DNA from: Alphaproteobacteria bacterium
Lineage (GTDB): Bacteria; Pseudomonadota; Alphaproteobacteria; UBA8366; GCA-2717185
Direction: 5' to 3'
Assembly (NCBI GenBank): GCA_040905865.1
Contig: JBBDQU010000056.1
Location: 1 to 64,000 of the forward strand
DNA length: 64,000 nt
Under the pieces are notes generated by a model. That model saw only the letters and a program-made list of their open reading frames with translations. It had not been told where the DNA came from and ran no database searches. The translations under genes were made by a program, and so were the position numbers. Shown here one piece after another: positions 1 to 64,000 of this stretch. The first letter of the stretch is position 1. Each line of letters starts with the position of its first letter.

Positions 1-342
1 CAAACGAAACTGTCGCATCCGTCGGGGAGGCCGCCTAGATGATTGTCAGTGCATTGTTTTCGAGCGCGCCGTATACAGCCGCCTCTCATGGCAGAACGTA
101 CTCCGGCCGCTCCGTCGGCCAGGAATCGCCCCAGAGTTGCTGGCTGCCGACCACTGTCCACACTATGGCCGATGACCCGCCTTCATTCGTCCCTTGCGCC
201 CATTAACCGGTTTCATTGTAATGGTTGCGGATCACCAGACCGGACGTACAGGCCGTGCTGGCCGGGCAGGTTGCATCCCGCACCCGGCCCTCGGAATCCT
301 GGCTTTACGACATTGTGCAGGTAACGCTGTGGAACCATCCGC
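1..342. other. Leading region, no gene recognised
   Basis: This stretch precedes the glutathione transferase gene. Several short frames are open, but none has a recognisable domain, a good ribosome binding site or a convincing start. It may contain the promoter of the GST gene and the end of the neighbouring locus outside the window. I see no clear terminator or RNA gene. Confidence 0.5.
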
Positions 343-978
343 ATGAAACTGTTCTGGACGCCGGCGTCGCCGTTCACCCGCAAGGTCTGTGTCACCGCGC
401 GCGAACTGGGACTGTGGGATCGTATCGACATCGCGCCCACCGCCTGGCCGCTGGACTGGGGCTACGCCACCGTCCCGTTTACCGAAGGCCTGGCGGCGGC
501 GAACCCGGTGGCGCGCATCCCGACGCTGGTGACCGATGACGGCGTGCCGCTGGGCGATTCGACGCTGATCTGCCTGCACCTGAACAGTCTCAACCCCACA
601 GCCGGCATCATTCCCGAAGGCCCGGACCAGTGGCGCATGTGGTCGCTCTATGCTGTCGCCGACGGCATCCTGGAAGCGCAGGTCGCCATGCGGGCGGAGT
701 TGCTGCGGCCGACCGCCGGCGTGTCGCAGGGATTCCTCGCCAAGCAGCGCGACCGGATAACCCGTTGTTTCGATCATCTGGAATTGCGCGCGGCGGCGCT
801 GGATGGTCCGCTGGACCTCGCGCAGATCACCGCCGGCATCGCCTGCGGCTATCAGGACTGGCGCGACTGGCTGGACGATTTCCGTCCCGACCGTCCCCGT
901 CTGGCGCAATGGTATGAAGGGTTCTCGCAGCGGCCCGCCATGCAGGCAACCGTGCCGGCAGAAACGCCGGAACATTAG
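343..978 (+). CDS. Glutathione S-transferase family protein
   Basis: A 211-residue protein of the usual GST length. The N-terminal half looks like the thioredoxin-fold GSH site: a first strand followed by S-P-F-T-R-K-V at residues 9-15 (candidate catalytic Ser9), a cis-proline at residue 60 in ARIP, and G-D-S at 71-73, which normally contacts the gamma-glutamyl group of glutathione. The C-terminal half is the all-helical domain, with conserved-looking Trp/Tyr residues near the end. It is a cytosolic protein expected to conjugate or reduce electrophiles with glutathione; the substrate is unknown. It stands alone, ending in the hairpin at 978-1038. Family is confident, physiological role is not. 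Confidence 0.9.
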   Translation: MKLFWTPASPFTRKVCVTARELGLWDRIDIAPTAWPLDWGYATVPFTEGLAAANPVARIPTLVTDDGVPLGDSTLICLHLNSLNPTAGIIPEGPDQWRMWSLYAVADGILEAQVAMRAELLRPTAGVSQGFLAKQRDRITRCFDHLELRAAALDGPLDLAQITAGIACGYQDWRDWLDDFRPDRPRLAQWYEGFSQRPAMQATVPAETPEH

Positions 979-1038
979 ATCGGATTCACAGTTTTGAACG
1001 GAACCTGTCGCGGTTCCGTTCAAAACTGATGTGCTATA
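978..1038 (-). repeat. Structured repeat copy A / possible terminator hairpin
   Basis: A perfect 17-bp inverted repeat (989-1005 and 1012-1028) with a six-base loop lies just after the GST stop. The minus-strand flank TATAGCACAT (1038-1029) and the stem-loop resemble a second hairpin at 62343-62396, with several base pairs changed on both sides of the stem. The base of the stem is A/T-rich, so the hairpin may terminate transcription, but no separate U-tract follows. It could instead be a member of a REP-like dispersed family. Confidence 0.65.
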
Positions 1039-1111
1039 GGGTCCTGCCCGCCGCTGGACGGAAACCCGGACCGGTCGCTACAGTGCGACAGAACGTTTCC
1101 GGGAGGGGAAC

Positions 1112-1891
1112 ATGATTCTGAAAGACAAGGTGGCGCTGATCACCGGATCGGGTAACGGCATCGGCGCGGCGATCGCCGAAGCCATGGCCGAAGCCGGCGC
1201 AACCATCGTCGCGGCCGATATCGATTTCGACGCGGCCCGGCGCATCGCCGAAAAAGCCGCCGGTTATCAGGTCAAAACCCTGCCGGTGGCGGTTGATGTC
1301 CGCGAAGTCGCGTCGATCAACGCGATGATCGCAACGACCGTCGCGGAATTCGGCAGGCTGGACGTCATCGTCAACAATGCCGGTGTTACGCGCCGCGCCT
1401 ATATCATGGACCTGACGGAGGACGACTGGGACCGCATCCACACGGTGAATGCGCGGGGGGTGTTTTTCTGCCTGCAAGGCGCGGCGCGCGTGATGATCGA
1501 ACAGGGCGGCGGCCGCATCATCAATATCGCGTCAATCGCCGGGCGCGGTTATCTCAACACATCCAACGCCGCCTACGCCGCCAGCAAGGGCGCCGTGATC
1601 TCGTTGACCAAGACGGCGGCGCAACAGCTCGGCCGCTACAATATCAATATCAACGCGATCTGCCCCGGCGTGACCAACACGCCGATGGGTGACGCCATCG
1701 CCGAAATCAAGGCGAAGGAGCAGGGCGTATCCGTGGCGGAAGCGCGGCAGAATGCACTGAAAACGATCCCGATCGGACGCGCCAACGAACCTGCGGACAT
1801 TGCCGCGATGGCGGTTTTTCTGGCCTCGCCCGGCGCGCGGAATATTACCGCCCAAGCCTATAACGTCGATGGCGGCCTGGTCCCCTGCTGA
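1112..1891 (+). CDS. Short-chain dehydrogenase/reductase (SDR)
   Basis: A 259-residue classical SDR oxidoreductase. The NAD(P)-binding motif T-G-S-G-N-G-I-G spans residues 11-18, N-N-A-G lies at 88-91, and the catalytic residues are Ser141 in NIAS, Tyr155 and Lys159 in YAASK. An acidic residue ends the second strand (AADID), which usually favours NAD over NADP. The C-terminal GG motif (VDGG) is also typical. It likely oxidises or reduces a small sugar or secondary alcohol in the cytosol; no substrate can be read from sequence. GGGAGGGG lies a few bases before the ATG. Its nearest neighbours are transcribed separately. Confidence 0.93.
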   Translation: MILKDKVALITGSGNGIGAAIAEAMAEAGATIVAADIDFDAARRIAEKAAGYQVKTLPVAVDVREVASINAMIATTVAEFGRLDVIVNNAGVTRRAYIMDLTEDDWDRIHTVNARGVFFCLQGAARVMIEQGGGRIINIASIAGRGYLNTSNAAYAASKGAVISLTKTAAQQLGRYNININAICPGVTNTPMGDAIAEIKAKEQGVSVAEARQNALKTIPIGRANEPADIAAMAVFLASPGARNITAQAYNVDGGLVPC

Positions 1892-1941
1892 ACACAGGAA
1901 GCCAGACCGCCAGGTATTCCCTGTCGCCGTAAGCGGGGCGG

Positions 1942-2844
1942 TCAGGCGGCCTTTTTAAGCTTCTGCTTCGCCTTCGACTTCGCCCTGGCCTTTGCCTTTG
2001 GCTTCAGCTTTGTGACGTTCTTCGCCTTCGGCTGCATCTCGCGCGCCCGGGCTTCCAGCGCGGGCAGCACGGAGGCGATGATTTCCTCGTCCAGATCGGC
2101 GGCAACGCCGGGATAGCCGGCCTGGGAAATCATCTGCCGCAACTTGCGCGCCTTCAGGACATCCAGCGTCCATTCCAGCTGATCGGGAACCAGCGTCTTG
2201 TCCCAGTAGATCCGGTGGTTCTTGTTGCGCGGGCCGTAATGATAATGCGGCGCGTTCCTGAAACAGTCGAAGGCGAGCATTTCGGTTTCCTCCGCGAAGG
2301 GGTCGCTCGGTTTGCCGACCACGTCCGACAACACGTGGATCGCCAGCCCGCCATCGTCGCCAAGCGTGCGCAATTCGAGCCCGAAACGGATATTGCCCGC
2401 TTCGAAAATGTCGGTGCCGCGATTGTGTTTCACGGTTCCGCGCTTGTTGAAAAACTGGTCGCGGGCCGCGGCATCGACCTCATCCAGCTTCCTGCCGACC
2501 AGCTTCATGTCGACCTTCTTGCCAACGGGTTCGAAACCGGCCGCCGCCAGCATGGCCTTGAGGTTCTTGCGCAATGTCCGGATGCTCCAGCCGATCGCGT
2601 TGCCATCCGTGATCGGATCGATCCAGCATTTTTTCGCCCTGCCTTCCGGTGCATAGATATAACTGTGCTCCACATCGAAACAGTTGAACTGCAGCAACGC
2701 GGTGTCCGCGCCGTCGACTTCGCCGCGCACCGTGAGAATCACGCCCTGATCGGGGTGGCTGTGAATATTGCCATCCCACTGCTGTTGTTCGACCGTAAAG
2801 GTCACCGCACCGGCTTCGATAACTGGACTGCCTTTTCGCAACAT
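1942..2844 (-). CDS. Conserved protein of unknown function with Lys/Ala-rich tail
   Basis: A 300-residue protein I cannot assign to a characterised family. I chose the start at 2844 because AGGAGGGC lies about ten bases upstream; a longer frame exists but adds 24 poorly convincing residues. The body is soluble, without signal peptide or membrane segments, and looks like two related halves, each with His/Tyr/Asp-rich patches (NIHSHPDQG; HYHYGPRNKNHRIYW). Such His clusters could bind metal, but that is inference. The last 28 or so residues are a repetitive Lys/Ala/Pro tail like those of histone H1-like proteins, suggesting nucleic acid or polyanion contact. It lies downstream of NIPSNAP and peroxiredoxin genes on the same strand. 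Confidence 0.75.
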   Translation of the reverse strand: MLRKGSPVIEAGAVTFTVEQQQWDGNIHSHPDQGVILTVRGEVDGADTALLQFNCFDVEHSYIYAPEGRAKKCWIDPITDGNAIGWSIRTLRKNLKAMLAAAGFEPVGKKVDMKLVGRKLDEVDAAARDQFFNKRGTVKHNRGTDIFEAGNIRFGLELRTLGDDGGLAIHVLSDVVGKPSDPFAEETEMLAFDCFRNAPHYHYGPRNKNHRIYWDKTLVPDQLEWTLDVLKARKLRQMISQAGYPGVAADLDEEIIASVLPALEARAREMQPKAKNVTKLKPKAKARAKSKAKQKLKKAA

Positions 2845-2986
2845 GATCGAGCCCTCCTGAACAGGCTGAATGAAACTTGTGAACGAAGTTATGGCTGGCC
2901 GAACACTACCAACCAATACGCCCGAAAATCAACATGTCGCGCGGGATCGCCGGGCGTGCCGCCCGAAAAAGCCCCTGTCCAGCACG

Positions 2987-3313
2987 CTATTTGACCGACG
3001 AGAACGCCGTCGGCTGCAGGAACGAATTGGACACGCTGGCCACGATGGCGCCGTCCTTTTCCGTTTCCGCGCGTTTTGTGTGCCATTCCGGATCGGCCTG
3101 AAAGGCGTTCCATTTCTTTTCGCGATCCGCCAGCGATTCCCATTCCAGCATGTAATAAAGGTCCTGGTTGGAATCGCCGACCAGCACGGTCCAGAAACCG
3201 GCCTGCTTGATGCCGTGCCGTTCCCAGATTTTCAACGTGATCGTGTCGAAACGCTTCAACAGCGCCGGCAACCGGCCGGAAATGCAGTGATAGACCCGCA
3301 ATTCGTAAATCAT
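2987..3313 (-). CDS. NIPSNAP family protein
   Basis: A 108-residue protein beginning MIYELRVYHC and containing the pattern typical of NIPSNAP proteins: a first beta strand with Tyr-Glu-Leu-Arg, helix, then G-F-W-T-V-L-V-G and a central LYYMLEWESLADREKKW segment. The family forms dimeric alpha/beta barrel-like ferredoxin folds; its bacterial function is not established. It is co-directional with the selenoprotein-type peroxiredoxin upstream (75-base gap) and the unknown Lys/Ala-tailed gene downstream, so the three may form one transcript. Cytosolic, no signal sequence. Confidence 0.88.
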   Translation of the reverse strand: MIYELRVYHCISGRLPALLKRFDTITLKIWERHGIKQAGFWTVLVGDSNQDLYYMLEWESLADREKKWNAFQADPEWHTKRAETEKDGAIVASVSNSFLQPTAFSSVK

Positions 3314-3388
3314 GTATTGACCCCCGTGAGAATTTAGCTGCCCCGGGATTGCGGACCGTTTATCTGTCCGGCCCGCAACCCCGGCGAC

Positions 3389-3844
3389 TCAGCCGAGACT
3401 TTTTATATCCGCCATGACCTGATCGGGATGTTCGGCCGGTGTTACCTTGGCGTATGCTTTAACAATGTTCCCGTCCGGTCCGATCAGCACCGACACCCGG
3501 GTCGCCTTTTCGGCGTCGGTTCCGGCCGCCGCGCCATAGGCGACGGAGGCGGATTTCCCGGTGTCGCTCAACAGGTCGTATGGAAAGTCGAACTTTTCCC
3601 GGAACGCGCGGTTCGCGTCCGGTGAATCGAAGCTGACGCCCAGAATGACGGCATTGCAGTCGTTGAATTCCTGGATTCGATCACGGAACCCGTTGCCTTC
3701 AACAGTTCAGCCGGGTGTGTCGGCTTTTGGATACCACCACAGAAGCACGTATTTGCCGGCAAATTTGTCCAGCGATACTGCGGCTCCGTCCTGGTTGGTC
3801 ATGGTAAAGGCAGGCGCCTTTGCCCCTTCCGCTATCATCGGCAT
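3389..3844 (-). CDS. Selenocysteine-containing peroxiredoxin (PrxQ/BCP type), in-frame TGA = Sec46
   Basis: Read through one TGA, this is a complete 151-residue peroxiredoxin, the usual length of PrxQ/BCP proteins. From ATG at 3844 it runs MPMIAEGAKAPAFTM, then LLWWYPKADTPG, the TGA at 3709-3707, and TVEGNGFRDRIQEF. The TGA sits exactly where the peroxidatic cysteine of the TPGCT motif belongs, so it would encode selenocysteine 46. No frameshift or other stop occurs on either side and the downstream half keeps conserved family sequence (VILGVSFDSPD, FPYDLLSDTGK, TRVSVLIGPDGNI). The PrxQ resolving cysteine five residues later is Asn51; another Cys is at 63. It should reduce peroxides in the cytosol, recycled by thioredoxin or another thiol. 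Ordinary gene callers would report only the last 60 residues. Sec-containing bacterial peroxiredoxins are known. Confidence 0.85.
3673..3691 (-). promoter_or_regulatory. Candidate bacterial SECIS stem-loop
   Basis: Fifteen bases after the in-frame TGA, the minus strand reads GGGTTC (3691-3686), loop CGTGATC (3685-3679), GAATCC (3678-3673). The arms form six base pairs including one G-U. The loop begins 21 bases from the TGA and has G as its second base. This agrees with the known geometry of bacterial SECIS elements (short apical loop with an early G, roughly 16-37 bases from the UGA), which recruit SelB-GTP-Sec-tRNA. Competing small hairpins such as GTTG-AAGG-CAAC also exist, so the exact fold is uncertain. 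Confidence 0.6.
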
Positions 3845-3988
3845 GGTTTCCCCTTCTGGTTACGTATGGTGACTTGCGGGGACATCGTACATCACACGCC
3901 TTGCCGGTAAAAGGTCTGGAAAGCGATGCACGGGAGACATACACTTCCGGCATCATTCCGACACGACCTATCGCCGGAGCAGAACGCC

Positions 3989-4537
3989 ATGAAACGATCG
4001 AGATCCCTGAAGCTGGCCCTGATGGGCGCAAGCGCCCTGAGTCTGGCAGCCTGCGACAATCCGGAAAACGTGGCGGTTTTCGAAAGTGTCGAGCAATGCC
4101 AGAACGAGGCCGGGTTCGACCGCGAGACCTGCGAGGCCAATTTCAAACAGGCGGCGGCGGAGCATATCCGCGTGGCGCCCAAATACACATCCGCCGCCGA
4201 TTGCGAGGCGGATTTCGGCGCGGCGCAATGCGAGATCGCCCCGCAGACGACGCAGGATGGCGGGTCCGTCTTCATGCCGCTGATGATGGGCTACATGATG
4301 GGCAGCATGTTGGCCAACAACTCGCGTGTCGCCACACAGCCGCTGTACCGGTCGAACGACGACCGCGGCAGCTTCCGCACGGGCGACAACCAGAAGGTTG
4401 CCGGGAAGACCGGCCTCACTCAGGTACCGGCGCAGGTGGCCAAGGCGCCGACCACGAAGACCACCACGATCCGCCGCAACGGTTTCGGCGCGTCCGCCCG
4501 CGCGTTCACGGGAGGGTCCCGCAGCTTCGGCGGCTGA
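3989..4537 (+). CDS. YgiB-like DUF1190 lipoprotein
   Basis: A 182-residue protein of the YgiB/DUF1190 family. I use ATG 3989 because it gives a clean lipoprotein signal: basic MKRSRSLK, hydrophobic core, and lipobox L-A-A-C with Cys at about residue 22 followed by Asp, which in enterobacteria favours inner-membrane retention. The mature part has several cysteines (QCQNEAGFDRETCEANF; DCEADFGAAQCE), a Met/Gly-rich stretch (MMGYMMGSM) and a basic Ser/Gly-rich tail, all typical. Function is unknown. It precedes the YgiC-like ATP-grasp gene by 11 bases, the same pairing as in E. coli, so the two are surely co-transcribed. Confidence 0.88.
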   Translation: MKRSRSLKLALMGASALSLAACDNPENVAVFESVEQCQNEAGFDRETCEANFKQAAAEHIRVAPKYTSAADCEADFGAAQCEIAPQTTQDGGSVFMPLMMGYMMGSMLANNSRVATQPLYRSNDDRGSFRTGDNQKVAGKTGLTQVPAQVAKAPTTKTTTIRRNGFGASARAFTGGSRSFGG

Positions 4538-4548
4538 CGGCCTTTTCC

Positions 4549-5709
4549 ATGCAGCGGATATCCATTACGGAACGGGACGACTGGAAGTCGCAGGCCGAGG
4601 CCCTCGGCTTCAGTTTCCACACCATGTACGGCGCCGCCTACTGGGACGAAACCGCCTGCTACCGGTTCAGCCTGAAACAGATCGAAGACGATATCGAAGA
4701 CCCCAGCGGGGAAATCGAAAAGATGTGCTTCCAGGTGGTCGAGCGCGCCATCGCAAGCGAAGAGATCATGGCGAAGCTGGCGATTCCCGAGGGTTTCCGG
4801 GACTATGTCCGCAACAGCTGGCTGAACCGGGAACGCAACCTGTATGGACGGCTGGACCTGTCCTATGGCGGCAACGGACCGGCGAAACTTCTGGAATACA
4901 ACGCCGACACGCCGACCTCCCTGTATGAAAGCGCCGCCTTTCAGTGGCTCTGGCTGGAACAGGCCATGGCGCGCGATATCGTCCCCACCGGGTGCGACCA
5001 GTACAATTCCATCCACGAACGCCTGATCGAGGCCTTCAGCAATTTCGGTATCGAAGGGCGTCTGCATCTGGCGTCCTGCAGGGACACCCCCGAAGACGAA
5101 GGCACCGTCCGCTATATCGAGGAATGCGCGATGCAGGCGGGGCTGGAAACGGCGTTCCTGCACATGGAAGACATCGGCATCGACGCCGCCGGCCATTTCA
5201 CGGACCTGGACGACATGGGCATCGCCACCCTGTTCAAGCTGTACCCGTGGGAATGGATCATGACCGAGGATTTCGGCCAATCCGTCCCCGGCAGCGGCGT
5301 CACCTTCATCGAACCGGCCTGGAAGGCAATCCTGGCGAACAAGGGCCTGCTGCCGCTGTTGTGGGAGATGTTCGAAGGACATCCGAACCTGCTGCCCGCC
5401 TTTTTCGCGGACGATCCGCGCGCCGGCAGTCTGGAAGGCGGCTATGTGCGCAAGCCGTTGTTTTCCCGCGAGGGCGGCAATATCGAAATGGTCCGGCCCG
5501 GCACGGAAACATTGACCGTCGACGGACCCTATGGCGACGAGGGATTCATTGTGCAGGCCCTGCATCCGCTCCCGGTTTTCGAGGGAAATCATACCGTCAT
5601 CGGGTCATGGCTGGTCGCCAGCCAGCCCTGCGGAATCGGCATCCGGGAAGACGATTCGCCGATAACCAGGGACAGCTCGCGCTTCCTGCCGCATGTGATC
5701 CGGGACTGA
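4549..5709 (+). CDS. YgiC/glutathionylspermidine synthase-like ATP-grasp protein
   Basis: A 386-residue cytosolic protein matching the glutathionylspermidine synthase-like (GSP_synth) family at its usual length. The N-terminal YWDETACYRFS segment, LLEYNADTPTSLYESA, LYPWEWIMTEDFG, ILANKGLLPLLW and the C-terminal VRKPLFSREGGNI are hallmark segments; the last two supply ATP-grasp residues. Unlike E. coli GspSA there is no amidase domain. The family ligates amines to carboxyl groups with ATP, but the true substrate of the YgiC/YjfC branch is unsettled. The start at 4549 follows the ygiB-like stop by 11 bases and gives the conserved N-terminus MQRISITERDDW. Confidence 0.9.
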   Translation: MQRISITERDDWKSQAEALGFSFHTMYGAAYWDETACYRFSLKQIEDDIEDPSGEIEKMCFQVVERAIASEEIMAKLAIPEGFRDYVRNSWLNRERNLYGRLDLSYGGNGPAKLLEYNADTPTSLYESAAFQWLWLEQAMARDIVPTGCDQYNSIHERLIEAFSNFGIEGRLHLASCRDTPEDEGTVRYIEECAMQAGLETAFLHMEDIGIDAAGHFTDLDDMGIATLFKLYPWEWIMTEDFGQSVPGSGVTFIEPAWKAILANKGLLPLLWEMFEGHPNLLPAFFADDPRAGSLEGGYVRKPLFSREGGNIEMVRPGTETLTVDGPYGDEGFIVQALHPLPVFEGNHTVIGSWLVASQPCGIGIREDDSPITRDSSRFLPHVIRD

Positions 5710-5828
5710 CCGGAAAAGCCGCCGCCGGTCAACCGGCGTAAACCAGCCGTCACACAGCAATAATAAAGCATCATTGCCCGTCTTTACGCTTCGCGGTCGC
5801 GCAAAGTAACGTGAACAGGGAAAATCGG

Positions 5829-7058
5829 ATGCCCGTCATGCTGAGAGCCATATTCATTGCCGCCACGCTTGCCATTCTGACGCCGGGCGCGACCGGCGCG
5901 ACAGCCGCCGAAATCGAACTTGGCCCGCGACCCTATTTCCTGATCGACCGGATGCCGGACGGCGCCCTGAAAAACAGGCTGCTGGCCTGCGCGGACAGGC
6001 GTTTCGAGCGGAAACTCTTTTCCATCGGACACCGGGGTGCGCCCCTGATGTTTCCCGAACACACCGTGGAATCCCACAGGGCGGCCGCGCGGATGGGTGC
6101 GGGCATACTCGAATGCGACGTTACCTTCACGAAGGACCGGGAACTCGTCTGCCGCCACGCGCAGAACGACCTTCACGCCACGACGAATATCCTGGCGACG
6201 CCACTGGCGCAGAAATGCACGAAACCCTTCGCCGCCTCTTTTTTCGGCATGCCTGCAGCCGCGGAGTGCCGGACCAGCGACATCACGCTGGCGGAGTTCC
6301 GCACGCTGACAGGCAAGATGGATGCCGCCAACAGACAGGCGACCGATGTCCATGATTACATGAACGGTACGGCAAACTGGCGTACCGATCTTTACGCATC
6401 CAGTGCCGGCACGCTGCTGACCCACGCGGAGTCGATCCGGCTGATCCGGTCGCTTGGCGCGAAATTCACACCGGAACTGAAAGCGCCTGCGGTGAAGATG
6501 CCTTTTGACGGCTTTACGCAGGAAGACTACGCCCAGAAGATGATCGACGAATACAAGGAAGCCGGGGTGCCGCCCGAAGATGTATGGCCGCAATCTTTCA
6601 ATCTGGATGACGTGCTGTACTGGATCCGCAACGAACCCGAGTTCGGCAGGCAGGCGGTCTATCTGGACAACCGGTACGATACCGCCGCGGGTTTCGACCC
6701 GATGAAGCCTGAAACCTTCGATCCGTCCATGACGGCCCTGAAACAGATGGGCGTCAATTACATCGGCCCGCCGATCTGGATGCTGGTCACCCTTGAAGAC
6801 GGAAGGATTGTTCCCTCCCCCTATGCAAGGAAAGCCAGGGCCGCCGGGCTCAACATCGTCACCTGGACACTGGAGCGGTCCGGACCGCTGGGAAGCGGGG
6901 GCGGCTGGTATTACCAGTCGATCCGGGAAGCCGTGAAGTCCGACGGCGCCACGTTCGAACTGATCCATGTGCTGGCGCAGGACGTGGGCATAAAAGGCGT
7001 GTTCTCCGACTGGCCCGCGACGGTAACCTATTACGCCAACTGCCTGGGTCTGGACTGA
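5829..7058 (+). CDS. Secreted glycerophosphodiester phosphodiesterase (GlpQ-like)
   Basis: From ATG 5829, which has AGGG eight bases upstream, this is a 409-residue protein with a signal peptide (hydrophobic core, cleavage near ATA-AE), so periplasmic or secreted. The GDPD signature is clear: I-G-H-R-G with His68-Arg69-Gly70, [13 protein letters not shown] for the metal-binding acidic pair, and a distal FTPELKAP. The enzyme splits glycerophosphodiesters to glycerol-3-phosphate plus an alcohol using a divalent metal. It is longer than cytosolic UgpQ and closer to GlpQ-type enzymes, with an extended insertion after the first motif. It could serve phosphate or glycerol scavenging. The gene stands alone. 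Confidence 0.9.
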
Positions 7059-7121
7059 GATACGTCACCCGGCTGCCGGAAACGACTTCGGCACCCGGGA
7101 CGGACGCGGAAAAACGCAGGA

Positions 7122-7922
7122 TCAGCGCCCCTTGAACGGACCCGCCGGGCGTTTTTCGGCGAAGGCCCTGGCGGCCTCCTGAAAATCCTCGCTGAGATAG
7201 AGCTTCAGCGGCGCACTCATATGCAGCATTTCCTCGCTGCGCCGGTGCATGTACCAGCGCCGCGCCCGCACCGTCGCCCGCACGCTGAGCGGCGGGTTTT
7301 TATTAACGTCCTGCGCCAGTTCCCGCGCGACGTCCAGATAGGTTCCCTTCGGCGCAATACGGTTGATCAGCCCGGCTTCCTTCGCTTCCTCTGCGGCAAA
7401 AAACCGCCCTGTCAGCGCCATTTCCGTCCCGAAGGCCGCGGCGCCGCGGAAATCGAGCAGCCCCCAGTATTTCGCCGCCCCAAGTCCGCGCGAGGTTTCG
7501 GTGATCTGGAACTTCGTGCCTTCCTCGGCGACAACCAGGTCGCATTCGAAGACAATCCCCACCGCCAGCCCCAGCACATAGCCATGCGGCGCCGCGATCA
7601 CCGGTTTCCAGTTGACCGATTTGACCAGCAGGTCATGGGAGCTGGCGCCATGGCCCTGCGGTCCGCCGAGTTTCTGGAATTCCTCCCTACTACGCAGCTG
7701 GCGCTGCTGCACATCGGCGCCGCTGGAAAAGGCCCGCCCTTCGCCGCAAATGATCGCGACATTGGCGTCCGGGTCGGAATCGAACTGCTTCAGGCGCAGG
7801 TCCAGCGCCCTGACGAGTTCGTCATTGAAGGCGTTGAGCTTCTCCGGCCGGTGCAGCGTGATGGTCGCGATCTGGTCCTCGCACTGATAGGATACGAGGT
7901 CTTCGAGGCTGGCTTCTGTCAT
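7122..7922 (-). CDS. Enoyl-CoA hydratase/isomerase family protein
   Basis: A 266-residue crotonase-fold protein. ATG 7922 is preferred since AGGGGGAA lies eight bases upstream; a 15-residue upstream extension is not convincing. Motifs: RPEKLNAFND near the N-terminus, GEGRAFSSGADVQ (CoA and oxyanion-hole loop), and APHGYVLGLAVGIVFECDLVVAEE, the second oxyanion segment. The usual hydratase Glu in the GGG.E region appears as a different arrangement, so it may be an isomerase, hydrolase or other crotonase. It is expected to act on an acyl-CoA in the cytosol. No fatty acid genes are adjacent, so the substrate remains open. Confidence 0.9.
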   Translation of the reverse strand: MTEASLEDLVSYQCEDQIATITLHRPEKLNAFNDELVRALDLRLKQFDSDPDANVAIICGEGRAFSSGADVQQRQLRSREEFQKLGGPQGHGASSHDLLVKSVNWKPVIAAPHGYVLGLAVGIVFECDLVVAEEGTKFQITETSRGLGAAKYWGLLDFRGAAAFGTEMALTGRFFAAEEAKEAGLINRIAPKGTYLDVARELAQDVNKNPPLSVRATVRARRWYMHRRSEEMLHMSAPLKLYLSEDFQEAARAFAEKRPAGPFKGR

Positions 7923-8114
7923 TGTGGTCTTCCCCCTTGGATAGCGATGCGCCCGCAGGCACACCAACCGTTACTGGAACAGAATGCGGCATCGCGGACA
8001 AGAGCGGGCCGGCCCGAAAGACAGCAGACGCTGAACACAGAAACGCCGCTGCCAGCGGGTGCGGGCAGCAGCGTCTATGATTGCGAACATTTCCGTCCGT
8101 ATTATGTCCGTGGA

Positions 8115-8924
8115 TCAGTCCTTGCGGCGACGCCGTGCGGCGATACCGAGACCGATCAGACCCAGCCCGAGCAGCGACAATGTGCCCGGTTCCGGAACGG
8201 AGGTAACAATAATATCGATTTCCGTACTGGCCAACAGATTCGGCGGTGACTGTTGATCGTCCGGATCGCCGTCAAAAGCCTCGAGCAGAAACGTATACGT
8301 GCCAAGCGCATTCGGGTCGAAGGTATCGAACGGGAAGTCATTGAAGAATTCCATGTTCCAGGAATTCTGCGCCAGGTTGTTGTTGGCGATCAGGCCGGCA
8401 TATTCCGTGGCATCCGCCGCTTCCGTACCCGCACCGGCAGCCGTTGCGTTGGTACCAATGGAATGATCGGCAAAGATCACGTTTATCGGATCGAATGACA
8501 GAAAATTCGTTCCTGCGGAAGGATCGAAATCGAGGCTTAAACGATAGAAAAACTGGTCGAGAGCGTCACCCGATGAGTCGAAATTGGAATTGATCGACCA
8601 CTCGAAGTTCCAGACCGGCGTCGTCGGCGCATTCGGCGCGAAGCCGAAACCCGTCGGCGGTGTGCCGGCGAAGAACGTGTAAGTGCCGTCGCCGTTGCTG
8701 TTAAACGTATTTTCCGGCAGGTTGCTCTCGTTGAAGCGCAGCTTGCCGCGCAGACCGAGTTCAATGCCGTTGTCCTGATCGACCGTAAACGAGCCATTAT
8801 CGTTTCCGCTACCGAAGATCGCGTTACTGGTTACATCGTCGTCGAATGAAACCACAGCCTGTGCCGACCCGGCCGCGAACACGATCCCGACGGCTGTAAG
8901 CATTCCTGTTATTGCCTTATGCAT
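8115..8924 (-). CDS. PEP-CTERM sorting domain protein
   Basis: A 269-residue exported protein. It has an N-terminal signal peptide (MHKAITGMLTAVGIVFAAG, cleavage near AQA) and a textbook PEP-CTERM tail: V-P-E-P-G-T, a hydrophobic helix LSLLGLGLIGLGIAA and RRRRKD at the very end. This tail is recognised by exosortase (EpsH/XrtA) for surface anchoring, often with exopolysaccharide. The mature body is acidic and rich in Asn, Asp, Phe and Gly, and likely beta-sandwich, without recognisable enzymatic motifs. No exosortase or polysaccharide genes are in this window. An FNR-type palindrome lies about 116 bases before its start codon. Confidence 0.92.
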   Translation of the reverse strand: MHKAITGMLTAVGIVFAAGSAQAVVSFDDDVTSNAIFGSGNDNGSFTVDQDNGIELGLRGKLRFNESNLPENTFNSNGDGTYTFFAGTPPTGFGFAPNAPTTPVWNFEWSINSNFDSSGDALDQFFYRLSLDFDPSAGTNFLSFDPINVIFADHSIGTNATAAGAGTEAADATEYAGLIANNNLAQNSWNMEFFNDFPFDTFDPNALGTYTFLLEAFDGDPDDQQSPPNLLASTEIDIIVTSVPEPGTLSLLGLGLIGLGIAARRRRKD

Positions 8925-9306
8925 TATTACATTCCTATTATTGGTTGAAATGTTGCCAAAAACCGGGTGCTCCCAAGCTTCGGCCTTGCGATTTCAACAA
9001 TACAAGCAATTCATAGGCCATAATCTCAATTCATTGATTTTAATCAATTATTTTAAGTATCCCGTTTTTAAGAGCGGGCAAATCTGTAAGAAATTCCGTC
9101 ACTGAGGCGGGCAACCACATTCATAATGCTATAATGCGGAACTATCGTTGCCTATAATTCAACTACTTAGGGAGCTTTGTGTGTTGTGTCTCAATGTGTA
9201 AATTTTTCCGACACATTGGTTAAGTGCCGATTGATTGCCTTGGGAACACCCGAGAGATGCACACTCCAGCTGCAACACGCCTGAACGGAAAGACAGGGGT
9301 ACCCGC
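8925..9306. other. AT-rich divergent regulatory region (PEP-CTERM gene / miaA)
   Basis: About 380 bases between divergent genes, distinctly richer in A+T than the surroundings. It contains the FNR-type palindrome at 9034-9047 and several TATAAT-like hexamers on the plus strand (9130-9135 and 9153-9158), without clear -35 partners. No open frame of note. It presumably carries the promoters of both neighbours. Confidence 0.6.
9034..9047. promoter_or_regulatory. FNR-type operator
   Basis: TTGATTTTAATCAA matches the FNR/Anr/FnrN consensus TTGAT-N4-ATCAA in all ten fixed positions; the palindrome extends one more base each side. It is 116 bases upstream of the PEP-CTERM gene start and about 260 upstream of miaA. 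On the minus strand a TATTGT hexamer (9002-8997) could be the -10 of a promoter with the box near -50. Regulation by an oxygen-responsive FNR-family protein is inferred from consensus only. Confidence 0.55.
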
Positions 9307-10263
9307 ATGACGTCCCGTGGAGAGGCGCCTGTTCTGATCGTCGCCGGACCCACCGCGAGTGGAAAATCGGCGCTGGCGCTGGCGGTCGCACGGGAATTCG
9401 ACGGCGTCGTCATCAATGCCGACAGCATGCAGGTCTACCGGGAATTGCGGATTCTCACGGCGCGACCTGACCCCAAAGCCGAGGCCCGCGTGCCACACCG
9501 GCTGTACGGCGTGCTGTCGGTGCGCGACACCTGTTCGGCGGCGCGATGGCGCGACATGGCGGTCGCAGAAATCACATCGGCCCACAATGCAGGCAGGCTG
9601 CCCGTCATCTGCGGCGGCACGGGGCTGTATCTGCGCGCGCTGACCGGCGGACTGTCCCCCATACCGGAAATCCCCGATCCGGTCCGCAAATCCATAAGGG
9701 GGCGGTTCGCACGGGATGGGCTGCGGTCCTCATTTGCCGCACTCGAAGCGGTCGATCCGGTCACCGCGGCCAGGCTGTCGCGCGGTGACAGCCAGCGCAT
9801 CACCCGGGCGCTGGAGGTATATGAAGCGACGGGTCGGCCGCTATCCGAGTGGCAGGCAATCCCGGCGGCGGGCCCGCCGCCGGAGCTGCGGTTTGCGACG
9901 ATCCTGCTGCAGCCGCCCCGCGCCGAATTATACGCGGCATGCGACGCGCGGCTGGAAGCCATGATAGCCGAAGGCGTCCTGGCCGAGGTCGCGGCGCTGC
10001 GCCGGTCGGAGATCGACCCGGCGCTGCCCGCAATGAAGGCGCTCGGCGTACCGGACTTCCTGCGCCACCTTGCCGGCGAGATTACGCTCGACGAAGCGAT
10101 TGCCGCTGCGCAGCAGGCAACCCGACGCTACGCAAAACGGCAATCAACTTGGTTCGCCAATCAGATTATTGCTGAAGTATCGTTTCCAACGAAATATTCG
10201 GAAAAATTAAGCGATAAAATCTTTTCATTTATTCGCCAAAACCTATTGACCCCCGCAACATGA
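9307..10263 (+). CDS. miaA: tRNA dimethylallyltransferase
   Basis: A 318-residue MiaA, which transfers a dimethylallyl group to N6 of adenosine 37 in tRNAs reading codons that start with U. The P-loop G-P-T-A-S-G-K-S spans residues 14-21; further hallmarks are INADSMQVYR, PHRLYG, PVICGGTGLYLRAL and the tRNA-binding tail ATRRYAKRQSTWFANQ. The C-terminal 35 or so residues after this are AT-rich and less conserved. ATG 9307 is chosen over an upstream frame because it gives the normal N-terminus. It lies upstream of ilvB, separated by about 150 bases. Confidence 0.96.
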   Translation: MTSRGEAPVLIVAGPTASGKSALALAVAREFDGVVINADSMQVYRELRILTARPDPKAEARVPHRLYGVLSVRDTCSAARWRDMAVAEITSAHNAGRLPVICGGTGLYLRALTGGLSPIPEIPDPVRKSIRGRFARDGLRSSFAALEAVDPVTAARLSRGDSQRITRALEVYEATGRPLSEWQAIPAAGPPPELRFATILLQPPRAELYAACDARLEAMIAEGVLAEVAALRRSEIDPALPAMKALGVPDFLRHLAGEITLDEAIAAAQQATRRYAKRQSTWFANQIIAEVSFPTKYSEKLSDKIFSFIRQNLLTPAT

Positions 10264-10419
10264 ACTCCTATGTTCGCCGCCTTTCCGGTCATAGGGTCCG
10301 GAAAAATGACATAGCAGAGAGAACGGCGACCGAAACGCTGCCGGTTCGTGCGACCGGGGCAGCGCGATGTCTGTCGCGAGACGACATTGCGCCGTGTTTC
10401 GAAATCGATGGAGAGGATC

Positions 10420-12186
10420 ATGGCTAGCGAAAAAATGACCGGAGCGGAAATCGTCATCAAGTCCCTGGTGGACCTGGGTGTCGAAGTCGTATTCGGTTAT
10501 CCCGGCGGTGCCGTGCTGCCGATTTATGACGCGCTTTTCCAGCAGAACCGCATCCGTCACATTCTCGTTCGCCAGGAAGGCGGCGCCGTCCATGCGGCGG
10601 AAGGCTATGCCCGTTCGACCGGCAAGGTCGGCGTCGTGCTGGTGACGTCCGGCCCGGGCGCGACCAACGCGGTGACCGGGTTGACCGACGCGCTGATGGA
10701 TTCGATCCCGATCCTGTGCCTGACCGGCCAGGTGCCAACGCACCTTATCGGCAATGACGCCTTCCAGGAATGCGACACCACCGGCATCACCCGTCCCTGC
10801 ACCAAGCATAATTACCTGGTGAAGGACGTCGACAGGCTGGGCAGCATCATGCACGAGGCCTTCCACGTGGCGTCAACCGGGCGTCCCGGGCCGGTCGTTA
10901 TCGACCTGCCGAAGGACATCCAGTTCGCCGAAGGCAATTACGAGTTGCCCGAAAAGGTCGAGCACCGGACCTACAGGCCGCAGATCAAGGGTGCGCCGCA
11001 GGCCATTGAGAAGGCGGCGGCATTGTTGGCCGGAGCGAAAAAGCCGATCATATATGCCGGCGGCGGGGTCATCAATTCCGGCCCGCGCGCCAGCGAACTG
11101 CTGACCAAATTCGTCCGCACCACAGGCTTTCCGTGCACCCTGACGCTGATGGGCCTCGGCGCCTTTCCGAGCAAGGACAGGCAGTTCCTCGGCATGCTGG
11201 GGATGCACGGCACCTACGAAGCCAATATGGCGATGCATGGCTGCGACGTGATGATCTGCGTCGGCGCGCGCTTCGACGACCGGGTCACCGGGCGACTGGA
11301 CGCCTTCGCGCCGGACGCGAAGATCATCCACATCGATATCGACCCGTCCTCCATCAACAAGAATGTGGCGGTCGATGTGCCGATCATCGGCGATGTCGCT
11401 TCGGTGCTGGAAGACATGCTCGCGATCTGGCAGGCCAGGAACCACCACGCCGACGGCAAGGCCCTGGATACCTGGTGGGATACGATCAACGGCTGGCGGT
11501 CGATCAAGTCTCTGAGCTACGAGCATTCCGACAAGGTCATCAAGCCGCAATACGCCATCGAACGGCTGTACCAGGCAACGCAGAAGCTGGACCGCGAAAC
11601 CTTCATCACGACCGAAGTCGGCCAGCACCAGATGTGGGCCGCGCAGCATTTCCATTTCGAGAAACCGAACCACTGGATGACCTCCGGCGGGCTGGGCACG
11701 ATGGGATACGGCCTGCCGGCGGCGGTCGGCGTGCAACTGGCGCATCCCGATGCGCTGGTCGTCGATATCGCCGGCGAGGCGTCGACGATGATGAACATCC
11801 AGGAACTGGCGACGGCGATACAGTACCGGCTGCCGATCAAGATATTCATCCTTAACAACGAATACATGGGCATGGTCCGGCAATGGCAGGAACTGCTGCA
11901 TGGCGGGCGCTATTCGGAAACCTATTCCGAAGCGCTGCCGGATTTCGTCAAGCTGGCGGAGGCCTTCGGCGGCGTCGGGCTGCGGGCGGAAAACCCGGGG
12001 CAACTGGACAACGTCATCGACGAGATGATCGGTACGCCGCGCCCCATCATCGCCGATATCTGCGTCGACCAGGCGGAAAACGTCTTTCCGATGATCCCGT
12101 CGGGCGCGGCGCATAACGACATGCTGCTGAATACCGCGGACAAGAACGCCAATCCTGTCTCCAAAGACGGCATGGTGCTGGTCTGA
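10420..12186 (+). CDS. ilvB: Acetolactate synthase large subunit
   Basis: A 588-residue catalytic subunit of acetohydroxyacid synthase, the first common enzyme of valine, leucine and isoleucine synthesis, using TPP, Mg and FAD. GGAGAGG precedes ATG 10420. Recognisable parts are YPGGAVLPIYD, the catalytic-glutamate segment RQEGGAVHAAEGYAR, TSGPGATNAVTGL, the FAD-domain LGMLGMHGTYEAN, and FILNNEYMGMVRQWQ. The TPP/Mg motif normally written GDG...N is G-E-A-S at 452-455 with Asn459, so the usual metal-binding Asp is Glu. I believe this variant occurs in related alphaproteobacteria. It overlaps ilvN by one base and partners with it. Confidence 0.96.
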   Translation: MASEKMTGAEIVIKSLVDLGVEVVFGYPGGAVLPIYDALFQQNRIRHILVRQEGGAVHAAEGYARSTGKVGVVLVTSGPGATNAVTGLTDALMDSIPILCLTGQVPTHLIGNDAFQECDTTGITRPCTKHNYLVKDVDRLGSIMHEAFHVASTGRPGPVVIDLPKDIQFAEGNYELPEKVEHRTYRPQIKGAPQAIEKAAALLAGAKKPIIYAGGGVINSGPRASELLTKFVRTTGFPCTLTLMGLGAFPSKDRQFLGMLGMHGTYEANMAMHGCDVMICVGARFDDRVTGRLDAFAPDAKIIHIDIDPSSINKNVAVDVPIIGDVASVLEDMLAIWQARNHHADGKALDTWWDTINGWRSIKSLSYEHSDKVIKPQYAIERLYQATQKLDRETFITTEVGQHQMWAAQHFHFEKPNHWMTSGGLGTMGYGLPAAVGVQLAHPDALVVDIAGEASTMMNIQELATAIQYRLPIKIFILNNEYMGMVRQWQELLHGGRYSETYSEALPDFVKLAEAFGGVGLRAENPGQLDNVIDEMIGTPRPIIADICVDQAENVFPMIPSGAAHNDMLLNTADKNANPVSKDGMVLV

Positions 12187-12719
12187 TGGCCAGCATTTTT
12201 CCAGACAAGATCGGATCAGATGTGATCGAGCGACACACCATGGCCGTTATCGTGGACAATGAACCCGGCGTCCTGGCCCGTGTCGTCGGCCTTTTTTCCG
12301 GCCGCGGCTACAATATCGAAAGCCTGACCGTCACGACGATCAGCGAGGACGAACAACAATCCCGCATTTCGCTGGTGACCTCCGGTACGCCGATGATCAT
12401 CGACCAGATCAAGGCGCAGCTTCACCGGCTGGTGCCGGTCAGCGCCGTGCACGACCTGACCGAGGAGGGCCCGTATATCGAACGGGAGATTTCCCTGATC
12501 AAGGTCGCCGCCACGGGCGAGGCGCGGCGCGAATCGTTACGGATCGCGGATATCTTCCGCGCCAACGTCGCCGACACGACAACGGAGTCCTTTGTCTTCG
12601 AAGTGACGGGGTCGAAGGAAAAGATCGATTCGTTTACCCACCTGATGCGCGCATTGGGCAAGGTGGAGGTTGCCCGCAGCGGCGCCGTCGCCATTGCCCG
12701 GGGGTCCGAGGTCCTTTAA
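12186..12719 (+). CDS. ilvN: Acetolactate synthase small (regulatory) subunit
   Basis: A 177-residue regulatory subunit. The first ATG shares its A with the ilvB stop codon (TGATG), so translation is coupled. The N-terminal ACT domain starts around residue 16 (HTMAVIVDNEPGVLARVVGLFSGRG, then YNIESLTV), and the second half carries the conserved IKVAATGEARRE and FVFEVTGSKEKIDSF region. It binds valine for feedback control and activates the large subunit. Length matches the longer, IlvH-like small subunits. Confidence 0.96.
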   Translation: MASIFPDKIGSDVIERHTMAVIVDNEPGVLARVVGLFSGRGYNIESLTVTTISEDEQQSRISLVTSGTPMIIDQIKAQLHRLVPVSAVHDLTEEGPYIEREISLIKVAATGEARRESLRIADIFRANVADTTTESFVFEVTGSKEKIDSFTHLMRALGKVEVARSGAVAIARGSEVL

Positions 12720-12763
12720 AAGCGCTTTTGTAATGCCGCTTGCGGCGATGTTTATCCATTTAA

Positions 12764-13798
<1,035 letters not shown>

Positions 13799-13822
13799 TC
13801 CGGCAAACGTTTGCAGCGGATT

Positions 13823-13863
13823 TTAAGACGCCCGCAACGCCTCTTGCGTCACGGGCGTCTTAA
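13823..13863 (+). terminator. Transcription terminator of the ilv operon
   Basis: Twenty-five bases after the ilvC stop, TTAAGACGCCCG (13823-13834) pairs perfectly with CGGGCGTCTTAA (13852-13863). An inner CGCAA/TTGCG arm extends the stem. There is no long U-tract after it; the A/T base of the stem may serve, possibly in both directions. The remaining 260 bases up to mreB are AT-rich, hold no gene that I can see, and must contain the mreB promoter. Confidence 0.7.
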
Positions 13864-14014
13864 ACTGACGGTGCGGCGAGACGCATCCGGCCCACGTTTT
13901 AAAAGCTCGCATCCCTGACTCTTTATCGAATATATGCGTTTTCCTTTATTCTTCTAAATGATTACTATACGTTAACGAAATTCGGGCATAATTACAGTGA
14001 CCCGATACAGTTGA

Positions 14015-15163
<1,149 letters not shown>

Positions 15164-15215
15164 TTCGCGCCTGCGGAAGCGCCGGAAAACCGGCCGGCAA
15201 GGGATGTGCTGACAA

Positions 15216-16100
15216 TTGGCGAAGCGGCCTGAATCAATTCAACGGGTTACCGCGCCATTGCGCGCACTGGCGCAGCGATTTGCATTTCTGTTTCTGCTGC
15301 TCGCCGCCGGAACCGTGTTGATGGTCGGCAAGGCCGATCCGAAAATTTTCGACCGCGCCCGCATCTGGGTCACCGACGCGTCTGCGCCGATTCTTGACGC
15401 GGCATCGAAACCGGTCGCGACCGGCGCCGCCATTGTCGACGAAGCCCGGCATCTGATGCATTTGCGAGAAGAGAACGTGGCGTTGCGGCAGGAAAATTCC
15501 CGGCTGCTGCAATGGCAGGCCGCCGCGCGCACGCTGGCGGCGGAGAACGCGAGTCTCCATGATCTTCTGAACTACGTGCCCTCGCCGGAGGCAACATTCA
15601 TTTCGGCGAGGGTGATCGCCGAAACCGGCGGGTCCTTCGTCCGCACCATGCTTGTCAATGCCGGGCGGCGCGACGGCGTCCGCAAGGGTTTGCCGGTTGT
15701 CGTCGGGGAGGGCCTGATCGGGCGGATCGTCGATACCGGCGAGCGTGTGGCACGTATCCTGCTGATCAATGACCTGAACAGCCGTATCCCGGTTGTGATC
15801 GGCGCCGACCGCGAACGGGCCGTTCTGGCCGGCGACAACACAAGCCAACCCAAAATCGCCTATCTGGACGCGAATGCGAATGTGCCGGTTGGCGCGCGTG
15901 TCGTGACATCCGGACAGGGCGGTGTATTTCCGCCCGGCCTGCCGGTCGGTATCGTCGCCCGGGCCGGTCCGAATGAGATCCGCGTCGAGACGTTTGTTTC
16001 GTCCAATCGACTGGAATATGTGCGTATAATGGATTTCGGACTTGTGGGATTGCTGGACGATGCCCCTCGCCGGACCGATACGCCGACGAAAGCGGATTAG
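15216..16100 (+). CDS. mreC: Rod shape-determining protein MreC
   Basis: A 294-residue bitopic inner-membrane protein. The start appears to be TTG 15216, giving a basic N-terminus, one transmembrane helix at about residues 22-38 (FAFLFLLLAAGTVLMVG), a coiled-coil around the LREENVALRQENSRL segment, and the periplasmic beta domain with V-V-G-E-G-L-I-G-R-I and VVTSGQGGVFPPGLPVG motifs. MreC organises the elongasome in the periplasm. It follows mreB by 52 bases. A 178-base gap then precedes mreD. Confidence 0.96.
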   Translation: MAKRPESIQRVTAPLRALAQRFAFLFLLLAAGTVLMVGKADPKIFDRARIWVTDASAPILDAASKPVATGAAIVDEARHLMHLREENVALRQENSRLLQWQAAARTLAAENASLHDLLNYVPSPEATFISARVIAETGGSFVRTMLVNAGRRDGVRKGLPVVVGEGLIGRIVDTGERVARILLINDLNSRIPVVIGADRERAVLAGDNTSQPKIAYLDANANVPVGARVVTSGQGGVFPPGLPVGIVARAGPNEIRVETFVSSNRLEYVRIMDFGLVGLLDDAPRRTDTPTKAD

Positions 16101-16278
16101 TCGCCCGCCGGCTTTCCGGTTCGGCATGTCGGGCTTCGATTTCGAAGCGTTTCCGCCGGTCGCGCACCGGGACTTGAAGCGAGGCTCCGATGTTCCGGTG
16201 CGTGCGGACGATAAAAATTTTGCTGACCTGCATTGATGATGATCCGGCCAGAAATTTAGGGGGGACCTTGTCGAAGCG

Positions 16279-16797
16279 ATGAAAACGACAATCTGGCGAC
16301 AACTCGACGTCCTGTTGCGCAACATGACTCCGGTACTGGTAACATTATGCATGGTCATAGTCAGTGTCCTGCCGCTTCGCCTGCCCGAGGCCAGTTTTGT
16401 CATGCCGATGCTGGCATTGATGTCGGTCTATTTCTGGTCGCTGCATCGGACCGATCTACTGCCTGCGACCGCCGTTTTCGCCATCGGCCTTTTCCAGGAT
16501 ATCCTGGCCGGCCTGCCGCTGGGCCTGAACGCATTCATACTGCTGGGGGTCTTCGGTCTCTGCGTGAGCCAGCGACGGTTTTTCTATAACAAGTCCTTTG
16601 CAGTCATCTGGTGGGGATTCATGGTCGTCGCCGCCGCCGCACAGTTGATCGAATGGGCGCTGATGTCGATTTTCCTGGAAACGATTGTTTCGCTCGAGCC
16701 GGTCTATTTCAGGTATTTCATGACGGTCGCGTTGTATCCGCCAATCGCATGGCTGTTTGTCCGGATCCAGCGTTCGCTTCCGCAGGAGACCGTGTGA
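16279..16797 (+). CDS. mreD: Rod shape-determining protein MreD
   Basis: A 172-residue polytopic inner-membrane protein with about five hydrophobic helices and the conserved FQDILAGLPLGLNAF segment typical of MreD. It works with MreC in the elongation complex. Its stop lies one base before the GTG start of the PBP2 gene. The gap of 178 bases after mreC contains a short inverted repeat (16133-16148) but no gene. Confidence 0.93.
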   Translation: MKTTIWRQLDVLLRNMTPVLVTLCMVIVSVLPLRLPEASFVMPMLALMSVYFWSLHRTDLLPATAVFAIGLFQDILAGLPLGLNAFILLGVFGLCVSQRRFFYNKSFAVIWWGFMVVAAAAQLIEWALMSIFLETIVSLEPVYFRYFMTVALYPPIAWLFVRIQRSLPQETV

Positions 16798-16798
16798 C

Positions 16799-18691
16799 GT
16801 GACATTGGACAAGTCGCGCGAAAAGATATTCAGCCGCCGCGCCGCTTTGCTGACCGGCGGGCAACTGGCGCTGTTCGCCGGGTTGGGCGCGCGGATGTAC
16901 TATCTTCAGGTGCTGCAGTCCGATCGGTACCGGACCCTGGCGGAGGAAAACCGCATAAACCTGCGGCTTCTCGCGCCGCCGCGCGGCCAGATTACAGACC
17001 GGTTTGGCGCTCCCATGGCGATAAACGTCCAGAATTACCGGGTCGTCATTATTCGCGAGCAGGTCGACGATGTTGCCGCGACGCTGGTTCGGCTGGAAAA
17101 TCTGCTCGACCCCGGCTCGTTCGACCTGGATCGTATCCTGCGGGACATCAAGCGCCGCCGCGCCTTTGTGCCGGTAACGGTAAGCGAGAACCTTTCCTGG
17201 CACGAAGTCAGCCGGCTGGAAGTCAATGCCCCCAACCTGCCCGGCGTGAGTATCGATGTCGGGATGTCGCGTTATTACCCGCTGGGTAGCGTAGCCAGCC
17301 ACGTCATGGGCTATGTCGCCGCCGTCTCCGAAAAGGACCTGACCGGCGACCCGGTACTGGAATTGCCAGGCTTCCGTATCGGCAAGCACGGGGTCGAGCG
17401 GTTTTTCGATACAGCCCTCCGCGGCAAGGCGGGCAACAGCCAGGTAGAGGTAAACGCTGTCGGGCGTGTCATTCGTGAACTGGAACGTGACGAAGGGCAA
17501 CCCGGATCGGAAATTTTGCTGACTCTCGATTCCACGCTACAGACCTTCGCCGCGGACCTCCTGGCCAGGGAACGCAGCGCGGCCGCCGTCGTCATGGATG
17601 TGCATCACGGCGATATCCTGGCCATGGTGTCGTCGCCCGGTTTTAATCCCAACGCATTCAGCGAGGGGATGAAAGGCGAGGAATGGCGCGAACTGGTCCA
17701 AAACCCCTATGCGCCGCTTACCAACAAGGCAATTGCGGGGCAATACCCGCCAGGGTCGACCTTCAAGATTGTCGTCGCGCTTGCGGCGCTGGAAGCCGGG
17801 ATCGATCCCGATTCCAGGGTATTCTGTCGCGGCGTCACCAGGCTCGGCAATCGGCAGTTCCATTGCTGGAAAAGGCACGGTCACGGCCATATGGATATAC
17901 ATGGCGCCATCCGCGAATCATGTGACGTTTATTTTTACGATCTGGCCCTGAAACTTGGCGTGGACCGCATATCCGAGATGGCGCAACGAATGGGCCTGGG
18001 GTCGCGGTTCAACTTCGAACTTTCAGAGGAAAAGGCCGGGCTGATGCCAAGCCGCGCCTGGAAACAGGCGACCTACGGCGAGCCCTGGCACAAGGGTGAA
18101 ACGCTCATCGCCGCCATCGGCCAGGGTTACGTTCTTGCCACACCCTTGCAACTCGCGGTGATGACCGCGCGCTTGGTCAATGGCGGCAAGGCGGTGACGC
18201 CGCAGTTGATTTTACAACCCGCCCCGCATGACGCGGGCGAGGAGTCGTTCGCCGCGCCCGAATTCGCCGATATCGGCGTTTCCGAGATTGCCCGCACGAC
18301 TGTCATGGAAGCGCTGGACCAGGTCGTGAACCACCCGAAGGGTACCGCCAGGAAATCGCGCATCACGGACCCGGCCATGGCGATGGGGGGCAAGACCGGC
18401 ACGTCTCAGGTTCGTCGGATCAGCATGGCCGAACGCGACGGCGGCGTCCGCAAGAACGAAGAAAAGCCCTGGAAGGAACGCGATCACGCCTTGTTTGTCG
18501 GCTACGCGCCGGTCAGCGCACCGCAATACGCGGTGGCTGTCGTCGTGGAGCATGGCGGTGGCGGATCCACCGCGGCCGCGCCCATAGCAAGTGCCCTGCT
18601 GGAAGAAGCGCAACGCCGCAGCTCGGCCAGACGCAATGCACCCGGCCGGGTGGCGGATTCCGGCGGGTCCGAAAAGGCGTCGCCGTTATGA
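16799..18691 (+). CDS. mrdA: Penicillin-binding protein 2 (elongasome transpeptidase)
   Basis: Starting at GTG 16799, with AGGAGAC about ten bases upstream and directly after the mreD stop, this is a 630-residue class B PBP. It has a single N-terminal membrane helix (LLTGGQLALFAGLGARMYYLQ), the dimerisation domain with PPRGQITDR, and a transpeptidase domain with Ser320-T-F-Lys323, S-C-D, and K532-T-G-T. It cross-links peptidoglycan during lateral growth, in partnership with RodA. Its last codons overlap rodA by four bases (ATGA). Confidence 0.97.
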   Translation: MTLDKSREKIFSRRAALLTGGQLALFAGLGARMYYLQVLQSDRYRTLAEENRINLRLLAPPRGQITDRFGAPMAINVQNYRVVIIREQVDDVAATLVRLENLLDPGSFDLDRILRDIKRRRAFVPVTVSENLSWHEVSRLEVNAPNLPGVSIDVGMSRYYPLGSVASHVMGYVAAVSEKDLTGDPVLELPGFRIGKHGVERFFDTALRGKAGNSQVEVNAVGRVIRELERDEGQPGSEILLTLDSTLQTFAADLLARERSAAAVVMDVHHGDILAMVSSPGFNPNAFSEGMKGEEWRELVQNPYAPLTNKAIAGQYPPGSTFKIVVALAALEAGIDPDSRVFCRGVTRLGNRQFHCWKRHGHGHMDIHGAIRESCDVYFYDLALKLGVDRISEMAQRMGLGSRFNFELSEEKAGLMPSRAWKQATYGEPWHKGETLIAAIGQGYVLATPLQLAVMTARLVNGGKAVTPQLILQPAPHDAGEESFAAPEFADIGVSEIARTTVMEALDQVVNHPKGTARKSRITDPAMAMGGKTGTSQVRRISMAERDGGVRKNEEKPWKERDHALFVGYAPVSAPQYAVAVVVEHGGGGSTAAAPIASALLEEAQRRSSARRNAPGRVADSGGSEKASPL

Positions 18692-19833
18692 TTTCCGGCA
18701 ACGACCGACACGCCACGCCGTTAACGCTGACCAGGAAACTCTGGCAGATAAACTGGTCGTTGGTCTTGCTGATCGTGCTGGTCGCCGGCATCGGCTTCGC
18801 CATGCTGTATTCCGCCGCCAATGGCAGCTTCACGCCCTGGGCGTCGATGCAGATGGTTCGCTTCGGGGTCGGACTCATCCTCATGATCGGCATCGCATTG
18901 ATCGATATCCGGATCTGGATGCGTTACGCCTATCTCATCTACGGGCTGACGCTGATACTGCTGCTGGGCGTCGAATTTGCCGGTGTCATCAAAGGCGGTG
19001 CAAAACGATGGATTGATCTCGGGTTTTTCCTGATTCAGCCCTCCGAATTCGTTAAGATCGCCCTGGTTCTGGCGCTCGCTCGTTATTTCCATCGCCTCAA
19101 TATCGAGGATATCAGCAACCCACTCACGCTGATCACGCCGCTGGCGCTTGTCGGCATCCCTTTCGCGCTGGTGCTGCGCCAGCCGGACCTTGGCACGGCA
19201 TTGCTGATTCTGATGGGCGGCGGCGCCGTATTCTTCGCCGCCGGCGTGCGACTGTGGAAATTCGCACTGGTCGTTGCTGTCGGCGCGACGGCGGTGCCTG
19301 TCGGCTGGACCTTCCTGCACTCCTATCAGCAGGAGCGCATCCTGACCTTTCTGACGCCGGAACGCGATCCCCTGGGCGCCGGGTATCACATCCTGCAATC
19401 GAAGATCGCACTGGGTTCCGGCGGCATGTTCGGCCGCGGCTTCATGGAAGGCACGCAGAGCCATCTCAATTTCCTGCCGGAAAAGCAGACCGACTTCATC
19501 TTCACCATGCTCGCGGAGGAATTCGGCCTTGTTGGCGGGCTGGGGCTGCTCAGCCTCTATACCGTTCTCTGCCTGTACGGCGTCGCCATCGCATTGCGCA
19601 GCAGCAGTCATTTTGGCCGGCTGGTCGCCATTGGCGTCACCTTCACCTTCTTCCTGTTCGTTTTCATAAACATTGCGATGGTGATGGGCCTTGTGCCTGT
19701 CGTCGGCCTGCCGCTGCCGCTGATTTCATACGGCGGGACAGCAATGCTGACGGTGATGGCCGGGTTCGGCCTGATGATCTGCGTCTATATCCATCGTGAC
19801 GTTCGCATGGGACGCAGCGGCGAGGGACGATGA
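18688..19833 (+). CDS. rodA: Rod shape-determining peptidoglycan polymerase RodA
   Basis: A 381-residue SEDS-family glycosyltransferase with about ten transmembrane helices. Family motifs include VIKGGAKRWIDLGFFLIQPSEF, LRQPDLGTALL, QSHLNFLPEKQTDFIF and the C-terminal GLPLPLISYGGTAML. It polymerises lipid II into glycan strands and pairs with PBP2, whose gene it overlaps by four bases. Last gene of the mre-mrd cluster. Confidence 0.97.
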   Translation: MISGNDRHATPLTLTRKLWQINWSLVLLIVLVAGIGFAMLYSAANGSFTPWASMQMVRFGVGLILMIGIALIDIRIWMRYAYLIYGLTLILLLGVEFAGVIKGGAKRWIDLGFFLIQPSEFVKIALVLALARYFHRLNIEDISNPLTLITPLALVGIPFALVLRQPDLGTALLILMGGGAVFFAAGVRLWKFALVVAVGATAVPVGWTFLHSYQQERILTFLTPERDPLGAGYHILQSKIALGSGGMFGRGFMEGTQSHLNFLPEKQTDFIFTMLAEEFGLVGGLGLLSLYTVLCLYGVAIALRSSSHFGRLVAIGVTFTFFLFVFINIAMVMGLVPVVGLPLPLISYGGTAMLTVMAGFGLMICVYIHRDVRMGRSGEGR

Positions 19834-19902
19834 GATCCCACCGCGGCATTGACGCGTCGTTCCGGAATGACGCCAATGACGGCGAAGTGATTATCCGCCT
19901 CC

Positions 19903-20649
19903 ATGTATGACCTGATCAAAGGATTCGCGCTGCCGCCGGCGAACCTGCTGGTCATTGTTCTTGCAGGTTATCTGCTGCGGCGGCGCCGTGCGGGATCGGT
20001 GTTGATGGCAACGGGGATTGTTGCCCTCTATCTGCTGAGCATCCCGTTCGTTTCATCCCATTTGCTGAAAATGCTGGAAGCCGGCATCGAGGCGCCCGGG
20101 CCGCAGGCGGCCCCGCCACAGGCCATCGTCGTGCTCTCCGCCGGCTATCTGGCCCTGCTACCGGAAGGGAGCCCCGTGACCGTCGACGCCATGACGCTCG
20201 ACCGCCTGCGGTTCGCGGTCCGGCGCCAACAGGAAACCGGCCTCCCCCTCCTCGTGACCGGCGGCAGCGGAAAACATGAAAGCCGCCCGCCCGTGGGCAG
20301 GCTGATGGCTGATTCGCTGCGACGCGATTTCGGGACGGATGCCGCCTGGGTGGAGGACAAATCGGCGACCACCCTGGAAAACGCAACGTTCAGTGCGGCT
20401 ATCCTGCTACCGCTGGGCGTTCGGTCGGTATATGTCGCCACACAGGGATGGCACCTGCCTCGGGCCATCGCGGCGTTTCGCGCCGCCGGCTTCACCGTAT
20501 GGCCGATTGCGGCGGGCTACACGAATACCGACTCAATGGAATTCGGGCCGAGTATCTTCATCCCGTCGGCGAAAGCGTTGCTGAACAGCTATTACGCCTT
20601 TCACGAAATGATGGGCCTGATCTGGTATCGGGCGGTCAAATTCGACTGA
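19903..20649 (+). CDS. YdcF/ElyC family protein (DUF218)
   Basis: A 248-residue protein with two N-terminal membrane helices and a DUF218 domain. Signatures are A-I-V-V-L-S-A-G-Y, L-L-V-T-G-G-S-G-K, DKSATTLENA, VATQGWHLPRA and the GY(T)N near the end. The E. coli relative ElyC affects envelope integrity and undecaprenyl-phosphate use, which fits its place after rodA, but the biochemical activity is unknown. A second DUF218 gene lies at 37518-38144; that one has a single N-terminal helix. Confidence 0.9.
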   Translation: MYDLIKGFALPPANLLVIVLAGYLLRRRRAGSVLMATGIVALYLLSIPFVSSHLLKMLEAGIEAPGPQAAPPQAIVVLSAGYLALLPEGSPVTVDAMTLDRLRFAVRRQQETGLPLLVTGGSGKHESRPPVGRLMADSLRRDFGTDAAWVEDKSATTLENATFSAAILLPLGVRSVYVATQGWHLPRAIAAFRAAGFTVWPIAAGYTNTDSMEFGPSIFIPSAKALLNSYYAFHEMMGLIWYRAVKFD

Positions 20650-20793
20650 TATGGGGCGTTTCCGCTTCTTCCCCCGCTATCGACAAACCGCAACCGCTTT
20701 GCTATACCCGGCGCGCCTGTCGGAGCGGAGCCTGTTTACAGGGACCTGCGACGGCGCGGCAATTCAAGCCCGGGACTATTGCCGGTGTTTTGG

Positions 20794-20869
<76 letters not shown>

Positions 20870-20877
20870 ATTAAATC

Positions 20878-20913
20878 AAAGGTTTGGACGGAAACGTCTG
20901 AGCCTTTATTTTG
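20878..20913 (+). terminator. Rho-independent terminator of tRNA-Lys
   Basis: Nine bases after the tRNA, a 13-bp stem including wobble pairs (20878-20890 with 20895-20907) closed by a GAAA tetraloop is followed by ATTTTG. This is a classic intrinsic terminator for the tRNA transcript. Confidence 0.8.
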
Positions 20914-21006
20914 TCGGATAATTGACGGCGCAAGACACCTGCCGGACGCATCGCGTCTTCGGATATGATGGTTCTTGTTTGCGGCTAAATTTTCCCGAGT
21001 TTCGGG

Positions 21007-22236
21007 TTGTGGCAATGGGAGGGTACCCTGTCCAGTTCAGCATCCGTTTTTCAGCTTAAAAACCAGGGTCCCATGTTCCTGATCGGACTGGGTCACGGCG
21101 CGACGCATTGGGTTGCGGGAACGTTCTACGTCCTGCTGCCTTTCATGACGAAGGATCTGGGATTGAGTTACACCCAGGCGGGGCTGCTGGTCTCCATCCT
21201 GCATGTCAGTTCGTTTTGCGCGAATATCGGCAGCGGCGCGGTGGTCGACATGACCGGCCGGCGGGTCGTTTTTCAGGTCCTTTCGCTGCTGGTCGGCGGC
21301 CTGGCGCTCATGATGTTCGGTTTCACGAGCCTGTATCTGGTGCTGTGCGCCATGGTCGCGCTGATCGGGGCAACGAACAATCTGTGGCATCCGCCGTCGC
21401 TGGCCTTTATTTCCGAAAAATATCCCGATAACAGGGGCTATGCCCTGTCAATTCATGCGACGGGCGCGAGCCTTGGCGACATGATCGCGCCGCTGGCCGC
21501 GGGCGCCGCGATCGCCTGGTGGTCGTGGCAGGGGTCGGCGGTGGCAAACGCCCTGCCGGTCTTCGTCGTAACGGCAATCTTCATATTCTATCTGCTGCCC
21601 CGAGATACGAAGAAGCAACCCGGTACCGGGTCCGTGACTGGCCTGCGGTCCTACCTGACGGATCTGGGCGGGCTGGTTCGGCGCAAGGCCGTGCTGGGCC
21701 TTTGCCTGATGGCCGCATTACGCTCGATGGCGCAGAATGGCCTGCTGATGTTTCTGCCGCTGTATCTGGCCGATGTCATGAAGGTGAGCCCGGTAATGCT
21801 TGGCGCGGCGATTGCCGGCATGCATCTGGGCGGCGTGATTGTTTCACCCATCGCCGGGATCCTGTCCGACAGGGTCGGGCGGCGGCCCGTCGTGATGTCG
21901 GGCATTGCCGCGACGACGATCATCATTGCCGGCCTGACCTTTGTCGACAATGCGGTGGTCTATGTGACCGCCGTGGCCGTGCTCGGGTTCGTTCTCTATG
22001 CCGTCCGCCCGGTCATTCACAGCTGGATGATGGACATGGCGCCGCCGGAAGTGCGCGGTTCGGCGACAAGCCTGCTGTTCGGCACCCAGGCGGGCCTGTC
22101 GGTCCTGATGCCGCTGATCGGCGGCGCGATTGCGGACGCCTATGGGCTGACGGAGGTGTTTTACCTCATTGCGGCAATCATGTTTGCCGCGAATTTCGTG
22201 GTCTTCCTGCTGCCGAACAGCCGGGCGACGGCGTGA
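21007..22236 (+). CDS. MFS transporter
   Basis: A protein of up to 409 residues with twelve predicted membrane helices in two sets of six, and a cytoplasmic loop in the middle around the RDTKKQPGTGS region. The motif-A-like loop D-M-T-G-R-R follows helix 2, and S-D-R-V-G-R-R-P lies in the equivalent loop of the second half. It exports or imports a small solute by proton coupling; the substrate cannot be told. The start is uncertain: TTG 21007, CTG 21028 after GGGAGGG, or ATG 21073 just before the first helix. The stop overlaps the DUF924 gene start (GTGA). Confidence 0.9.
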   Translation: MWQWEGTLSSSASVFQLKNQGPMFLIGLGHGATHWVAGTFYVLLPFMTKDLGLSYTQAGLLVSILHVSSFCANIGSGAVVDMTGRRVVFQVLSLLVGGLALMMFGFTSLYLVLCAMVALIGATNNLWHPPSLAFISEKYPDNRGYALSIHATGASLGDMIAPLAAGAAIAWWSWQGSAVANALPVFVVTAIFIFYLLPRDTKKQPGTGSVTGLRSYLTDLGGLVRRKAVLGLCLMAALRSMAQNGLLMFLPLYLADVMKVSPVMLGAAIAGMHLGGVIVSPIAGILSDRVGRRPVVMSGIAATTIIIAGLTFVDNAVVYVTAVAVLGFVLYAVRPVIHSWMMDMAPPEVRGSATSLLFGTQAGLSVLMPLIGGAIADAYGLTEVFYLIAAIMFAANFVVFLLPNSRATA

Positions 22237-22883
22237 GCACCCAAACCGTCCCGGCAATTATCGCCTTCTGGCTGGGTCCCGCGCTGGAAAATCCGGAGGC
22301 GGCAATGGCGCGCCGCGACTGGTGGTATGATGGCGGACCGGCGGTCGACGCGGCGATCGGGGAGCGGTTCGGCGCGCTCGTCCGGCAGGCCTGCCGGGGC
22401 GCGTTCCAGGACTGGCAGACAACCCCTGACGGCGCGCTGGCGTTGATTCTGCTGCTCGACCAGTTCACCCGGAACCTGTACCGGCACACGCCTGACGCCT
22501 GGTCGGGCGATAAATATGCCTTCGACGTCGTAAGCCGCGCCATTGCCGCGGAACTTGACCGGAACCTGCACCCGGTTTGCCGCATCTGGCTTTACCATCC
22601 GTTCCATCATTCGGAGCGCATCGAAGACCAGGACAACGGGGTACTGCTGCTGCGCGATCTCGAAAAGGCGGCGCCGCGCGAATGGCGGACCTATATCCGG
22701 CGCAGTATTACGGGATGGCGCCGGCATCGGGATATCGTCGCGCGCTTCGGGCGCTTTCCGCATCGAAACCATATCCTTGGCCGGAATAGCACTGAGGCGG
22801 AATTACAGTTCCTGGCCGGGAATGAAGAACGATTCGGGCAAGGCGCGATACCTGACGCGGGGACACGTACCGCCCCCGGATGA
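22233..22883 (+). CDS. DUF924 family protein
   Basis: A 216-residue soluble protein. GTG 22233 overlaps the transporter stop by four bases, so translation is coupled. Family features are the FWLGPA opening, the W-W-Y-D-G pattern, LALILLLDQFTRNLYR, and YHPFHHSERIEDQD. DUF924 proteins are all-helical, TPR-like, and of unknown biochemical function. The tail after NEERFGQG is short and variable. Confidence 0.9.
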   Translation: MSTQTVPAIIAFWLGPALENPEAAMARRDWWYDGGPAVDAAIGERFGALVRQACRGAFQDWQTTPDGALALILLLDQFTRNLYRHTPDAWSGDKYAFDVVSRAIAAELDRNLHPVCRIWLYHPFHHSERIEDQDNGVLLLRDLEKAAPREWRTYIRRSITGWRRHRDIVARFGRFPHRNHILGRNSTEAELQFLAGNEERFGQGAIPDAGTRTAPG

Positions 22884-22915
22884 CACCGGTTCGCCGGCAT
22901 CGCCTCGCTTCCCCT

Positions 22916-23725
22916 TCAGGGCGTCGGCACGCCGATGGCTTTCAGCCGCGTGTTCGCGCGGGCGGCCCGCGCCTTGAGGCCGTCGAGATAGGTGCTGACG
23001 TCGCTGCCGGGCAGGTTCAGCGCCCGGCACCCCATTTGCCAGTATTCCGCGATCTGCGCCTCGGTTTCGGCCGAGCCGCGGGCGATCTTGCCGTTCGCCT
23101 TGCAGGCGTCCACGATCTTTTTCATGGCGGCCTTGAACTTCGGATGCTCCAGATCGAGATGCACGCCGAGCTGGGCGCTAAGGTCCGAATGCCCGTAGGC
23201 GATCATGTCGATCCCGTCGACGGCGGCGATGGCCTCCACATTCTTCAGCCCTTCCAGCGACTCGATGGACGGGCAAAGGATGATGTTCTCGTTCGCCCAG
23301 GGTGCGTATTCGGTCGCGTGGCGAGCGCCGTAGCTCCTGTATTGCGTGTGCGGCCCCTGGCCCGACAGGCCGCGATTGCCGATGGGCGGATACTTGGCCA
23401 GTTCGACGATGGCCCGCGCCTCCTCGGCGTTGTTCACCTCCGAGATCTGGATGCCCATGATCCCCTGGTCCAGGATGCCGGGGATCATGTGCATGAAGGA
23501 TTTGTGCAGGCGCAGGACGGGCGACACGTCGGTCGCCTGGAACCAGCCCGCCAGCCTGGCGATGGTCTCTATGTCGAAGGCGCCGTGCTCGTGGTCGATC
23601 ATGACATAATCGAAACCGGATTCCTGGATGATCCAGGGGATACCGTGCGAGGTGAACTCCTTCAACTGGGTGCCCAGCGCCGCCCGCCCCTCGCGCACCG
23701 CGCGCCGAATGCTGTTCTCTTTCAT
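22916..23725 (-). CDS. HpcH/HpaI aldolase/citrate lyase family protein
   Basis: A 269-residue TIM-barrel class II aldolase-like protein. Motifs are DYVMIDHEHGAFD near the N-terminus, the metal-ligand region VNNAEEARAIVELAKYPPIG with GNRG, P-S-I-E-S-L-E-G-L (metal-binding Glu) and DLSAQLG. The family cleaves or forms C-C bonds of 2-keto acids such as 2-keto-3-deoxy sugar acids or hydroxyheptanedioate. There are no catabolic neighbours, so the substrate is open. ATG 23725 follows GGAGG closely. Confidence 0.9.
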   Translation of the reverse strand: MKENSIRRAVREGRAALGTQLKEFTSHGIPWIIQESGFDYVMIDHEHGAFDIETIARLAGWFQATDVSPVLRLHKSFMHMIPGILDQGIMGIQISEVNNAEEARAIVELAKYPPIGNRGLSGQGPHTQYRSYGARHATEYAPWANENIILCPSIESLEGLKNVEAIAAVDGIDMIAYGHSDLSAQLGVHLDLEHPKFKAAMKKIVDACKANGKIARGSAETEAQIAEYWQMGCRALNLPGSDVSTYLDGLKARAARANTRLKAIGVPTP

Positions 23726-23897
23726 GGCTGTCCGGCCTCCCTGCCGCAGGTAGGTGTCGTGCAGGGCGCGTCGCCGCGCCCGCCCTTCATGCGAGTCTCG
23801 GATACCGACGGCATTGTGGCAATACGCCCGATGCGGCCGCCGGGACGGGACGGCTTACCCGGCATCCCGGCGCGGAACCGGGACGATCCTGCGCCGA

Positions 23898-24419
23898 TCA
23901 TCCGTCGGCCAACCGCCGGATCGTCGCCATCGGCAGGAACAGCCGCCGGCCTTCGCCCGTGAACGGGATGAAACCGTACTTGCGGTAGAACGCGGCGGCC
24001 ACGTCGTCTCTCGCATCGACAATCACCGCGTGGACTGCGAGTGTCTGCGTTGCGAGCAGGATGCGGTTCAGGGCATCCATGAGCAGGTAAACACCCAGCC
24101 CTCTGCCCTTTATGTTGTCATCGACGGCCAGCCGACCGAGCAGGGCCGCCGGCACGGGATAGCGTGGCAGACGCGTCGCCTGGTCGGCCGGAAGGCTGTC
24201 CCGTTGAAAGCTGGTGGCGCTCAGGCTGTAGTAGCCGCAGACTTTCAGCGCGTCGGCTTGGATGGCCACGAAGACGCGGGCGACATCCCTCTTCACGTCC
24301 TGTGAAGCATAATCCCGGATGTAATTGTCGAGTTCAGCAGCGCCGCACGAGAAGGCCGCCCGGTCATGGATCTTGCTATTGAGCGGCGCTATCTGCCATG
24401 GCAAATGTGTCTGCCTCAA
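23898..24419 (-). CDS. GNAT toxin of a TacAT-like toxin-antitoxin system
   Basis: A 173-residue GCN5-type acetyltransferase of the TacT/AtaT toxin group. It has FSCGAAELDNYIRDYASQD at residues 24-42 or so, VCGYYSLSA, the LLGRLAVD strand, acetyl-CoA loop K-G-R-G-L-G, and the terminal FYRKYGFIPF. Characterised members acetylate the amino group of aminoacyl-tRNAs and block translation. The start overlaps the stop of the upstream DUF1778 antitoxin gene (ATGA), as expected for an operon where the antitoxin comes first. Confidence 0.9.
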   Translation of the reverse strand: MRQTHLPWQIAPLNSKIHDRAAFSCGAAELDNYIRDYASQDVKRDVARVFVAIQADALKVCGYYSLSATSFQRDSLPADQATRLPRYPVPAALLGRLAVDDNIKGRGLGVYLLMDALNRILLATQTLAVHAVIVDARDDVAAAFYRKYGFIPFTGEGRRLFLPMATIRRLADG

Positions 24420-24697
24420 CCGGCCGCCTTCTTGTATCTGGCGAACGCCTTGCGCAGCGCCGCATTGGGCGCCGGCGGGCTGGTCAGAGCGTCATAGAAG
24501 ACCTTCCAGTCCGGACCGGACAGTGTGACGATCTCGTTCTCGCGGATGACCTTCTCCGCCTCTTCCAGTGCCGTCGCGAGAACGAACTGGCTGACCGTCT
24601 TGTGCCGGTAGCCGGCCGCGCGCTGGAGCACGCTCTTCGACCCGGCGTCGAGGCGCACCTGCAGCCGGTCATCCTTGGCTTCCGCCGCTCGGGGCAT
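24416..24697 (-). CDS. DUF1778 antitoxin (TacA-like)
   Basis: A 93-residue DUF1778 protein with an N-terminal ribbon-helix-helix DNA-binding segment (DRLQVRLDAGSKSVLQRAA, then VSQFVLATALEEAEKVI) and a C-terminal toxin-neutralising stretch around LSGPDWKVFYDALTSPP. It should bind and inactivate the GNAT toxin and repress the operon. GGAGGA lies a few bases before the ATG. The candidate operator and promoter are just upstream at 24729-24757. Confidence 0.9.
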   Translation of the reverse strand: MPRAAEAKDDRLQVRLDAGSKSVLQRAAGYRHKTVSQFVLATALEEAEKVIRENEIVTLSGPDWKVFYDALTSPPAPNAALRKAFARYKKAAG

Positions 24698-24728
24698 GGC
24701 CGTCCTCCTTTTTTCGAATACGTTTTAT

Positions 24729-24757
24729 AGTGTACTCACAAATGGAGCACATTTCAA
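24729..24757 (-). promoter_or_regulatory. Promoter and operator of the tacAT-like operon
   Basis: On the minus strand TTGAAA (24757-24752) and TACACT (24734-24729) are separated by 17 bases, a good sigma-70-type promoter about 32 bases before the antitoxin start. Between and across them lies an imperfect inverted repeat, TGTGCTC-N7-GAGTACA (24751-24731), matching 6 of 7 positions, well placed as an autorepression site for the ribbon-helix-helix antitoxin. Confidence 0.55.
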
Positions 24758-24851
24758 GGAGTATCGTTAAAGCCGGTCCGCCATGGTCCGTCCCCGGTCC
24801 AGAAGGGATGCCGTTCCAGCGATCATGCCAGAACCGGCGACAGGGCACTAT

Positions 24852-24887
24852 TTATCAGCAGAACCGTATTATCAGCAGAACCGTATT
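24852..24887. repeat. 17-bp tandem repeat in the gap between the two TA modules
   Basis: ATCAGCAGAACCGTATT occurs twice head to tail (24854-24870 and 24871-24887); a decayed third copy may be at 24916-24932. The surrounding gap, 24698-25095, separates the two toxin-antitoxin operons and contains no convincing gene. The repeat could be a binding-site array or simply slippage. Confidence 0.7.
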
Positions 24888-25095
24888 TTCCCATCTGGCA
24901 ACGACAAAGGACGGCAATAATCAGCGAACAGTCGGCACAATTCCGTAAATAATGTTCACCGCTGCCCATTGCCAGGCAGTGTTAATGGTGTGGCATTCGG
25001 TGATGCGAAAGTCGCCGGGGTCGGGTCATTTATTTTGCACAGTGCTTTTCCCACCCGCCTGCGATGGTCCGGCGGTTCGGTCTTTCCCCGGATGC

Positions 25096-25536
25096 CTACG
25101 CGGCGTCGCCCACCGTCACGGTCAGCCGACGGCCCAGCACGGCCAGCGCGTCTTCCAGCCGGCCAATCTTGGTGGCGTGCCGCGGGTCCAGCATGCGGCG
25201 CACCTCGCCTTCGGCGACGCCCAGGCGACGGGCCAGCGCCGATTGCGACAATCCGGACGCACGCAGCGCCGCGCCCAGCGCGGCCTTCGCCGCGATCACC
25301 GTGCCGGGCGCGACGCAGGGGCGTCCGCGCGCAGGCGACGGGGCGGGCGCGTCCCTGCCTTCGGCAATCAATACGGCGAGCGCTTCCTCCAGCGCATCGG
25401 CGGCTTCCGCCAGCGCTTCGGCACTGTCCGCGCCGTCCGTGACGCAGCCTTCGAGGTCGGAGATGCGGGCGGTCACCCGCATGTCCCGGGGGGAGGGAGG
25501 GGAGAGGTCTACGGGGTAGAGATACTTCGTAGTCAT
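25096..25536 (-). CDS. hicB: HicB-type antitoxin with C-terminal HTH
   Basis: A 146-residue HicB antitoxin. The N-terminal domain has the partially degraded RNase H-like fold of the family (VTARISDLEGCVTDGADSAEALAEAADALEEAL), followed by a Pro/Ala linker. The C-terminal half is a Cro/Xre-like helix-turn-helix (LRASGLSQSALARRLGVAEGEVRRMLD) for operator binding. It lies 50 bases after hicA on the same strand, the usual toxin-first order. It should sequester HicA and repress the operon. Confidence 0.9.
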   Translation of the reverse strand: MTTKYLYPVDLSPPSPRDMRVTARISDLEGCVTDGADSAEALAEAADALEEALAVLIAEGRDAPAPSPARGRPCVAPGTVIAAKAALGAALRASGLSQSALARRLGVAEGEVRRMLDPRHATKIGRLEDALAVLGRRLTVTVGDAA

Positions 25537-25586
25537 CGTATGTGTCCCTAATCTCGGTCACATTAAAGATAATCGTACCGGGCGGA

Positions 25587-25799
25587 TCAGAAATCTTCCC
25601 GGGCGATGCCGAGGTCATGCAGCATGGCGTTGAGCAACCCGTGGCCGATTTCCTTCCGGCGGTCCTTCAACGTCGTGCGGCGACCGCCGAGATAGACCGT
25701 GCCGTGGCTGCCTTTGCCGCGCGTGGCGACGAGTTCGACCGCCAAACCGTGCGACTTGCCATATTTCCTGAGCCGCCGCAGGAACTCATTGCCGTTCAC
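25587..25799 (-). CDS. hicA: HicA-type mRNA interferase toxin
   Basis: A 70-residue double-stranded-RNA-binding-fold toxin. The active-site histidine lies in G-K-G-S-H-G-T-V-Y, the HicA signature, preceded by a helix with GNEFLRRLRKYG. It is slightly longer than many HicA proteins. HicA cuts mRNA independent of ribosomes and is neutralised by HicB, encoded directly downstream. The start is GTG 25799 with GGAG about nine bases before. A perfect palindrome 33 bases upstream is the likely operator. Confidence 0.9.
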   Translation of the reverse strand: MNGNEFLRRLRKYGKSHGLAVELVATRGKGSHGTVYLGGRRTTLKDRRKEIGHGLLNAMLHDLGIAREDF

Positions 25800-25831
25800 C
25801 GCCTGGCTCCAAGTCCTTACGAGGTCAATAA

Positions 25832-25853
25832 GATCGTACTTTTTTGTACGATC
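25832..25853. promoter_or_regulatory. Palindromic operator upstream of hicAB
   Basis: GATCGTAC (25832-25839), a six-base T spacer, and GTACGATC (25846-25853) form a perfect 8-bp inverted repeat. It lies 33-54 bases before the hicA start and just downstream of a TTGATG hexamer on the minus strand, so it would overlap the promoter. It is a natural binding site for the HicB helix-turn-helix. Confidence 0.6.
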
Positions 25854-25935
25854 ATCAAGGAAAAAATCCGACGTTTCTATACGATATTCCTTCCGGCGGT
25901 CGTTCCGCGTGAAGCGGCGGCTGGCGGGGTCGGCC

Positions 25936-26904
25936 CTATGCCGCGTCGAGCAGCGTCAGCCGCCACATCTCTCGCTCGTAACGCTCGAAATCGAAGCCTG
26001 TTGCCGAATGGATCGTGCAGCGGTTGTCCCAGACGACGATATCGCCTGCCCGCCATTGCCATTTCACGGTGAAATCCGGCCCCGTGACGGTGGGCAGCAT
26101 GTCGCGCCAGATCAGGACGCTGTCATCCTCCACCCCTTCCAGGTCCCAGAAATCGAGATCTTCCGGGGAAACCGCCGCGCCCTTGGGCACGATGGCGCAG
26201 GTGGAGCTGTTCAGCCCGTAGAGCGCCGGTTCGCCCGTCACCGGATGCTCCAGGACCAGCGGCACCCGTCGCGGCGGGTTCGCCGCGCGCTGTTCCGGCG
26301 TCAGGATCGGGTAATTGGGCGAGTAACGGTTGATCTTGCGGTCGTGATGGGCGAGCGAGCACACCGCCTCCAGCCCGTCCAGCCGTCGCCGTGTGTCGTC
26401 ATCGAGCGCGGCATAGGCGCCGCGCATGTCGGCGAACAGGGTTTCGCCGCCGGCGGGCGGCGCGATGCGGCAGTGGAAGACCGAGCCGACCGGCGGGCGC
26501 TCCCGGAAGGTCGAATCGGTGTGCCAGACCGGCCGGCGCGTTTCCGGGTTGTAGCGGATGTCATCGTCGCTTTTCAGCGGCGGCACGATGGCAAGCTGGG
26601 CCTTCGGTTTGCCGGACTCGTCCCTGGTGTTGCCGATACGAAGGATCGGGTAGCCGGGCACCGACTTTCCCTCGCGCGCGGCCTGCATCTCCTCCTCGAC
26701 CCTGCCGAAGACGCGGGACCAGGCCACCAGATCCTGCGGCGGCAGTGCCGCGAGGTCATCGCCCCGGACCCCCAGCAGCCCGCCATGCGCCATCCACAGG
26801 CCATGGGCCCAGGACTGGAAATCGCTGTCCGCGAGATCGCTCCGCGTGACCTTGTCGATCAGGATGCCGAATTGCCCGTTCAACGTGGATGTCGGGTGTT
26901 TCAT
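25936..26904 (-). CDS. TauD/TfdA family 2-oxoglutarate dioxygenase
   Basis: A 322-residue Fe(II)/2-oxoglutarate-dependent dioxygenase. ATG 26904 has GGAGATCG immediately upstream and gives the normal family length; an upstream open frame belongs to antisense of the VOC gene. The iron triad is visible: V-W-H-T-D (HxD) in the middle and the distal His in RCTIHSATGFDFERY, with the 2-OG-binding Arg shortly after (YEREMWR). It probably hydroxylates a small organic acid or sulfonate. The VOC protein gene is next on the same strand, 127 bases upstream, suggesting a shared catabolic role. Confidence 0.92.
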   Translation of the reverse strand: MKHPTSTLNGQFGILIDKVTRSDLADSDFQSWAHGLWMAHGGLLGVRGDDLAALPPQDLVAWSRVFGRVEEEMQAAREGKSVPGYPILRIGNTRDESGKPKAQLAIVPPLKSDDDIRYNPETRRPVWHTDSTFRERPPVGSVFHCRIAPPAGGETLFADMRGAYAALDDDTRRRLDGLEAVCSLAHHDRKINRYSPNYPILTPEQRAANPPRRVPLVLEHPVTGEPALYGLNSSTCAIVPKGAAVSPEDLDFWDLEGVEDDSVLIWRDMLPTVTGPDFTVKWQWRAGDIVVWDNRCTIHSATGFDFERYEREMWRLTLLDAA

Positions 26905-27031
26905 ATCGATCTCCGGATAAATGAGACGGAGTTCAAGGCTAACCAGTCCCGTGCGCCGCGAAAAGCGTTTTTGCGGTAATTGGACGCCGTCGCCGTTATT
27001 TCCGCCTGACGGTTTGCGAACAGGCGGCGTT

Positions 27032-27637
27032 TCAGTCCCGCAACAGCGACGGGTTGGCCAGACGCGGCGTCTGGCCCGGCGGCGCGGAACGCATGGCGTC
27101 CTCCAGCGTGGCGGCTTCGCGCCATTCTTCCGGCGGGCGCGAATCGGCGCCGTCCGCGATCCGGTCGATGCCCCAGCATATTTCCAACTGGTGATTGTCG
27201 GGATCGGCGAATTCAATCGCGATCTGCTGTCCGGCGCGCCGGCGGCCCTGGAAGCCGATCCGGACGCCATGGCGCTCCAGGTGATCGCGGGCGCGGAATA
27301 CCTCGTCCAGCGTGTCCACTTCGAAGGCGAAATGATGCAGTTCGCGGTTTTCCGACACCGCGGCGGCCCCGCCGACCAGCGCAACGCCGTGATGGTCGGC
27401 GTTGCAGCGCATGAAGACCATGCGCCCGGGCATCATGGTTTCGGGATAGGCGTCGGTGACACGGAAACCCAGTATCTTCGTGTAGAAATCGACGGAGCGC
27501 TCCAGGTCGGTAACCCTGACGACCACATGGCTCAGCTTGCCCAGGCGGAACGGAATGCCCTCGGGCGTTTTGGCGCTGCGCAGCCTGCGGATGTCCGCCC
27601 TGTGGAAGCCTTCGAAATCGATGATACCGCGTGCCAT
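27032..27637 (-). CDS. VOC family protein (extradiol dioxygenase/glyoxalase fold)
   Basis: A 201-residue vicinal-oxygen-chelate protein. The core repeat is KLSHVVVRVTDLERSVDFYTKILGF then HHFAFEVDTLDEVFRARDHLERHG and I-A-I-E-F-A-D-P-D-N-H-Q-L-E-I, giving two His and one Glu likely to bind a metal, as in catechol 2,3-dioxygenases. ATG 27637 follows AGGAGCAGCAC. It sits upstream of the TauD-type dioxygenase on the same strand. Reaction unknown. Confidence 0.9.
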   Translation of the reverse strand: MARGIIDFEGFHRADIRRLRSAKTPEGIPFRLGKLSHVVVRVTDLERSVDFYTKILGFRVTDAYPETMMPGRMVFMRCNADHHGVALVGGAAAVSENRELHHFAFEVDTLDEVFRARDHLERHGVRIGFQGRRRAGQQIAIEFADPDNHQLEICWGIDRIADGADSRPPEEWREAATLEDAMRSAPPGQTPRLANPSLLRD

Positions 27638-27690
27638 GTGCTGCTCCTCTGTGGAAGTCTGACAAACTATACTGACCGTGACAGGCGTAT

Positions 27691-28344
27691 CTAATTCCCG
27701 TTCTTGCGCAGGACGAACAGCGCCTGTTCGGCGAAAAGGCCGGCAAGGCGCCCGGTGGCGGAAAACTTCAGCGGAATACCCTGACCGTTCAGCGGAACGG
27801 CTTTCTCGATCACGATATCCGCGTCCCGGCAGGTCGCGATAAAGTCCTTGATCGTGCAATGGTGAATATTCGGCGTATCGTACCAGTGGAACGGCAGCGT
27901 TCCGGTGACGGGCATCCGGCCCGCAATGGCAAGCTGGAGCCGGACCCGCCAATGCGCGAAGTTCGGAAAGGATACCACCGCCCGGCGGCTGATGCGGACG
28001 AGTTCTTCCAGCACCGCGCGCGGACGCCGCGTCGCCTGCAGGGTCTGACTGAGGACAACGCAGTCGAAGGCGCCAGTCGGATAATCCTTGAGATCCGTAT
28101 CCGCATCGCCCTGGATAACGGCAAGACCATTGCGCACACAGGTGTTCACGCCGGCCATGGACAGTTCAATGCCGCGGCCATCGACATTTTTGTGCCGCTC
28201 CAGATAGGCGAGTAGCGCCCCTTCGCTGCAGCCGATGTCGAGCACCCGGCTGCCCGGATCGACCATATCGGCAATCAGCCGCAGGTCGACGCGGATCGTA
28301 TCCGGCCGCTGCTCCGCCTGGACGGTGCCGTTTGGCGCGTTCAT
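27691..28344 (-). CDS. metW: Methionine biosynthesis protein MetW
   Basis: A 217-residue SAM-dependent methyltransferase-like protein. Key parts are the SAM loop [16 protein letters not shown], the VDGRGIELS acidic motif and C-V-V-L-S-Q-T-L-Q followed by [14 protein letters not shown]. MetW is needed with MetX for full homoserine acyltransferase activity in several proteobacteria. Its start overlaps the metX stop by four bases, the standard metXW arrangement. Confidence 0.96.
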
Positions 28345-29501
28345 GCGAGGCCCCGATGCTTGGCGCAGCCATTGATGAACCCCGCCAGCACCTCGAAGAA
28401 TCCCGGCTCATCGAGCAGAAAGGCGTCATGGCCCTTGTCGGAATCCACCTCGACAAAACTGACACTCGCCGCAACCGCGTTCAGCGCATGGACAATGTCG
28501 CGGTTTTCCGAGGTCGGAAACAACCAGTCGCTGGAAAAAGACACGATACAGAACCGTGTTTTCGTGCCCGCAAACGCGGCGGCCAGGTTGCCGTCATGCT
28601 CCGCCGCCAGGTCGAAGTAATCCATCGCCCGGGTGATATAGAGATAGGAATTGGCGTCGAAGCGGTCGACAAAGGTGCTGCCCTGGTGGCGCAGGTAGCT
28701 TTCCACCTGGAAATCCGCGTCGAAGCCATAGGTCAGCGAATCGCGGTTCTGCAGCCGGCGGCCGAATTTCCGGTGCAGCGCCGCTTCCGACAGGTAGGTG
28801 ATATGGGCCGCCATCCGCGCGACCGACAGACCGCGGCTGGGAACGACATTGTGGCTGAAATAATCGCCGCCATGCCAGTTCGGGTCGGCCATGATCGCCT
28901 GACGACCGACTTCGTGAAAGGCGATGTTCTGCGCGGAATGCCGCGCCGCGCCGGCGATCGGCGCCGCGGCGAAAACCGCATCGGGGTAGCGCGCCGCCCA
29001 TTCCAGCGCCTGCATCGCCCCCATCGACCCGCCGGTGACGAGGAACAATTGCTCGATCCCGAGATGATCGATCAGCATCTTCTGCGCCCGCACCATGTCT
29101 CCGATGGTGATGATCGGGAAAGACAGCCCGTAGGGCTTGCCGGTCTTCGGGTCAATCTCCTTTGGCCCCGTGGTGCCGAGGCATCCGCCCAGCACATTGG
29201 CGCAGATCACGAAGAACCGGTCGGTATCGATCGGCAGGCCGGGACCGACGAGCATGCGCCACCAGCCGGGACGGCCCGATACGGGATGCGCTTCATCGGC
29301 GACATACTGGTCGCCCGTCAGCGCATGGGCGACCAGTATGGCATTCGAGCGGTCTGCATTGAGCGAACCGTAAGTCTGATAGGCAACGGTGAACGGCCCG
29401 ATCGCGACGCCGCAATCCAGCGGCATCGGGGTATCCGCGCCCAGCGTCACGCGCCTGCAGGGCCAATCCTGGGTAACTGTATCCGTAGCGCCGGAATTCA
29501 T
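28341..29501 (-). CDS. metX: Homoserine O-acyltransferase MetX
   Basis: A 386-residue alpha/beta hydrolase-fold acyltransferase. The nucleophile elbow is G-G-S-M-G-A-M-Q-A, and Asp and His of the triad lie in the [11 protein letters not shown] and [13 protein letters not shown] segments. It acylates homoserine with acetyl- or succinyl-CoA in the first committed step to methionine; specificity cannot be told here. It is first gene of metXW with a promoter at 29540-29569 and is divergent from the aromatic operon. Confidence 0.96.
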
Positions 29502-29539
29502 TGCTTTCAGCCTGTTCGACTGCTGCCGAGGGGAGGGAA

Positions 29540-29569
29540 TAAGTAGGTTTTGTGAATCGTTAGTGTCAA
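29540..29569 (-). promoter_or_regulatory. Promoter of metXW
   Basis: On the minus strand TTGACA (29569-29564) and TACTTA (29545-29540) are separated by 18 bases. The start codon of metX is about 40 bases further, so the leader is short, too short for the SAM-II riboswitch often found before metX or metA in this class. Confidence 0.6.
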
Positions 29570-29643
29570 TGTTTTCTTTGCTTTCTCGGGCCCGTCACGC
29601 TACGAGTATCGGCCGCATTTTCAGACCAGCAACGAACCCCATC

Positions 29644-30495
29644 ATGACTGAACGGAACATAGCGCTGGAACGCGCACGACAGGAAATCGACGAAATCGAC
29701 ACCAAAATCCACGATCTCATCCTGCGGCGCACCGAAGTGGTCGCCGATGTCGGCCGGGCAAAGGGCGGCACCAGCACGGCAAATTTTGCGCCGGGCCGCG
29801 AGGCGCGCGTCATCCGCCGCCGGATGGAGTATCACAAAGGCGCGTTTCCCCGCATCGCCATTTCCAGGATCTGGCGCGAACTGATTTCGGTTTATGCCGC
29901 GCTCCAGGGGCCCTATGCGGTCGTTGCCTATACGGATAGCGACGACCAGTCATGTTGGGACCTGGCGCGCGACCAGTATGGCAGTCATGACAGGATGACG
30001 ACCCTGCCGAGCATCCGCGCCGTCGTCGCGCAGGTATCCAGCCGCGAGGCGGTCATCGGCGTGGTGCCCGTTCCGGACAATGCCGGTGAAGGAGACTGCT
30101 GGTGGCGCAGCCTCTGCGTAGCAGGCGCTCCACAGGTTGTGCAGCGGCTTCCCTTTGTAGATGGCAGCAACGCCCGCAACGGCAAGACCGGCGCCTTTGC
30201 CATTTCGCGTGTCCTTTTGGACGAATCCGGCGATGACCGGTCGCTGATCGTTGTCGAGACCGGCGAAAACATGGGCCAGGACTCGCTTCGCGGCATAATG
30301 TCAGAAGCCGGGTTGGCAGCGGGCAGCATCGTCACCCGCAAGGAGGATGTGTGGGTACATCTTGTCGACGTCGCCGGATTCGTGACCGTGGACAGCCCGG
30401 AACTCGGGCGTATCGAAGCGAATGGCGCCATCATGCGCGCCTGCAGCATCGGCGGATACGCGGTGCCGGTTGACGCCAAGGCCCGACCCTCATGA
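29644..30495 (+). CDS. Chorismate mutase (AroQ) with degenerate prephenate dehydratase-like/ACT-like tail
   Basis: A 283-residue protein. Residues 1-85 or so are an AroQ-type chorismate mutase helix bundle (ALERARQEIDEIDTKIHDLI, RRTEVV, AKGG), making prephenate. The following 120 residues resemble a type 2 periplasmic-binding fold as in prephenate dehydratase, and the end (from about SLIVVETG to GGYAVPV) resembles an ACT-type regulatory domain. The dehydratase catalytic T-R-F motif appears as T182-G-A-F185 without Arg, so dehydratase activity is doubtful. It starts the operon with hisC and tyrC, overlapping hisC by four bases. Likely role: chorismate mutase, perhaps feedback-regulated. Confidence 0.85.
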   Translation: MTERNIALERARQEIDEIDTKIHDLILRRTEVVADVGRAKGGTSTANFAPGREARVIRRRMEYHKGAFPRIAISRIWRELISVYAALQGPYAVVAYTDSDDQSCWDLARDQYGSHDRMTTLPSIRAVVAQVSSREAVIGVVPVPDNAGEGDCWWRSLCVAGAPQVVQRLPFVDGSNARNGKTGAFAISRVLLDESGDDRSLIVVETGENMGQDSLRGIMSEAGLAAGSIVTRKEDVWVHLVDVAGFVTVDSPELGRIEANGAIMRACSIGGYAVPVDAKARPS

Positions 30496-31583
30496 GCGGC
30501 CCGAAGCCACTCGCGGGGATCATGGGCGTAAGCCCTTATGTCGGCGGCGTTCACAGCCTGCCGGGCATCGAGAAGCCGGTCGTCCTGTCCGCCAATGAAT
30601 CGCCGCTCGGTCCCAGCGAACACGCGGTCCGGGCCTATGTTGAAGCCGCCGGCGAACTGCACCGGTATCCGGAAGGCGGCTCGATCGAACTGCGACGCGC
30701 GATTGCGGACCGCTACGGCTGCGATGTGGACCGGATTGTCTGCGGCGCCGGATCCGATGAATTGCTGGGGCTGCTGATCAGGTCCTATGCGGGGCCCGGC
30801 TGCGAGGTGGTGCACAGCCGGCACGGCTTCCTGATGTATTCCATCGCCGCGCGCGTCGTCGGCGCAACGCCGGTTTCCGTCCCCGAAGCCAACTACACCT
30901 TCGATGTGGATGCGATTCTGGCGGCGGTGACCGACCGGACGACGATGGTTTTCATCGCCAATCCGAACAATCCGACCGGCAGCTATATTTCCGCCGATGA
31001 GCTGCGCCGTCTTCAGGCCGGTTTGCCGGGCCGCGTCCTGCTGGTGATCGATGCCGCCTACGCGGAATATGTGTCGCGCAATGACTACACGGCCGGCGCG
31101 GATCTGGTCGACAAAGTCGACAATGTCGTGATGACCCGCACCTTCTCGAAAATCTTCGGGCTGGCGGCGGTGCGGCTCGGCTGGGCCTATTGCCCGGCGG
31201 AGATCGCCGATGTGCTGAACCGGACCCGCAATCCCTTCAATGTCACGGTCGCGGCGCAGGCGGCAGGCATTGCCGCGCTGGCCGATGTCGCCCATATCGA
31301 CAGGAGTCGCGAACACAATGACACATGGCTGCCCTGGCTGACCCGGGAAATGAACCGCCTTGGCCTGACCGTGCATCCCTCCGTCGGCAACTTCATCATG
31401 GTCCGGTTCCGAAACGCGGCTGCGGCGACGGCGGCCTATAACGCCCTGCTGGCGGGCGGCTTCATCACCCGGCTCATCGGCGGCTACGGCCTGCCCGAAT
31501 GCATCCGGATTACGGTCGGCCTGGAAGAAGAGATCCGTCCCCTTGTCGCCTGTCTGGAACGGCATTTGGCGGCCACGTCATGA
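30492..31583 (+). CDS. hisC: Histidinol-phosphate/aromatic aminotransferase
   Basis: A 363-residue class I/II PLP aminotransferase. Hallmarks are LSANESPLGPS, G-A-G-S-D-E-L, I-A-N-P-N-N-P-T-G, VIDAAYAEY and the PLP lysine in TFSKIFGLAAVRLGW. In this setting, between a chorismate mutase and a prephenate/arogenate dehydrogenase, it most likely transaminates prephenate or aromatic keto acids, though it may also serve histidine synthesis. Starts and stops overlap with both neighbours (ATGA). Confidence 0.93.
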   Translation: MSGPKPLAGIMGVSPYVGGVHSLPGIEKPVVLSANESPLGPSEHAVRAYVEAAGELHRYPEGGSIELRRAIADRYGCDVDRIVCGAGSDELLGLLIRSYAGPGCEVVHSRHGFLMYSIAARVVGATPVSVPEANYTFDVDAILAAVTDRTTMVFIANPNNPTGSYISADELRRLQAGLPGRVLLVIDAAYAEYVSRNDYTAGADLVDKVDNVVMTRTFSKIFGLAAVRLGWAYCPAEIADVLNRTRNPFNVTVAAQAAGIAALADVAHIDRSREHNDTWLPWLTREMNRLGLTVHPSVGNFIMVRFRNAAAATAAYNALLAGGFITRLIGGYGLPECIRITVGLEEEIRPLVACLERHLAATS

Positions 31584-32557
31584 ATACGGCCCCCCTGTTC
31601 AACCGCGTTTCCCTGATCGGCCTGGGACTGCTTGGCTCCTCGCTTGCGCATGCGCTGAAACGCCAGGGACTGGTCAACCATATCGCCGGCAGCGCGCGCA
31701 GCCGGGCCACCCGTGACAAGGCGATGGAAATCGGCTTTGTCGATTCAGTACACGAAGCCCCGGCCGAGGCGGTTGCCGATGCCGATGTCGTCGTGCTGTG
31801 TTCGCCGGTCGGCACCTATGGCGATATCGCACGCGCCATGCGGCCCGGCCTGAAGAAAGGCGTCATTGTCACCGATGTCGGATCGGTCAAGGCGGCCGTG
31901 ATCCGCGATGTCCTGCCGGAACTGCCGGGCCATGCCCACCTGGTGCCTGGTCATCCGGTAGCGGGGACGGAAAATTCTGGCCCGGAATCGGGCTTTGCCG
32001 AACTGTTCGACGGTCGATACTGCATCCTTACCCCGACCCCCGGTACGAACGAAAAGGCGATCCGGACCGTCACCGACATGTGGGCAAGGGTCGGCAGCAT
32101 TGTCGAACTGATGGATGCAAAGCATCACGACCGGGTGCTCGCCATCACGTCGCACCTGCCGCATCTGATCGCTTACACGATCGTCGGCACGGCCAGCGAT
32201 CTTGAAGAACACCTGATGAAGGAATCGGCGCAGAACGGCGACATGGTCCGGACCAGCGAAGTGATCAAGTTTTCCGCCGGCGGTTTCCGGGACTTCACCC
32301 GCATCGCGGCGTCAGATCCGATCATGTGGCGCGATATCTTCCTGAACAACCGCGAAGCGGTGCTGGAGCTTCTGGGGAGGTTTACCGAGGATCTGACGGC
32401 CCTGCAGCGCGCCATCCGCTGGGGCGAAGGCGATATTCTGGAAGACTGGTTCACCCGGACACGGGCGATCCGCCGCGGCGTCGTCGAAATGGGCCAGGCC
32501 GGCAGCTTCAGTGCCGTGGAACCGAAATCCGGATCCGGGGAAGATCGGCAATCCTGA
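31580..32557 (+). CDS. tyrC: Prephenate/arogenate dehydrogenase
   Basis: A 325-residue TyrA-family dehydrogenase. The NAD(P) site G-L-G-L-L-G-S-S is at about residues 14-21; other signatures are VTDVGSVKAAV, PGHPVAGTENSGP, the catalytic-histidine segment ITSHLPHLIAYT and FSAGGFRDFTRIAASDP. It oxidatively decarboxylates prephenate or arogenate toward tyrosine. ATG 31580 overlaps the hisC stop. Its 3' end overlaps by 50 bases the 3' end of the opposite-strand DUF2125 gene. Confidence 0.94.
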   Translation: MNTAPLFNRVSLIGLGLLGSSLAHALKRQGLVNHIAGSARSRATRDKAMEIGFVDSVHEAPAEAVADADVVVLCSPVGTYGDIARAMRPGLKKGVIVTDVGSVKAAVIRDVLPELPGHAHLVPGHPVAGTENSGPESGFAELFDGRYCILTPTPGTNEKAIRTVTDMWARVGSIVELMDAKHHDRVLAITSHLPHLIAYTIVGTASDLEEHLMKESAQNGDMVRTSEVIKFSAGGFRDFTRIAASDPIMWRDIFLNNREAVLELLGRFTEDLTALQRAIRWGEGDILEDWFTRTRAIRRGVVEMGQAGSFSAVEPKSGSGEDRQS

Positions 32558-33560
32558 CCGGCCCCGCGTAAAGCTGCCCGGACTGTGCGGTTACCGGCAC
32601 CGTCAGAACCGGCTCGCCGCCTTCCGGCGGCCTTTTGGCTAGAAGGGCAAGGCCGATTTTCGCCATTGCCGCCGTCTTCGGCTCGATAACCGCCGTATCG
32701 GCCAGCGCGTCCATGCCCGCCGCATAACCCCTGATATTTGCTGAAAACGCGCCCATCGGCCGCCAGTCCTCATCCAGCGCCATACCGCCCTGTGCGCGCA
32801 GATCGACCCGGCCCCATATCGCACGCAGCCAGGGAACCTCTATCGTGCCGCCGTCGCGCCGCCAGCCTTCCACCGCCTGCTCGACGGGGCCGTTCCGGAT
32901 TACCCCCAGCAATCTGAAATCTCCGCGCAACATTTCGATCATACGGCCAAGCGGCGCATTAAAATCCGCCGGCATTTCAATGCCGCTCCCGTTAACCGAA
33001 AGAGTCAGGGCCGTTTCAGTATGGGTTGCCGGCGGGAATTCGGGCCGTGTCGCCTCCATCCAGACTTCCTCTGCCCGCCAGTCACCGGGACCGCCAGACA
33101 CCCGCACCTCCCGCAGAAGGACGGACGCCGCTTTCGGTTGACCATCGCGCCAGAAACCGGCGATTGCCGTTGCTTCCCTTGATTCGAGCGTAATGCTGTA
33201 AGGCGCGCCATCGCGCTCCAGCATGATTTCCTGGGCGCCATGAAACTCCAGCCGGTAACGATACAGATTCCAGGGCTGCGCTTCGAGCGTCAGGCGCTCC
33301 CCCCGCCAGCGCCAGATCTCATCTGGCGCCGCGACCGAAGGCTCCTTCAGCAGCACCCGGATTACGAAGGGGAAGCCTTCGGTCCGAATCGGGTCATGCA
33401 AAACCCGGTAACCTTCCTCCCGGCGCAAGTCCAGCCAGTCCGCAACCGCTTCAAGAGCCAGTCCACGCGCATAATACCAGTAACCCGAATACGCGGCGGC
33501 TACGGAGAGACTTGCCAATACAGCTATTAACACGGATTTTCCAAAACGCATGATACGCAT
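32508..33560 (-). CDS. DUF2125 domain-containing protein
   Basis: A 350-residue protein with an N-terminal membrane anchor or uncleaved signal (VLIAVLASLSVAAAYSGYWYY), then a large periplasmic beta-rich domain of the DUF2125 type, found mainly in alphaproteobacteria. Typical features are W-Y-Y-A-R, GFPFVIRV and EAQPWNLYRYRLEFHG. Function is unknown; an envelope role (possibly lipid-transfer-like) is only inference. It converges on tyrC with a 50-base coding overlap at the stops. Confidence 0.85.
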   Translation of the reverse strand: MRIMRFGKSVLIAVLASLSVAAAYSGYWYYARGLALEAVADWLDLRREEGYRVLHDPIRTEGFPFVIRVLLKEPSVAAPDEIWRWRGERLTLEAQPWNLYRYRLEFHGAQEIMLERDGAPYSITLESREATAIAGFWRDGQPKAASVLLREVRVSGGPGDWRAEEVWMEATRPEFPPATHTETALTLSVNGSGIEMPADFNAPLGRMIEMLRGDFRLLGVIRNGPVEQAVEGWRRDGGTIEVPWLRAIWGRVDLRAQGGMALDEDWRPMGAFSANIRGYAAGMDALADTAVIEPKTAAMAKIGLALLAKRPPEGGEPVLTVPVTAQSGQLYAGPVRIADLPRIRISVPRH

Positions 33561-33682
33561 CCAAACTTGTTCAATAGCGGGGAGACAGGCTGTTTTTGCT
33601 ATCCCAACAGCGTGGATTTCTGTTAGGTCAGCCCCCTTGCCTTTATACGCCGCGCAACGGATTCAGGGAATTTTCTCGAGCG

Positions 33683-34300
33683 ATGGATGACGGCCTTGCG
33701 GAAAAAGAACCGCCGAATCCCCATGAGGCGGAACAGCGCGCCCTGCTGCATGCGATAGATGGCGACCCGGAAATCTGGGTCTTCGGCTACGGATCGCTGA
33801 TGTGGAAACCGGGTTTCGACTATCTGGAACGGCGGCAGGCCCGGCTTTATGGCTGGCATCGATCCTTCTGCGTCTATTCGGAATACTACCGGGGCACGCG
33901 GGAACAGCGTGGCCTCGTCCTTGGACTGGACCGGGGTGGCTGCTGCCAGGGCATCGCCTTCCGCCTGCCGCCATCCGAAGCCCATGACATCCTCGATTAC
34001 CTGTGGAACCGGGAAATGGTGACCTGGGTATACGAGCCGCGCGTCATCGATATCCGGCTGGACGACCGGCGGGTGCGCAGCCGCACCTTCGTCGCCAATC
34101 GCAGCCACTATCAATATGCCGGCCGCCTGCCGGATGACGAGGTCGTGTCGATGATCCGTCGCGGCGTCGGCATCACGGGATCGAACCTCGAATATCTGCG
34201 CAATACCGTCACGCATCTCGATTCGCTGGGTATCGGTGACGGACCGCTGCACAAGCTGTTGAAGGTCGTGGAAGGACCCGGTCAGCCGCAACGCGAATAG
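33683..34300 (+). CDS. ChaC-like gamma-glutamylcyclotransferase
   Basis: A 205-residue protein with the ChaC signature V-F-G-Y-G-S-L-M-W-K-P near residues 33-43 and WHRSFCVYSEYYRGT; a glutamate in the NREM...YEPRV region is the likely catalytic acid. The family splits glutathione to 5-oxoproline and Cys-Gly. ATG 33683 is selected over an upstream frame for normal family length. Its 3' end overlaps the opposite-strand ribonucleotide reductase gene by 19 bases. Confidence 0.92.
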   Translation: MDDGLAEKEPPNPHEAEQRALLHAIDGDPEIWVFGYGSLMWKPGFDYLERRQARLYGWHRSFCVYSEYYRGTREQRGLVLGLDRGGCCQGIAFRLPPSEAHDILDYLWNREMVTWVYEPRVIDIRLDDRRVRSRTFVANRSHYQYAGRLPDDEVVSMIRRGVGITGSNLEYLRNTVTHLDSLGIGDGPLHKLLKVVEGPGQPQRE

Positions 34301-36561
34301 GTGCAGGCGGTGCAGCTGTCGCAGCCTTCCTGATGGGTCAGCGTCAGCCCGCCACATTTGGGGCATTGCCTCAGGTTGCCGGCGCCCTGAATGCCGGGAT
34401 CCGGTCGCGCCTCGGGCGCCAGAAACCCGATATCGATCATGTGCCGTTCGATAACGCCGCCAATCGCGGCCAGCAGCGACGGCACGTATTTCCCGTCCAC
34501 CCACTGCCCGCCGCGCGGGTCGAACACGGCCTTCAGCTCCTCCACCACGAAGGACACGTCGCCGCCGCGCCGGAATACCGCGCTTATCATCCGGGTCAGC
34601 GCCACCGTCCAGGCATAATGTTCCATGTTCTTCGAGTTGATGAACACCTCGAAAGGCAGGCGGCGACCGTCCCGTTCGATATCGTTGAGCGTGATATAGA
34701 TGGCGTGGTCGCTTTCGGGCCAGCGCAGCTTGTAGGTCCTGCCGACCAGCGATTCGGGCCGGTCAAGCGGCCGGGTCATGTAGACGACGCCTGAATCCTC
34801 GGCCATGGAAGGCGCCACGGCGGTCGCCGGCGCGGCCTCGTCCGACAGGCGCAGTACCGAACCGGTCACCGCATTCGGCCGGTAGGTCGTGCATCCCTTG
34901 CAGCCCATCTCATAGGCCTGCAGGTACAGCGCCGCGAAGCTTTCAAACGGCGTCTCGGCGGGCACGTTGATGGTCTTGGAAATCGAGCTGTCGATGTATT
35001 TCTGCACGGCCGCCTGCATGACGATATGGTCGCCCGGCTGGATACTCTGCGCGTCGACGAAATAGTCGGGCAGGGCCGCTTTATCACCGAACTGGCGGCG
35101 AAACAGGCCATAGGCGTAGTCCGTCACATTCTCGTCGCGACGCGAACCATCCGGCATCAGCACGCTTCGCGTATAACTGTGGCTATAGACCGGCTCCACG
35201 CCGGACGACACATTGTCGGCCAACAGCGAGATCGTACCCGTCGGCGCGATGGATGTGACCAGGGCGTTGCGGATCCCGAATTCGCGGATATCGTCGCGAA
35301 GACCGGAATCCAGCGCGCCGATCGTTTCCCCTGCCAGATAAGGTTCCGCATCGAAAAGCGGAAACGGCCCTTTTTCCTTTGCCAGTTCATTGGACGCGCG
35401 ATAGGCGAGGCGCCGGATCGCCGCCATCCACTGTTCGGTGAGGCGCACGGCCTCGATACTGCCGTACCGCGCACGACACATGATCAGCGCATCGCCCAGC
35501 CCCGTCACCCCCAGGCCGATGCGCCGTTTCGCCTGTGCTTCCTGGCGCTGTTCATCGAGCGGAAAGCCGGAAACGTCGATGACATTGTCCAGCATGCGTA
35601 CCGCCAGCGGCACGATTCGTTCCAGTTCCCCTTCATCGAGCCTGGCTTCCGCCGTGAATGGCGATTCGATCAGCCGGGCAAGATTGATCGACCCCAGGTC
35701 ACAGGCGCCATAGGGCGGCAGGGGCTGTTCGCCGCAGGGATTGGTCGCGGAAATCGCCTCGCAGTAATGCAGGTTGTTTCGCTCGTTGATCCGGTCGATG
35801 AAGACGACGCCGGGCTCCGCATAAGCATAGGTCGCATGCATGATACGGTCCCATAATGCGCGGGCGCGCAGCGATTTGTACACGGCGCCGTCAAAGCGCA
35901 GGTCCCAGCCGGCATCCTCCTTGACCGCGCGGATGAAGGCGTCGGTTACCAGAACGGAAAGGTTGAACATCCGCAGCTTGCCAGGGTCGCGCTTTGCGTC
36001 GATGAAGGCTTCGATATCCGGATGGTCGCAACGCATTGTCGCCATCATGGCGCCGCGCCGCGTGCCGGCGCTGACAATCGTCCGGCACATGGAATCCCAG
36101 ACATCCATGAAACTGACCGGGCCGGACGCATCCGCGCCCACCCCGCGGACCGGCGCGCCCTTCGGCCGCAGGGTCGAGAAGTCATAGCCGATGCCGCCGC
36201 CCTGCTGCATGGTCAGGGCAGCCTGCTTGAGATGTTCGAAGATACCGGCGATATCGTCAGGAATCGTGCCCATGACGAAACAGTTGAACAGCGTCACCTG
36301 CCGCGCCGATCCGGCCCCCGCCAGAATCCGGCCCGCCGGGATAAAATGGAAGTCCGTCATTGCGCCATGGAAGCGCCCGGCCCATTCCTCCGGATTTTTT
36401 TCGTTTGCTGACAGCGCCTTGGCGACCCGCCACAGCGTGTCGTCAATTGTTTTGTCCACAGGGCCGCCGTCAACCGCCTTGAGCCGGTACTTCATATCCC
36501 AGATCTGCTGGGCGATGGCGCTGACAGGGGTCAAACGACGCGTTCCCATCCGGTATGACAC
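34282..36561 (-). CDS. nrdJ: Adenosylcobalamin-dependent (class II) ribonucleotide reductase
   Basis: A 759-residue class II reductase. It has FIPAGRILAGAGS, an early active-site cysteine in LFNCFVMG, the signature N-P-C-G-E-Q with the thiyl cysteine, IAPTGTISLLADN, and a C-terminal tail with CPKCGG and CDSCTACTYSRCG; these cysteines probably shuttle electrons and/or bind zinc. It reduces ribonucleotides to deoxyribonucleotides with AdoCbl, so it works with or without oxygen. There is no N-terminal ATP cone visible. An AdoCbl-forming adenosyltransferase is encoded at 50288-50851. Two DnaA-type boxes lie upstream. Confidence 0.95.
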   Translation of the reverse strand: MSYRMGTRRLTPVSAIAQQIWDMKYRLKAVDGGPVDKTIDDTLWRVAKALSANEKNPEEWAGRFHGAMTDFHFIPAGRILAGAGSARQVTLFNCFVMGTIPDDIAGIFEHLKQAALTMQQGGGIGYDFSTLRPKGAPVRGVGADASGPVSFMDVWDSMCRTIVSAGTRRGAMMATMRCDHPDIEAFIDAKRDPGKLRMFNLSVLVTDAFIRAVKEDAGWDLRFDGAVYKSLRARALWDRIMHATYAYAEPGVVFIDRINERNNLHYCEAISATNPCGEQPLPPYGACDLGSINLARLIESPFTAEARLDEGELERIVPLAVRMLDNVIDVSGFPLDEQRQEAQAKRRIGLGVTGLGDALIMCRARYGSIEAVRLTEQWMAAIRRLAYRASNELAKEKGPFPLFDAEPYLAGETIGALDSGLRDDIREFGIRNALVTSIAPTGTISLLADNVSSGVEPVYSHSYTRSVLMPDGSRRDENVTDYAYGLFRRQFGDKAALPDYFVDAQSIQPGDHIVMQAAVQKYIDSSISKTINVPAETPFESFAALYLQAYEMGCKGCTTYRPNAVTGSVLRLSDEAAPATAVAPSMAEDSGVVYMTRPLDRPESLVGRTYKLRWPESDHAIYITLNDIERDGRRLPFEVFINSKNMEHYAWTVALTRMISAVFRRGGDVSFVVEELKAVFDPRGGQWVDGKYVPSLLAAIGGVIERHMIDIGFLAPEARPDPGIQGAGNLRQCPKCGGLTLTHQEGCDSCTACTYSRCG

Positions 36562-36748
36562 CCTATCCGATTCGGGCGTCTATCTTGGATAATCTATTAT
36601 TTCAATAACTTAAAATGTTGGACACATCTTTCCAAAACAAATCCACGTCAACCGGGGATTAAACCTCAAGAACGGGCCATAACCTACTGCGCGCGTTTAT
36701 AACAAACTGTATCCTATGTGATTTTTTCGAGCCCTGCCGCCCGAAAAT

Positions 36749-36769
36749 TTCTCCACAACGTTATCCACA
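36749..36769 (+). promoter_or_regulatory. Two DnaA-type boxes upstream of nrdJ
   Basis: TTATCCACA (36761-36769) is a perfect consensus DnaA box and TTCTCCACA (36749-36757) is one mismatch away, in the same orientation with 12-base start-to-start spacing. They lie about 190-210 bases upstream of the nrdJ start, at the far end of an AT-rich 219-base gap. DnaA control of ribonucleotide reductase is known for E. coli nrdAB; here it is inferred from sequence only. Confidence 0.5.
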
Positions 36770-36780
36770 AGCCGTAAATC

Positions 36781-37521
36781 CTACTCGGCGACGGGGAACG
36801 CCGCCGTCGCGCCATCCGATATTGTGTGCTCCAGTCGCTGCGTCGCCGGTTCAATCTGCGCTTCGATATGCTTGAGGAATGTCCGGCGATCCAGTCCCGG
36901 CGGAATCGGCGGCAGAAACTCGACGGTTACCACGCCCGGCTTCTTGACGAAGGTCCGCCGGGGCCAGAACGAACCGGAATTCAGGGCGACCGGCACGACC
37001 GGATGCTCCGCGCCGAGATACAGGGCCGCAGCACCCGGAAGGTACGGCCTGGATTCTCCCGGCGTCGTTCGCGTCCCCTGCGGGAAAATGACGATCGAAC
37101 GGCCGGAATCGAGCAGCGCCTTTGCATCGACAACCATTTTTTTCAGCGCCTTCGCGCCGGCGCGCCGGTCGATCCCGACCATGCCGACGCGCCAGACATA
37201 CCAGCCCCAGAGCGGTATCCGGAAGAGTTCACGCTTCAGGACATAGGCGCAATCGGGAATAATCAGGTTGAAGACCAGCACATCCCAGGCGGACTGGTGC
37301 TTCGATGCAAAGACAGCCGGGCCATCGGGAATGTTCCCGGTCCCGCGCAATTCATACCGAATGCCCAGGATGAGCCGAATGATGCCCATCATCATCCGGA
37401 CCCACAGTCGGGTCAGCCAGGAGAACATCCGCCGCGGCAGCAGCATGAACGGCAGGTAAAGGACGGCGAATATTGCCGTGAGTCCATAGAAAACAACGGC
37501 AAACAGGATGGACCGTATCAT
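36781..37521 (-). CDS. plsC: 1-acyl-sn-glycerol-3-phosphate acyltransferase (PlsC family)
   Basis: A 246-residue membrane-associated acyltransferase with an N-terminal hydrophobic hairpin. The catalytic H-x4-D motif is in SKHQSAWD, followed by K-R-E-L-F-R-I-P and the substrate motif F-P-Q-G-T-R. It acylates lysophosphatidic acid to phosphatidic acid. Its ATG overlaps the stop of the ydcF-like gene by four bases, in an operon running from ftsE. Confidence 0.93.
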   Translation of the reverse strand: MIRSILFAVVFYGLTAIFAVLYLPFMLLPRRMFSWLTRLWVRMMMGIIRLILGIRYELRGTGNIPDGPAVFASKHQSAWDVLVFNLIIPDCAYVLKRELFRIPLWGWYVWRVGMVGIDRRAGAKALKKMVVDAKALLDSGRSIVIFPQGTRTTPGESRPYLPGAAALYLGAEHPVVPVALNSGSFWPRRTFVKKPGVVTVEFLPPIPPGLDRRTFLKHIEAQIEPATQRLEHTISDGATAAFPVAE

Positions 37522-38144
37522 GTCACTTCATTCCGGGCGACAGGGGCGACGGGGCGGACCATCTCGCGCATCCAGACCAGCAGGTACTTGTTGTATTCCC
37601 CGAACAGAAGGAATGCCGTTCCCGGCCAGCGCCACCAGTCGTCCAGCCGGACATGGGGCGGAAAGACCGGATACGGGAGAATTGTTACGCCCGCCATCGC
37701 CGAGCGAAACTCCAGCAGGCTGCGCGGCATATGGTAACCGGCGGTGACGAGACGCAGGGAGCGGTATTTCTCGCGCGCCATCCAGTCGGCCGTTTCCCGG
37801 GCATTACCCCTGGTGTTGCCGGCGGCATGATCCAGCACAATGCAGCAGTCCAGCGCTTCGGGAGAATGCCGGGAAAGCCGCAGCAGTTCCGCGACATCGA
37901 CCCCCCGGTGCACGCCGGAAATGAACAGCTTCTTCGCCTGCCCTTCCGCCAGCAGGGCCAATCCGGCCTCCAGCCTGAGGCTGCCCCCCGTCAACACGGC
38001 AACGGCATCGGCCTTTGGCCATGCCAGCGGCTTTGTACGAGGTATCGTCTGCATGAAAACGAAGAAGCCGCCCACCCAAAGCGCCACCACAACAATGGCA
38101 ACCAGGGCAATGAACCGGCGGCGTGGAAATCGGCGCAAAGGCAT
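37518..38144 (-). CDS. YdcF family protein (DUF218)
   Basis: A 208-residue DUF218 protein with a basic start and one N-terminal membrane helix (FIALVAIVVVALWVGGFFVF). Motifs are A-D-A-V-A-V-L-T-G-G, LFISGVHRG, DHAAGNTRGNARETADW and L-V-T-A-G-Y-H-M-P-R-S. Activity unknown; probably an envelope or cell-wall precursor function. In alphaproteobacteria it commonly follows ftsEX, as here, with a nine-base gap. Confidence 0.9.
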   Translation of the reverse strand: MPLRRFPRRRFIALVAIVVVALWVGGFFVFMQTIPRTKPLAWPKADAVAVLTGGSLRLEAGLALLAEGQAKKLFISGVHRGVDVAELLRLSRHSPEALDCCIVLDHAAGNTRGNARETADWMAREKYRSLRLVTAGYHMPRSLLEFRSAMAGVTILPYPVFPPHVRLDDWWRWPGTAFLLFGEYNKYLLVWMREMVRPVAPVARNEVT

Positions 38145-38153
38145 ATGAATCTT

Positions 38154-39038
38154 CTAAAGCATCCGGCGAAGGGCGCGCAATACTGTGCGTCTCGCCGTCT
38201 GCCGCACGATGAGGGCGGCCGCAAGGGGGAGGCAGACCAGGACGGGCCAGTGCCAGGCCTGAAACAGAAAGAGCGGCAGAAGTTCCGTATCCAGATTGGA
38301 CGCAGCGAAGGCGAGGCCCAGCAGACTGGCAATACCGGCAACCGACCCGGCGGCGCCGCCCTTCAGGCCCAGCGCCAGGGCCTGCGACTGGAACTGTCCG
38401 GCGATATAGTCATCATAGGCACCGATCAGATGCAGAATCTCAATGGCGTCGCTATGGACCGCCAGACCGCTGCGGGTTGCAAAGACAACCACGGAAACGG
38501 TCGTGATCCCAATCAGCATCACCATCACGATGGCGATCAGTTCCATTACCCGCAGGAAGGTAACCAGATGGTCGCGCCATAACTGGTGATCGTCGAGGCC
38601 GGCGCCTTCAATTTCCGCTTCGATCCGGCTTTTCAGTGCTGCGACGTCGGTTTCATCTTCGTCTATCCGCACATCGATAATACGCGGCAACGGCAGTTCC
38701 GATATTCCCGCGGCGTCGCCGAGCCATGGCGCCAGCAGCGCCGCGACGTTTTCCATGGGCATAGGTTCGGCGGAAACAACACCCGGGGTTTTCAATGCCA
38801 GCCGGACGGCCTGTTCGACCTGCGCATCCAGGCTCGCCGCCGCCGCATCGTCTGCGGCGGCGATATGGATCGTCACGGTGCCGGTCAGGCCGGCGCTCCA
38901 CTGTGTCGCCAGCGTGGCAACCAGCAATCCGCCCGCGAGGGTCATCGTCGCCAGATAGACCATCAGCCCGACGATCCAGGGCAGCAATCGCACGGCCGGA
39001 TCGTTGGATAGCGGCAGATCGATATGGTTTGCGGCCAT
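38154..39038 (-). CDS. ftsX: Cell division protein FtsX
   Basis: A 294-residue inner-membrane protein with four helices: one near residue 25-45, then a periplasmic domain of about 120 residues, then three C-terminal helices (around VMELIAIVMVMLIGI, GSVAGIASLLGLAFA, PVLVCLPLAAALIV). It is the permease-like partner of FtsE and transmits ATP-driven signals to periplasmic peptidoglycan hydrolases at division. One base separates it from ftsE. Confidence 0.93.
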   Translation of the reverse strand: MAANHIDLPLSNDPAVRLLPWIVGLMVYLATMTLAGGLLVATLATQWSAGLTGTVTIHIAAADDAAAASLDAQVEQAVRLALKTPGVVSAEPMPMENVAALLAPWLGDAAGISELPLPRIIDVRIDEDETDVAALKSRIEAEIEGAGLDDHQLWRDHLVTFLRVMELIAIVMVMLIGITTVSVVVFATRSGLAVHSDAIEILHLIGAYDDYIAGQFQSQALALGLKGGAAGSVAGIASLLGLAFAASNLDTELLPLFLFQAWHWPVLVCLPLAAALIVRQTARRTVLRALRRML

Positions 39039-39039
39039 G

Positions 39040-39708
39040 TCAGGCGTTTGCCCGGCGGATTTCCACGCCGCCCTGGCTCAGGTGGATCTGGTCGTGCCGG
39101 AAGCGGTCAATCAGCGATTCGTTGTGGGTCGCGACAATTACCGTCGTTCCCATCCGGTTCAGTTCCTCGAACAGGTACAGCAGCCGGACGGCGATGACGT
39201 CATCGACATTTCCCGTGGGTTCGTCCGCCAGCAACAGGCTGGGCCGGGCAATAACGGCGCGGGCGATCGCGACCCGCTGCTGTTCGCCTCCGGACAGGGT
39301 CGTTGGCAGGGATCCGACATGCGCCTCAAGCCCGACCCAGGTGAGCAGTTCCGTCACATGGGTCCTGATCTGGTCTTCCTGCGCGCCGGCAATTCGCAGC
39401 GGCAACGCGACATTGTCAAAAACGGACTGGTGTTCGAGAAGCCTGAAATCCTGATAGATAACGCCGATCCGGCGTCGCATCTTCGACCGCGCCTGGCGCT
39501 CTATCGTCGCCACGTTCTGCCCGAACAGAGTCACCACGCCGCGGCTGGGACGATAGGCGAGATACATCAGGCGCAACAGTGACGACTTGCCCGCGCCACT
39601 CGGCCCGGTCAGGAAATGGAACGATGCCGGCGCCAGCGAGAAGGAAATATCCCTGAGAACCTCCGGACCCGCGCCATATCGCATTCCGACATTTTCGAAT
39701 CGCACCAC
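39040..39708 (-). CDS. ftsE: Cell division ATP-binding protein FtsE
   Basis: An ABC ATPase of about 222 residues. Walker A is GPSGAGKS, the Q-loop is in YQDFRLLEH, the signature is L-S-G-G-E-Q-Q-R-V-A-I-A-R and Walker B is LLLADEPTGN. I place the start at GTG 39708 because it gives the normal FtsE N-terminus (V-V-R-F-E-N-V); TTG 39732 would add eight residues. It drives the FtsX signal in division. Confidence 0.94.
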   Translation of the reverse strand: MVRFENVGMRYGAGPEVLRDISFSLAPASFHFLTGPSGAGKSSLLRLMYLAYRPSRGVVTLFGQNVATIERQARSKMRRRIGVIYQDFRLLEHQSVFDNVALPLRIAGAQEDQIRTHVTELLTWVGLEAHVGSLPTTLSGGEQQRVAIARAVIARPSLLLADEPTGNVDDVIAVRLLYLFEELNRMGTTVIVATHNESLIDRFRHDQIHLSQGGVEIRRANA

Positions 39709-39893
39709 GCCGCTACACCACTCGCCTCGCAAAAGTAAGGTGAAGAATCCTGCCCCGGCGCGATGTTACACCCACAAGATCGCAATGCCCACAATGGCAT
39801 AGATCATACCCTTCGGCAAAGCCCTGCCCCCTGCCTTGCCATGTTACAACGGGCTCCCTATAAAGATTCAAAGTTAATAGGCTGTCCGCCCGA

Positions 39894-40757
39894 ATGATCA
39901 TCACCTGTCCTAACTGCGCAGCGCGCTTCAATCTCAAGGACGATCTCCTTGGCGATAAGGGGCGTAATGTCAAATGCGCCAAATGTTCCCATCGATGGTT
40001 TGCCGAAAGACCTGTGGATGCCGCGAATCCGGCAGCCCCGAAACCTCTAGAGGAGGCAGCGGCACCGCCACCTCCTCCCCCGCCGCCCGCGCCACCGCGG
40101 CCAGCTGCGCCGCCGCCCGAGCAAGCAGCGCCTGTCGAGCCGGATAAACCGGACGAACCAGATGAAGACGACGCTGATGGCGACAATGCCTACAGGCGTC
40201 CGCCGCCTATCCCGTCAGAGGAAGAGATCGCCCGCTTCCAGTCCCGGCCGCCCGTCAAGCCGCGGTCCCTGCTACCCTGGTGGATCGCGCTGTTTGTAAC
40301 GATCGTTGCGCTGGTGGGCAGCAGCATATATTTCAGCAAGGCCATCGTTTCCGCCTATCCGGCGGCAAACAAGCTGTTCAGCCTGATCGGACTGCCGGTC
40401 AATACCCTCGGCTACGGCCTCGAAATCGCAAAACCGACAACATCGCAGCGCGAAGAAGGCAACGATCGGATCATTGTCGTTTCCGGAGAGATCAGCAACA
40501 CGACGAGCCAGGTTATGGATGTACCGTTGCTGCGCGGCGAGTTGAAGGATGCGCAGGGTGAGACGCTGTTCATCTGGTCATTCAAGGCGAACGAGCCGCG
40601 CGTGCTGGCGGGCGAGAAAAACACGTACGAAACCGAAATCAGGAACCCACCGCCGGGCGCCACCGAACTGAACATTTCCTTCACCCGCGAAGAGGAAATC
40701 GCCGCGGAACGCGAACAGGCCCGCGAAGCCGCCAGGAGGCCCGACGCTGACCGTTGA
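39894..40757 (+). CDS. MJ0042-type zinc-ribbon and DUF3426 protein
   Basis: A 287-residue protein. It begins with an MJ0042 zinc finger, MIITCPNCAARF...VKCAKCSHRW, with two CxxC pairs. A long Pro/Ala/Glu-rich linker (residues about 45-120) leads to one membrane helix (WWIALFVTIVALVGSSIYF). The C-terminal domain is DUF3426-like, beta-rich, with GEISNTTSQ, and ends in a charged Glu/Arg helix. Function is unknown in alphaproteobacteria. It is divergent from ftsE. Confidence 0.88.
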   Translation: MIITCPNCAARFNLKDDLLGDKGRNVKCAKCSHRWFAERPVDAANPAAPKPLEEAAAPPPPPPPPAPPRPAAPPPEQAAPVEPDKPDEPDEDDADGDNAYRRPPPIPSEEEIARFQSRPPVKPRSLLPWWIALFVTIVALVGSSIYFSKAIVSAYPAANKLFSLIGLPVNTLGYGLEIAKPTTSQREEGNDRIIVVSGEISNTTSQVMDVPLLRGELKDAQGETLFIWSFKANEPRVLAGEKNTYETEIRNPPPGATELNISFTREEEIAAEREQAREAARRPDADR

Positions 40758-40783
40758 ACCGGTGGCCTGCGCGTCAGATCGGA

Positions 40784-43321
40784 TCAGAACTGTTTCAGCA
40801 GCCGGTCGATATAGTCCCGTTCGATCTGCGGCCGTTCGCGTTCCGAAGACCGCTTGCGCAGTTCGTCCCGGATTTCCCGGGACCGTTGCAGGTCGCTCTT
40901 GTCCGGAATCGTCACCTTGTCGGAACTGGTGCCCTGGGCGCCCTCATTGTGGTCGCGGCCGAACGGATCGCGATTATGGGACTGCTGTCTGCCCGGCATC
41001 TGGCCACGCCCGCCGGGCTGCAACCCCATTTGCTGCTCCATCATCTGCTGCATCTGTTGCATCGCCTGCTGCGTTGCCTGCTGGAGCGCGTCCAGGGCCT
41101 GGCTTTGCGGATCGATGGCCTCGCCAGGCTGGCCCTGCCGCAGCGCACCTGTCGAACGCCGCATCGCCTGCTCCGCCCGCCCGAACGCCTGCGGCACGTC
41201 GCCCGTCATTTCGGCATAACGCTGCATGACATTGCCAAGCTGGCGCCGTATCGCCTCCTGGAGGACAGCGCTTGCGTCCGACTGACCCGGAGTCTGGCCT
41301 GCCTGGGGCTGGCCACCGGGATTCGGCTGACCCTGGCTTTGCCGGCCCTCATTGCCCTGTTGCTGGCGCTGACCCTGATCGCCCTGCCGCTGCTCGCGCG
41401 ACTGCTGGCCTTCGCGGTCCTGTCCCTGCTGCGATTGCCGGAACGTCCGGTCCAGCAAATCCTTCTGGCCCTTGGTCAGCTGCTGCAGGTCGTTCATCAT
41501 TTTCGACGCGCGGCTCTGCTGGCTGTTTTGCTGTGGCTGCGCAATACCGGCGCGCATGTTTTCCAGCCGCTTCTGCATTTCGGCAAGCATCTGCTTCGCC
41601 GCCTCGCGGGCGCCGCTTTTGGCCATTTCACGGATCTGATCCATCATGTCCTGGAGATCCTGACGCGTCATGGTATTCAGCGCCGGGTCCATTTCCTGCA
41701 ATTCGCCGCGCTCCGCCTGTTTCTGGAGCTGTTTGGTAAGCTCGTCCAGATATTTGTCCAGCGCCGCCTGCAATTCCTCTATCAGGCGCTCAATTTCCTC
41801 ATCCGGTGCCTCGCGCGACAACGCATCGCGCAACGCGTCTTCCGCGCGGCGCAAATCCGCCTCGGCCAGCGTTATGCTGCCGTTTTCGACCCGCAACGCC
41901 GTATCCCACAGCAGTTGCTGCACGGCGGCCAGCGATTCGCCTTGCCAGTCCTTCAGCACGCGGCGTGCGGCAACATCGAGACCCATAAAAACGACGATAT
42001 CGTTGGCGAAGAGATCAGGCAGAAGCCCGATTTTCTTCAGCGCCTCGGCGACCGCGACATGGTTTGCCTCCGGATTTTCCGAAAGCTTCTTGCGCTCCGC
42101 GATAATCTGGCGGGCGACGGGGTGGTTGAAGATACGTTCCGGCAGGATGAATTCGACGGTATCGCTCATCCCTTCCTGACCGATGGCATCCGTCGCGACC
42201 AGGGTCAGTCTGACCGTCAGGCCGGCCCAGGGATGCGGCGTCAGGTCGCGGAAATGCTCCGCCCTCACATCGCGCGGGTTGACGCTCGGCAGCGGGATAT
42301 CGAGCGAGAGGGGCTCACCCGCCGCATCCGACCCGCGCCGGATAACCATTTTCACCCTGTCGAGACCGTAATCGTCGCTGGCGGTATAGGACAGGTGCAA
42401 TGCCGACTGCTGCGACGCCGCCGGCGGCTGCGCCAGCGCAATGACGGGCGCGCGGTCCGCCGTGACGGCAATTGTCCAGCTGTCCAGTTTCCGGTCCCGC
42501 GACATGATATCGATGGCGGTATCCGCCGTTAATTCGTGCTCGATCCGGTAGCTTTCCGCTTCAATCGCTGTGAACTCCGTTTGCGCCACGCCGGAAACAA
42601 GCTGTGGGACCATGCCGCCCCCCGTCACCTGCGCCAGTAGCACACTGCCGGCGGGCACGGAAATATCGCCGGCCTTCCGGTCAGCCCCGGTCAGAAATAC
42701 AGGCGGCAGACCCGTATAGGCCGGCGGCGTAATCCATGCGTCGAGCGTTACGGGCGACCCGGTATCGGAAAAAATCGATTGGGGTGTAACAGCGCGCAGC
42801 AGATGCGCGGGGGCATCGCCCCCCGCGGCGAAGGCGGACACCGCCAGAACCGCGCCGAGGGCAATCCTGGTGGCAAACGGATCGCGCCGAATAAGCCCGG
42901 GCCGCGGCCAGCCGGCACGGATTCCCTGAAGCATTTTCGCCATCCGGGCGCGATGCAACTGCCACAGGCGCGCACCCTCGCCATGTGGATCCGGCGTCGC
43001 AATTTCATCGTCCAGCGCATCGAACGGGCGATGCGGCAGGTTGTTGACCCTTTCCAGCCGCCGCTCGGCGGCGGGCCCTGCAGGGATACGCAGCGCGCGG
43101 ACGCCACGCCACAGCGCCCATAACAGCCCGCCGGCCGCAATGAGGAGTATACCCCCATGCAGCCAGCCGGGCAGCATCGGCAGGATATCGAGGAGCGCCA
43201 CGAGCAGAAACAGCCCGGCAATCTGCGCCGCCGGCCACAGGGCGGGCCATGCGCCTTCCCAGAACAGCGCCAGACGGGACAGGGCGATGCGGAACGCCCA
43301 GGTTTTACGCCAATCCTTCAT
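40784..43321 (-). CDS. TIGR02302 family membrane protein (DUF4175)
   Basis: An 845-residue protein typical of alphaproteobacteria. Two N-terminal membrane helices (IAGLFLLVALLDILPML; GGILLIAAGGLLWALW) and a third near IALGAVLAVSAFAAGG precede a large periplasmic region with PP-A-Y-T-G-L-P. The C-terminal 300 residues are highly charged, helical and very rich in Gln, Arg and Gly (QQSREQRQGDQGQRQQQGN), likely coiled coil. Function unknown. It lies directly downstream of lysA on the same strand. Confidence 0.9.
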   Translation of the reverse strand: MKDWRKTWAFRIALSRLALFWEGAWPALWPAAQIAGLFLLVALLDILPMLPGWLHGGILLIAAGGLLWALWRGVRALRIPAGPAAERRLERVNNLPHRPFDALDDEIATPDPHGEGARLWQLHRARMAKMLQGIRAGWPRPGLIRRDPFATRIALGAVLAVSAFAAGGDAPAHLLRAVTPQSIFSDTGSPVTLDAWITPPAYTGLPPVFLTGADRKAGDISVPAGSVLLAQVTGGGMVPQLVSGVAQTEFTAIEAESYRIEHELTADTAIDIMSRDRKLDSWTIAVTADRAPVIALAQPPAASQQSALHLSYTASDDYGLDRVKMVIRRGSDAAGEPLSLDIPLPSVNPRDVRAEHFRDLTPHPWAGLTVRLTLVATDAIGQEGMSDTVEFILPERIFNHPVARQIIAERKKLSENPEANHVAVAEALKKIGLLPDLFANDIVVFMGLDVAARRVLKDWQGESLAAVQQLLWDTALRVENGSITLAEADLRRAEDALRDALSREAPDEEIERLIEELQAALDKYLDELTKQLQKQAERGELQEMDPALNTMTRQDLQDMMDQIREMAKSGAREAAKQMLAEMQKRLENMRAGIAQPQQNSQQSRASKMMNDLQQLTKGQKDLLDRTFRQSQQGQDREGQQSREQRQGDQGQRQQQGNEGRQSQGQPNPGGQPQAGQTPGQSDASAVLQEAIRRQLGNVMQRYAEMTGDVPQAFGRAEQAMRRSTGALRQGQPGEAIDPQSQALDALQQATQQAMQQMQQMMEQQMGLQPGGRGQMPGRQQSHNRDPFGRDHNEGAQGTSSDKVTIPDKSDLQRSREIRDELRKRSSERERPQIERDYIDRLLKQF

Positions 43322-43359
43322 GATGCGGCATCCTTCGTTCTAACGAAGATACTGTATTA

Positions 43360-44622
43360 TCACACAGATTGTTGCCATTCCGCCAGTGAATCGAGCTTCA
43401 ACAATTCGTCATAACCGGGCCGGCGGCGGACAACGGCAAACGCATCGCCGCGCACCATCACTTCCGGCACCAGCAGGCGCGTGTTATAGGTCGACGCCAT
43501 GACCGCGCCATAAGCCCCCGCCGACGCGAATGCGAGAAGGTCGTCCGGCTGCACCGCCGGCAGGTCGCGGCCGCGCGCGAAGGTGTCGCCGGTTTCGCAG
43601 ATCGGCCCCACGATATCGGCCGGCGACACACCGGCATCCGGCGTCGGCCGTTTCACTGGCATGACGCGGTGATACGCCTCGTAAAGCGCCGGCCGGATCA
43701 GGTCGTTCATCGCCGCATCGACGATAACGAAGCGACGCGCCTCACCGGCTTTTTCGTATATCACGCTGGTTATCAGGATGCCGGAATTGCCGACCAGCGA
43801 CCGGCCCGGCTCGAAAATCAGCCGGCAGCCCAGATTTCCGGTCGTTTCCATGACCATTGCCGCATATGATTCCGCTGTCGGCGGCGCCTCGTCGTCGTAC
43901 CGGATGCCGAGACCGCCGCCAAGGTCGATGCTGTCAATCGTATTGCCGTCCGCGCGCAGCGCCAGCACCAGCGCCGCGACATTCGTAAATGCCATGCGCA
44001 TCGGCGCAAGGTCGGTCAACTGCGAGCCGATATGCACCGCGACGGAAACCGGCCGGATTCCCGGCATCGCCCGCGCCCGGGCGAAGATTTCGCGCGCCCG
44101 GCCGATATCGACGCCGAACTTGTTCTCCGCCCGGCCGGTCGAGATTTTTTCATGGGTCTTCGCATCGACGTCGGGATTAACCCGTATGCCGATTTCCACG
44201 GTCCGGCCGGCCGCCAGTTCACCGATGACGGCCAGTTCCGGTTCGGATTCGACATTGATCCGGTAAATCCCCTGGTCGAGCGCGAAGGCAAGTTCGCCCC
44301 GGGTCTTGCCGACGCCGGAAAACACGATGCGTTCGGGCGAAACTCCCGCCGCCAGCGCGCGGCGCAATTCGCCTTCCGACACCACGTCGGCTCCGGATCC
44401 GAGCGCCGCCAGCGTGCGGATGACCGCGAGATTGGAATTCGCTTTCACCGAATAGCAGACCATGACGTCTTGCCCGTCGAACGCGCCGGTGAAGGCTCTG
44501 TAGCGCTGGCTCAGCGCGGCACTCGAATAACAGTAGAACGGCGTGCCGATCGCCGCCGCGATATCGGGGATCGCCACACCCTCGGCATGCAGGATGCCGC
44601 CGCGATAGTCGAATTCAGACAT
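43360..44622 (-). CDS. lysA: Diaminopimelate decarboxylase
   Basis: A 420-residue PLP enzyme that makes lysine from meso-diaminopimelate, the last lysine step. The PLP lysine is in V-C-Y-S-V-K-A-N-S-N; further signatures are VVSEGELRRAL, DLGGGLGIRY, FEPGRSLVGNSG and the substrate cysteine in GPICETGDTF. It is the last of argH-lptM-lysA, nine bases after lptM, an arrangement widespread in proteobacteria. Confidence 0.96.
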   Translation of the reverse strand: MSEFDYRGGILHAEGVAIPDIAAAIGTPFYCYSSAALSQRYRAFTGAFDGQDVMVCYSVKANSNLAVIRTLAALGSGADVVSEGELRRALAAGVSPERIVFSGVGKTRGELAFALDQGIYRINVESEPELAVIGELAAGRTVEIGIRVNPDVDAKTHEKISTGRAENKFGVDIGRAREIFARARAMPGIRPVSVAVHIGSQLTDLAPMRMAFTNVAALVLALRADGNTIDSIDLGGGLGIRYDDEAPPTAESYAAMVMETTGNLGCRLIFEPGRSLVGNSGILITSVIYEKAGEARRFVIVDAAMNDLIRPALYEAYHRVMPVKRPTPDAGVSPADIVGPICETGDTFARGRDLPAVQPDDLLAFASAGAYGAVMASTYNTRLLVPEVMVRGDAFAVVRRRPGYDELLKLDSLAEWQQSV

Positions 44623-44631
44623 GGCGCATCC

Positions 44632-44760
44632 TTACCGGGGGTATTGCCGGGGAAAGTCACTGTCGCGGCCGGGCGGCTGCGGGTCGCCCTTCTTGCCGCA
44701 GGCGCCCAATGGCGCCGCCAGCGAAACTGTCAGCAGTAGAAGGATCAGGAAACGGGTCAC
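44632..44760 (-). CDS. lptM: Small lipoprotein LptM (YifL-like)
   Basis: A 42-residue lipoprotein easily missed by length cut-offs. GTG 44760 overlaps the argH stop (GTGA). Sequence: a short basic start, hydrophobic core [15 protein letters not shown], lipobox ending in Cys22-Gly-Lys-Lys-Gly, then a Pro/Asp-rich tail. C-G-K-K-G-D-P is the family signature. In E. coli LptM assists assembly of the LPS translocon LptDE. Position between argH and lysA supports the call. Confidence 0.88.
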
Positions 44761-46154
44761 AGGAAACGCTCCTTCGCGGCGGCGATGGCCGCCCGCACAT
44801 TGGCGACGGCGGTGCCGCCCTCGCTGGTGCGGCTGTTGATCGACGATTCGACCGACAGCACCGAAAACACTTCCCGTGTCATCCGGGGCTCGACCGACTG
44901 CATCTCCGCAAGCGGCACCTGGTCCAGCGCGCAGCCCGATTTTTCCGCCAGACCGACAATCGCGCCGGTCACATGATGCGCATCCCGGAACGGCATGCCC
45001 AGCGCGCGAACCAGCCAGTCCGCCAGATCCGTCGCGGTCGGATATCCATGCGCCAGGGCGGCCCCCATCGCTTCGGGCATGACGGTCATGTCGTCGATCA
45101 TCCCGGCGGTGGCGGCCAGCATCAGCGACAGGCTGTCGGCAGCATCGAATACCGGTTCCTTGTCCTCCTGCATGTCCTTGCCATAGGCAAGCGGCAACCC
45201 CTTGATCACCGTCAGCAGGCCCATCAGCCCGCCGAAAATACGCCCCGCCTTGGCCCGCGCAAGTTCCGCCGCGTCGGGATTGCGCTTCTGCGGCATGATA
45301 GACGAGCCCGTGGAATAACCGTCTGACAGCCGCACAAAACCGAACTGCGGCGCACACCAGACCACCAGTTCCTCCGCCTGACGCGATACATGCGTGGCGC
45401 AGATCGCCGCGGCCGACAGGAATTCAAGCGCAAAGTCCCGCGCCGAAACCGCGTCCAGCGAATTCGCCATCGGCCGGTCGAAACCGAGCGCCTGCGCCGT
45501 CTGCCGGCGGTCGATGGGAAATGAGGTCCCCGCCAGTGCCGCCGCGCCCAGCGGCGATTCGTTCAGCCGCCTGCGGCAATCCATCAACCGGCCCCGGTCA
45601 CGCCCGTACATTTCGACATAAGCCAGCATATGGTGACCGAAGGTCACGGGCTGCGCCACCTGCAAATGGGTGAAGCCGGGCATCGGCGTTGCATCATGGG
45701 CCTCGGCCTTGGCGATCAGCGCCTTCTGCAGGGCCGCGATCTGCGCGTCCAGCCCGTCAATGGCGTCCCGGGTCCACAGCCTAAGGTCGGTCGCGACCTG
45801 ATCGTTGCGGCTGCGCCCGGTGTGCAGACGCCCGGCGGCATCGCCGATCATCTCGCGCAATCGTGATTCCACGTTCATGTGGATGTCTTCCAGCGCGGTC
45901 TTGAATTCAAAGCGGCCGCTTTCGATTTCCATCAGGATGGAGTCGAGTCCCGATATAATCGCATCGCCGTCCGCCGGGGTGACAATGCCGGTATCCACCA
46001 GCATGCGGCAATGCGCCTTCGACCCCGCGATGTCCTGCGCGTATAACCGCTTGTCGAAACCGATGGAGGCGTTGATTTCCGACATGACCGCATCCGGCCC
46101 GGCGGCGAACCGGCCACCCCACATGGCGTTTGCACGAGAATCGTTCCCGCTCAT
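44757..46154 (-). CDS. argH: Argininosuccinate lyase
   Basis: A 465-residue enzyme of the fumarase/aspartase superfamily, releasing arginine and fumarate. ATG 46154 gives the usual N-terminus before MWGGRF. Signatures are [37 protein letters not shown] and the catalytic loop [12 protein letters not shown]. The gene starts 22 bases from the divergent TlpA-like gene, so promoters overlap. Confidence 0.97.
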
Positions 46155-46175
46155 GACAGGCCGACTGGATATTCG

Positions 46176-46718
46176 ATGAAAAAGCTGTCGTTCATTACCG
46201 CAATCATTCTGGGTTTCGCCGTTGCGGCGCCTGGCATCGCCGCGCCGCCGCAGGACGGCTCGATGGCGCAATTTAGCCGCAACGATCCATTACTTCCAGC
46301 ACCGGACGTCGAATTTCTGAATGCTGCCGGCGAAGCCCTCACCCTGTCAGCGTTTCGGGGGAAGGTCGTCCTGGTCAATTTCTGGGCCACCTGGTGTGCG
46401 CCGTGCATCCGCGAGATGCCGTCGCTGGACCGCCTTAAGGCCAAAATTGGCGATAACGACTTCGAAATCGTCGCGATCAGCGAGGATCGCAAGGGCGCCG
46501 AAGTCGCCATTCCCTTCCTGAAAAAGCTTGGCATCGAAAATTTCACATCCTATTTCGACACCAGAATGAAGCTGGCCCGCGGCTTTGGCCTGATCGGCAT
46601 GCCGACAACCTATCTGATCGACCGCGAGGGAAATATCGTCGGATCGCTTTCCGGCACGGCCGAATGGGATTCGCCGGAAGCGGTGGCGACGGTGCGGGAA
46701 CTGCTGGACCGGCGTTAA
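46176..46718 (+). CDS. TlpA-type thiol:disulfide oxidoreductase
   Basis: A 180-residue exported thioredoxin-fold protein. A signal peptide ([20 protein letters not shown], cleavage near GIAA) leads to a periplasmic TlpA/ResA domain with [10 protein letters not shown] active site and G-M-P-T-T-Y cis-proline loop. It probably reduces apocytochrome c or other periplasmic thiols; electrons could come from a DsbD protein such as that at 62544. Divergent from argH. Confidence 0.92.
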
Positions 46719-46773
46719 AATAAATCGTGATTAATCGGACGCAAGGATTGCGGCGGATTGACGGCGATCTGGA

Positions 46774-47646
46774 TCAGCGCGTCGGGACCGGCGTTTCGCC
46801 GCCGTAATCGTAGAACCCGCGACCGGATTTGCGGCCAAGCCAGCCGGCTTCGACATATTTCACCAGCAGCGGGCAGGGCCGGTATTTGGTATCCGCGAGC
46901 CCTTCATACAGCACCTGCATCACCGCAAGACAGGTATCCAGCCCGATGAAATCGGCCAGTTCCAGCGGACCCATCGGGTGGTTGGCGCCCAGCTTCATCG
47001 CCGTGTCGATGGCTTCCACATTGCCGACGCCTTCATAGAGCGTATAGACGGCCTCGTTGATCATCGGCAGCAGGATCCGGTTGACGATGAAGGCCGGGAA
47101 ATCTTCCGCCGAGGCGACGGTCTTGCCCATTTTCAGCGCCAGGTCGCGAACCGTATCGTAGGTTTCCCTGTCCGTGCCAAGACCGCGAATCAGTTCCACC
47201 AGCTTCATCATCGGCACCGGATTCATGAAATGCATGCCGATGAACCGGCCGGGCCGGTCGGTCGACGCCCCCAGCCGGGTGATCGAAATCGACGACGTAT
47301 TGGACGCGATGATCGCATCGGCGGACAAATGCGGGATCAGCGTTTTGAAGATTTCCTTCTTGACCGCTTCGTTCTCGGTCGCCGCCTCGATCACGATTTC
47401 ACAGTCCCCGAACCGGGCGTAATCCGTCGTGGTGGCGATCCGGGCGAGGGCCGCAGTCCGGTCGCTTTCGCTGACCAGCGAACGGCGCACCTGGCGATCC
47501 ATATTGCGATCGATTTCGCCTTTTACCGCGTTCAGGGCCGCTTCATTGACATCGAGAATCCGGACGTCGAAGCCGGAAAGGGCGGCAACATGTGCGATGC
47601 CGCTGCCCATCTGCCCGGCGCCGATGATACCAATCGTCTTGATCAT
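46774..47646 (-). CDS. 3-hydroxybutyryl-CoA dehydrogenase
   Basis: A 290-residue NAD-dependent 3-hydroxyacyl-CoA dehydrogenase. The Rossmann motif G-A-G-Q-M-G-S-G is at residues 9-16, IASNTSSISIT and the catalytic His region GMHFMNPVPMMKLVE follow, with PAFIVNRILLP later. It oxidises 3-hydroxybutyryl-CoA in fatty acid or polyhydroxybutyrate metabolism. It follows etfA on the same strand, fitting a beta-oxidation or acyl-CoA redox operon. Confidence 0.94.
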   Translation of the reverse strand: MIKTIGIIGAGQMGSGIAHVAALSGFDVRILDVNEAALNAVKGEIDRNMDRQVRRSLVSESDRTAALARIATTTDYARFGDCEIVIEAATENEAVKKEIFKTLIPHLSADAIIASNTSSISITRLGASTDRPGRFIGMHFMNPVPMMKLVELIRGLGTDRETYDTVRDLALKMGKTVASAEDFPAFIVNRILLPMINEAVYTLYEGVGNVEAIDTAMKLGANHPMGPLELADFIGLDTCLAVMQVLYEGLADTKYRPCPLLVKYVEAGWLGRKSGRGFYDYGGETPVPTR

Positions 47647-47677
47647 GTAACGCGTCCTGTCTGCGCGGCCGCGTACG

Positions 47678-48619
47678 TCAGGCCGTCTTGTTCAGTTCCG
47701 CTTCAAGTTCGGGAATCACGTTGAACAGATCGCCAACCAGCCCGTAATCGGCCACCTGGAAAATCGGTGCTTCCTCGTCCTTGTTGATGGCGACGATCAC
47801 CTTGCTGTCCTTCATGCCGGCGAGGTGCTGGATCGCGCCGGAAATGCCGACCGCGATATACAGTTCCGGCGCCACGACCTTGCCGGTCTGGCCGACCTGA
47901 AATTCATTCGGCACGAACCCCGCATCGACCGCCGCGCGCGACGCACCAACGGCGGCGCCGAGGATATCCGCGACCTTTTCCAGCATGGCGAAGTTTTCGC
48001 CGTTCTGCATGCCGCGCCCGCCGGAAATGACGATCCCCGCCGAGGTCAGTTCGGGCCGTTCGGACTTGCTGATTTCGGCCCGCAGGAAGCTGGACAGGCC
48101 CGCGTCGCCTGTCGCGTCGACCGCTTCGACACTGGCGCTGCCGCCCGTGGCGGCGGCGCCGTCAAAGCCGGTAATGCGGACCGTTATGATCTTGGTCGCG
48201 TCGGACGACTGAACCGTCGCGATGGCGTTGCCGGCGTAAATCGGCCGTTCAAACGTATCGGGGGCGATAACCGCGCTAATTTCCGAAATCTGCTGTACAT
48301 CGAGCAGGGCGGCGACACGCGGCATCAGGTTCTTGCCGTTCGTCGTTGCCGGAGCCAGGACATGGCTGTAATTTGCCGCAAGGTTGACCACCAGCGGAGC
48401 CATGTTTTCCGCCAGTTGGTTGGCGTATTCGGCGGAATCGGCACACAGGACCTTGCCGACACCCGCGATCTGCGCAGCCGCATCCGCCACGGCGCCGCAA
48501 TCGCTGCCGGCCACGAGAATATCCACATCGCCGCCGATCTCGACAGCGGCCGTCACCGCATTCAGCGTTGCGGGCTTGACGTTCCTGCCGTCATGCTCGG
48601 CGATCACCAGGTTGGCCAT
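47678..48619 (-). CDS. etfA: Electron transfer flavoprotein alpha subunit
   Basis: A 313-residue ETF alpha subunit carrying FAD. The C-terminal FAD domain is clear: [48 protein letters not shown], and [23 protein letters not shown] takes electrons from acyl-CoA dehydrogenases and passes them to ETF:quinone oxidoreductase. Two bases separate it from etfB. Confidence 0.97.
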
Positions 48620-48621
48620 GA

Positions 48622-49371
48622 TCAGATTACCTTCGCTTCGTTACGCAGTTTGTCGACGAGTTCCGCCACATCGGCCACCTTGACGCCTTCCTTGCGCTTG
48701 GCCGGTTCCACGACCTTCAGAATGTTCAGCCTGGGCGATGTATCCAGACCGATATCGGCCGGGCTCATCGTATCGATGGTCTTTTTCTTCGCCTTCATGA
48801 TGTTCGGCAGGGACGCATAGCGCGGCTCGTTGAGACGCAGATCCGTCGTCACGATCATCGGCAGCTTCACATTGATCGTTTCCAGCCCGCCGTCGATTTC
48901 GCGGGTCACATCGGCCGAACCGTCGCCGACTTCGATCTTCGACGCGAAGGTGGCCTGGCTCCAGCCCAGAAGCGCCGCCAGCATCTGGCCGGTCTGGTTG
49001 CTGTCGTCGTCGATGGCCTGTTTGCCGAGAATGACGATATCGGGGCTTTCCTTTTCGACCACGGCCTTCAGCGCCTTCGCAACTGCGAGTGGTTCCAGAT
49101 TTTCATCCGTCAGGACCAGAACGCCCCGATCCGCGCCCATTGCAAGCGCCGTACGGATGGTTTCCTGGCACTGCTGCACGCCAATGGAAACGACGATTAC
49201 CTCCTCGACCTTTCCGGCTTCACGCAGGCGCAACGCTTCTTCAACGGCGATTTCATCGAACGGATTCATGGACATTTTCACATTCGCCGTCTCAACGCCG
49301 CTTCCATCCGATTTAACCCGGACCTTGACGTTGTAATCGACGACCCGCTTCACGGGGACGAGGATTTTCAT
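48622..49371 (-). CDS. etfB: Electron transfer flavoprotein beta subunit
   Basis: A 249-residue ETF beta subunit with the nucleotide-fold N-terminus [30 protein letters not shown], and the family signature region [18 protein letters not shown]. It binds AMP and pairs with EtfA, encoded next. First gene of etfB-etfA-hydroxyacyl-CoA dehydrogenase. Confidence 0.97.
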
Positions 49372-49398
49372 CGCGATATTTTCCCTACATTCTTGGCT

Positions 49399-49426
49399 GA
49401 GGCGGGGTCCTGTTTAGGCCCGCCTC
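49399..49426 (-). terminator. Hairpin between the methyltransferase-like gene and etfB
   Basis: GAGGCGGG (49399-49406) pairs with CCCGCCTC (49419-49426), an 8-bp GC-rich stem with a 12-base loop, starting right at the stop codon of the upstream minus-strand gene. There is no U-tract on the minus side. It may be a weak terminator or attenuator before etfB. Confidence 0.4.
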
Positions 49427-50271
49427 TAAACCGTGTCAAGACGAGCCGCCGCGCCGATTTGCCGTTCCTGCCCGTCGTTTCCCGGCAATATGATGGCGCT
49501 AAGCATCCGCGCCCGCACACTGTAATCGGGCGAAATTTCTCCCAGCGGCGCGATTTCCCAATCCCACGAACGATCATGCGGCGGCAGAATAATTCCCGGT
49601 AGCTGATCTTCCGTTTTGTGCACTGCGCCATCCCGGGACAGAAATTCACGCTTCGTGTCCGTGATCAGACAGCACGTTGCATTAAATTCCCGCAAATGCC
49701 GCAGATGCGCATGCACGACATCGGCGGCGAAACCCAGCGCCTCGTCGCGGGACAGGACGATATGCCGGGACAGAAAGCGCAGGGGCGTCACGGCCAGTTG
49801 AGACACGACATTGGCCGATACCAGGAAATCGACCGATTCATGGTCCTGCGGCAGATGGGGCTGCGGTCGCGGCGGGCTGCTGGCGCCCCGCGCCGCGCCT
49901 TCCAGCAGGCCCTGCGCGACGCCGGAAATATCCCGCGCCACCAGCCTGACATTCGGAAATCGGCGGGCCGCCAGCCGTGCCGGCCATAAATGCGCCACAT
50001 CGACCAGCGTCACCGTTCCGAAACGCGACGCCAGTTCCGCCAGCGGAATATCCAGCAGCGGCCCGGAACCATAGATCATCGCGTGGCGGTGCGTCGCACA
50101 CCCTTCCATCGCGGCGCGTACGGCATCTTTCGATTCCCGCAGGTGCGGCGCCCATTGCCGCCGCCAGCGCCCGTATTGCGCCTGAATGGCGATCAGTTCC
50201 CCGAGATACCCTGCCCGCCGCGCCCAGGGCGGCGCGGGCGTCAGCGCCCATTGCAGCGCTTCGGCGATCAT
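49426..50271 (-). CDS. Unknown protein with Rossmann, methyltransferase-like features
   Basis: A 281-residue soluble protein. ATG 50271 begins MIAEALQWALTPAP; an upstream extension overlaps the adenosyltransferase stop and is unlikely. The middle has a Rossmann-like pattern: AMIYGSGPLLDIPLAELA, VTLVDVAHLWPAR, VRLVARDISG, then VDFLVSANVVSQLAV and a YDTKRE-like region, as in SAM-dependent methyltransferases. Conserved motifs for catalysis are not obvious. It follows the cobalamin adenosyltransferase gene by 16 bases and probably shares its transcript. Function unknown. Confidence 0.75.
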   Translation of the reverse strand: MIAEALQWALTPAPPWARRAGYLGELIAIQAQYGRWRRQWAPHLRESKDAVRAAMEGCATHRHAMIYGSGPLLDIPLAELASRFGTVTLVDVAHLWPARLAARRFPNVRLVARDISGVAQGLLEGAARGASSPPRPQPHLPQDHESVDFLVSANVVSQLAVTPLRFLSRHIVLSRDEALGFAADVVHAHLRHLREFNATCCLITDTKREFLSRDGAVHKTEDQLPGIILPPHDRSWDWEIAPLGEISPDYSVRARMLSAIILPGNDGQERQIGAAARLDTV

Positions 50272-50287
50272 CGGGCAAGATGCGGCG

Positions 50288-50851
50288 TCAGCGGTTCGCT
50301 CCCGGCACCCACAGCACATCCCCTGCGCCGTCGTCGTTGCAGGCCCGGGCCAGCACGAACAGCAGGTCGGACAGCCGGTTCAGATAGGCGATGACGATCC
50401 CGCTGACCGGTTCCTGCACAGCCAGTTCGGTTGCCAGCCGTTCCGCCCGGCGCGCAACGGTTCGCGCCAGGTGCAGATAGGCCGCGGCCGCCGTACCCCC
50501 GGGAAGGACGAAACTGTTGAGCGGCGCCAGGGATGCATTGAAACGGTCGATTTCCCCTTCGAGCCAGTCGATCTGCGGCTGGGTCACGCGCAGCGCGCCG
50601 GCGCCGCGTTCGCCGCCCTCCGGGGTGCACAGGTCCGCGCCCAGGTCGAACAGGTCGTTCTGTATCCGGGAGAGCGCATTGTCGATGGCGCCGTCGGTAT
50701 GCAGCCGCACCAGGCCGATAACGGCGTTGGTTTCGTCCACGGTGCCCGTCGCCGCGACGCGAAGATCGTGTTTTGCCACGCGGCGGCCATCGCCCAGCGA
50801 GGTTTCGCCCTTATCGCCGCCCCGCGTGTAGATCCGGGTCAACCGCACCAT
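50288..50851 (-). CDS. Cob(I)alamin adenosyltransferase, PduO type
   Basis: A 187-residue ATP:corrinoid adenosyltransferase. The ATP-binding N-terminus T-R-G-G-D-K-G-E-T-S-L is diagnostic, followed by VDETNAVIG, QNDLFDLGADL, FVLPGGTAAAAYLHLARTVARRAER and a C-terminal YLNRLSDLLFVLAR. It adds the adenosyl group to cob(I)alamin, making AdoCbl, the cofactor NrdJ needs. It is preceded by a small twin-membrane-helix gene six bases upstream. Confidence 0.95.
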   Translation of the reverse strand: MVRLTRIYTRGGDKGETSLGDGRRVAKHDLRVAATGTVDETNAVIGLVRLHTDGAIDNALSRIQNDLFDLGADLCTPEGGERGAGALRVTQPQIDWLEGEIDRFNASLAPLNSFVLPGGTAAAAYLHLARTVARRAERLATELAVQEPVSGIVIAYLNRLSDLLFVLARACNDDGAGDVLWVPGANR

Positions 50852-50857
50852 CGCCGG

Positions 50858-51058
50858 TCACCCCCTGCCGACGAAGAACAGGACGATCGCAAACAGCAGC
50901 AGCGCCGACGCCTGCAGGAGAACGCGCGCACGCATGAATTTGTTGGCGTATCGGCGATTGAAGTCACCGCCTCTCGCCATGCCTATGATACCAAGGACAA
51001 GCACGGCCAGCGTGGCGACCATCGCCAGAACCATGAAAACGACAAATACACCGGACAT
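50858..51058 (-). CDS. Small twin-transmembrane protein (HIG1-domain-like)
   Basis: A 66-residue protein with two membrane helices (VFVVFMVLAMVATLAVLVLG and LLQASALLLFAIVLFF) joined by a basic loop GGDFNRRYANKFMRAR. The loop is like that of HIG1-domain/twin-transmembrane proteins, which often precede cobalamin adenosyltransferase genes in alphaproteobacteria. ATG 51058 is chosen over a longer frame. Function unknown. Confidence 0.82.
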   Translation of the reverse strand: MSGVFVVFMVLAMVATLAVLVLGIIGMARGGDFNRRYANKFMRARVLLQASALLLFAIVLFFVGRG

Positions 51059-51144
51059 ATCCACGATATAGTGTGTACGACCAGAGTTTGACAGGCTAAA
51101 TCGGTGCAGGCAGAGCAAGAGATTACGCCAAGGAGATATCGGAC

Positions 51145-51858
51145 GTGGACAACGAATTGCGCCGGCGCCTCATGGGCATATCGACCGGAACGCTGACCTA
51201 CCAGCTTCTGAAGCGGAATATCCGCAATGTCTATATGCGAGGCGTCCTGCCGCTTCATCCGGTGACGGAACGCATGGTCGGCGTCGCCTATACATTGCGT
51301 TTCATCCCGATGCGCGAGGATATCGCCGACCTGGCGCTACTCGCCAGCCCGCAGAACCTCGCGCGCCGCGCCATCGAGGAATGTCCTGCCGGCGGGGTTC
51401 TCGTCACCGACGCCAGAGGCGACCGCGACAGCGGCACTATCGGCGACATCCTCATTACCCGGCTTAAATACCGCGGCGTTGCCGGAATTGTCACCGATGG
51501 CGGCATTCGCGATGCCGATGCGGTTCGCGATATCGGCCTGCCGGTCTTCGGCGCCGGCCCCGCCGCGCCGGCCAGCCCCACGGCGCATTGTCCCGCCGGG
51601 CTGCAGGAACCGATATCCTGTGGCGGCGTCGCCGTATATCCCGGCGACATTATCGTCGCCGACGGCGATGGCTGCGCGGTCCTGCCGCAGGCCCTGGCGG
51701 AGGAAGTCGCCCGCGATGCCGCCGCGCAGGAAGGCATCGAGGAATTCATCCAGAAACTGGTTGCCGGCGGCCGGCCGGTTATCGGCACCTATCCGGCCGG
51801 CGACACGGTTCGCGCCGAATATGACGCGTGGCTCAAGGCCGGAAAACCGGCCCTGTAA
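51145..51858 (+). CDS. RraA-like protein (HMG aldolase/regulator family)
   Basis: A 237-residue member of the RraA/dimethylmenaquinone methyltransferase-like family. The core has GVLVTDARGDRDSGTIGDILITRLKYRG followed by G-I-V-T-D-G-G-I-R-D and later PGDIIVADGDGCAVLP; the G-D and R-D residues match the metal and pyruvate site of 4-hydroxy-4-methyl-2-oxoglutarate aldolase. It may be such an aldolase or a lyase relative; true RraA RNase E inhibitors are shorter. No aromatic-degradation genes are near. Confidence 0.88.
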   Translation: MDNELRRRLMGISTGTLTYQLLKRNIRNVYMRGVLPLHPVTERMVGVAYTLRFIPMREDIADLALLASPQNLARRAIEECPAGGVLVTDARGDRDSGTIGDILITRLKYRGVAGIVTDGGIRDADAVRDIGLPVFGAGPAAPASPTAHCPAGLQEPISCGGVAVYPGDIIVADGDGCAVLPQALAEEVARDAAAQEGIEEFIQKLVAGGRPVIGTYPAGDTVRAEYDAWLKAGKPAL

Positions 51859-51900
51859 CCGCGGATCAGAACGGATAAAGGGAGCCCGGCGCCCCTTTTT

Positions 51901-52167
51901 TCAGCTTTTCGGCCGCCCCTTGGAACGGCCGTTCGGGCGGCCTTTCTTGGCGCGATTCAAACGGTCCACCGGCGCCGGAAATGCAAGGACGACGGCGCTT
52001 TCGGGCCGTTCAATACGGAGCACCGCGTCGCCTGTCCCCGTCAGGGCCGGCGCGACTTCTTCAACTTCAACGACTTTCTGATCGACCGGCACGATTGCGG
52101 CCAGTCCACCATGCCGGTATCGGACCATGCCGCTTGATCGACGACCGTATATGCGTAATTCGAACAT
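51901..52167 (-). CDS. Small hypothetical protein with basic tail
   Basis: An 88-residue frame with AGGGAG seven bases before its ATG, which supports it being real. It starts MFELRIYGRRSSGMVRY, has a Val/Ala-rich middle suggesting beta strands, and ends in a Lys/Arg/Gly-rich tail (NRAKKGRPNGRSKGRPKS) that could bind nucleic acid. I do not recognise the family. It converges on the RraA-like gene. Confidence 0.5.
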   Translation of the reverse strand: MFELRIYGRRSSGMVRYRHGGLAAIVPVDQKVVEVEEVAPALTGTGDAVLRIERPESAVVLAFPAPVDRLNRAKKGRPNGRSKGRPKS

Positions 52168-52606
52168 CAGACGCTCCCTATCCCTGCACCGGACAGTCCG
52201 GTCAATGTATCGCTTCCCAGCGGCAGGTCAAGACCGTTCCCCCGACGATGGAAACAAATGATTCAGAACAGGATTTCATGGATGATTCGCTAACCGCTAC
52301 GGCATCGACAGCAGGCGCCGTTGAGCCGCGATTCGGGCGCGTCAGGCCCAAAAAACTGCTGTTCATCGGCGGGATTTAAAAAAAGTCCTTGGTTTGGCTG
52401 GCCGAAGCGACTAGATTCCGGAAATCGACGACAGGTTAGCCAATACGGCTCATTGCGGCGTTTGCAGGTTTCAATAGCTTGATTCAGCCGGTCGATAGCC
52501 CGTGACAGAGAAGGTCCGGGGTCGTAGCTCCAAAAGTATGGTTCTCGCGATACGCCTTTACGTAGGGCAGATGAGTTTGAGCGTTTAAACAATTAATGAC
52601 GGAAAA
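52168..52606. other. Unexplained region with lower G+C before the DUF4167 gene
   Basis: From about 52380 to 52600 base composition drops toward 50% G+C. A 100-codon frame runs on the minus strand (52290-52592), with a middle part that looks protein-like and helical (LSRAIDRLNQAIETCKRR), but it lacks a clear ribosome site and recognisable family. The plus strand contains a short frame at 52278-52379. No tRNA, tmRNA, SRP or RNase P signature is visible. Confidence 0.4.
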
Positions 52607-53248
52607 ATGAGACAAGGGCAAAATCCGAAGCGGTCTCGCGGCCGTAGTGGCGGGGGGCGTCGTAATGTGTCCCCACGACATCAGAATTTCGACAGCAACG
52701 GTCCGAGTATCCGTATTCGCGGCAATGCGCACCAGGTCTACGAAAAATACCTGCAACTGGCCCGCGACGCCTATACGGCGGGGGACAGGATCGCTGCCGA
52801 AAATATGTACCAGCATGCGGAACACTACTTTCGGCTCGTGAATATGGAGGATGCCGAAAACGGCCAGCCCCGTCAGAATCGCGGCGACAGCAACGATTCC
52901 AGGTCTTCCGACCGGCAATATTCCGGTAACGACCAGCGGGACAACGACGATTCCTCCGACTCGAACGAGGAAACGGCCCATGAAGCACCGAGTCCGCGCC
53001 AGTCGCGCGATACCGGCCGCGGAAACGACCAGTCCCCAGGTACTTCGGAGACGGACGACGACACAAAGACAGCCCGGCGCCCGGCGCGCAAGCCGCGTCG
53101 AAATACGGCCCGTCCTGTTGAAGCGGACAAGAACGGCAATGTCGCTGACTTGTCGGGGCAAGCCGCCGTTGTCGTCGAAAAACCCCATGCGGCGTTCGAT
53201 CCTGCAACCGCCGGTGACGAAGCCATCGACGAGCGCGCCGCCGACTGA
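52607..53248 (+). CDS. DUF4167 domain-containing protein
   Basis: A 213-residue alphaproteobacterial protein. The DUF4167 domain is N-terminal: basic MRQGQNPKRSRGRSGGGRR, then IRIRGNAHQVYEKYLQLARDAYTAGDRIAAENMYQHAEHYFR. The remainder is low-complexity, rich in Asp, Ser, Arg and Asn, and probably disordered. The family likely binds RNA or ribosomes, but its role is not known. Often found near prfA/prmC and clpB; those genes are not seen in this window. Confidence 0.92.
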   Translation: MRQGQNPKRSRGRSGGGRRNVSPRHQNFDSNGPSIRIRGNAHQVYEKYLQLARDAYTAGDRIAAENMYQHAEHYFRLVNMEDAENGQPRQNRGDSNDSRSSDRQYSGNDQRDNDDSSDSNEETAHEAPSPRQSRDTGRGNDQSPGTSETDDDTKTARRPARKPRRNTARPVEADKNGNVADLSGQAAVVVEKPHAAFDPATAGDEAIDERAAD

Positions 53249-53604
53249 TTGCCGCCGCGCCGACAATCGTCGCGCCGGCTGTCCGTGCGGACCGATGGTC
53301 GAATTACGCCGGGCCATTCGGATCGGGATTACGCTGGGCATTGCATGACGAGTGACGGACCGGAATCGGCGACGGCGGCAACGCGGGTGGCATTACCGCC
53401 GTCTGTCCGCAGATCGAATGCCTTTTGGGAGGGGCAGGGTGGGCAATCGATCAACGGCTTTCCGAAAACATCCGATGCAAGCATCTTCTGCTTCCGACAT
53501 GGTGCATGATCATCGGAAACAGCGAACCGGTCAGTGACGCCGGTCACAGGCCGCAGCTTTTCGCGCTTGTTTATCCGTTCCGGAACCGGCAAGCTTTTTG
53601 CGTC
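53249..53604. other. Gap between DUF4167 and recX
   Basis: About 350 bases with no gene I can support. Short open frames run into recX from upstream, but their sequence is not protein-like and the normal RecX start is at 53605. A small hairpin (GCGCCGAC/GTCGCGC region near 53256-53274) may end the DUF4167 transcript. Confidence 0.4.
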
Positions 53605-54171
53605 ATGAACAAGGCTATCAAGAAGCGGCAGCCGCGCCGGGTTTCCGCCCGGTCGCTGGAATCGGCCGCACTGGCGCACCTGCAGCGTTACAGCACTTCG
53701 GCGGCGAATCTGCGCGCGGTGCTGATGCGGCGTGTCTGGCGCGCCGCGCAGGCAAATGACGATGACCCGGCAGAGGGCGTCATCCTGGTCGATGCGCTGA
53801 TCGAACGTTTCCTGCGGTCCGGTCTGCTGAATGACGCCGATTATGCCGCGGCCCGGGCCGCGACGCTGCACCGGCGCGGCGCGTCCAGCCGCGGCATCCG
53901 CATGCGCCTCGCGGAAAAAGGCGTCGATGGCGGCCAGATCGATCAGGCGCTGGAAAGTCTGGAAGACGAAACGGGCGGCGCCGATATCCGGGGCGCGTTC
54001 AATTTTGCGCGGCGGCGGCGATTGGGTCCCTGGCGAAAAGCAGACCGCGATTCCCGCCGCGACCGCGATATGGCGGCGCTGGGCCGGCAGGGCTACAGCT
54101 TTGAAATCGTCCGGCGTATCGTCGATGCCGACTCTGTCGCAGCACTCGAAGCGGAGATCGCGGACGATTAA
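53605..54171 (+). CDS. recX: Regulatory protein RecX
   Basis: A 188-residue RecX protein, built of repeated three-helix units, as seen in ALAHLQRYSTSAANLRAVLMRR, LNDADYAAARAATLHRRGASSRGIRMRLAEKGV and RQGYSFEIVRRIV. It binds RecA filaments and limits RecA recombinase activity. recA is not adjacent. ATG 53605 gives the basic start MNKAIKKRQPRR; the upstream open frame is non-conserved. It overlaps the convergent PrpD-like gene by four bases. Confidence 0.88.
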   Translation: MNKAIKKRQPRRVSARSLESAALAHLQRYSTSAANLRAVLMRRVWRAAQANDDDPAEGVILVDALIERFLRSGLLNDADYAAARAATLHRRGASSRGIRMRLAEKGVDGGQIDQALESLEDETGGADIRGAFNFARRRRLGPWRKADRDSRRDRDMAALGRQGYSFEIVRRIVDADSVAALEAEIADD

Positions 54172-55541
54172 GGCGCGCTGGCGTCCAGTAAGGGCGACAG
54201 CGTGGGCGCATTCTCCAGGTCCGACACGAATTCAAGCATCCGTTCCGTCTTTTCGGTACCGACGAGCGGCTCCGAGAGACCGCGGAACTTCGTCTGCAGC
54301 CGGCGCCAGGTCAGGTCCAGATCCGTCACCGGGTCGCTCAGGTCGGCCTGCCCCTGCAATACGGCGCCGTCGCGCAAATGGACAATGACCTTGGCCTCAT
54401 TGCGCTCCAGCGTATCGTCGCCGATAACCACCGCCCTGTCGCATAACGCCATTACATCAGCACGGCGGACGATGGCGTCGTCGAATGTATCGAGGCGCCC
54501 CGTATCGATCCCTGCCAGGGCCAGCCCCACGGTAAAGCGCAGGCTGAATTTCGCCTCCAGCCCGGTCGTCGGGACCGGTATGTTGCACATCCGCAAACAG
54601 CGCGACGTTACCCTGATTTCGACCCGTTCCACCGCATCGGGCCGGAAGGCGGGATTTTCCCGGCAGGTCGCCGCCGCGTCAATCGGCGCATGGGTTCCAA
54701 AACAGGCCGCGTGGTATTTGAACCGCATGGTCGGCAGAAGATAGCGTTCGCCAAGCCCGTCCAGCCCCTTTGCGGGCGCAAAGGTATCGGTCTGGGTATC
54801 GCCGAATCCCTGCAGGCATTCGATGACCGCCGGATTGCTGGTAAAACCACGCGACGCCATTTCCGCCGCGAACAACCCGTTCTGCGCCGCCTTTCCCGCA
54901 TGCAGCGGCTTGCACATCGTCCCGAACATCGATTTCAGCCCGGCCGCCTGCGTCCCGGCAATGCCGAGCGCCATGGCGGTCGTCGCCGCGTCGAGGCCAA
55001 GCAGCCGCGCAACCCCCGCCGCCGCCCCGAAGTGACCAACTGTCGCGGTGGCGTGCCAGCCACGGGCATAATGTCCCTCGCCCATGATGGCGCCGATGCG
55101 GCTTTCCGTTTCGACGCCTGCCGTGAAAGCCTCGATAAGCGCGCGGCCATTGGCGCCGCGATGCTCCGCCAGGGCAAGGATCGCCGGCATGACAGGCGCG
55201 GTCGGATGGCCGTTCAGAAGCCGCAGCACGTCGTCATAATCCAGCGCATGCCCGGCAGACCCGTTGACCAGCGCCGCCTGCCCCGCCGAGACCTTGCCGC
55301 CAATGCCGATCAGCGTGGCCTGCGCGGCGCCCCCTTCGGCGGCGACATAATCCGCCAGTTGCCGCGTCAACGGTTCCTGCGCGCCCGCCAAGGTAACGCC
55401 CAGCCAGTCGAGCAGGCAGTGCTTGGTCACAAACACGACCTCCGCCGGCAGGCGGTCATAGGCGATACGGGTGGCGTTGTCCGCCAATAGCCGCGTTATT
55501 TCCGGGCATTCTTCTTTTTTTTCAACAGGCTGTTCTACCAT
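54168..55541 (-). CDS. MmgE/PrpD family protein
   Basis: A 457-residue protein of the MmgE/PrpD fold (2-methylcitrate dehydratase-like). GGAGGCGACG precedes ATG 55541. Motifs are HCLLDWLGVTLAGA, GSAGHALDYDD, HPTAPVMPAILAL, G-T-M-C-K-P-L-H-A-G-K-A-A and KYHAACFGTHAPIDA. The family includes 2-methylcitrate and cis-aconitate-type dehydratases and decarboxylases; no propionate genes are adjacent, so substrate is open. Confidence 0.92.
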   Translation of the reverse strand: MVEQPVEKKEECPEITRLLADNATRIAYDRLPAEVVFVTKHCLLDWLGVTLAGAQEPLTRQLADYVAAEGGAAQATLIGIGGKVSAGQAALVNGSAGHALDYDDVLRLLNGHPTAPVMPAILALAEHRGANGRALIEAFTAGVETESRIGAIMGEGHYARGWHATATVGHFGAAAGVARLLGLDAATTAMALGIAGTQAAGLKSMFGTMCKPLHAGKAAQNGLFAAEMASRGFTSNPAVIECLQGFGDTQTDTFAPAKGLDGLGERYLLPTMRFKYHAACFGTHAPIDAAATCRENPAFRPDAVERVEIRVTSRCLRMCNIPVPTTGLEAKFSLRFTVGLALAGIDTGRLDTFDDAIVRRADVMALCDRAVVIGDDTLERNEAKVIVHLRDGAVLQGQADLSDPVTDLDLTWRRLQTKFRGLSEPLVGTEKTERMLEFVSDLENAPTLSPLLDASAP

Positions 55542-55601
55542 CGTCGCCTCCTGTATCCGGTGCCGTTGAAAAACGGGATGCCGCATCGGGGCCCATGATA
55601 A

Positions 55602-56372
55602 TCACCGGCGGCGCTTTCCAGCAATTCCGAACTGCCCCGTACCTGATGTCCGCGCGGCGCTGTCCGGCAAAACAACGTATCGGCGGCGGCCGCGCGCGGC
55701 CTTGGCGGGCGGCGCGGCGGCGTAGATCTGTTTAATCGCCTCGACCAGCAGGACACCGGAAAATTGCGGAAAGAACCGGTCGCCAATCCGTTCGATCGCC
55801 GGCGACGACGACAGGGCCAGCCGCCACTGGCTTGGCGGTACATAAAGCGCCCGGGCCGTATCGACCGGCAGAAACAGATTGTCCTGCAGCAACCGCCGAA
55901 TCTGCCGGTTGGTGTATGGCTGCCCATGGCCGAACGGCGTCCGTTCCAGCCGCGCCCATATGCCCCGGCGGTTCGGCACAACGATCAGCAACCGACCACC
56001 TTCCGACAGCACCCGCCAGGCTTCGCGCATCATGCCGCGCTGGGTCTCGCTCTGTTCGACCGCATGCACCAGCAGCATGCGGTCTATGGACAGATCCGAA
56101 AAGGGCAGTTCAGCTTCGTCCACCAGGGTGACCAGACCCGGTTCATGGCGCGGCCAGTGCATGACGCCCTGCTGCGCCGGCATGGCGGCGAGGACGCGCT
56201 CCGCTTCGCCCCGGAACGACGTCAGATAGGGTATCGCGTAGCCCAGTCCCAGCATTCGCATACCGCGCACATCCGGCCATAACTGGCGGATCCGCCGCCG
56301 AATCATCCGTTGCGCCACATGCCCGAGCGGGCTGTGATAGAATTCATTCTGGTCGACAACATCGGTCCACAT
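55602..56372 (-). CDS. Class I SAM-dependent methyltransferase
   Basis: A 256-residue methyltransferase of the type often found beside glyoxalase or FeS-GNAT genes in alphaproteobacteria. The start MWTDVVDQNEFYHSPLGHVAQR is chosen at 56372. The core has G-L-G-Y-A-I-P-Y (SAM loop), VDEAELPFSDLSIDRMLLVHAVE (motif after the acidic loop) and GGRLLIVVPNRRGIWARLERTPFGHG. Substrate unknown. It is divergent from the ferredoxin/GNAT gene. Confidence 0.87.
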   Translation of the reverse strand: MWTDVVDQNEFYHSPLGHVAQRMIRRRIRQLWPDVRGMRMLGLGYAIPYLTSFRGEAERVLAAMPAQQGVMHWPRHEPGLVTLVDEAELPFSDLSIDRMLLVHAVEQSETQRGMMREAWRVLSEGGRLLIVVPNRRGIWARLERTPFGHGQPYTNRQIRRLLQDNLFLPVDTARALYVPPSQWRLALSSSPAIERIGDRFFPQFSGVLLVEAIKQIYAAAPPAKAARGRRRYVVLPDSAARTSGTGQFGIAGKRRR

Positions 56373-56426
56373 GCCATGAATGTACCACAGAGCGGGCAAA
56401 ATGCGGTTACAGGATAGAAGGCTTCC

Positions 56427-57566
56427 ATGTCGTCCATGACAGTACATGCCGTCCGCGATGCGCTGGCGCGGCAGGGGCTGATCCTGCGCGGCGGGTTTCA
56501 TCCCGGGGGCGGCGATGACGTCCCGCCGGAATCCGGCACGATACTGCTGGTCGGCAATGCCGGCCCGGCGATGTGGCGGGCCTTCAACGCCGCCCGCCCG
56601 GTGGGCGCCGATCCGCTGAACGCCTGGACCCGGCAGGTGCTGGCGCCGATGGCCGAACAGCATCGCGCAAGGGTGCTGTATCCGTTCGAGGGGCCGCCCT
56701 ACTGGCCGTTCCCGCGCTGGGCGCAACGGGCGGAAAGTATTGCAAGTTCTCCGCTTGGCATGCTGATCCATCCGGAATTCGGGTTATGGCATGCCTGGCG
56801 CGGCGCGTTTGTTTTCCGCGAACGGCTGCCGCTGCCCGATATGCCTGTCCACCGGGCGCCCTGCATGGACTGTACGGCGCAACCCTGCCTTTCCGGCTGT
56901 CCCGTTTCCGCCTTCGGGAAGGCCGGTTACGACACCCGTGCCTGCGCCGCATGGATCCGGAGTCCGGCAGGCGCCGACTGCCTGTCCGGCGGCTGTATCG
57001 CCCGGCATGCCTGCCCCGTGGGCCGGACATATGCCTATGAAACCGACCAGGCGTCATTGCACATGACCTCGTTTCTGGCGGGGCAGCCGGATCCCGGAAT
57101 GCGCCTTCGCGCCTACCGGCGCGGGGACGCCGCCACACTGGCCCGCCTGTTTCATGGCAGCGTTCACCGCGCCGCGGCCGCGGATTACTCACCGGAGCAG
57201 CGGAACGCCTGGGCACCACGCATACCCGATGAAGAATGGATGCGGGCCCGTATGGGATCATGCGACGTAGTCATCGTCGAATCCGGGGATGTGATTCTCG
57301 GGTTTTCCAATCTGGAAGCCGGCGGCCATGTCGATATGTTCTACGTGCATCAAGACTGGCAGCGACGCGGCACCGGCCAACTGCTCTACCGCCGTATAGA
57401 GGGCATCGCCCGACGACGGGGGTACATACAGCTGACCGCCGATGTCAGCATCACCGCGCGGCCGTTTTTCGAATCGATGGGATTTACCGTTGTCCGGCAA
57501 CAGACAGTGTCGCGTGACAAAGTCTCACTGATTAATTTCGCCATGGCAAAGCGGCTTACGCCGTAG
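56427..57566 (+). CDS. Fusion of a QueG-like iron-sulfur protein and a GNAT acetyltransferase
   Basis: A 379-residue two-domain protein. Residues 1-220 or so resemble the stand-alone alphaproteobacterial ferredoxin/QueG-like protein: VGNAGPAMWRAF, YPFEGPPYWPFPRWAQRA, SPLGMLIHPEFGLWHAWRGA, then a 4Fe-4S cluster motif C146-x2-C149-x4-C154-x3-C158-P and further cysteines (DCLSGGCIARHACPVG). From Met225 a complete GNAT domain follows: MRLRAYRRGD, V-D-M-F-Y-V-H-Q-D, the acetyl-CoA loop QRRGTG, and ARPFFESMGF. The junction is in one frame with no stop. Substrates of either part are unknown. Confidence 0.85.
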   Translation: MSSMTVHAVRDALARQGLILRGGFHPGGGDDVPPESGTILLVGNAGPAMWRAFNAARPVGADPLNAWTRQVLAPMAEQHRARVLYPFEGPPYWPFPRWAQRAESIASSPLGMLIHPEFGLWHAWRGAFVFRERLPLPDMPVHRAPCMDCTAQPCLSGCPVSAFGKAGYDTRACAAWIRSPAGADCLSGGCIARHACPVGRTYAYETDQASLHMTSFLAGQPDPGMRLRAYRRGDAATLARLFHGSVHRAAAADYSPEQRNAWAPRIPDEEWMRARMGSCDVVIVESGDVILGFSNLEAGGHVDMFYVHQDWQRRGTGQLLYRRIEGIARRRGYIQLTADVSITARPFFESMGFTVVRQQTVSRDKVSLINFAMAKRLTP

Positions 57567-59388
57567 CGTTTTCCTCGGCTTCGATGGCGGCAAGGAAAAT
57601 ATCGGCAAAATCGCGCAGCTTGGCCGCCCCGACGCCATGCACCTCTGCGAACTGGCTGTGCGTCCGGGGCCGGCTTTGCGCCATGTCCTGCAACGACCGG
57701 TCGGAGAACACCACATAGGCCGGGACGCCGCGTTCGCTCGCGAGGTCGCGCCGCAGTTTCTTCAACACGCCAAGCAGCGCTGCATCGGCTGGCGCCAGCC
57801 CGGCGGTAACTTCCCGCGCCAGCGCCTTCGCGGTCTTTTCCTGCCTGACCGTATCGGCCCGGAAGGCGAAGGCCGCGTCGCCGCGCAGCAGTTTCCGGCC
57901 ATCCTCCGTGAGGGAAAGTCCACCGTATCCCGCAACGTCGAGCCGCAGATAGCCCGCCGCGACGAGTTGCCGGATGATCGATCGCCAGGCATCCTTGCTG
58001 CGCCCCGCGCCCGTGCCGAAACCTTCCAGCGCATCATGCCCGGCCGCGCGAATTTTCTCGGTATCGGCACCGCGCAGCACGTCTACGATATGCGCCGCGC
58101 CGAAGCGCTGTCCCGTCCGCAAGACCACGGAAAGGGCCAGTTGGCCTTCCGCCTGGCCATCTATCATCTCCACCGGATCAAGACAGATATCGCAATTGCC
58201 GCAATTGCCGATATCTTCGCCAAAATAGGTGAGCAGCGTCCGCCGCCGGCACGACGGCGCCTCACAGTAACCGATCAGCGCGTCGAGGCGTTTATGCTCG
58301 CGCCGCCGCCGGTCGTCATCGCCGCTGTCTTCCTGTTCGATGAAAACCCGGCGCATGCGGATGTCATCCAGCCCGTACAGCATATGCGCTTCGGCGGCCT
58401 CGCCATCGCGCCCGGCACGACCGATTTCCTGGTAATAGGCCTCCATGCTGCCCGGCAGGTCGGTGTGCAGAACGAACCGGATATCCGGCTTGTCGATGCC
58501 CATACCGAAGGCAATGGTCGCCACCATCACGCTGCCCGGTTCCGTCATGAACGTATCCTGGTTCGCATCGCGCTCGCCCTTGTCCATGCCCGCATGGTAC
58601 GGCAGCGCGGGAATGCCGGCATCGCACAGCATTTTGGCGACGCTTTCCGTTTTCTTCCGCGACAGGCAGTAGACAATCCCGCTGTCGCCCTTATGGGCTG
58701 TTACGAAGTCGAGTACCTGGCGCATGCCGCCGCGCTTCATTTCAACGGAAAGCCGGATATTCGGCCGGTCGAACCCGGCAACGAATATCGCGCCGTCGCC
58801 GCCAAAGAGTTTTGCCGCGATATCGCTGCGCGTCGCCTTGTCCGCAGTCGCCGTCAGGGCCGCAATTGGCACGCCGGGAAACTGGTCCCGCAACCGCGCC
58901 AGGGCCTCGTAATCGGGTCGGAACGCCGGTCCCCATTGCGAAATGCAATGCGCCTCGTCGATGGCGATCAGCCGGACCGGCAGGCGCTGTAATGCGGACA
59001 GCATACGGTCGGTCATCAGCCGTTCCGGCGACATATACAGCAACGGTGCCTCCCCGGCGACGACGCGGCGCCAGGCGTCGACGTTCTCGATCCTGTCCCG
59101 CGACGAATTGATGGTTTCAGCCGCGACCCCCGCAAGCCGCAAGGCGGCGACCTGGTCGTGCATCAGCGCCACCAATGGCGATACGACGATGGTCAGCCCG
59201 CCCAGCACCATTCCCGAAATCTGGAAGCACAGCGATTTTCCCGACCCCGTCGGCATCACGGCCAGCGTGTTGCACCCGTCAAGCAACGACCGCACGACCG
59301 GTTCCTGGGCGCCCCGGAAATCCGAAAACCCGAAGACGTCATGCAGTAACAGGCGCGCTTTAGCCTGCCGGTCCGCAGCCTCCGTCAT
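57556..59388 (-). CDS. recQ: ATP-dependent DNA helicase RecQ
   Basis: A 610-residue RecQ (GTG 59406 would add six residues). Helicase motifs: F-R-G-A-Q-E-P-V, P-T-G-S-G-K-S, DEAHCISQWG, LTATAD, GIVYCLSRKKTE, the VATIAFGMGIDKPDIR block and QEIGRAGRDG. The RQC zinc-binding cysteines (YCEAPSCRRRTLLTYFGE, CGNCDICLD) and a C-terminal HRDC domain follow. It unwinds DNA 3' to 5' in recombination repair. Its 3' end overlaps the fusion gene's end by 11 bases. Confidence 0.96.
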   Translation of the reverse strand: MTEAADRQAKARLLLHDVFGFSDFRGAQEPVVRSLLDGCNTLAVMPTGSGKSLCFQISGMVLGGLTIVVSPLVALMHDQVAALRLAGVAAETINSSRDRIENVDAWRRVVAGEAPLLYMSPERLMTDRMLSALQRLPVRLIAIDEAHCISQWGPAFRPDYEALARLRDQFPGVPIAALTATADKATRSDIAAKLFGGDGAIFVAGFDRPNIRLSVEMKRGGMRQVLDFVTAHKGDSGIVYCLSRKKTESVAKMLCDAGIPALPYHAGMDKGERDANQDTFMTEPGSVMVATIAFGMGIDKPDIRFVLHTDLPGSMEAYYQEIGRAGRDGEAAEAHMLYGLDDIRMRRVFIEQEDSGDDDRRRREHKRLDALIGYCEAPSCRRRTLLTYFGEDIGNCGNCDICLDPVEMIDGQAEGQLALSVVLRTGQRFGAAHIVDVLRGADTEKIRAAGHDALEGFGTGAGRSKDAWRSIIRQLVAAGYLRLDVAGYGGLSLTEDGRKLLRGDAAFAFRADTVRQEKTAKALAREVTAGLAPADAALLGVLKKLRRDLASERGVPAYVVFSDRSLQDMAQSRPRTHSQFAEVHGVGAAKLRDFADIFLAAIEAEENATA

Positions 59389-59412
59389 ATCCGCTTTTTG
59401 TTTCACGCCGCT

Positions 59413-59928
59413 TCAGTTCCTGAGCTTGCTGCGATTGTGGCGCAATTCCTCTTCGCTCAATTCCAGGCCGACATAAATGGTAAAGGAATCCGTTTCGACA
59501 CCGGGGCTCAGGGGAATTGTCAGGGTCAGCGTATCTTCGAACGAAATCGATTTCCGGCTGACATAGGGCGTTTCCGCCGCAAAGGTCTGGCGGCTGAGTA
59601 TATTTCGCTGCTGATCCGTGATCGCCACAAAATAGGGAATGGTGGCGCTTTCGGTCTGGTTCGCCGGTCCACGGCGCGTGACGACCCGGATTGTCAGGTC
59701 CACCAGCAGGTCCTCGTCGTCGCGCCGGCAAGTTCCGCCAACGCGATCGATCCAGGCCTCCAGCAGGACATCCGTCGGGTCGCGACCGGGCCCCGGATTA
59801 AACCGGGTCACATCGCCAAGCCCGCGCAGTACGTCAACGTCGGGACAGGCGATTCGGCTGTCCTGCTCGCCCGCGCAGGCAGCCAGCATCATGCCGACGG
59901 CAATCACAAATCCGGTACGCGCCAGCAT
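59413..59928 (-). CDS. Hypothetical lipoprotein
   Basis: A 171-residue putative lipoprotein. ATG 59928 gives the signal MLARTGFVIAVGMMLAAC with Cys18 in L-A-A-C followed by Ala-Gly. The mature protein has CPDVDVLRGLGDVTRF, a second Cys, and beta-strand-like segments (VDLTIRVVTRRGPA, LTLTIPLSPG, FTIYVGLELS) of an Ig-like fold. It is widespread in alphaproteobacteria as an unnamed protein, so far as I can judge. Upstream of recQ on the same strand. Confidence 0.8.
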   Translation of the reverse strand: MLARTGFVIAVGMMLAACAGEQDSRIACPDVDVLRGLGDVTRFNPGPGRDPTDVLLEAWIDRVGGTCRRDDEDLLVDLTIRVVTRRGPANQTESATIPYFVAITDQQRNILSRQTFAAETPYVSRKSISFEDTLTLTIPLSPGVETDSFTIYVGLELSEEELRHNRSKLRN

Positions 59929-59944
59929 GTTTACAGCCTTCCGA

Positions 59945-60184
59945 CTACAGGTCCCCGTGTGCGCCATCGCAGAGGGGTTTGTTATCCGTACATTTGCAGC
60001 CGCAGAAATAAACCGTCTTGCTGCGTGGCGCGACATACTCCATCGGCGACAGACCTGTACCCTTGTGGCTGCCGTCGCAAAAAGGCTGCGCCTTGCTTTG
60101 TCCACAGGCGCACCACCAGTAGCTGTCGCCCTTGGTCACGTCGACTTCATACGGCGCCTTCTGTGCGATAACCGGGTCTGTCAT
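59945..60184 (-). CDS. Dual CDGSH iron-sulfur domain protein
   Basis: A 79-residue protein with two CDGSH-type [2Fe-2S] motifs: W-C-A-C-G-Q-S-K-A-Q-P-F-C-D-G-S-H and C-G-C-K-C-T-D-N-K-P-L-C-D-G-A-H, each giving three Cys and one His. ATG 60184 is preferred because AGGGGG lies at ribosome-site distance; ATG 60196 is an alternative. Redox or iron-sulfur transfer role; partner unknown. Divergent from thrB. Confidence 0.92.
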   Translation of the reverse strand: MTDPVIAQKAPYEVDVTKGDSYWWCACGQSKAQPFCDGSHKGTGLSPMEYVAPRSKTVYFCGCKCTDNKPLCDGAHGDL

Positions 60185-60349
60185 GGCTTGTTTCATCCCC
60201 CTGTAGACTATATTAGGTTCGCGCCGGTCGCTGCCTGGCGGATAACCGTCATGGCCAGCGGCATAAATGATTGAGGGTTTTATGGGCACCGGGCAGCAGG
60301 GCGTCAAGCGAATGTGTGGCATCGTCAAACACCGAATGCGCCGCTGACG

Positions 60350-61309
60350 ATGGCCGTCTATACCGATGTCGGCGACGAGGAACTCGTCGCGTTTGTCGCC
60401 GCGTACGATATCGGCGAGGTCGTGTCCTGCAAGGGCATTGCCGAAGGCGTCGAAAATTCGAACTACCTGCTGCAGACGACGGCGGGCAGCCATATCCTGA
60501 CCCTTTATGAGAAGCGGGTGAAGCGGGAAGACCTGCCCTATTTCATCGGTTATATGGAGCATCTGGCGGCGCACGGCATTGCCTGCCCGACGCCGCTGCA
60601 CGGCCGCGACGGCAGGGCGCTGCGCGAATTATGCGGGCGTCCCGCCGCTATCGTCACGTTTCTGAAAGGCATGTGGCCGCGGCGCATCCTGCCCGGCCAT
60701 TGCGCCCAACTGGGCAGCGCCATGGCCCGGATGCATCTGGCCGGCGATACCTTTCCGATGCAACGCGCCAACAGCCTGTCGGTCGGCGCCTGGCGCGGGT
60801 TAATTGAGTCCTGCGCCGCGCGCGCGCATGAGATCCGGGACGGGCTGGATACACTGCTCGAAACGGAAATCGGGTTCCTGGAAGCGAACTGGCCAACCGG
60901 CCTGCCATCCGGCGTCTGCCACGCGGACCTGTTTCCCGATAATGTCTTCTTCCTCGGCGACAGGCTGTCCGGCATCATCGACTTCTATTTCGCCTGCAAC
61001 GATTTCTACGCCTACGATATCGCCATCTGCCTGAACGCCTGGTGTTTTGAACGCGATGGCAGCTTCAACGTCACCAAGGCCAGGGTCATGCTGTCCGAAT
61101 ACCGCAAGGTCCGGCCGCTTTCCGGCGCGGAACTGCAGGCGTTGCCGATCCTTGCGCGCGGCAGCGCGCTCCGGTTTCTGCTGACCCGGCTGTATGACTG
61201 GCTGAATCATCCGGAAGGCGCGATGGTGCAGCCGAAGGACCCCCTGGAATATCTCGGCTTCCTGCAGTTTCACCAGCAGGTGCCGGGACCTGGCGCATAC
61301 GGGTTGTGA
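60350..61309 (+). CDS. thrB: Homoserine kinase (ThrB, APH fold)
   Basis: A 319-residue kinase of the aminoglycoside phosphotransferase fold typical of alphaproteobacterial and Pseudomonas homoserine kinase. It opens [20 protein letters not shown], has [12 protein letters not shown], the catalytic loop [13 protein letters not shown] and the metal site G-I-I-D-F-Y-F-A. It phosphorylates homoserine in threonine synthesis. Its stop overlaps the rnhA start, the usual thrB-rnhA pair of this class. Confidence 0.94.
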
Positions 61310-61767
61310 TGGCGGACAACAGCACGGACAGAATTGAAATCTTCACGGATGGCGCCTGCAGCGGTAATCCGGGCCCGGGCGGCTGGGGGGCGATCCTGCG
61401 GTATCGCGGTACGGAAAAGGAACTGAACGGCGGCGAGGCGGAAACCACCAACAACCGGATGGAAATGCTGGCGGCCATCATGGCGCTGGAGGCGATAAAA
61501 AGACCTGTCCGCGCCGTGATTCACACGGACAGCACCTATCTGCGCGACGGGATCACGAAATGGATTCACGCCTGGAAAAAAAATGGCTGGAAAACCGCGT
61601 CGAGGAAACCGGTCAGGAATGTCGACCTGTGGCAGCGCCTGGAAGCGGCAATCGAAGACCATGAGGTCGAATGGCGCTGGGTCAGGGGGCATGCCGGCCA
61701 CCCGGAAAACGAACGCGCCGACGAACTCGCCCGCGAAGCGGCAAGGGCTTTCGGCGGAAGGCGATAA
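61309..61767 (+). CDS. rnhA: Ribonuclease HI
   Basis: A 152-residue RNase H type 1. Catalytic carboxylates are in [19 protein letters not shown] (Glu), V-I-H-T-D-S-T-Y and the end segment [10 protein letters not shown]; a basic handle [14 protein letters not shown] is present. It cuts RNA in RNA-DNA hybrids. ATG 61309 shares a base with the thrB stop (TGATG); GTG 61306 is an alternative one codon earlier. Confidence 0.96.
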
Positions 61768-61797
61768 TACCTTCCGCCGTAAATCAGAACGCGCCTG

Positions 61798-62280
61798 CTA
61801 TAGCGATTCCAGAACGCTTTCCGCGCTGGAGATTGTCAGCGCGCCGCCTTCTTCCTCTTTCAGCGCCGTCACCACGCCATCATCGACAACCATGGCGTAA
61901 CGCTTCGACCGCACGCCCAGGCCGCGCGCCGAAAGGTCCAGTTCCAGACCGGCCGCCTTTGTGAATTCTCCACTGCCGTCGGCGAGCATCGAGATATTTT
62001 CGCCGACGCCCTGGTCCTTGCCCCAGGCGCCCATGACAAACGCATCGTTCACCGCGAGACAGGCGATGGCGTCGACGCCCTTCGCCTTGATAGCCGCCGC
62101 ATTGTTCAAAAAGCCCGGTACATGCTTCGCCGAACAAGTCGGCGTGAAGGCGCCCGGCACCGCGAACAGCACAACCTTGCGGCCCTTGAAGAAATCATCC
62201 GTCGATACCGCGGCGGGGCCATCCGCACCCAATTCGTACAGCGTCGCTGAAGGAACCTTGTCGCCAACCTTGATTGTCAT
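61798..62280 (-). CDS. Peroxiredoxin, Prx5/AhpE-like (cysteine type)
   Basis: A 160-residue type 5 peroxiredoxin with the motif [10 protein letters not shown], Cys49 being the peroxidatic residue, and later [15 protein letters not shown] and [16 protein letters not shown] 62280 is preferred; upstream TTG 62292 would add four residues. It reduces peroxides in the cytosol, probably with glutathione/glutaredoxin. It uses an ordinary cysteine codon, in contrast to the TGA-containing peroxiredoxin at 3389-3844. Converges on rnhA. Confidence 0.94.
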
Positions 62281-62342
62281 GTCTTCTTCCAACCCTCCAA
62301 TACTGAAATGTCATTGTGTGTGGTTTCGTCCGGCCAGATACT

Positions 62343-62396
62343 TATAGCACATCAGGTCCGAATGGAACCGCAACAGGCTTCATTCGAACCTGTGAA
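62343..62396 (+). repeat. Structured repeat copy B
   Basis: TATAGCACAT (62343-62352) is followed by a 17-base arm (62353-62369), six-base loop GCAACA and a 17-base arm (62376-62392) that pair at 15 of 17 positions counting one G-U. The copy is about 80% identical by my alignment to the hairpin at 978-1038 read on the opposite strand. It lies upstream of the Prx5 gene and downstream of dsbD, so it may also end the dsbD transcript. Confidence 0.65.
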
Positions 62397-62543
62397 GGTG
62401 CAGTTTAAATATTCAATAAGATAGGTCGGATTCACGTATATGTTGAATCTTCGAGGGTAATTCCAACCGGACACGATCCGATCTAAACCCGCGACCACGC
62501 AAGTCCAGCCGAATTCGGCATGATCGACGCGGAAATGACATAT

Positions 62544-64000
62544 CTACCGGGAAACCGTGTCGCTGCCGCCCGATGCGCGGGCCGCAGTATCCAGTACAGC
62601 GGCATTTGTCAAAAGTTCCGGCAGGGCTATTCCGTCAGGCGCCTTCGGCCCATAGATCGCGTTGAACGGAATACCGTATCGGCCGAAGCGCGCGAGGTAC
62701 GCGGCGATGGCTGGGTCGGGGCGGGTCCAGTCCGCGCGCATGGCGGTAACGCCGCCTCCCGCGAGCCATGCCGCGACTTCGCCCTGATCCAGCACCAGCT
62801 TCTTGTTGACCTGGCAGGTGATGCACCAGTCCGCCGTGACATCCACAAAAACGGTCCCGCCGGCGGCGACGATACGGCGCAGTTCCGCCATGTCGAAAGC
62901 CTGCCATCCGGCCTGCACCTGCCTTGCAGGCACGGTCGGGTCGGGTGCGCGAACCATGGGCATTGCCAGCGCGGCCAGCGCCAGAACGGTCACGGCGACG
63001 CCCGAATGGCGGCCAAGGCGGGAATCCGGCAGACGCCGTAACGCCAGGACAGCGCCGATCAGCGCCATCATCGCACCGAGCAGGATGGCGCCTTCCATGC
63101 CGATCTGAGCCGCCATGATACTGAGCAGCCATACCGCCGTCGCCACCAGCGCCAGCCCCAGCACGCGGCGCAGGGTGATCATCCACGGGCCGGGGCGCGG
63201 CATGGCGGCGGCAACCCCTGGAAAGGCGGCCACAGCAAGGTAAGGCAGCGCAAGGCCAAGCCCCAGCGCGGCGAAGACCGTCAGGATTTCCATCGCGTCG
63301 CGGCTGAGCGCGAAGCCTATCGCAGTACCGACGAACGGCGCGGAACACGGGGTCGCCAGCAGGGTCGCAAAGGCGCCGGTCAGGAAGTGCCCGCCGGTCG
63401 ATGGCCTGTTGCCGGCGGAAAGCGCCAGCCCCGACATCCATTGCGGCAATGAAATCTGGAACATGCCAAACAGGTTGCACGCGAACAACGTGACCACGAT
63501 AACCATGAACGCCAGAAAGACCGGCTGCTGAAACTGGATGCCCCATCCGGCGGCAAACCCCGCCGCCTTCACGGCGATCAGTGCCGCCGCTATCGCCAGC
63601 ATCGACGCCACGATACCTGCCGCCGTGGCGAGGAATCCGGTGCGCACGTCGGCGGCATGGCTGCCGCCATGACTGACGGCGGCCAGCAGCTTGATCGACA
63701 GGACCGGCAGTACGCAGGGCATCAGGTTCAGAATCAGCCCCCCCAAGACCGCCAGCAACAGTATGTACCAGAGCGGCGGCGCCTCTGCCACGGCCCCGGT
63801 AATTTCGGGCAGGTCCGCAAGCGGCTCGCCCAGGCGCACGGGCAGAACGCGTTCGATCGCCCGGTCGCCATCGACCAGTGTCACGGTGAATTCGGCGCCA
63901 TCCAGTTCCGCCGCGGACGCACCGGCGCCTTTCACTTCCAGCCAAGCGCGCCTGCCCGACTCCGCCTCGACGACCGCCGGTTTGCCAAACAGCGTATCCT
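62544..64000 (-). CDS. Thiol:disulfide interchange protein DsbD-like, 5' part beyond window
   Basis: The frame is open to the window edge, so at least 485 C-terminal residues are present and the N-terminus is missing. The visible part has the end of the N-terminal periplasmic domain, then about eight membrane helices (LILNLMPCVLPVLSIK with the first membrane Cys; FATLLATPCSAPFVGTAIG with the second), and a C-terminal thioredoxin domain with D-W-C-I-T-C-Q. It passes electrons from cytosolic thioredoxin to periplasmic thiol proteins such as the TlpA-like protein at 46176. Stop at 62544. Confidence 0.9.
   Translation of the reverse strand, partial: DTLFGKPAVVEAESGRRAWLEVKGAGASAAELDGAEFTVTLVDGDRAIERVLPVRLGEPLADLPEITGAVAEAPPLWYILLLAVLGGLILNLMPCVLPVLSIKLLAAVSHGGSHAADVRTGFLATAAGIVASMLAIAAALIAVKAAGFAAGWGIQFQQPVFLAFMVIVVTLFACNLFGMFQISLPQWMSGLALSAGNRPSTGGHFLTGAFATLLATPCSAPFVGTAIGFALSRDAMEILTVFAALGLGLALPYLAVAAFPGVAAAMPRPGPWMITLRRVLGLALVATAVWLLSIMAAQIGMEGAILLGAMMALIGAVLALRRLPDSRLGRHSGVAVTVLALAALAMPMVRAPDPTVPARQVQAGWQAFDMAELRRIVAAGGTVFVDVTADWCITCQVNKKLVLDQGEVAAWLAGGGVTAMRADWTRPDPAIAAYLARFGRYGIPFNAIYGPKAPDGIALPELLTNAAVLDTAARASGGSDTVSR

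Follow-up and report, generated by a model that had tools for sequence, protein, structure and literature searches.

A PrxQ-like peroxiredoxin gene with a conserved in-frame TGA, probably read as selenocysteine, in Alphaproteobacteria

Introduction

Does a single in-frame TGA at the catalytic position of an otherwise unbroken peroxiredoxin gene mark a broken gene or a selenocysteine (Sec) codon? The question is raised by a locus of an alphaproteobacterial genome, in a contig stretch of 64,000 nucleotides that is referred to here as the window. Sec-containing peroxiredoxins (Sec-Prx) of the TxxU type (COG1225) were the second most abundant of the previously known selenoprotein families in the Sargasso Sea, with 43 genes (PMC1088965), and 253 members were found in the GOS data (PMC2398784). 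The first-pass annotation of the locus, which proposed a hidden selenoprotein, had stated that bacterial peroxiredoxins with Sec at the peroxidatic site exist, and they do form an abundant family (PMC1088965, PMC2398784, PMC13188914).

An intact frame around one TGA

The gene and its signals lie on the minus strand:

3389..3844, minus strand: coding sequence of the putative Sec-containing PrxQ-like peroxiredoxin, 151 residues (Pfam AhpC-TSA 2e-29; AlphaFold2 pLDDT 97.1)
3707..3709, minus strand: in-frame TGA, codon 46, at the peroxidatic position, with a selenocysteine reading (TGA in 18/18 and 64/64 orthologues)
3391-3389, minus strand: terminal TGA stop of the Sec-Prx coding sequence, from the frame translation
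3850..3857, minus strand: AGAAGGGG, probable ribosome-binding site of the Sec-Prx gene, inferred from sequence

The frame (3844-3389) is composed of an ATG, 150 further codons and the terminal TGA, and besides the TGA at 3709-3707 it holds no internal stop or frameshift, which bears out the description of a lone TGA in an intact 151-codon PrxQ/BCP frame at the Cys of TPGCT. Codon 46 stands in the context YPKADTPG-U-TVEGNGFRDR, at the position of the peroxidatic Cys in PxxxTPGC. The AhpC-TSA match of the read-through product (residues 7-129) spans the TGA, so that family sequence and frame continue on both flanks, as had been claimed, and chance is excluded as the source of the frame. Without recoding, the longest downstream in-frame ORF is a TTG-started one of 60 aa (3571-3389); since only this tail would be called, the first 91 residues would be lost, the same number that the first-pass annotation had given for standard annotation.

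Conservation of the TGA across genomes

Close orthologues are present in 18 of 59 genomes of the family and order, the window's own included, and all 18 have TGA at the same codon; in genome G011 the orthologue has a TAG as well, close to its C-terminal end. Scanning named genomes returned 80 loci, 64 of which are orthologues of the window's clade, with TGA at codon 46 in every one and Cys in none. Among the 80 named loci, TGC or TGT stands at this site in four genes only, all of them distant PrxQ members of Spirochaetes and Acidobacteria. The alternation of TGA with TGC or TGT that had been suggested as a check on homologues is thus absent among close orthologues: the Sec form is fixed across the clade, Cys occurs only in distant PrxQ genes, and on the tree the distribution of the two is explained by one change.

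Most named loci come from metagenome-assembled genomes labelled Alphaproteobacteria, Rhodospirillaceae or Rhodospirillales, and a few are labelled Gammaproteobacteria, Myxococcota, Acidobacteriota or others. The Sec-Prx contigs of L106 (Flavobacteriales TMED123) and L107 (Phycisphaerae PL23b) are near-identical to, or nested among, alphaproteobacterial ones and may be misbinned. A search of plasmids gave distant matches only, all below 60% identity.

On both flanks of the TGA, dN is well below dS in relatives with estimable dS (against L102, 0.19/0.45 on the 5' side and 0.08/0.81 on the 3' side), dS being saturated for several pairs. The frame decay expected of a dying gene is not seen among the orthologues, which keep the TGA at exactly codon 46.

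Decoding machinery in the same genome

In the genome that contains the window (4.37 Mb; completeness 100), selA lies directly upstream of selB (461 bits). A tRNA-Sec with anticodon TCA (68.3 bits) is present as well, and so is a selD gene whose product, a fusion protein with an NAD/FAD oxidoreductase domain, is of the Cys rather than the Sec form (G000:C48:20116-21033, L047). All four genes that the first-pass annotation had wished to see searched for are therefore present, and with selB and tRNA-Sec in place the absence that would have spoken against its reading did not occur. Across 59 genomes (the window's own and relatives), with selB called above a cut-off, the Sec-Prx gene is found in 18 of 20 selB genomes and in 0 of 39 without selB (Fisher p 2.9e-13); the two remaining genomes have selB and lack the gene.

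In a 2006 survey, formate dehydrogenase was the sole selenoprotein found in Alphaproteobacteria (PMC1794560). The formate dehydrogenase hits here, with the best match to its alpha subunit at G000:C84:33239-35290, have no internal stop, and among the hits found the use of Sec in this genome is not tied to a Sec-type FdhA.

A SECIS hairpin whose loop is shared with an unrelated family

Immediately 3' of the TGA lies a conserved element within the coding sequence:

3673..3691, minus strand: SECIS apical hairpin GGGUUC-CGUGAUC-GAAUCC, starting 15 nt after the TGA (from the synonymous freeze, pairing and a CCGUG shared with SelW-like genes)
3703-3698 with 3667-3662, minus strand: outer stem GUUGAA/UUCAAC, supported in clade A only
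3662..3709, minus strand: whole TGA and SECIS region (covariance model R1)

Synonymous sites are frozen in codons +6 to +11, counted from the TGA (GGG TTC CGT GAT CGA ATC): across 35 Sec genes the same-codon fraction is 0.961 there and 0.439 over the remaining codons; for the Cys homologues (n=10) the fractions are 0.489 at these codons and 0.538 elsewhere. The six-pair apical stem GGGUUC/GAAUCC is paired in 27 of 27 distinct sequences, its changes being G-U to G-C and U-A to U-G, with no two-sided change among the 27. The outer stem does show two-sided changes, at three pairs, but roughly half of the sequences, clade B ones for the most part, do not pair there (61.7% of cells paired). Folded by itself, the window's copy of the element has an unremarkable energy (z -0.2 to -0.9), so the case for the element rests on comparison. 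It has the form known from bacterial selenoprotein genes, a hairpin with a loop G just 3' of the UGA. Over the whole genome, R1 gives clear matches to the Sec-Prx gene and its paralogue only (E 2.3e-14 and 1.0e-11; next 0.5), both expected by construction or from close kinship to the training set, and in pattern and covariance searches of the genome for further genes with this SECIS only the two Prx genes rose above chance.

The strongest independent check on the element is a SelW-like gene (Rdx; CxxU, PF10262) of the same genome, which was found by family and not by SECIS search and has an in-frame TGA in EYCAVU (G000:C74:119186-119389, L177). It has the CCGTG loop at a distance from the TGA identical to that of the Prx genes. 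CCGTG stands at offset 23 in 10 of 11 extractable TGA-type SelW genes, and the SelW stem contains a compensated exchange, CUC/GAG to CGC/GCG. The loop common to SelW and Prx genes suggests that the lineage may use one SelB recognition loop.

A fresh pseudogene would likewise show a lone stop in an intact frame, and so would a gene hit by a sequencing or assembly error that turned TGC or TGT into TGA. The same-codon TGA in 18 genomes and 64 named orthologues from many assemblies refutes such an origin, and the purifying selection on both flanks and the frozen synonymous sites on the 3' side run against it as well; its probability is close to nil. Barely more credit can be given to insertion of another amino acid (e.g. 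Trp by a change of code) or to low-level read-through without Sec. The frame would be open whatever residue is placed at the TGA, but this gene and many of its orthologues terminate at a TGA stop, so TGA has not been reassigned genome-wide, and the site is that of the family's catalytic Cys in a genome with selA, selB, selD, tRNA-Sec and a SECIS. Decoding of the TGA as selenocysteine, the central proposal of the first-pass annotation, is thus strongly supported by machinery, conserved TGA and SECIS, and the protein would be expected to contain Sec.

Fold, active site and proposed reaction

The AlphaFold2 model (mean pLDDT 97.1) has BCP/PrxQ proteins and the 1-Cys peroxiredoxin AhpE as its nearest PDB structures, and BCP/PrxQ are the closest relatives in both structure and sequence. 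The peroxidatic motif P-X3-T/S-X2-C(U) and the role of the conserved Arg are defined in PMC5719442; besides the Pfam match to PF00578 (2e-29), the protein has P39, T43, U46 and R116, two of which are encoded as follows:

3716..3718, minus strand: codon of Thr43, the catalytic Thr of PxxxTxxU, kept in 64/64 orthologues
3497..3499, minus strand: codon of Arg116, the active-site Arg that peroxiredoxins conserve, invariant in the two Sec clades

The TPGU motif, the BCP-type match and the SECIS place the gene, as a well-supported additional example, in the known Sec-Prx kind of the marine surveys, a kind marked by TxxU, COG1225 type and a bacterial SECIS. Compared by description, it resembles the marine-metagenome Sec-Prx (COG1225/PF00578) in its PrxQ/BCP fold, TxxU, SECIS just 3' of the TGA and occurrence in marine bacteria, and it differs from them in being placed in genomes with full decoding machinery. 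The Sec-Prx of Eubacterium acidaminophilum, as far as it is described where Soehling 2001 is cited (PMC8533274), likewise has Sec at the peroxidatic position.

Fold and peroxidatic-site residues are shared with the Cys-containing PrxQ/BCP proteins, such as E. coli Bcp, Xanthomonas PrxQ (5iiz) and Sulfolobus Bcp1 (3drn). These have Cys at the catalytic position and many, but not all, have a resolving Cys at +5 or about +36, whereas Cys stands at +5 in 0/64 and at +36 in 2/64 of the Sec orthologues. As had been noted, the residue at Sec+5 (residue 51) is Asn. A canonical Cys PrxQ with STPGCTQEAC is encoded in the same genome (C73:72773-73201).

Recycling had been assigned to Cys63 or to an external thiol. 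The first option fails: Cys63 is confined to the window's copy (1 of 18 orthologues), which rules it out as the resolving residue, no second Cys is conserved, and 31 of 64 orthologues lack any Cys apart from the Sec position. The second option stands, and an external thiol would be the likely reductant. Reduction of oxidised selenocysteine by thiols is general among Sec peroxidases (PMC8533274), and AhpE of Mycobacterium tuberculosis (1-Cys; 1xvw, 5id2), which has one redox centre and is among the nearest structures, can serve as a mechanistic model for external-thiol recycling only; it is a Cys enzyme of a separate subfamily. The identity of the thiol cannot be read from family membership, because the score against the thioredoxin-dependent thiol peroxidase model NF006960 is below its cut-off (105.1 bits against 140). 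The other BCP/PrxQ models of NCBIfam also match below their curated cut-offs, and the match to peroxi_PrxU (NF040737) is weak (42 bits against 270).

Two divergent neighbours were seen by eye, a small lipoprotein-like gene (window 3926-4537, plus strand) and a glutathionylspermidine synthase-like one in the downstream part of ORF 3820-5709 (plus strand), and related neighbours recur in about 8-10 Sec-Prx loci. A comparison of neighbourhoods found no conserved neighbour in most loci that would hint at the reductant, and to link these genes to the reducing thiol would be only a guess.

A true Sec protein of this fold might also work mainly outside peroxide reduction, as a selenol for thiol-disulfide exchange or persulfide handling, for example. 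The missing resolving Cys, scores that fall short of the equivalog cut-offs for known thiol peroxidases, and a sister Sec clade without the catalytic Thr (see below) would all suit such a role, but the window's clade keeps the peroxidatic-site Thr (64/64), Pro and Arg, and its nearest structures are the BCP/PrxQ and AhpE peroxidases, which makes a non-peroxidase function improbable, though less so than the two readings discarded above. We therefore favour, with high confidence, a one-selenol PrxQ/BCP-type peroxidase in which UGA46 is read as Sec through SelB and a SECIS inside the coding sequence, and which is recycled by an external thiol. In this scheme, Sec-tRNA-Sec and SelB would decode UGA46 under the direction of the hairpin 15 nt downstream. 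Sec46, predicted to lie at the N-terminal end of helix 44-55 beside Thr43, Pro39 and Arg116, would attack the hydroperoxide and become a selenenic acid. Because a resolving Cys is absent, an external thiol (glutathione/glutaredoxin or thioredoxin) would be needed to restore the selenol, via a mixed selenenylsulfide.

A sister clade without the catalytic threonine

The genome holds a second Sec PrxQ-fold gene, 45% identical to the window's (G000:C50:8097-8540; L050:2483-2929), with its own TGA, the same SECIS and the same predicted fold (AlphaFold2 pLDDT 95.3). Relatives carry members of its clade as well (L110, L116, L135, L142-L158), and in L110, L116 and L135 the sister gene adjoins the first Sec-Prx in tandem. 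The clade has full support in the tree once L155, which a motif filter had mislabelled, is counted in. All copies seen have PxxxGxxU, that is, Gly for the catalytic Thr, with Sec, Pro and Arg kept, and no Cys form of the clade was found. In a class-wide search with the sister protein, 11 of 385 genomes (own included) gave matches at E <= 1e-30, each carrying a TGA. Five of the extracted matches have the motif RAFGxxU, and some others, at 39-49% identity, resemble the first clade.

According to a review, Ser can stand in for the catalytic Thr, whereas residues that lack the OH group cannot (PMC8533274), and no PxxxGxxU-type entry appears among the 119 families and subfamilies of prokaryotic selenoproteins listed in another review (PMC13188914). 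The Thr-less clade may be hidden in the metagenome Sec-Prx sets. Whether the two genes form a Sec-only PrxQ-fold pair, with the Gly-clade as a separate, unlisted selenoprotein subfamily whose altered chemistry the selenol enables, is a question on which we are evenly divided.

Implications

In many uncultured marine Alphaproteobacteria, the Sec-Prx gene is liable to be annotated as broken or truncated. The lineage offers an unusually clean SECIS, with one loop at one distance common to the two PrxQ-fold selenoprotein genes and the SelW-like one, which is of an unrelated family. Unlike the picture drawn by the 2006 survey, Sec in this genome would serve two PrxQ-fold proteins and one SelW-like protein, and with a sister clade that lacks the peroxiredoxin Thr, the idea that a selenol can do without this residue becomes open to test.
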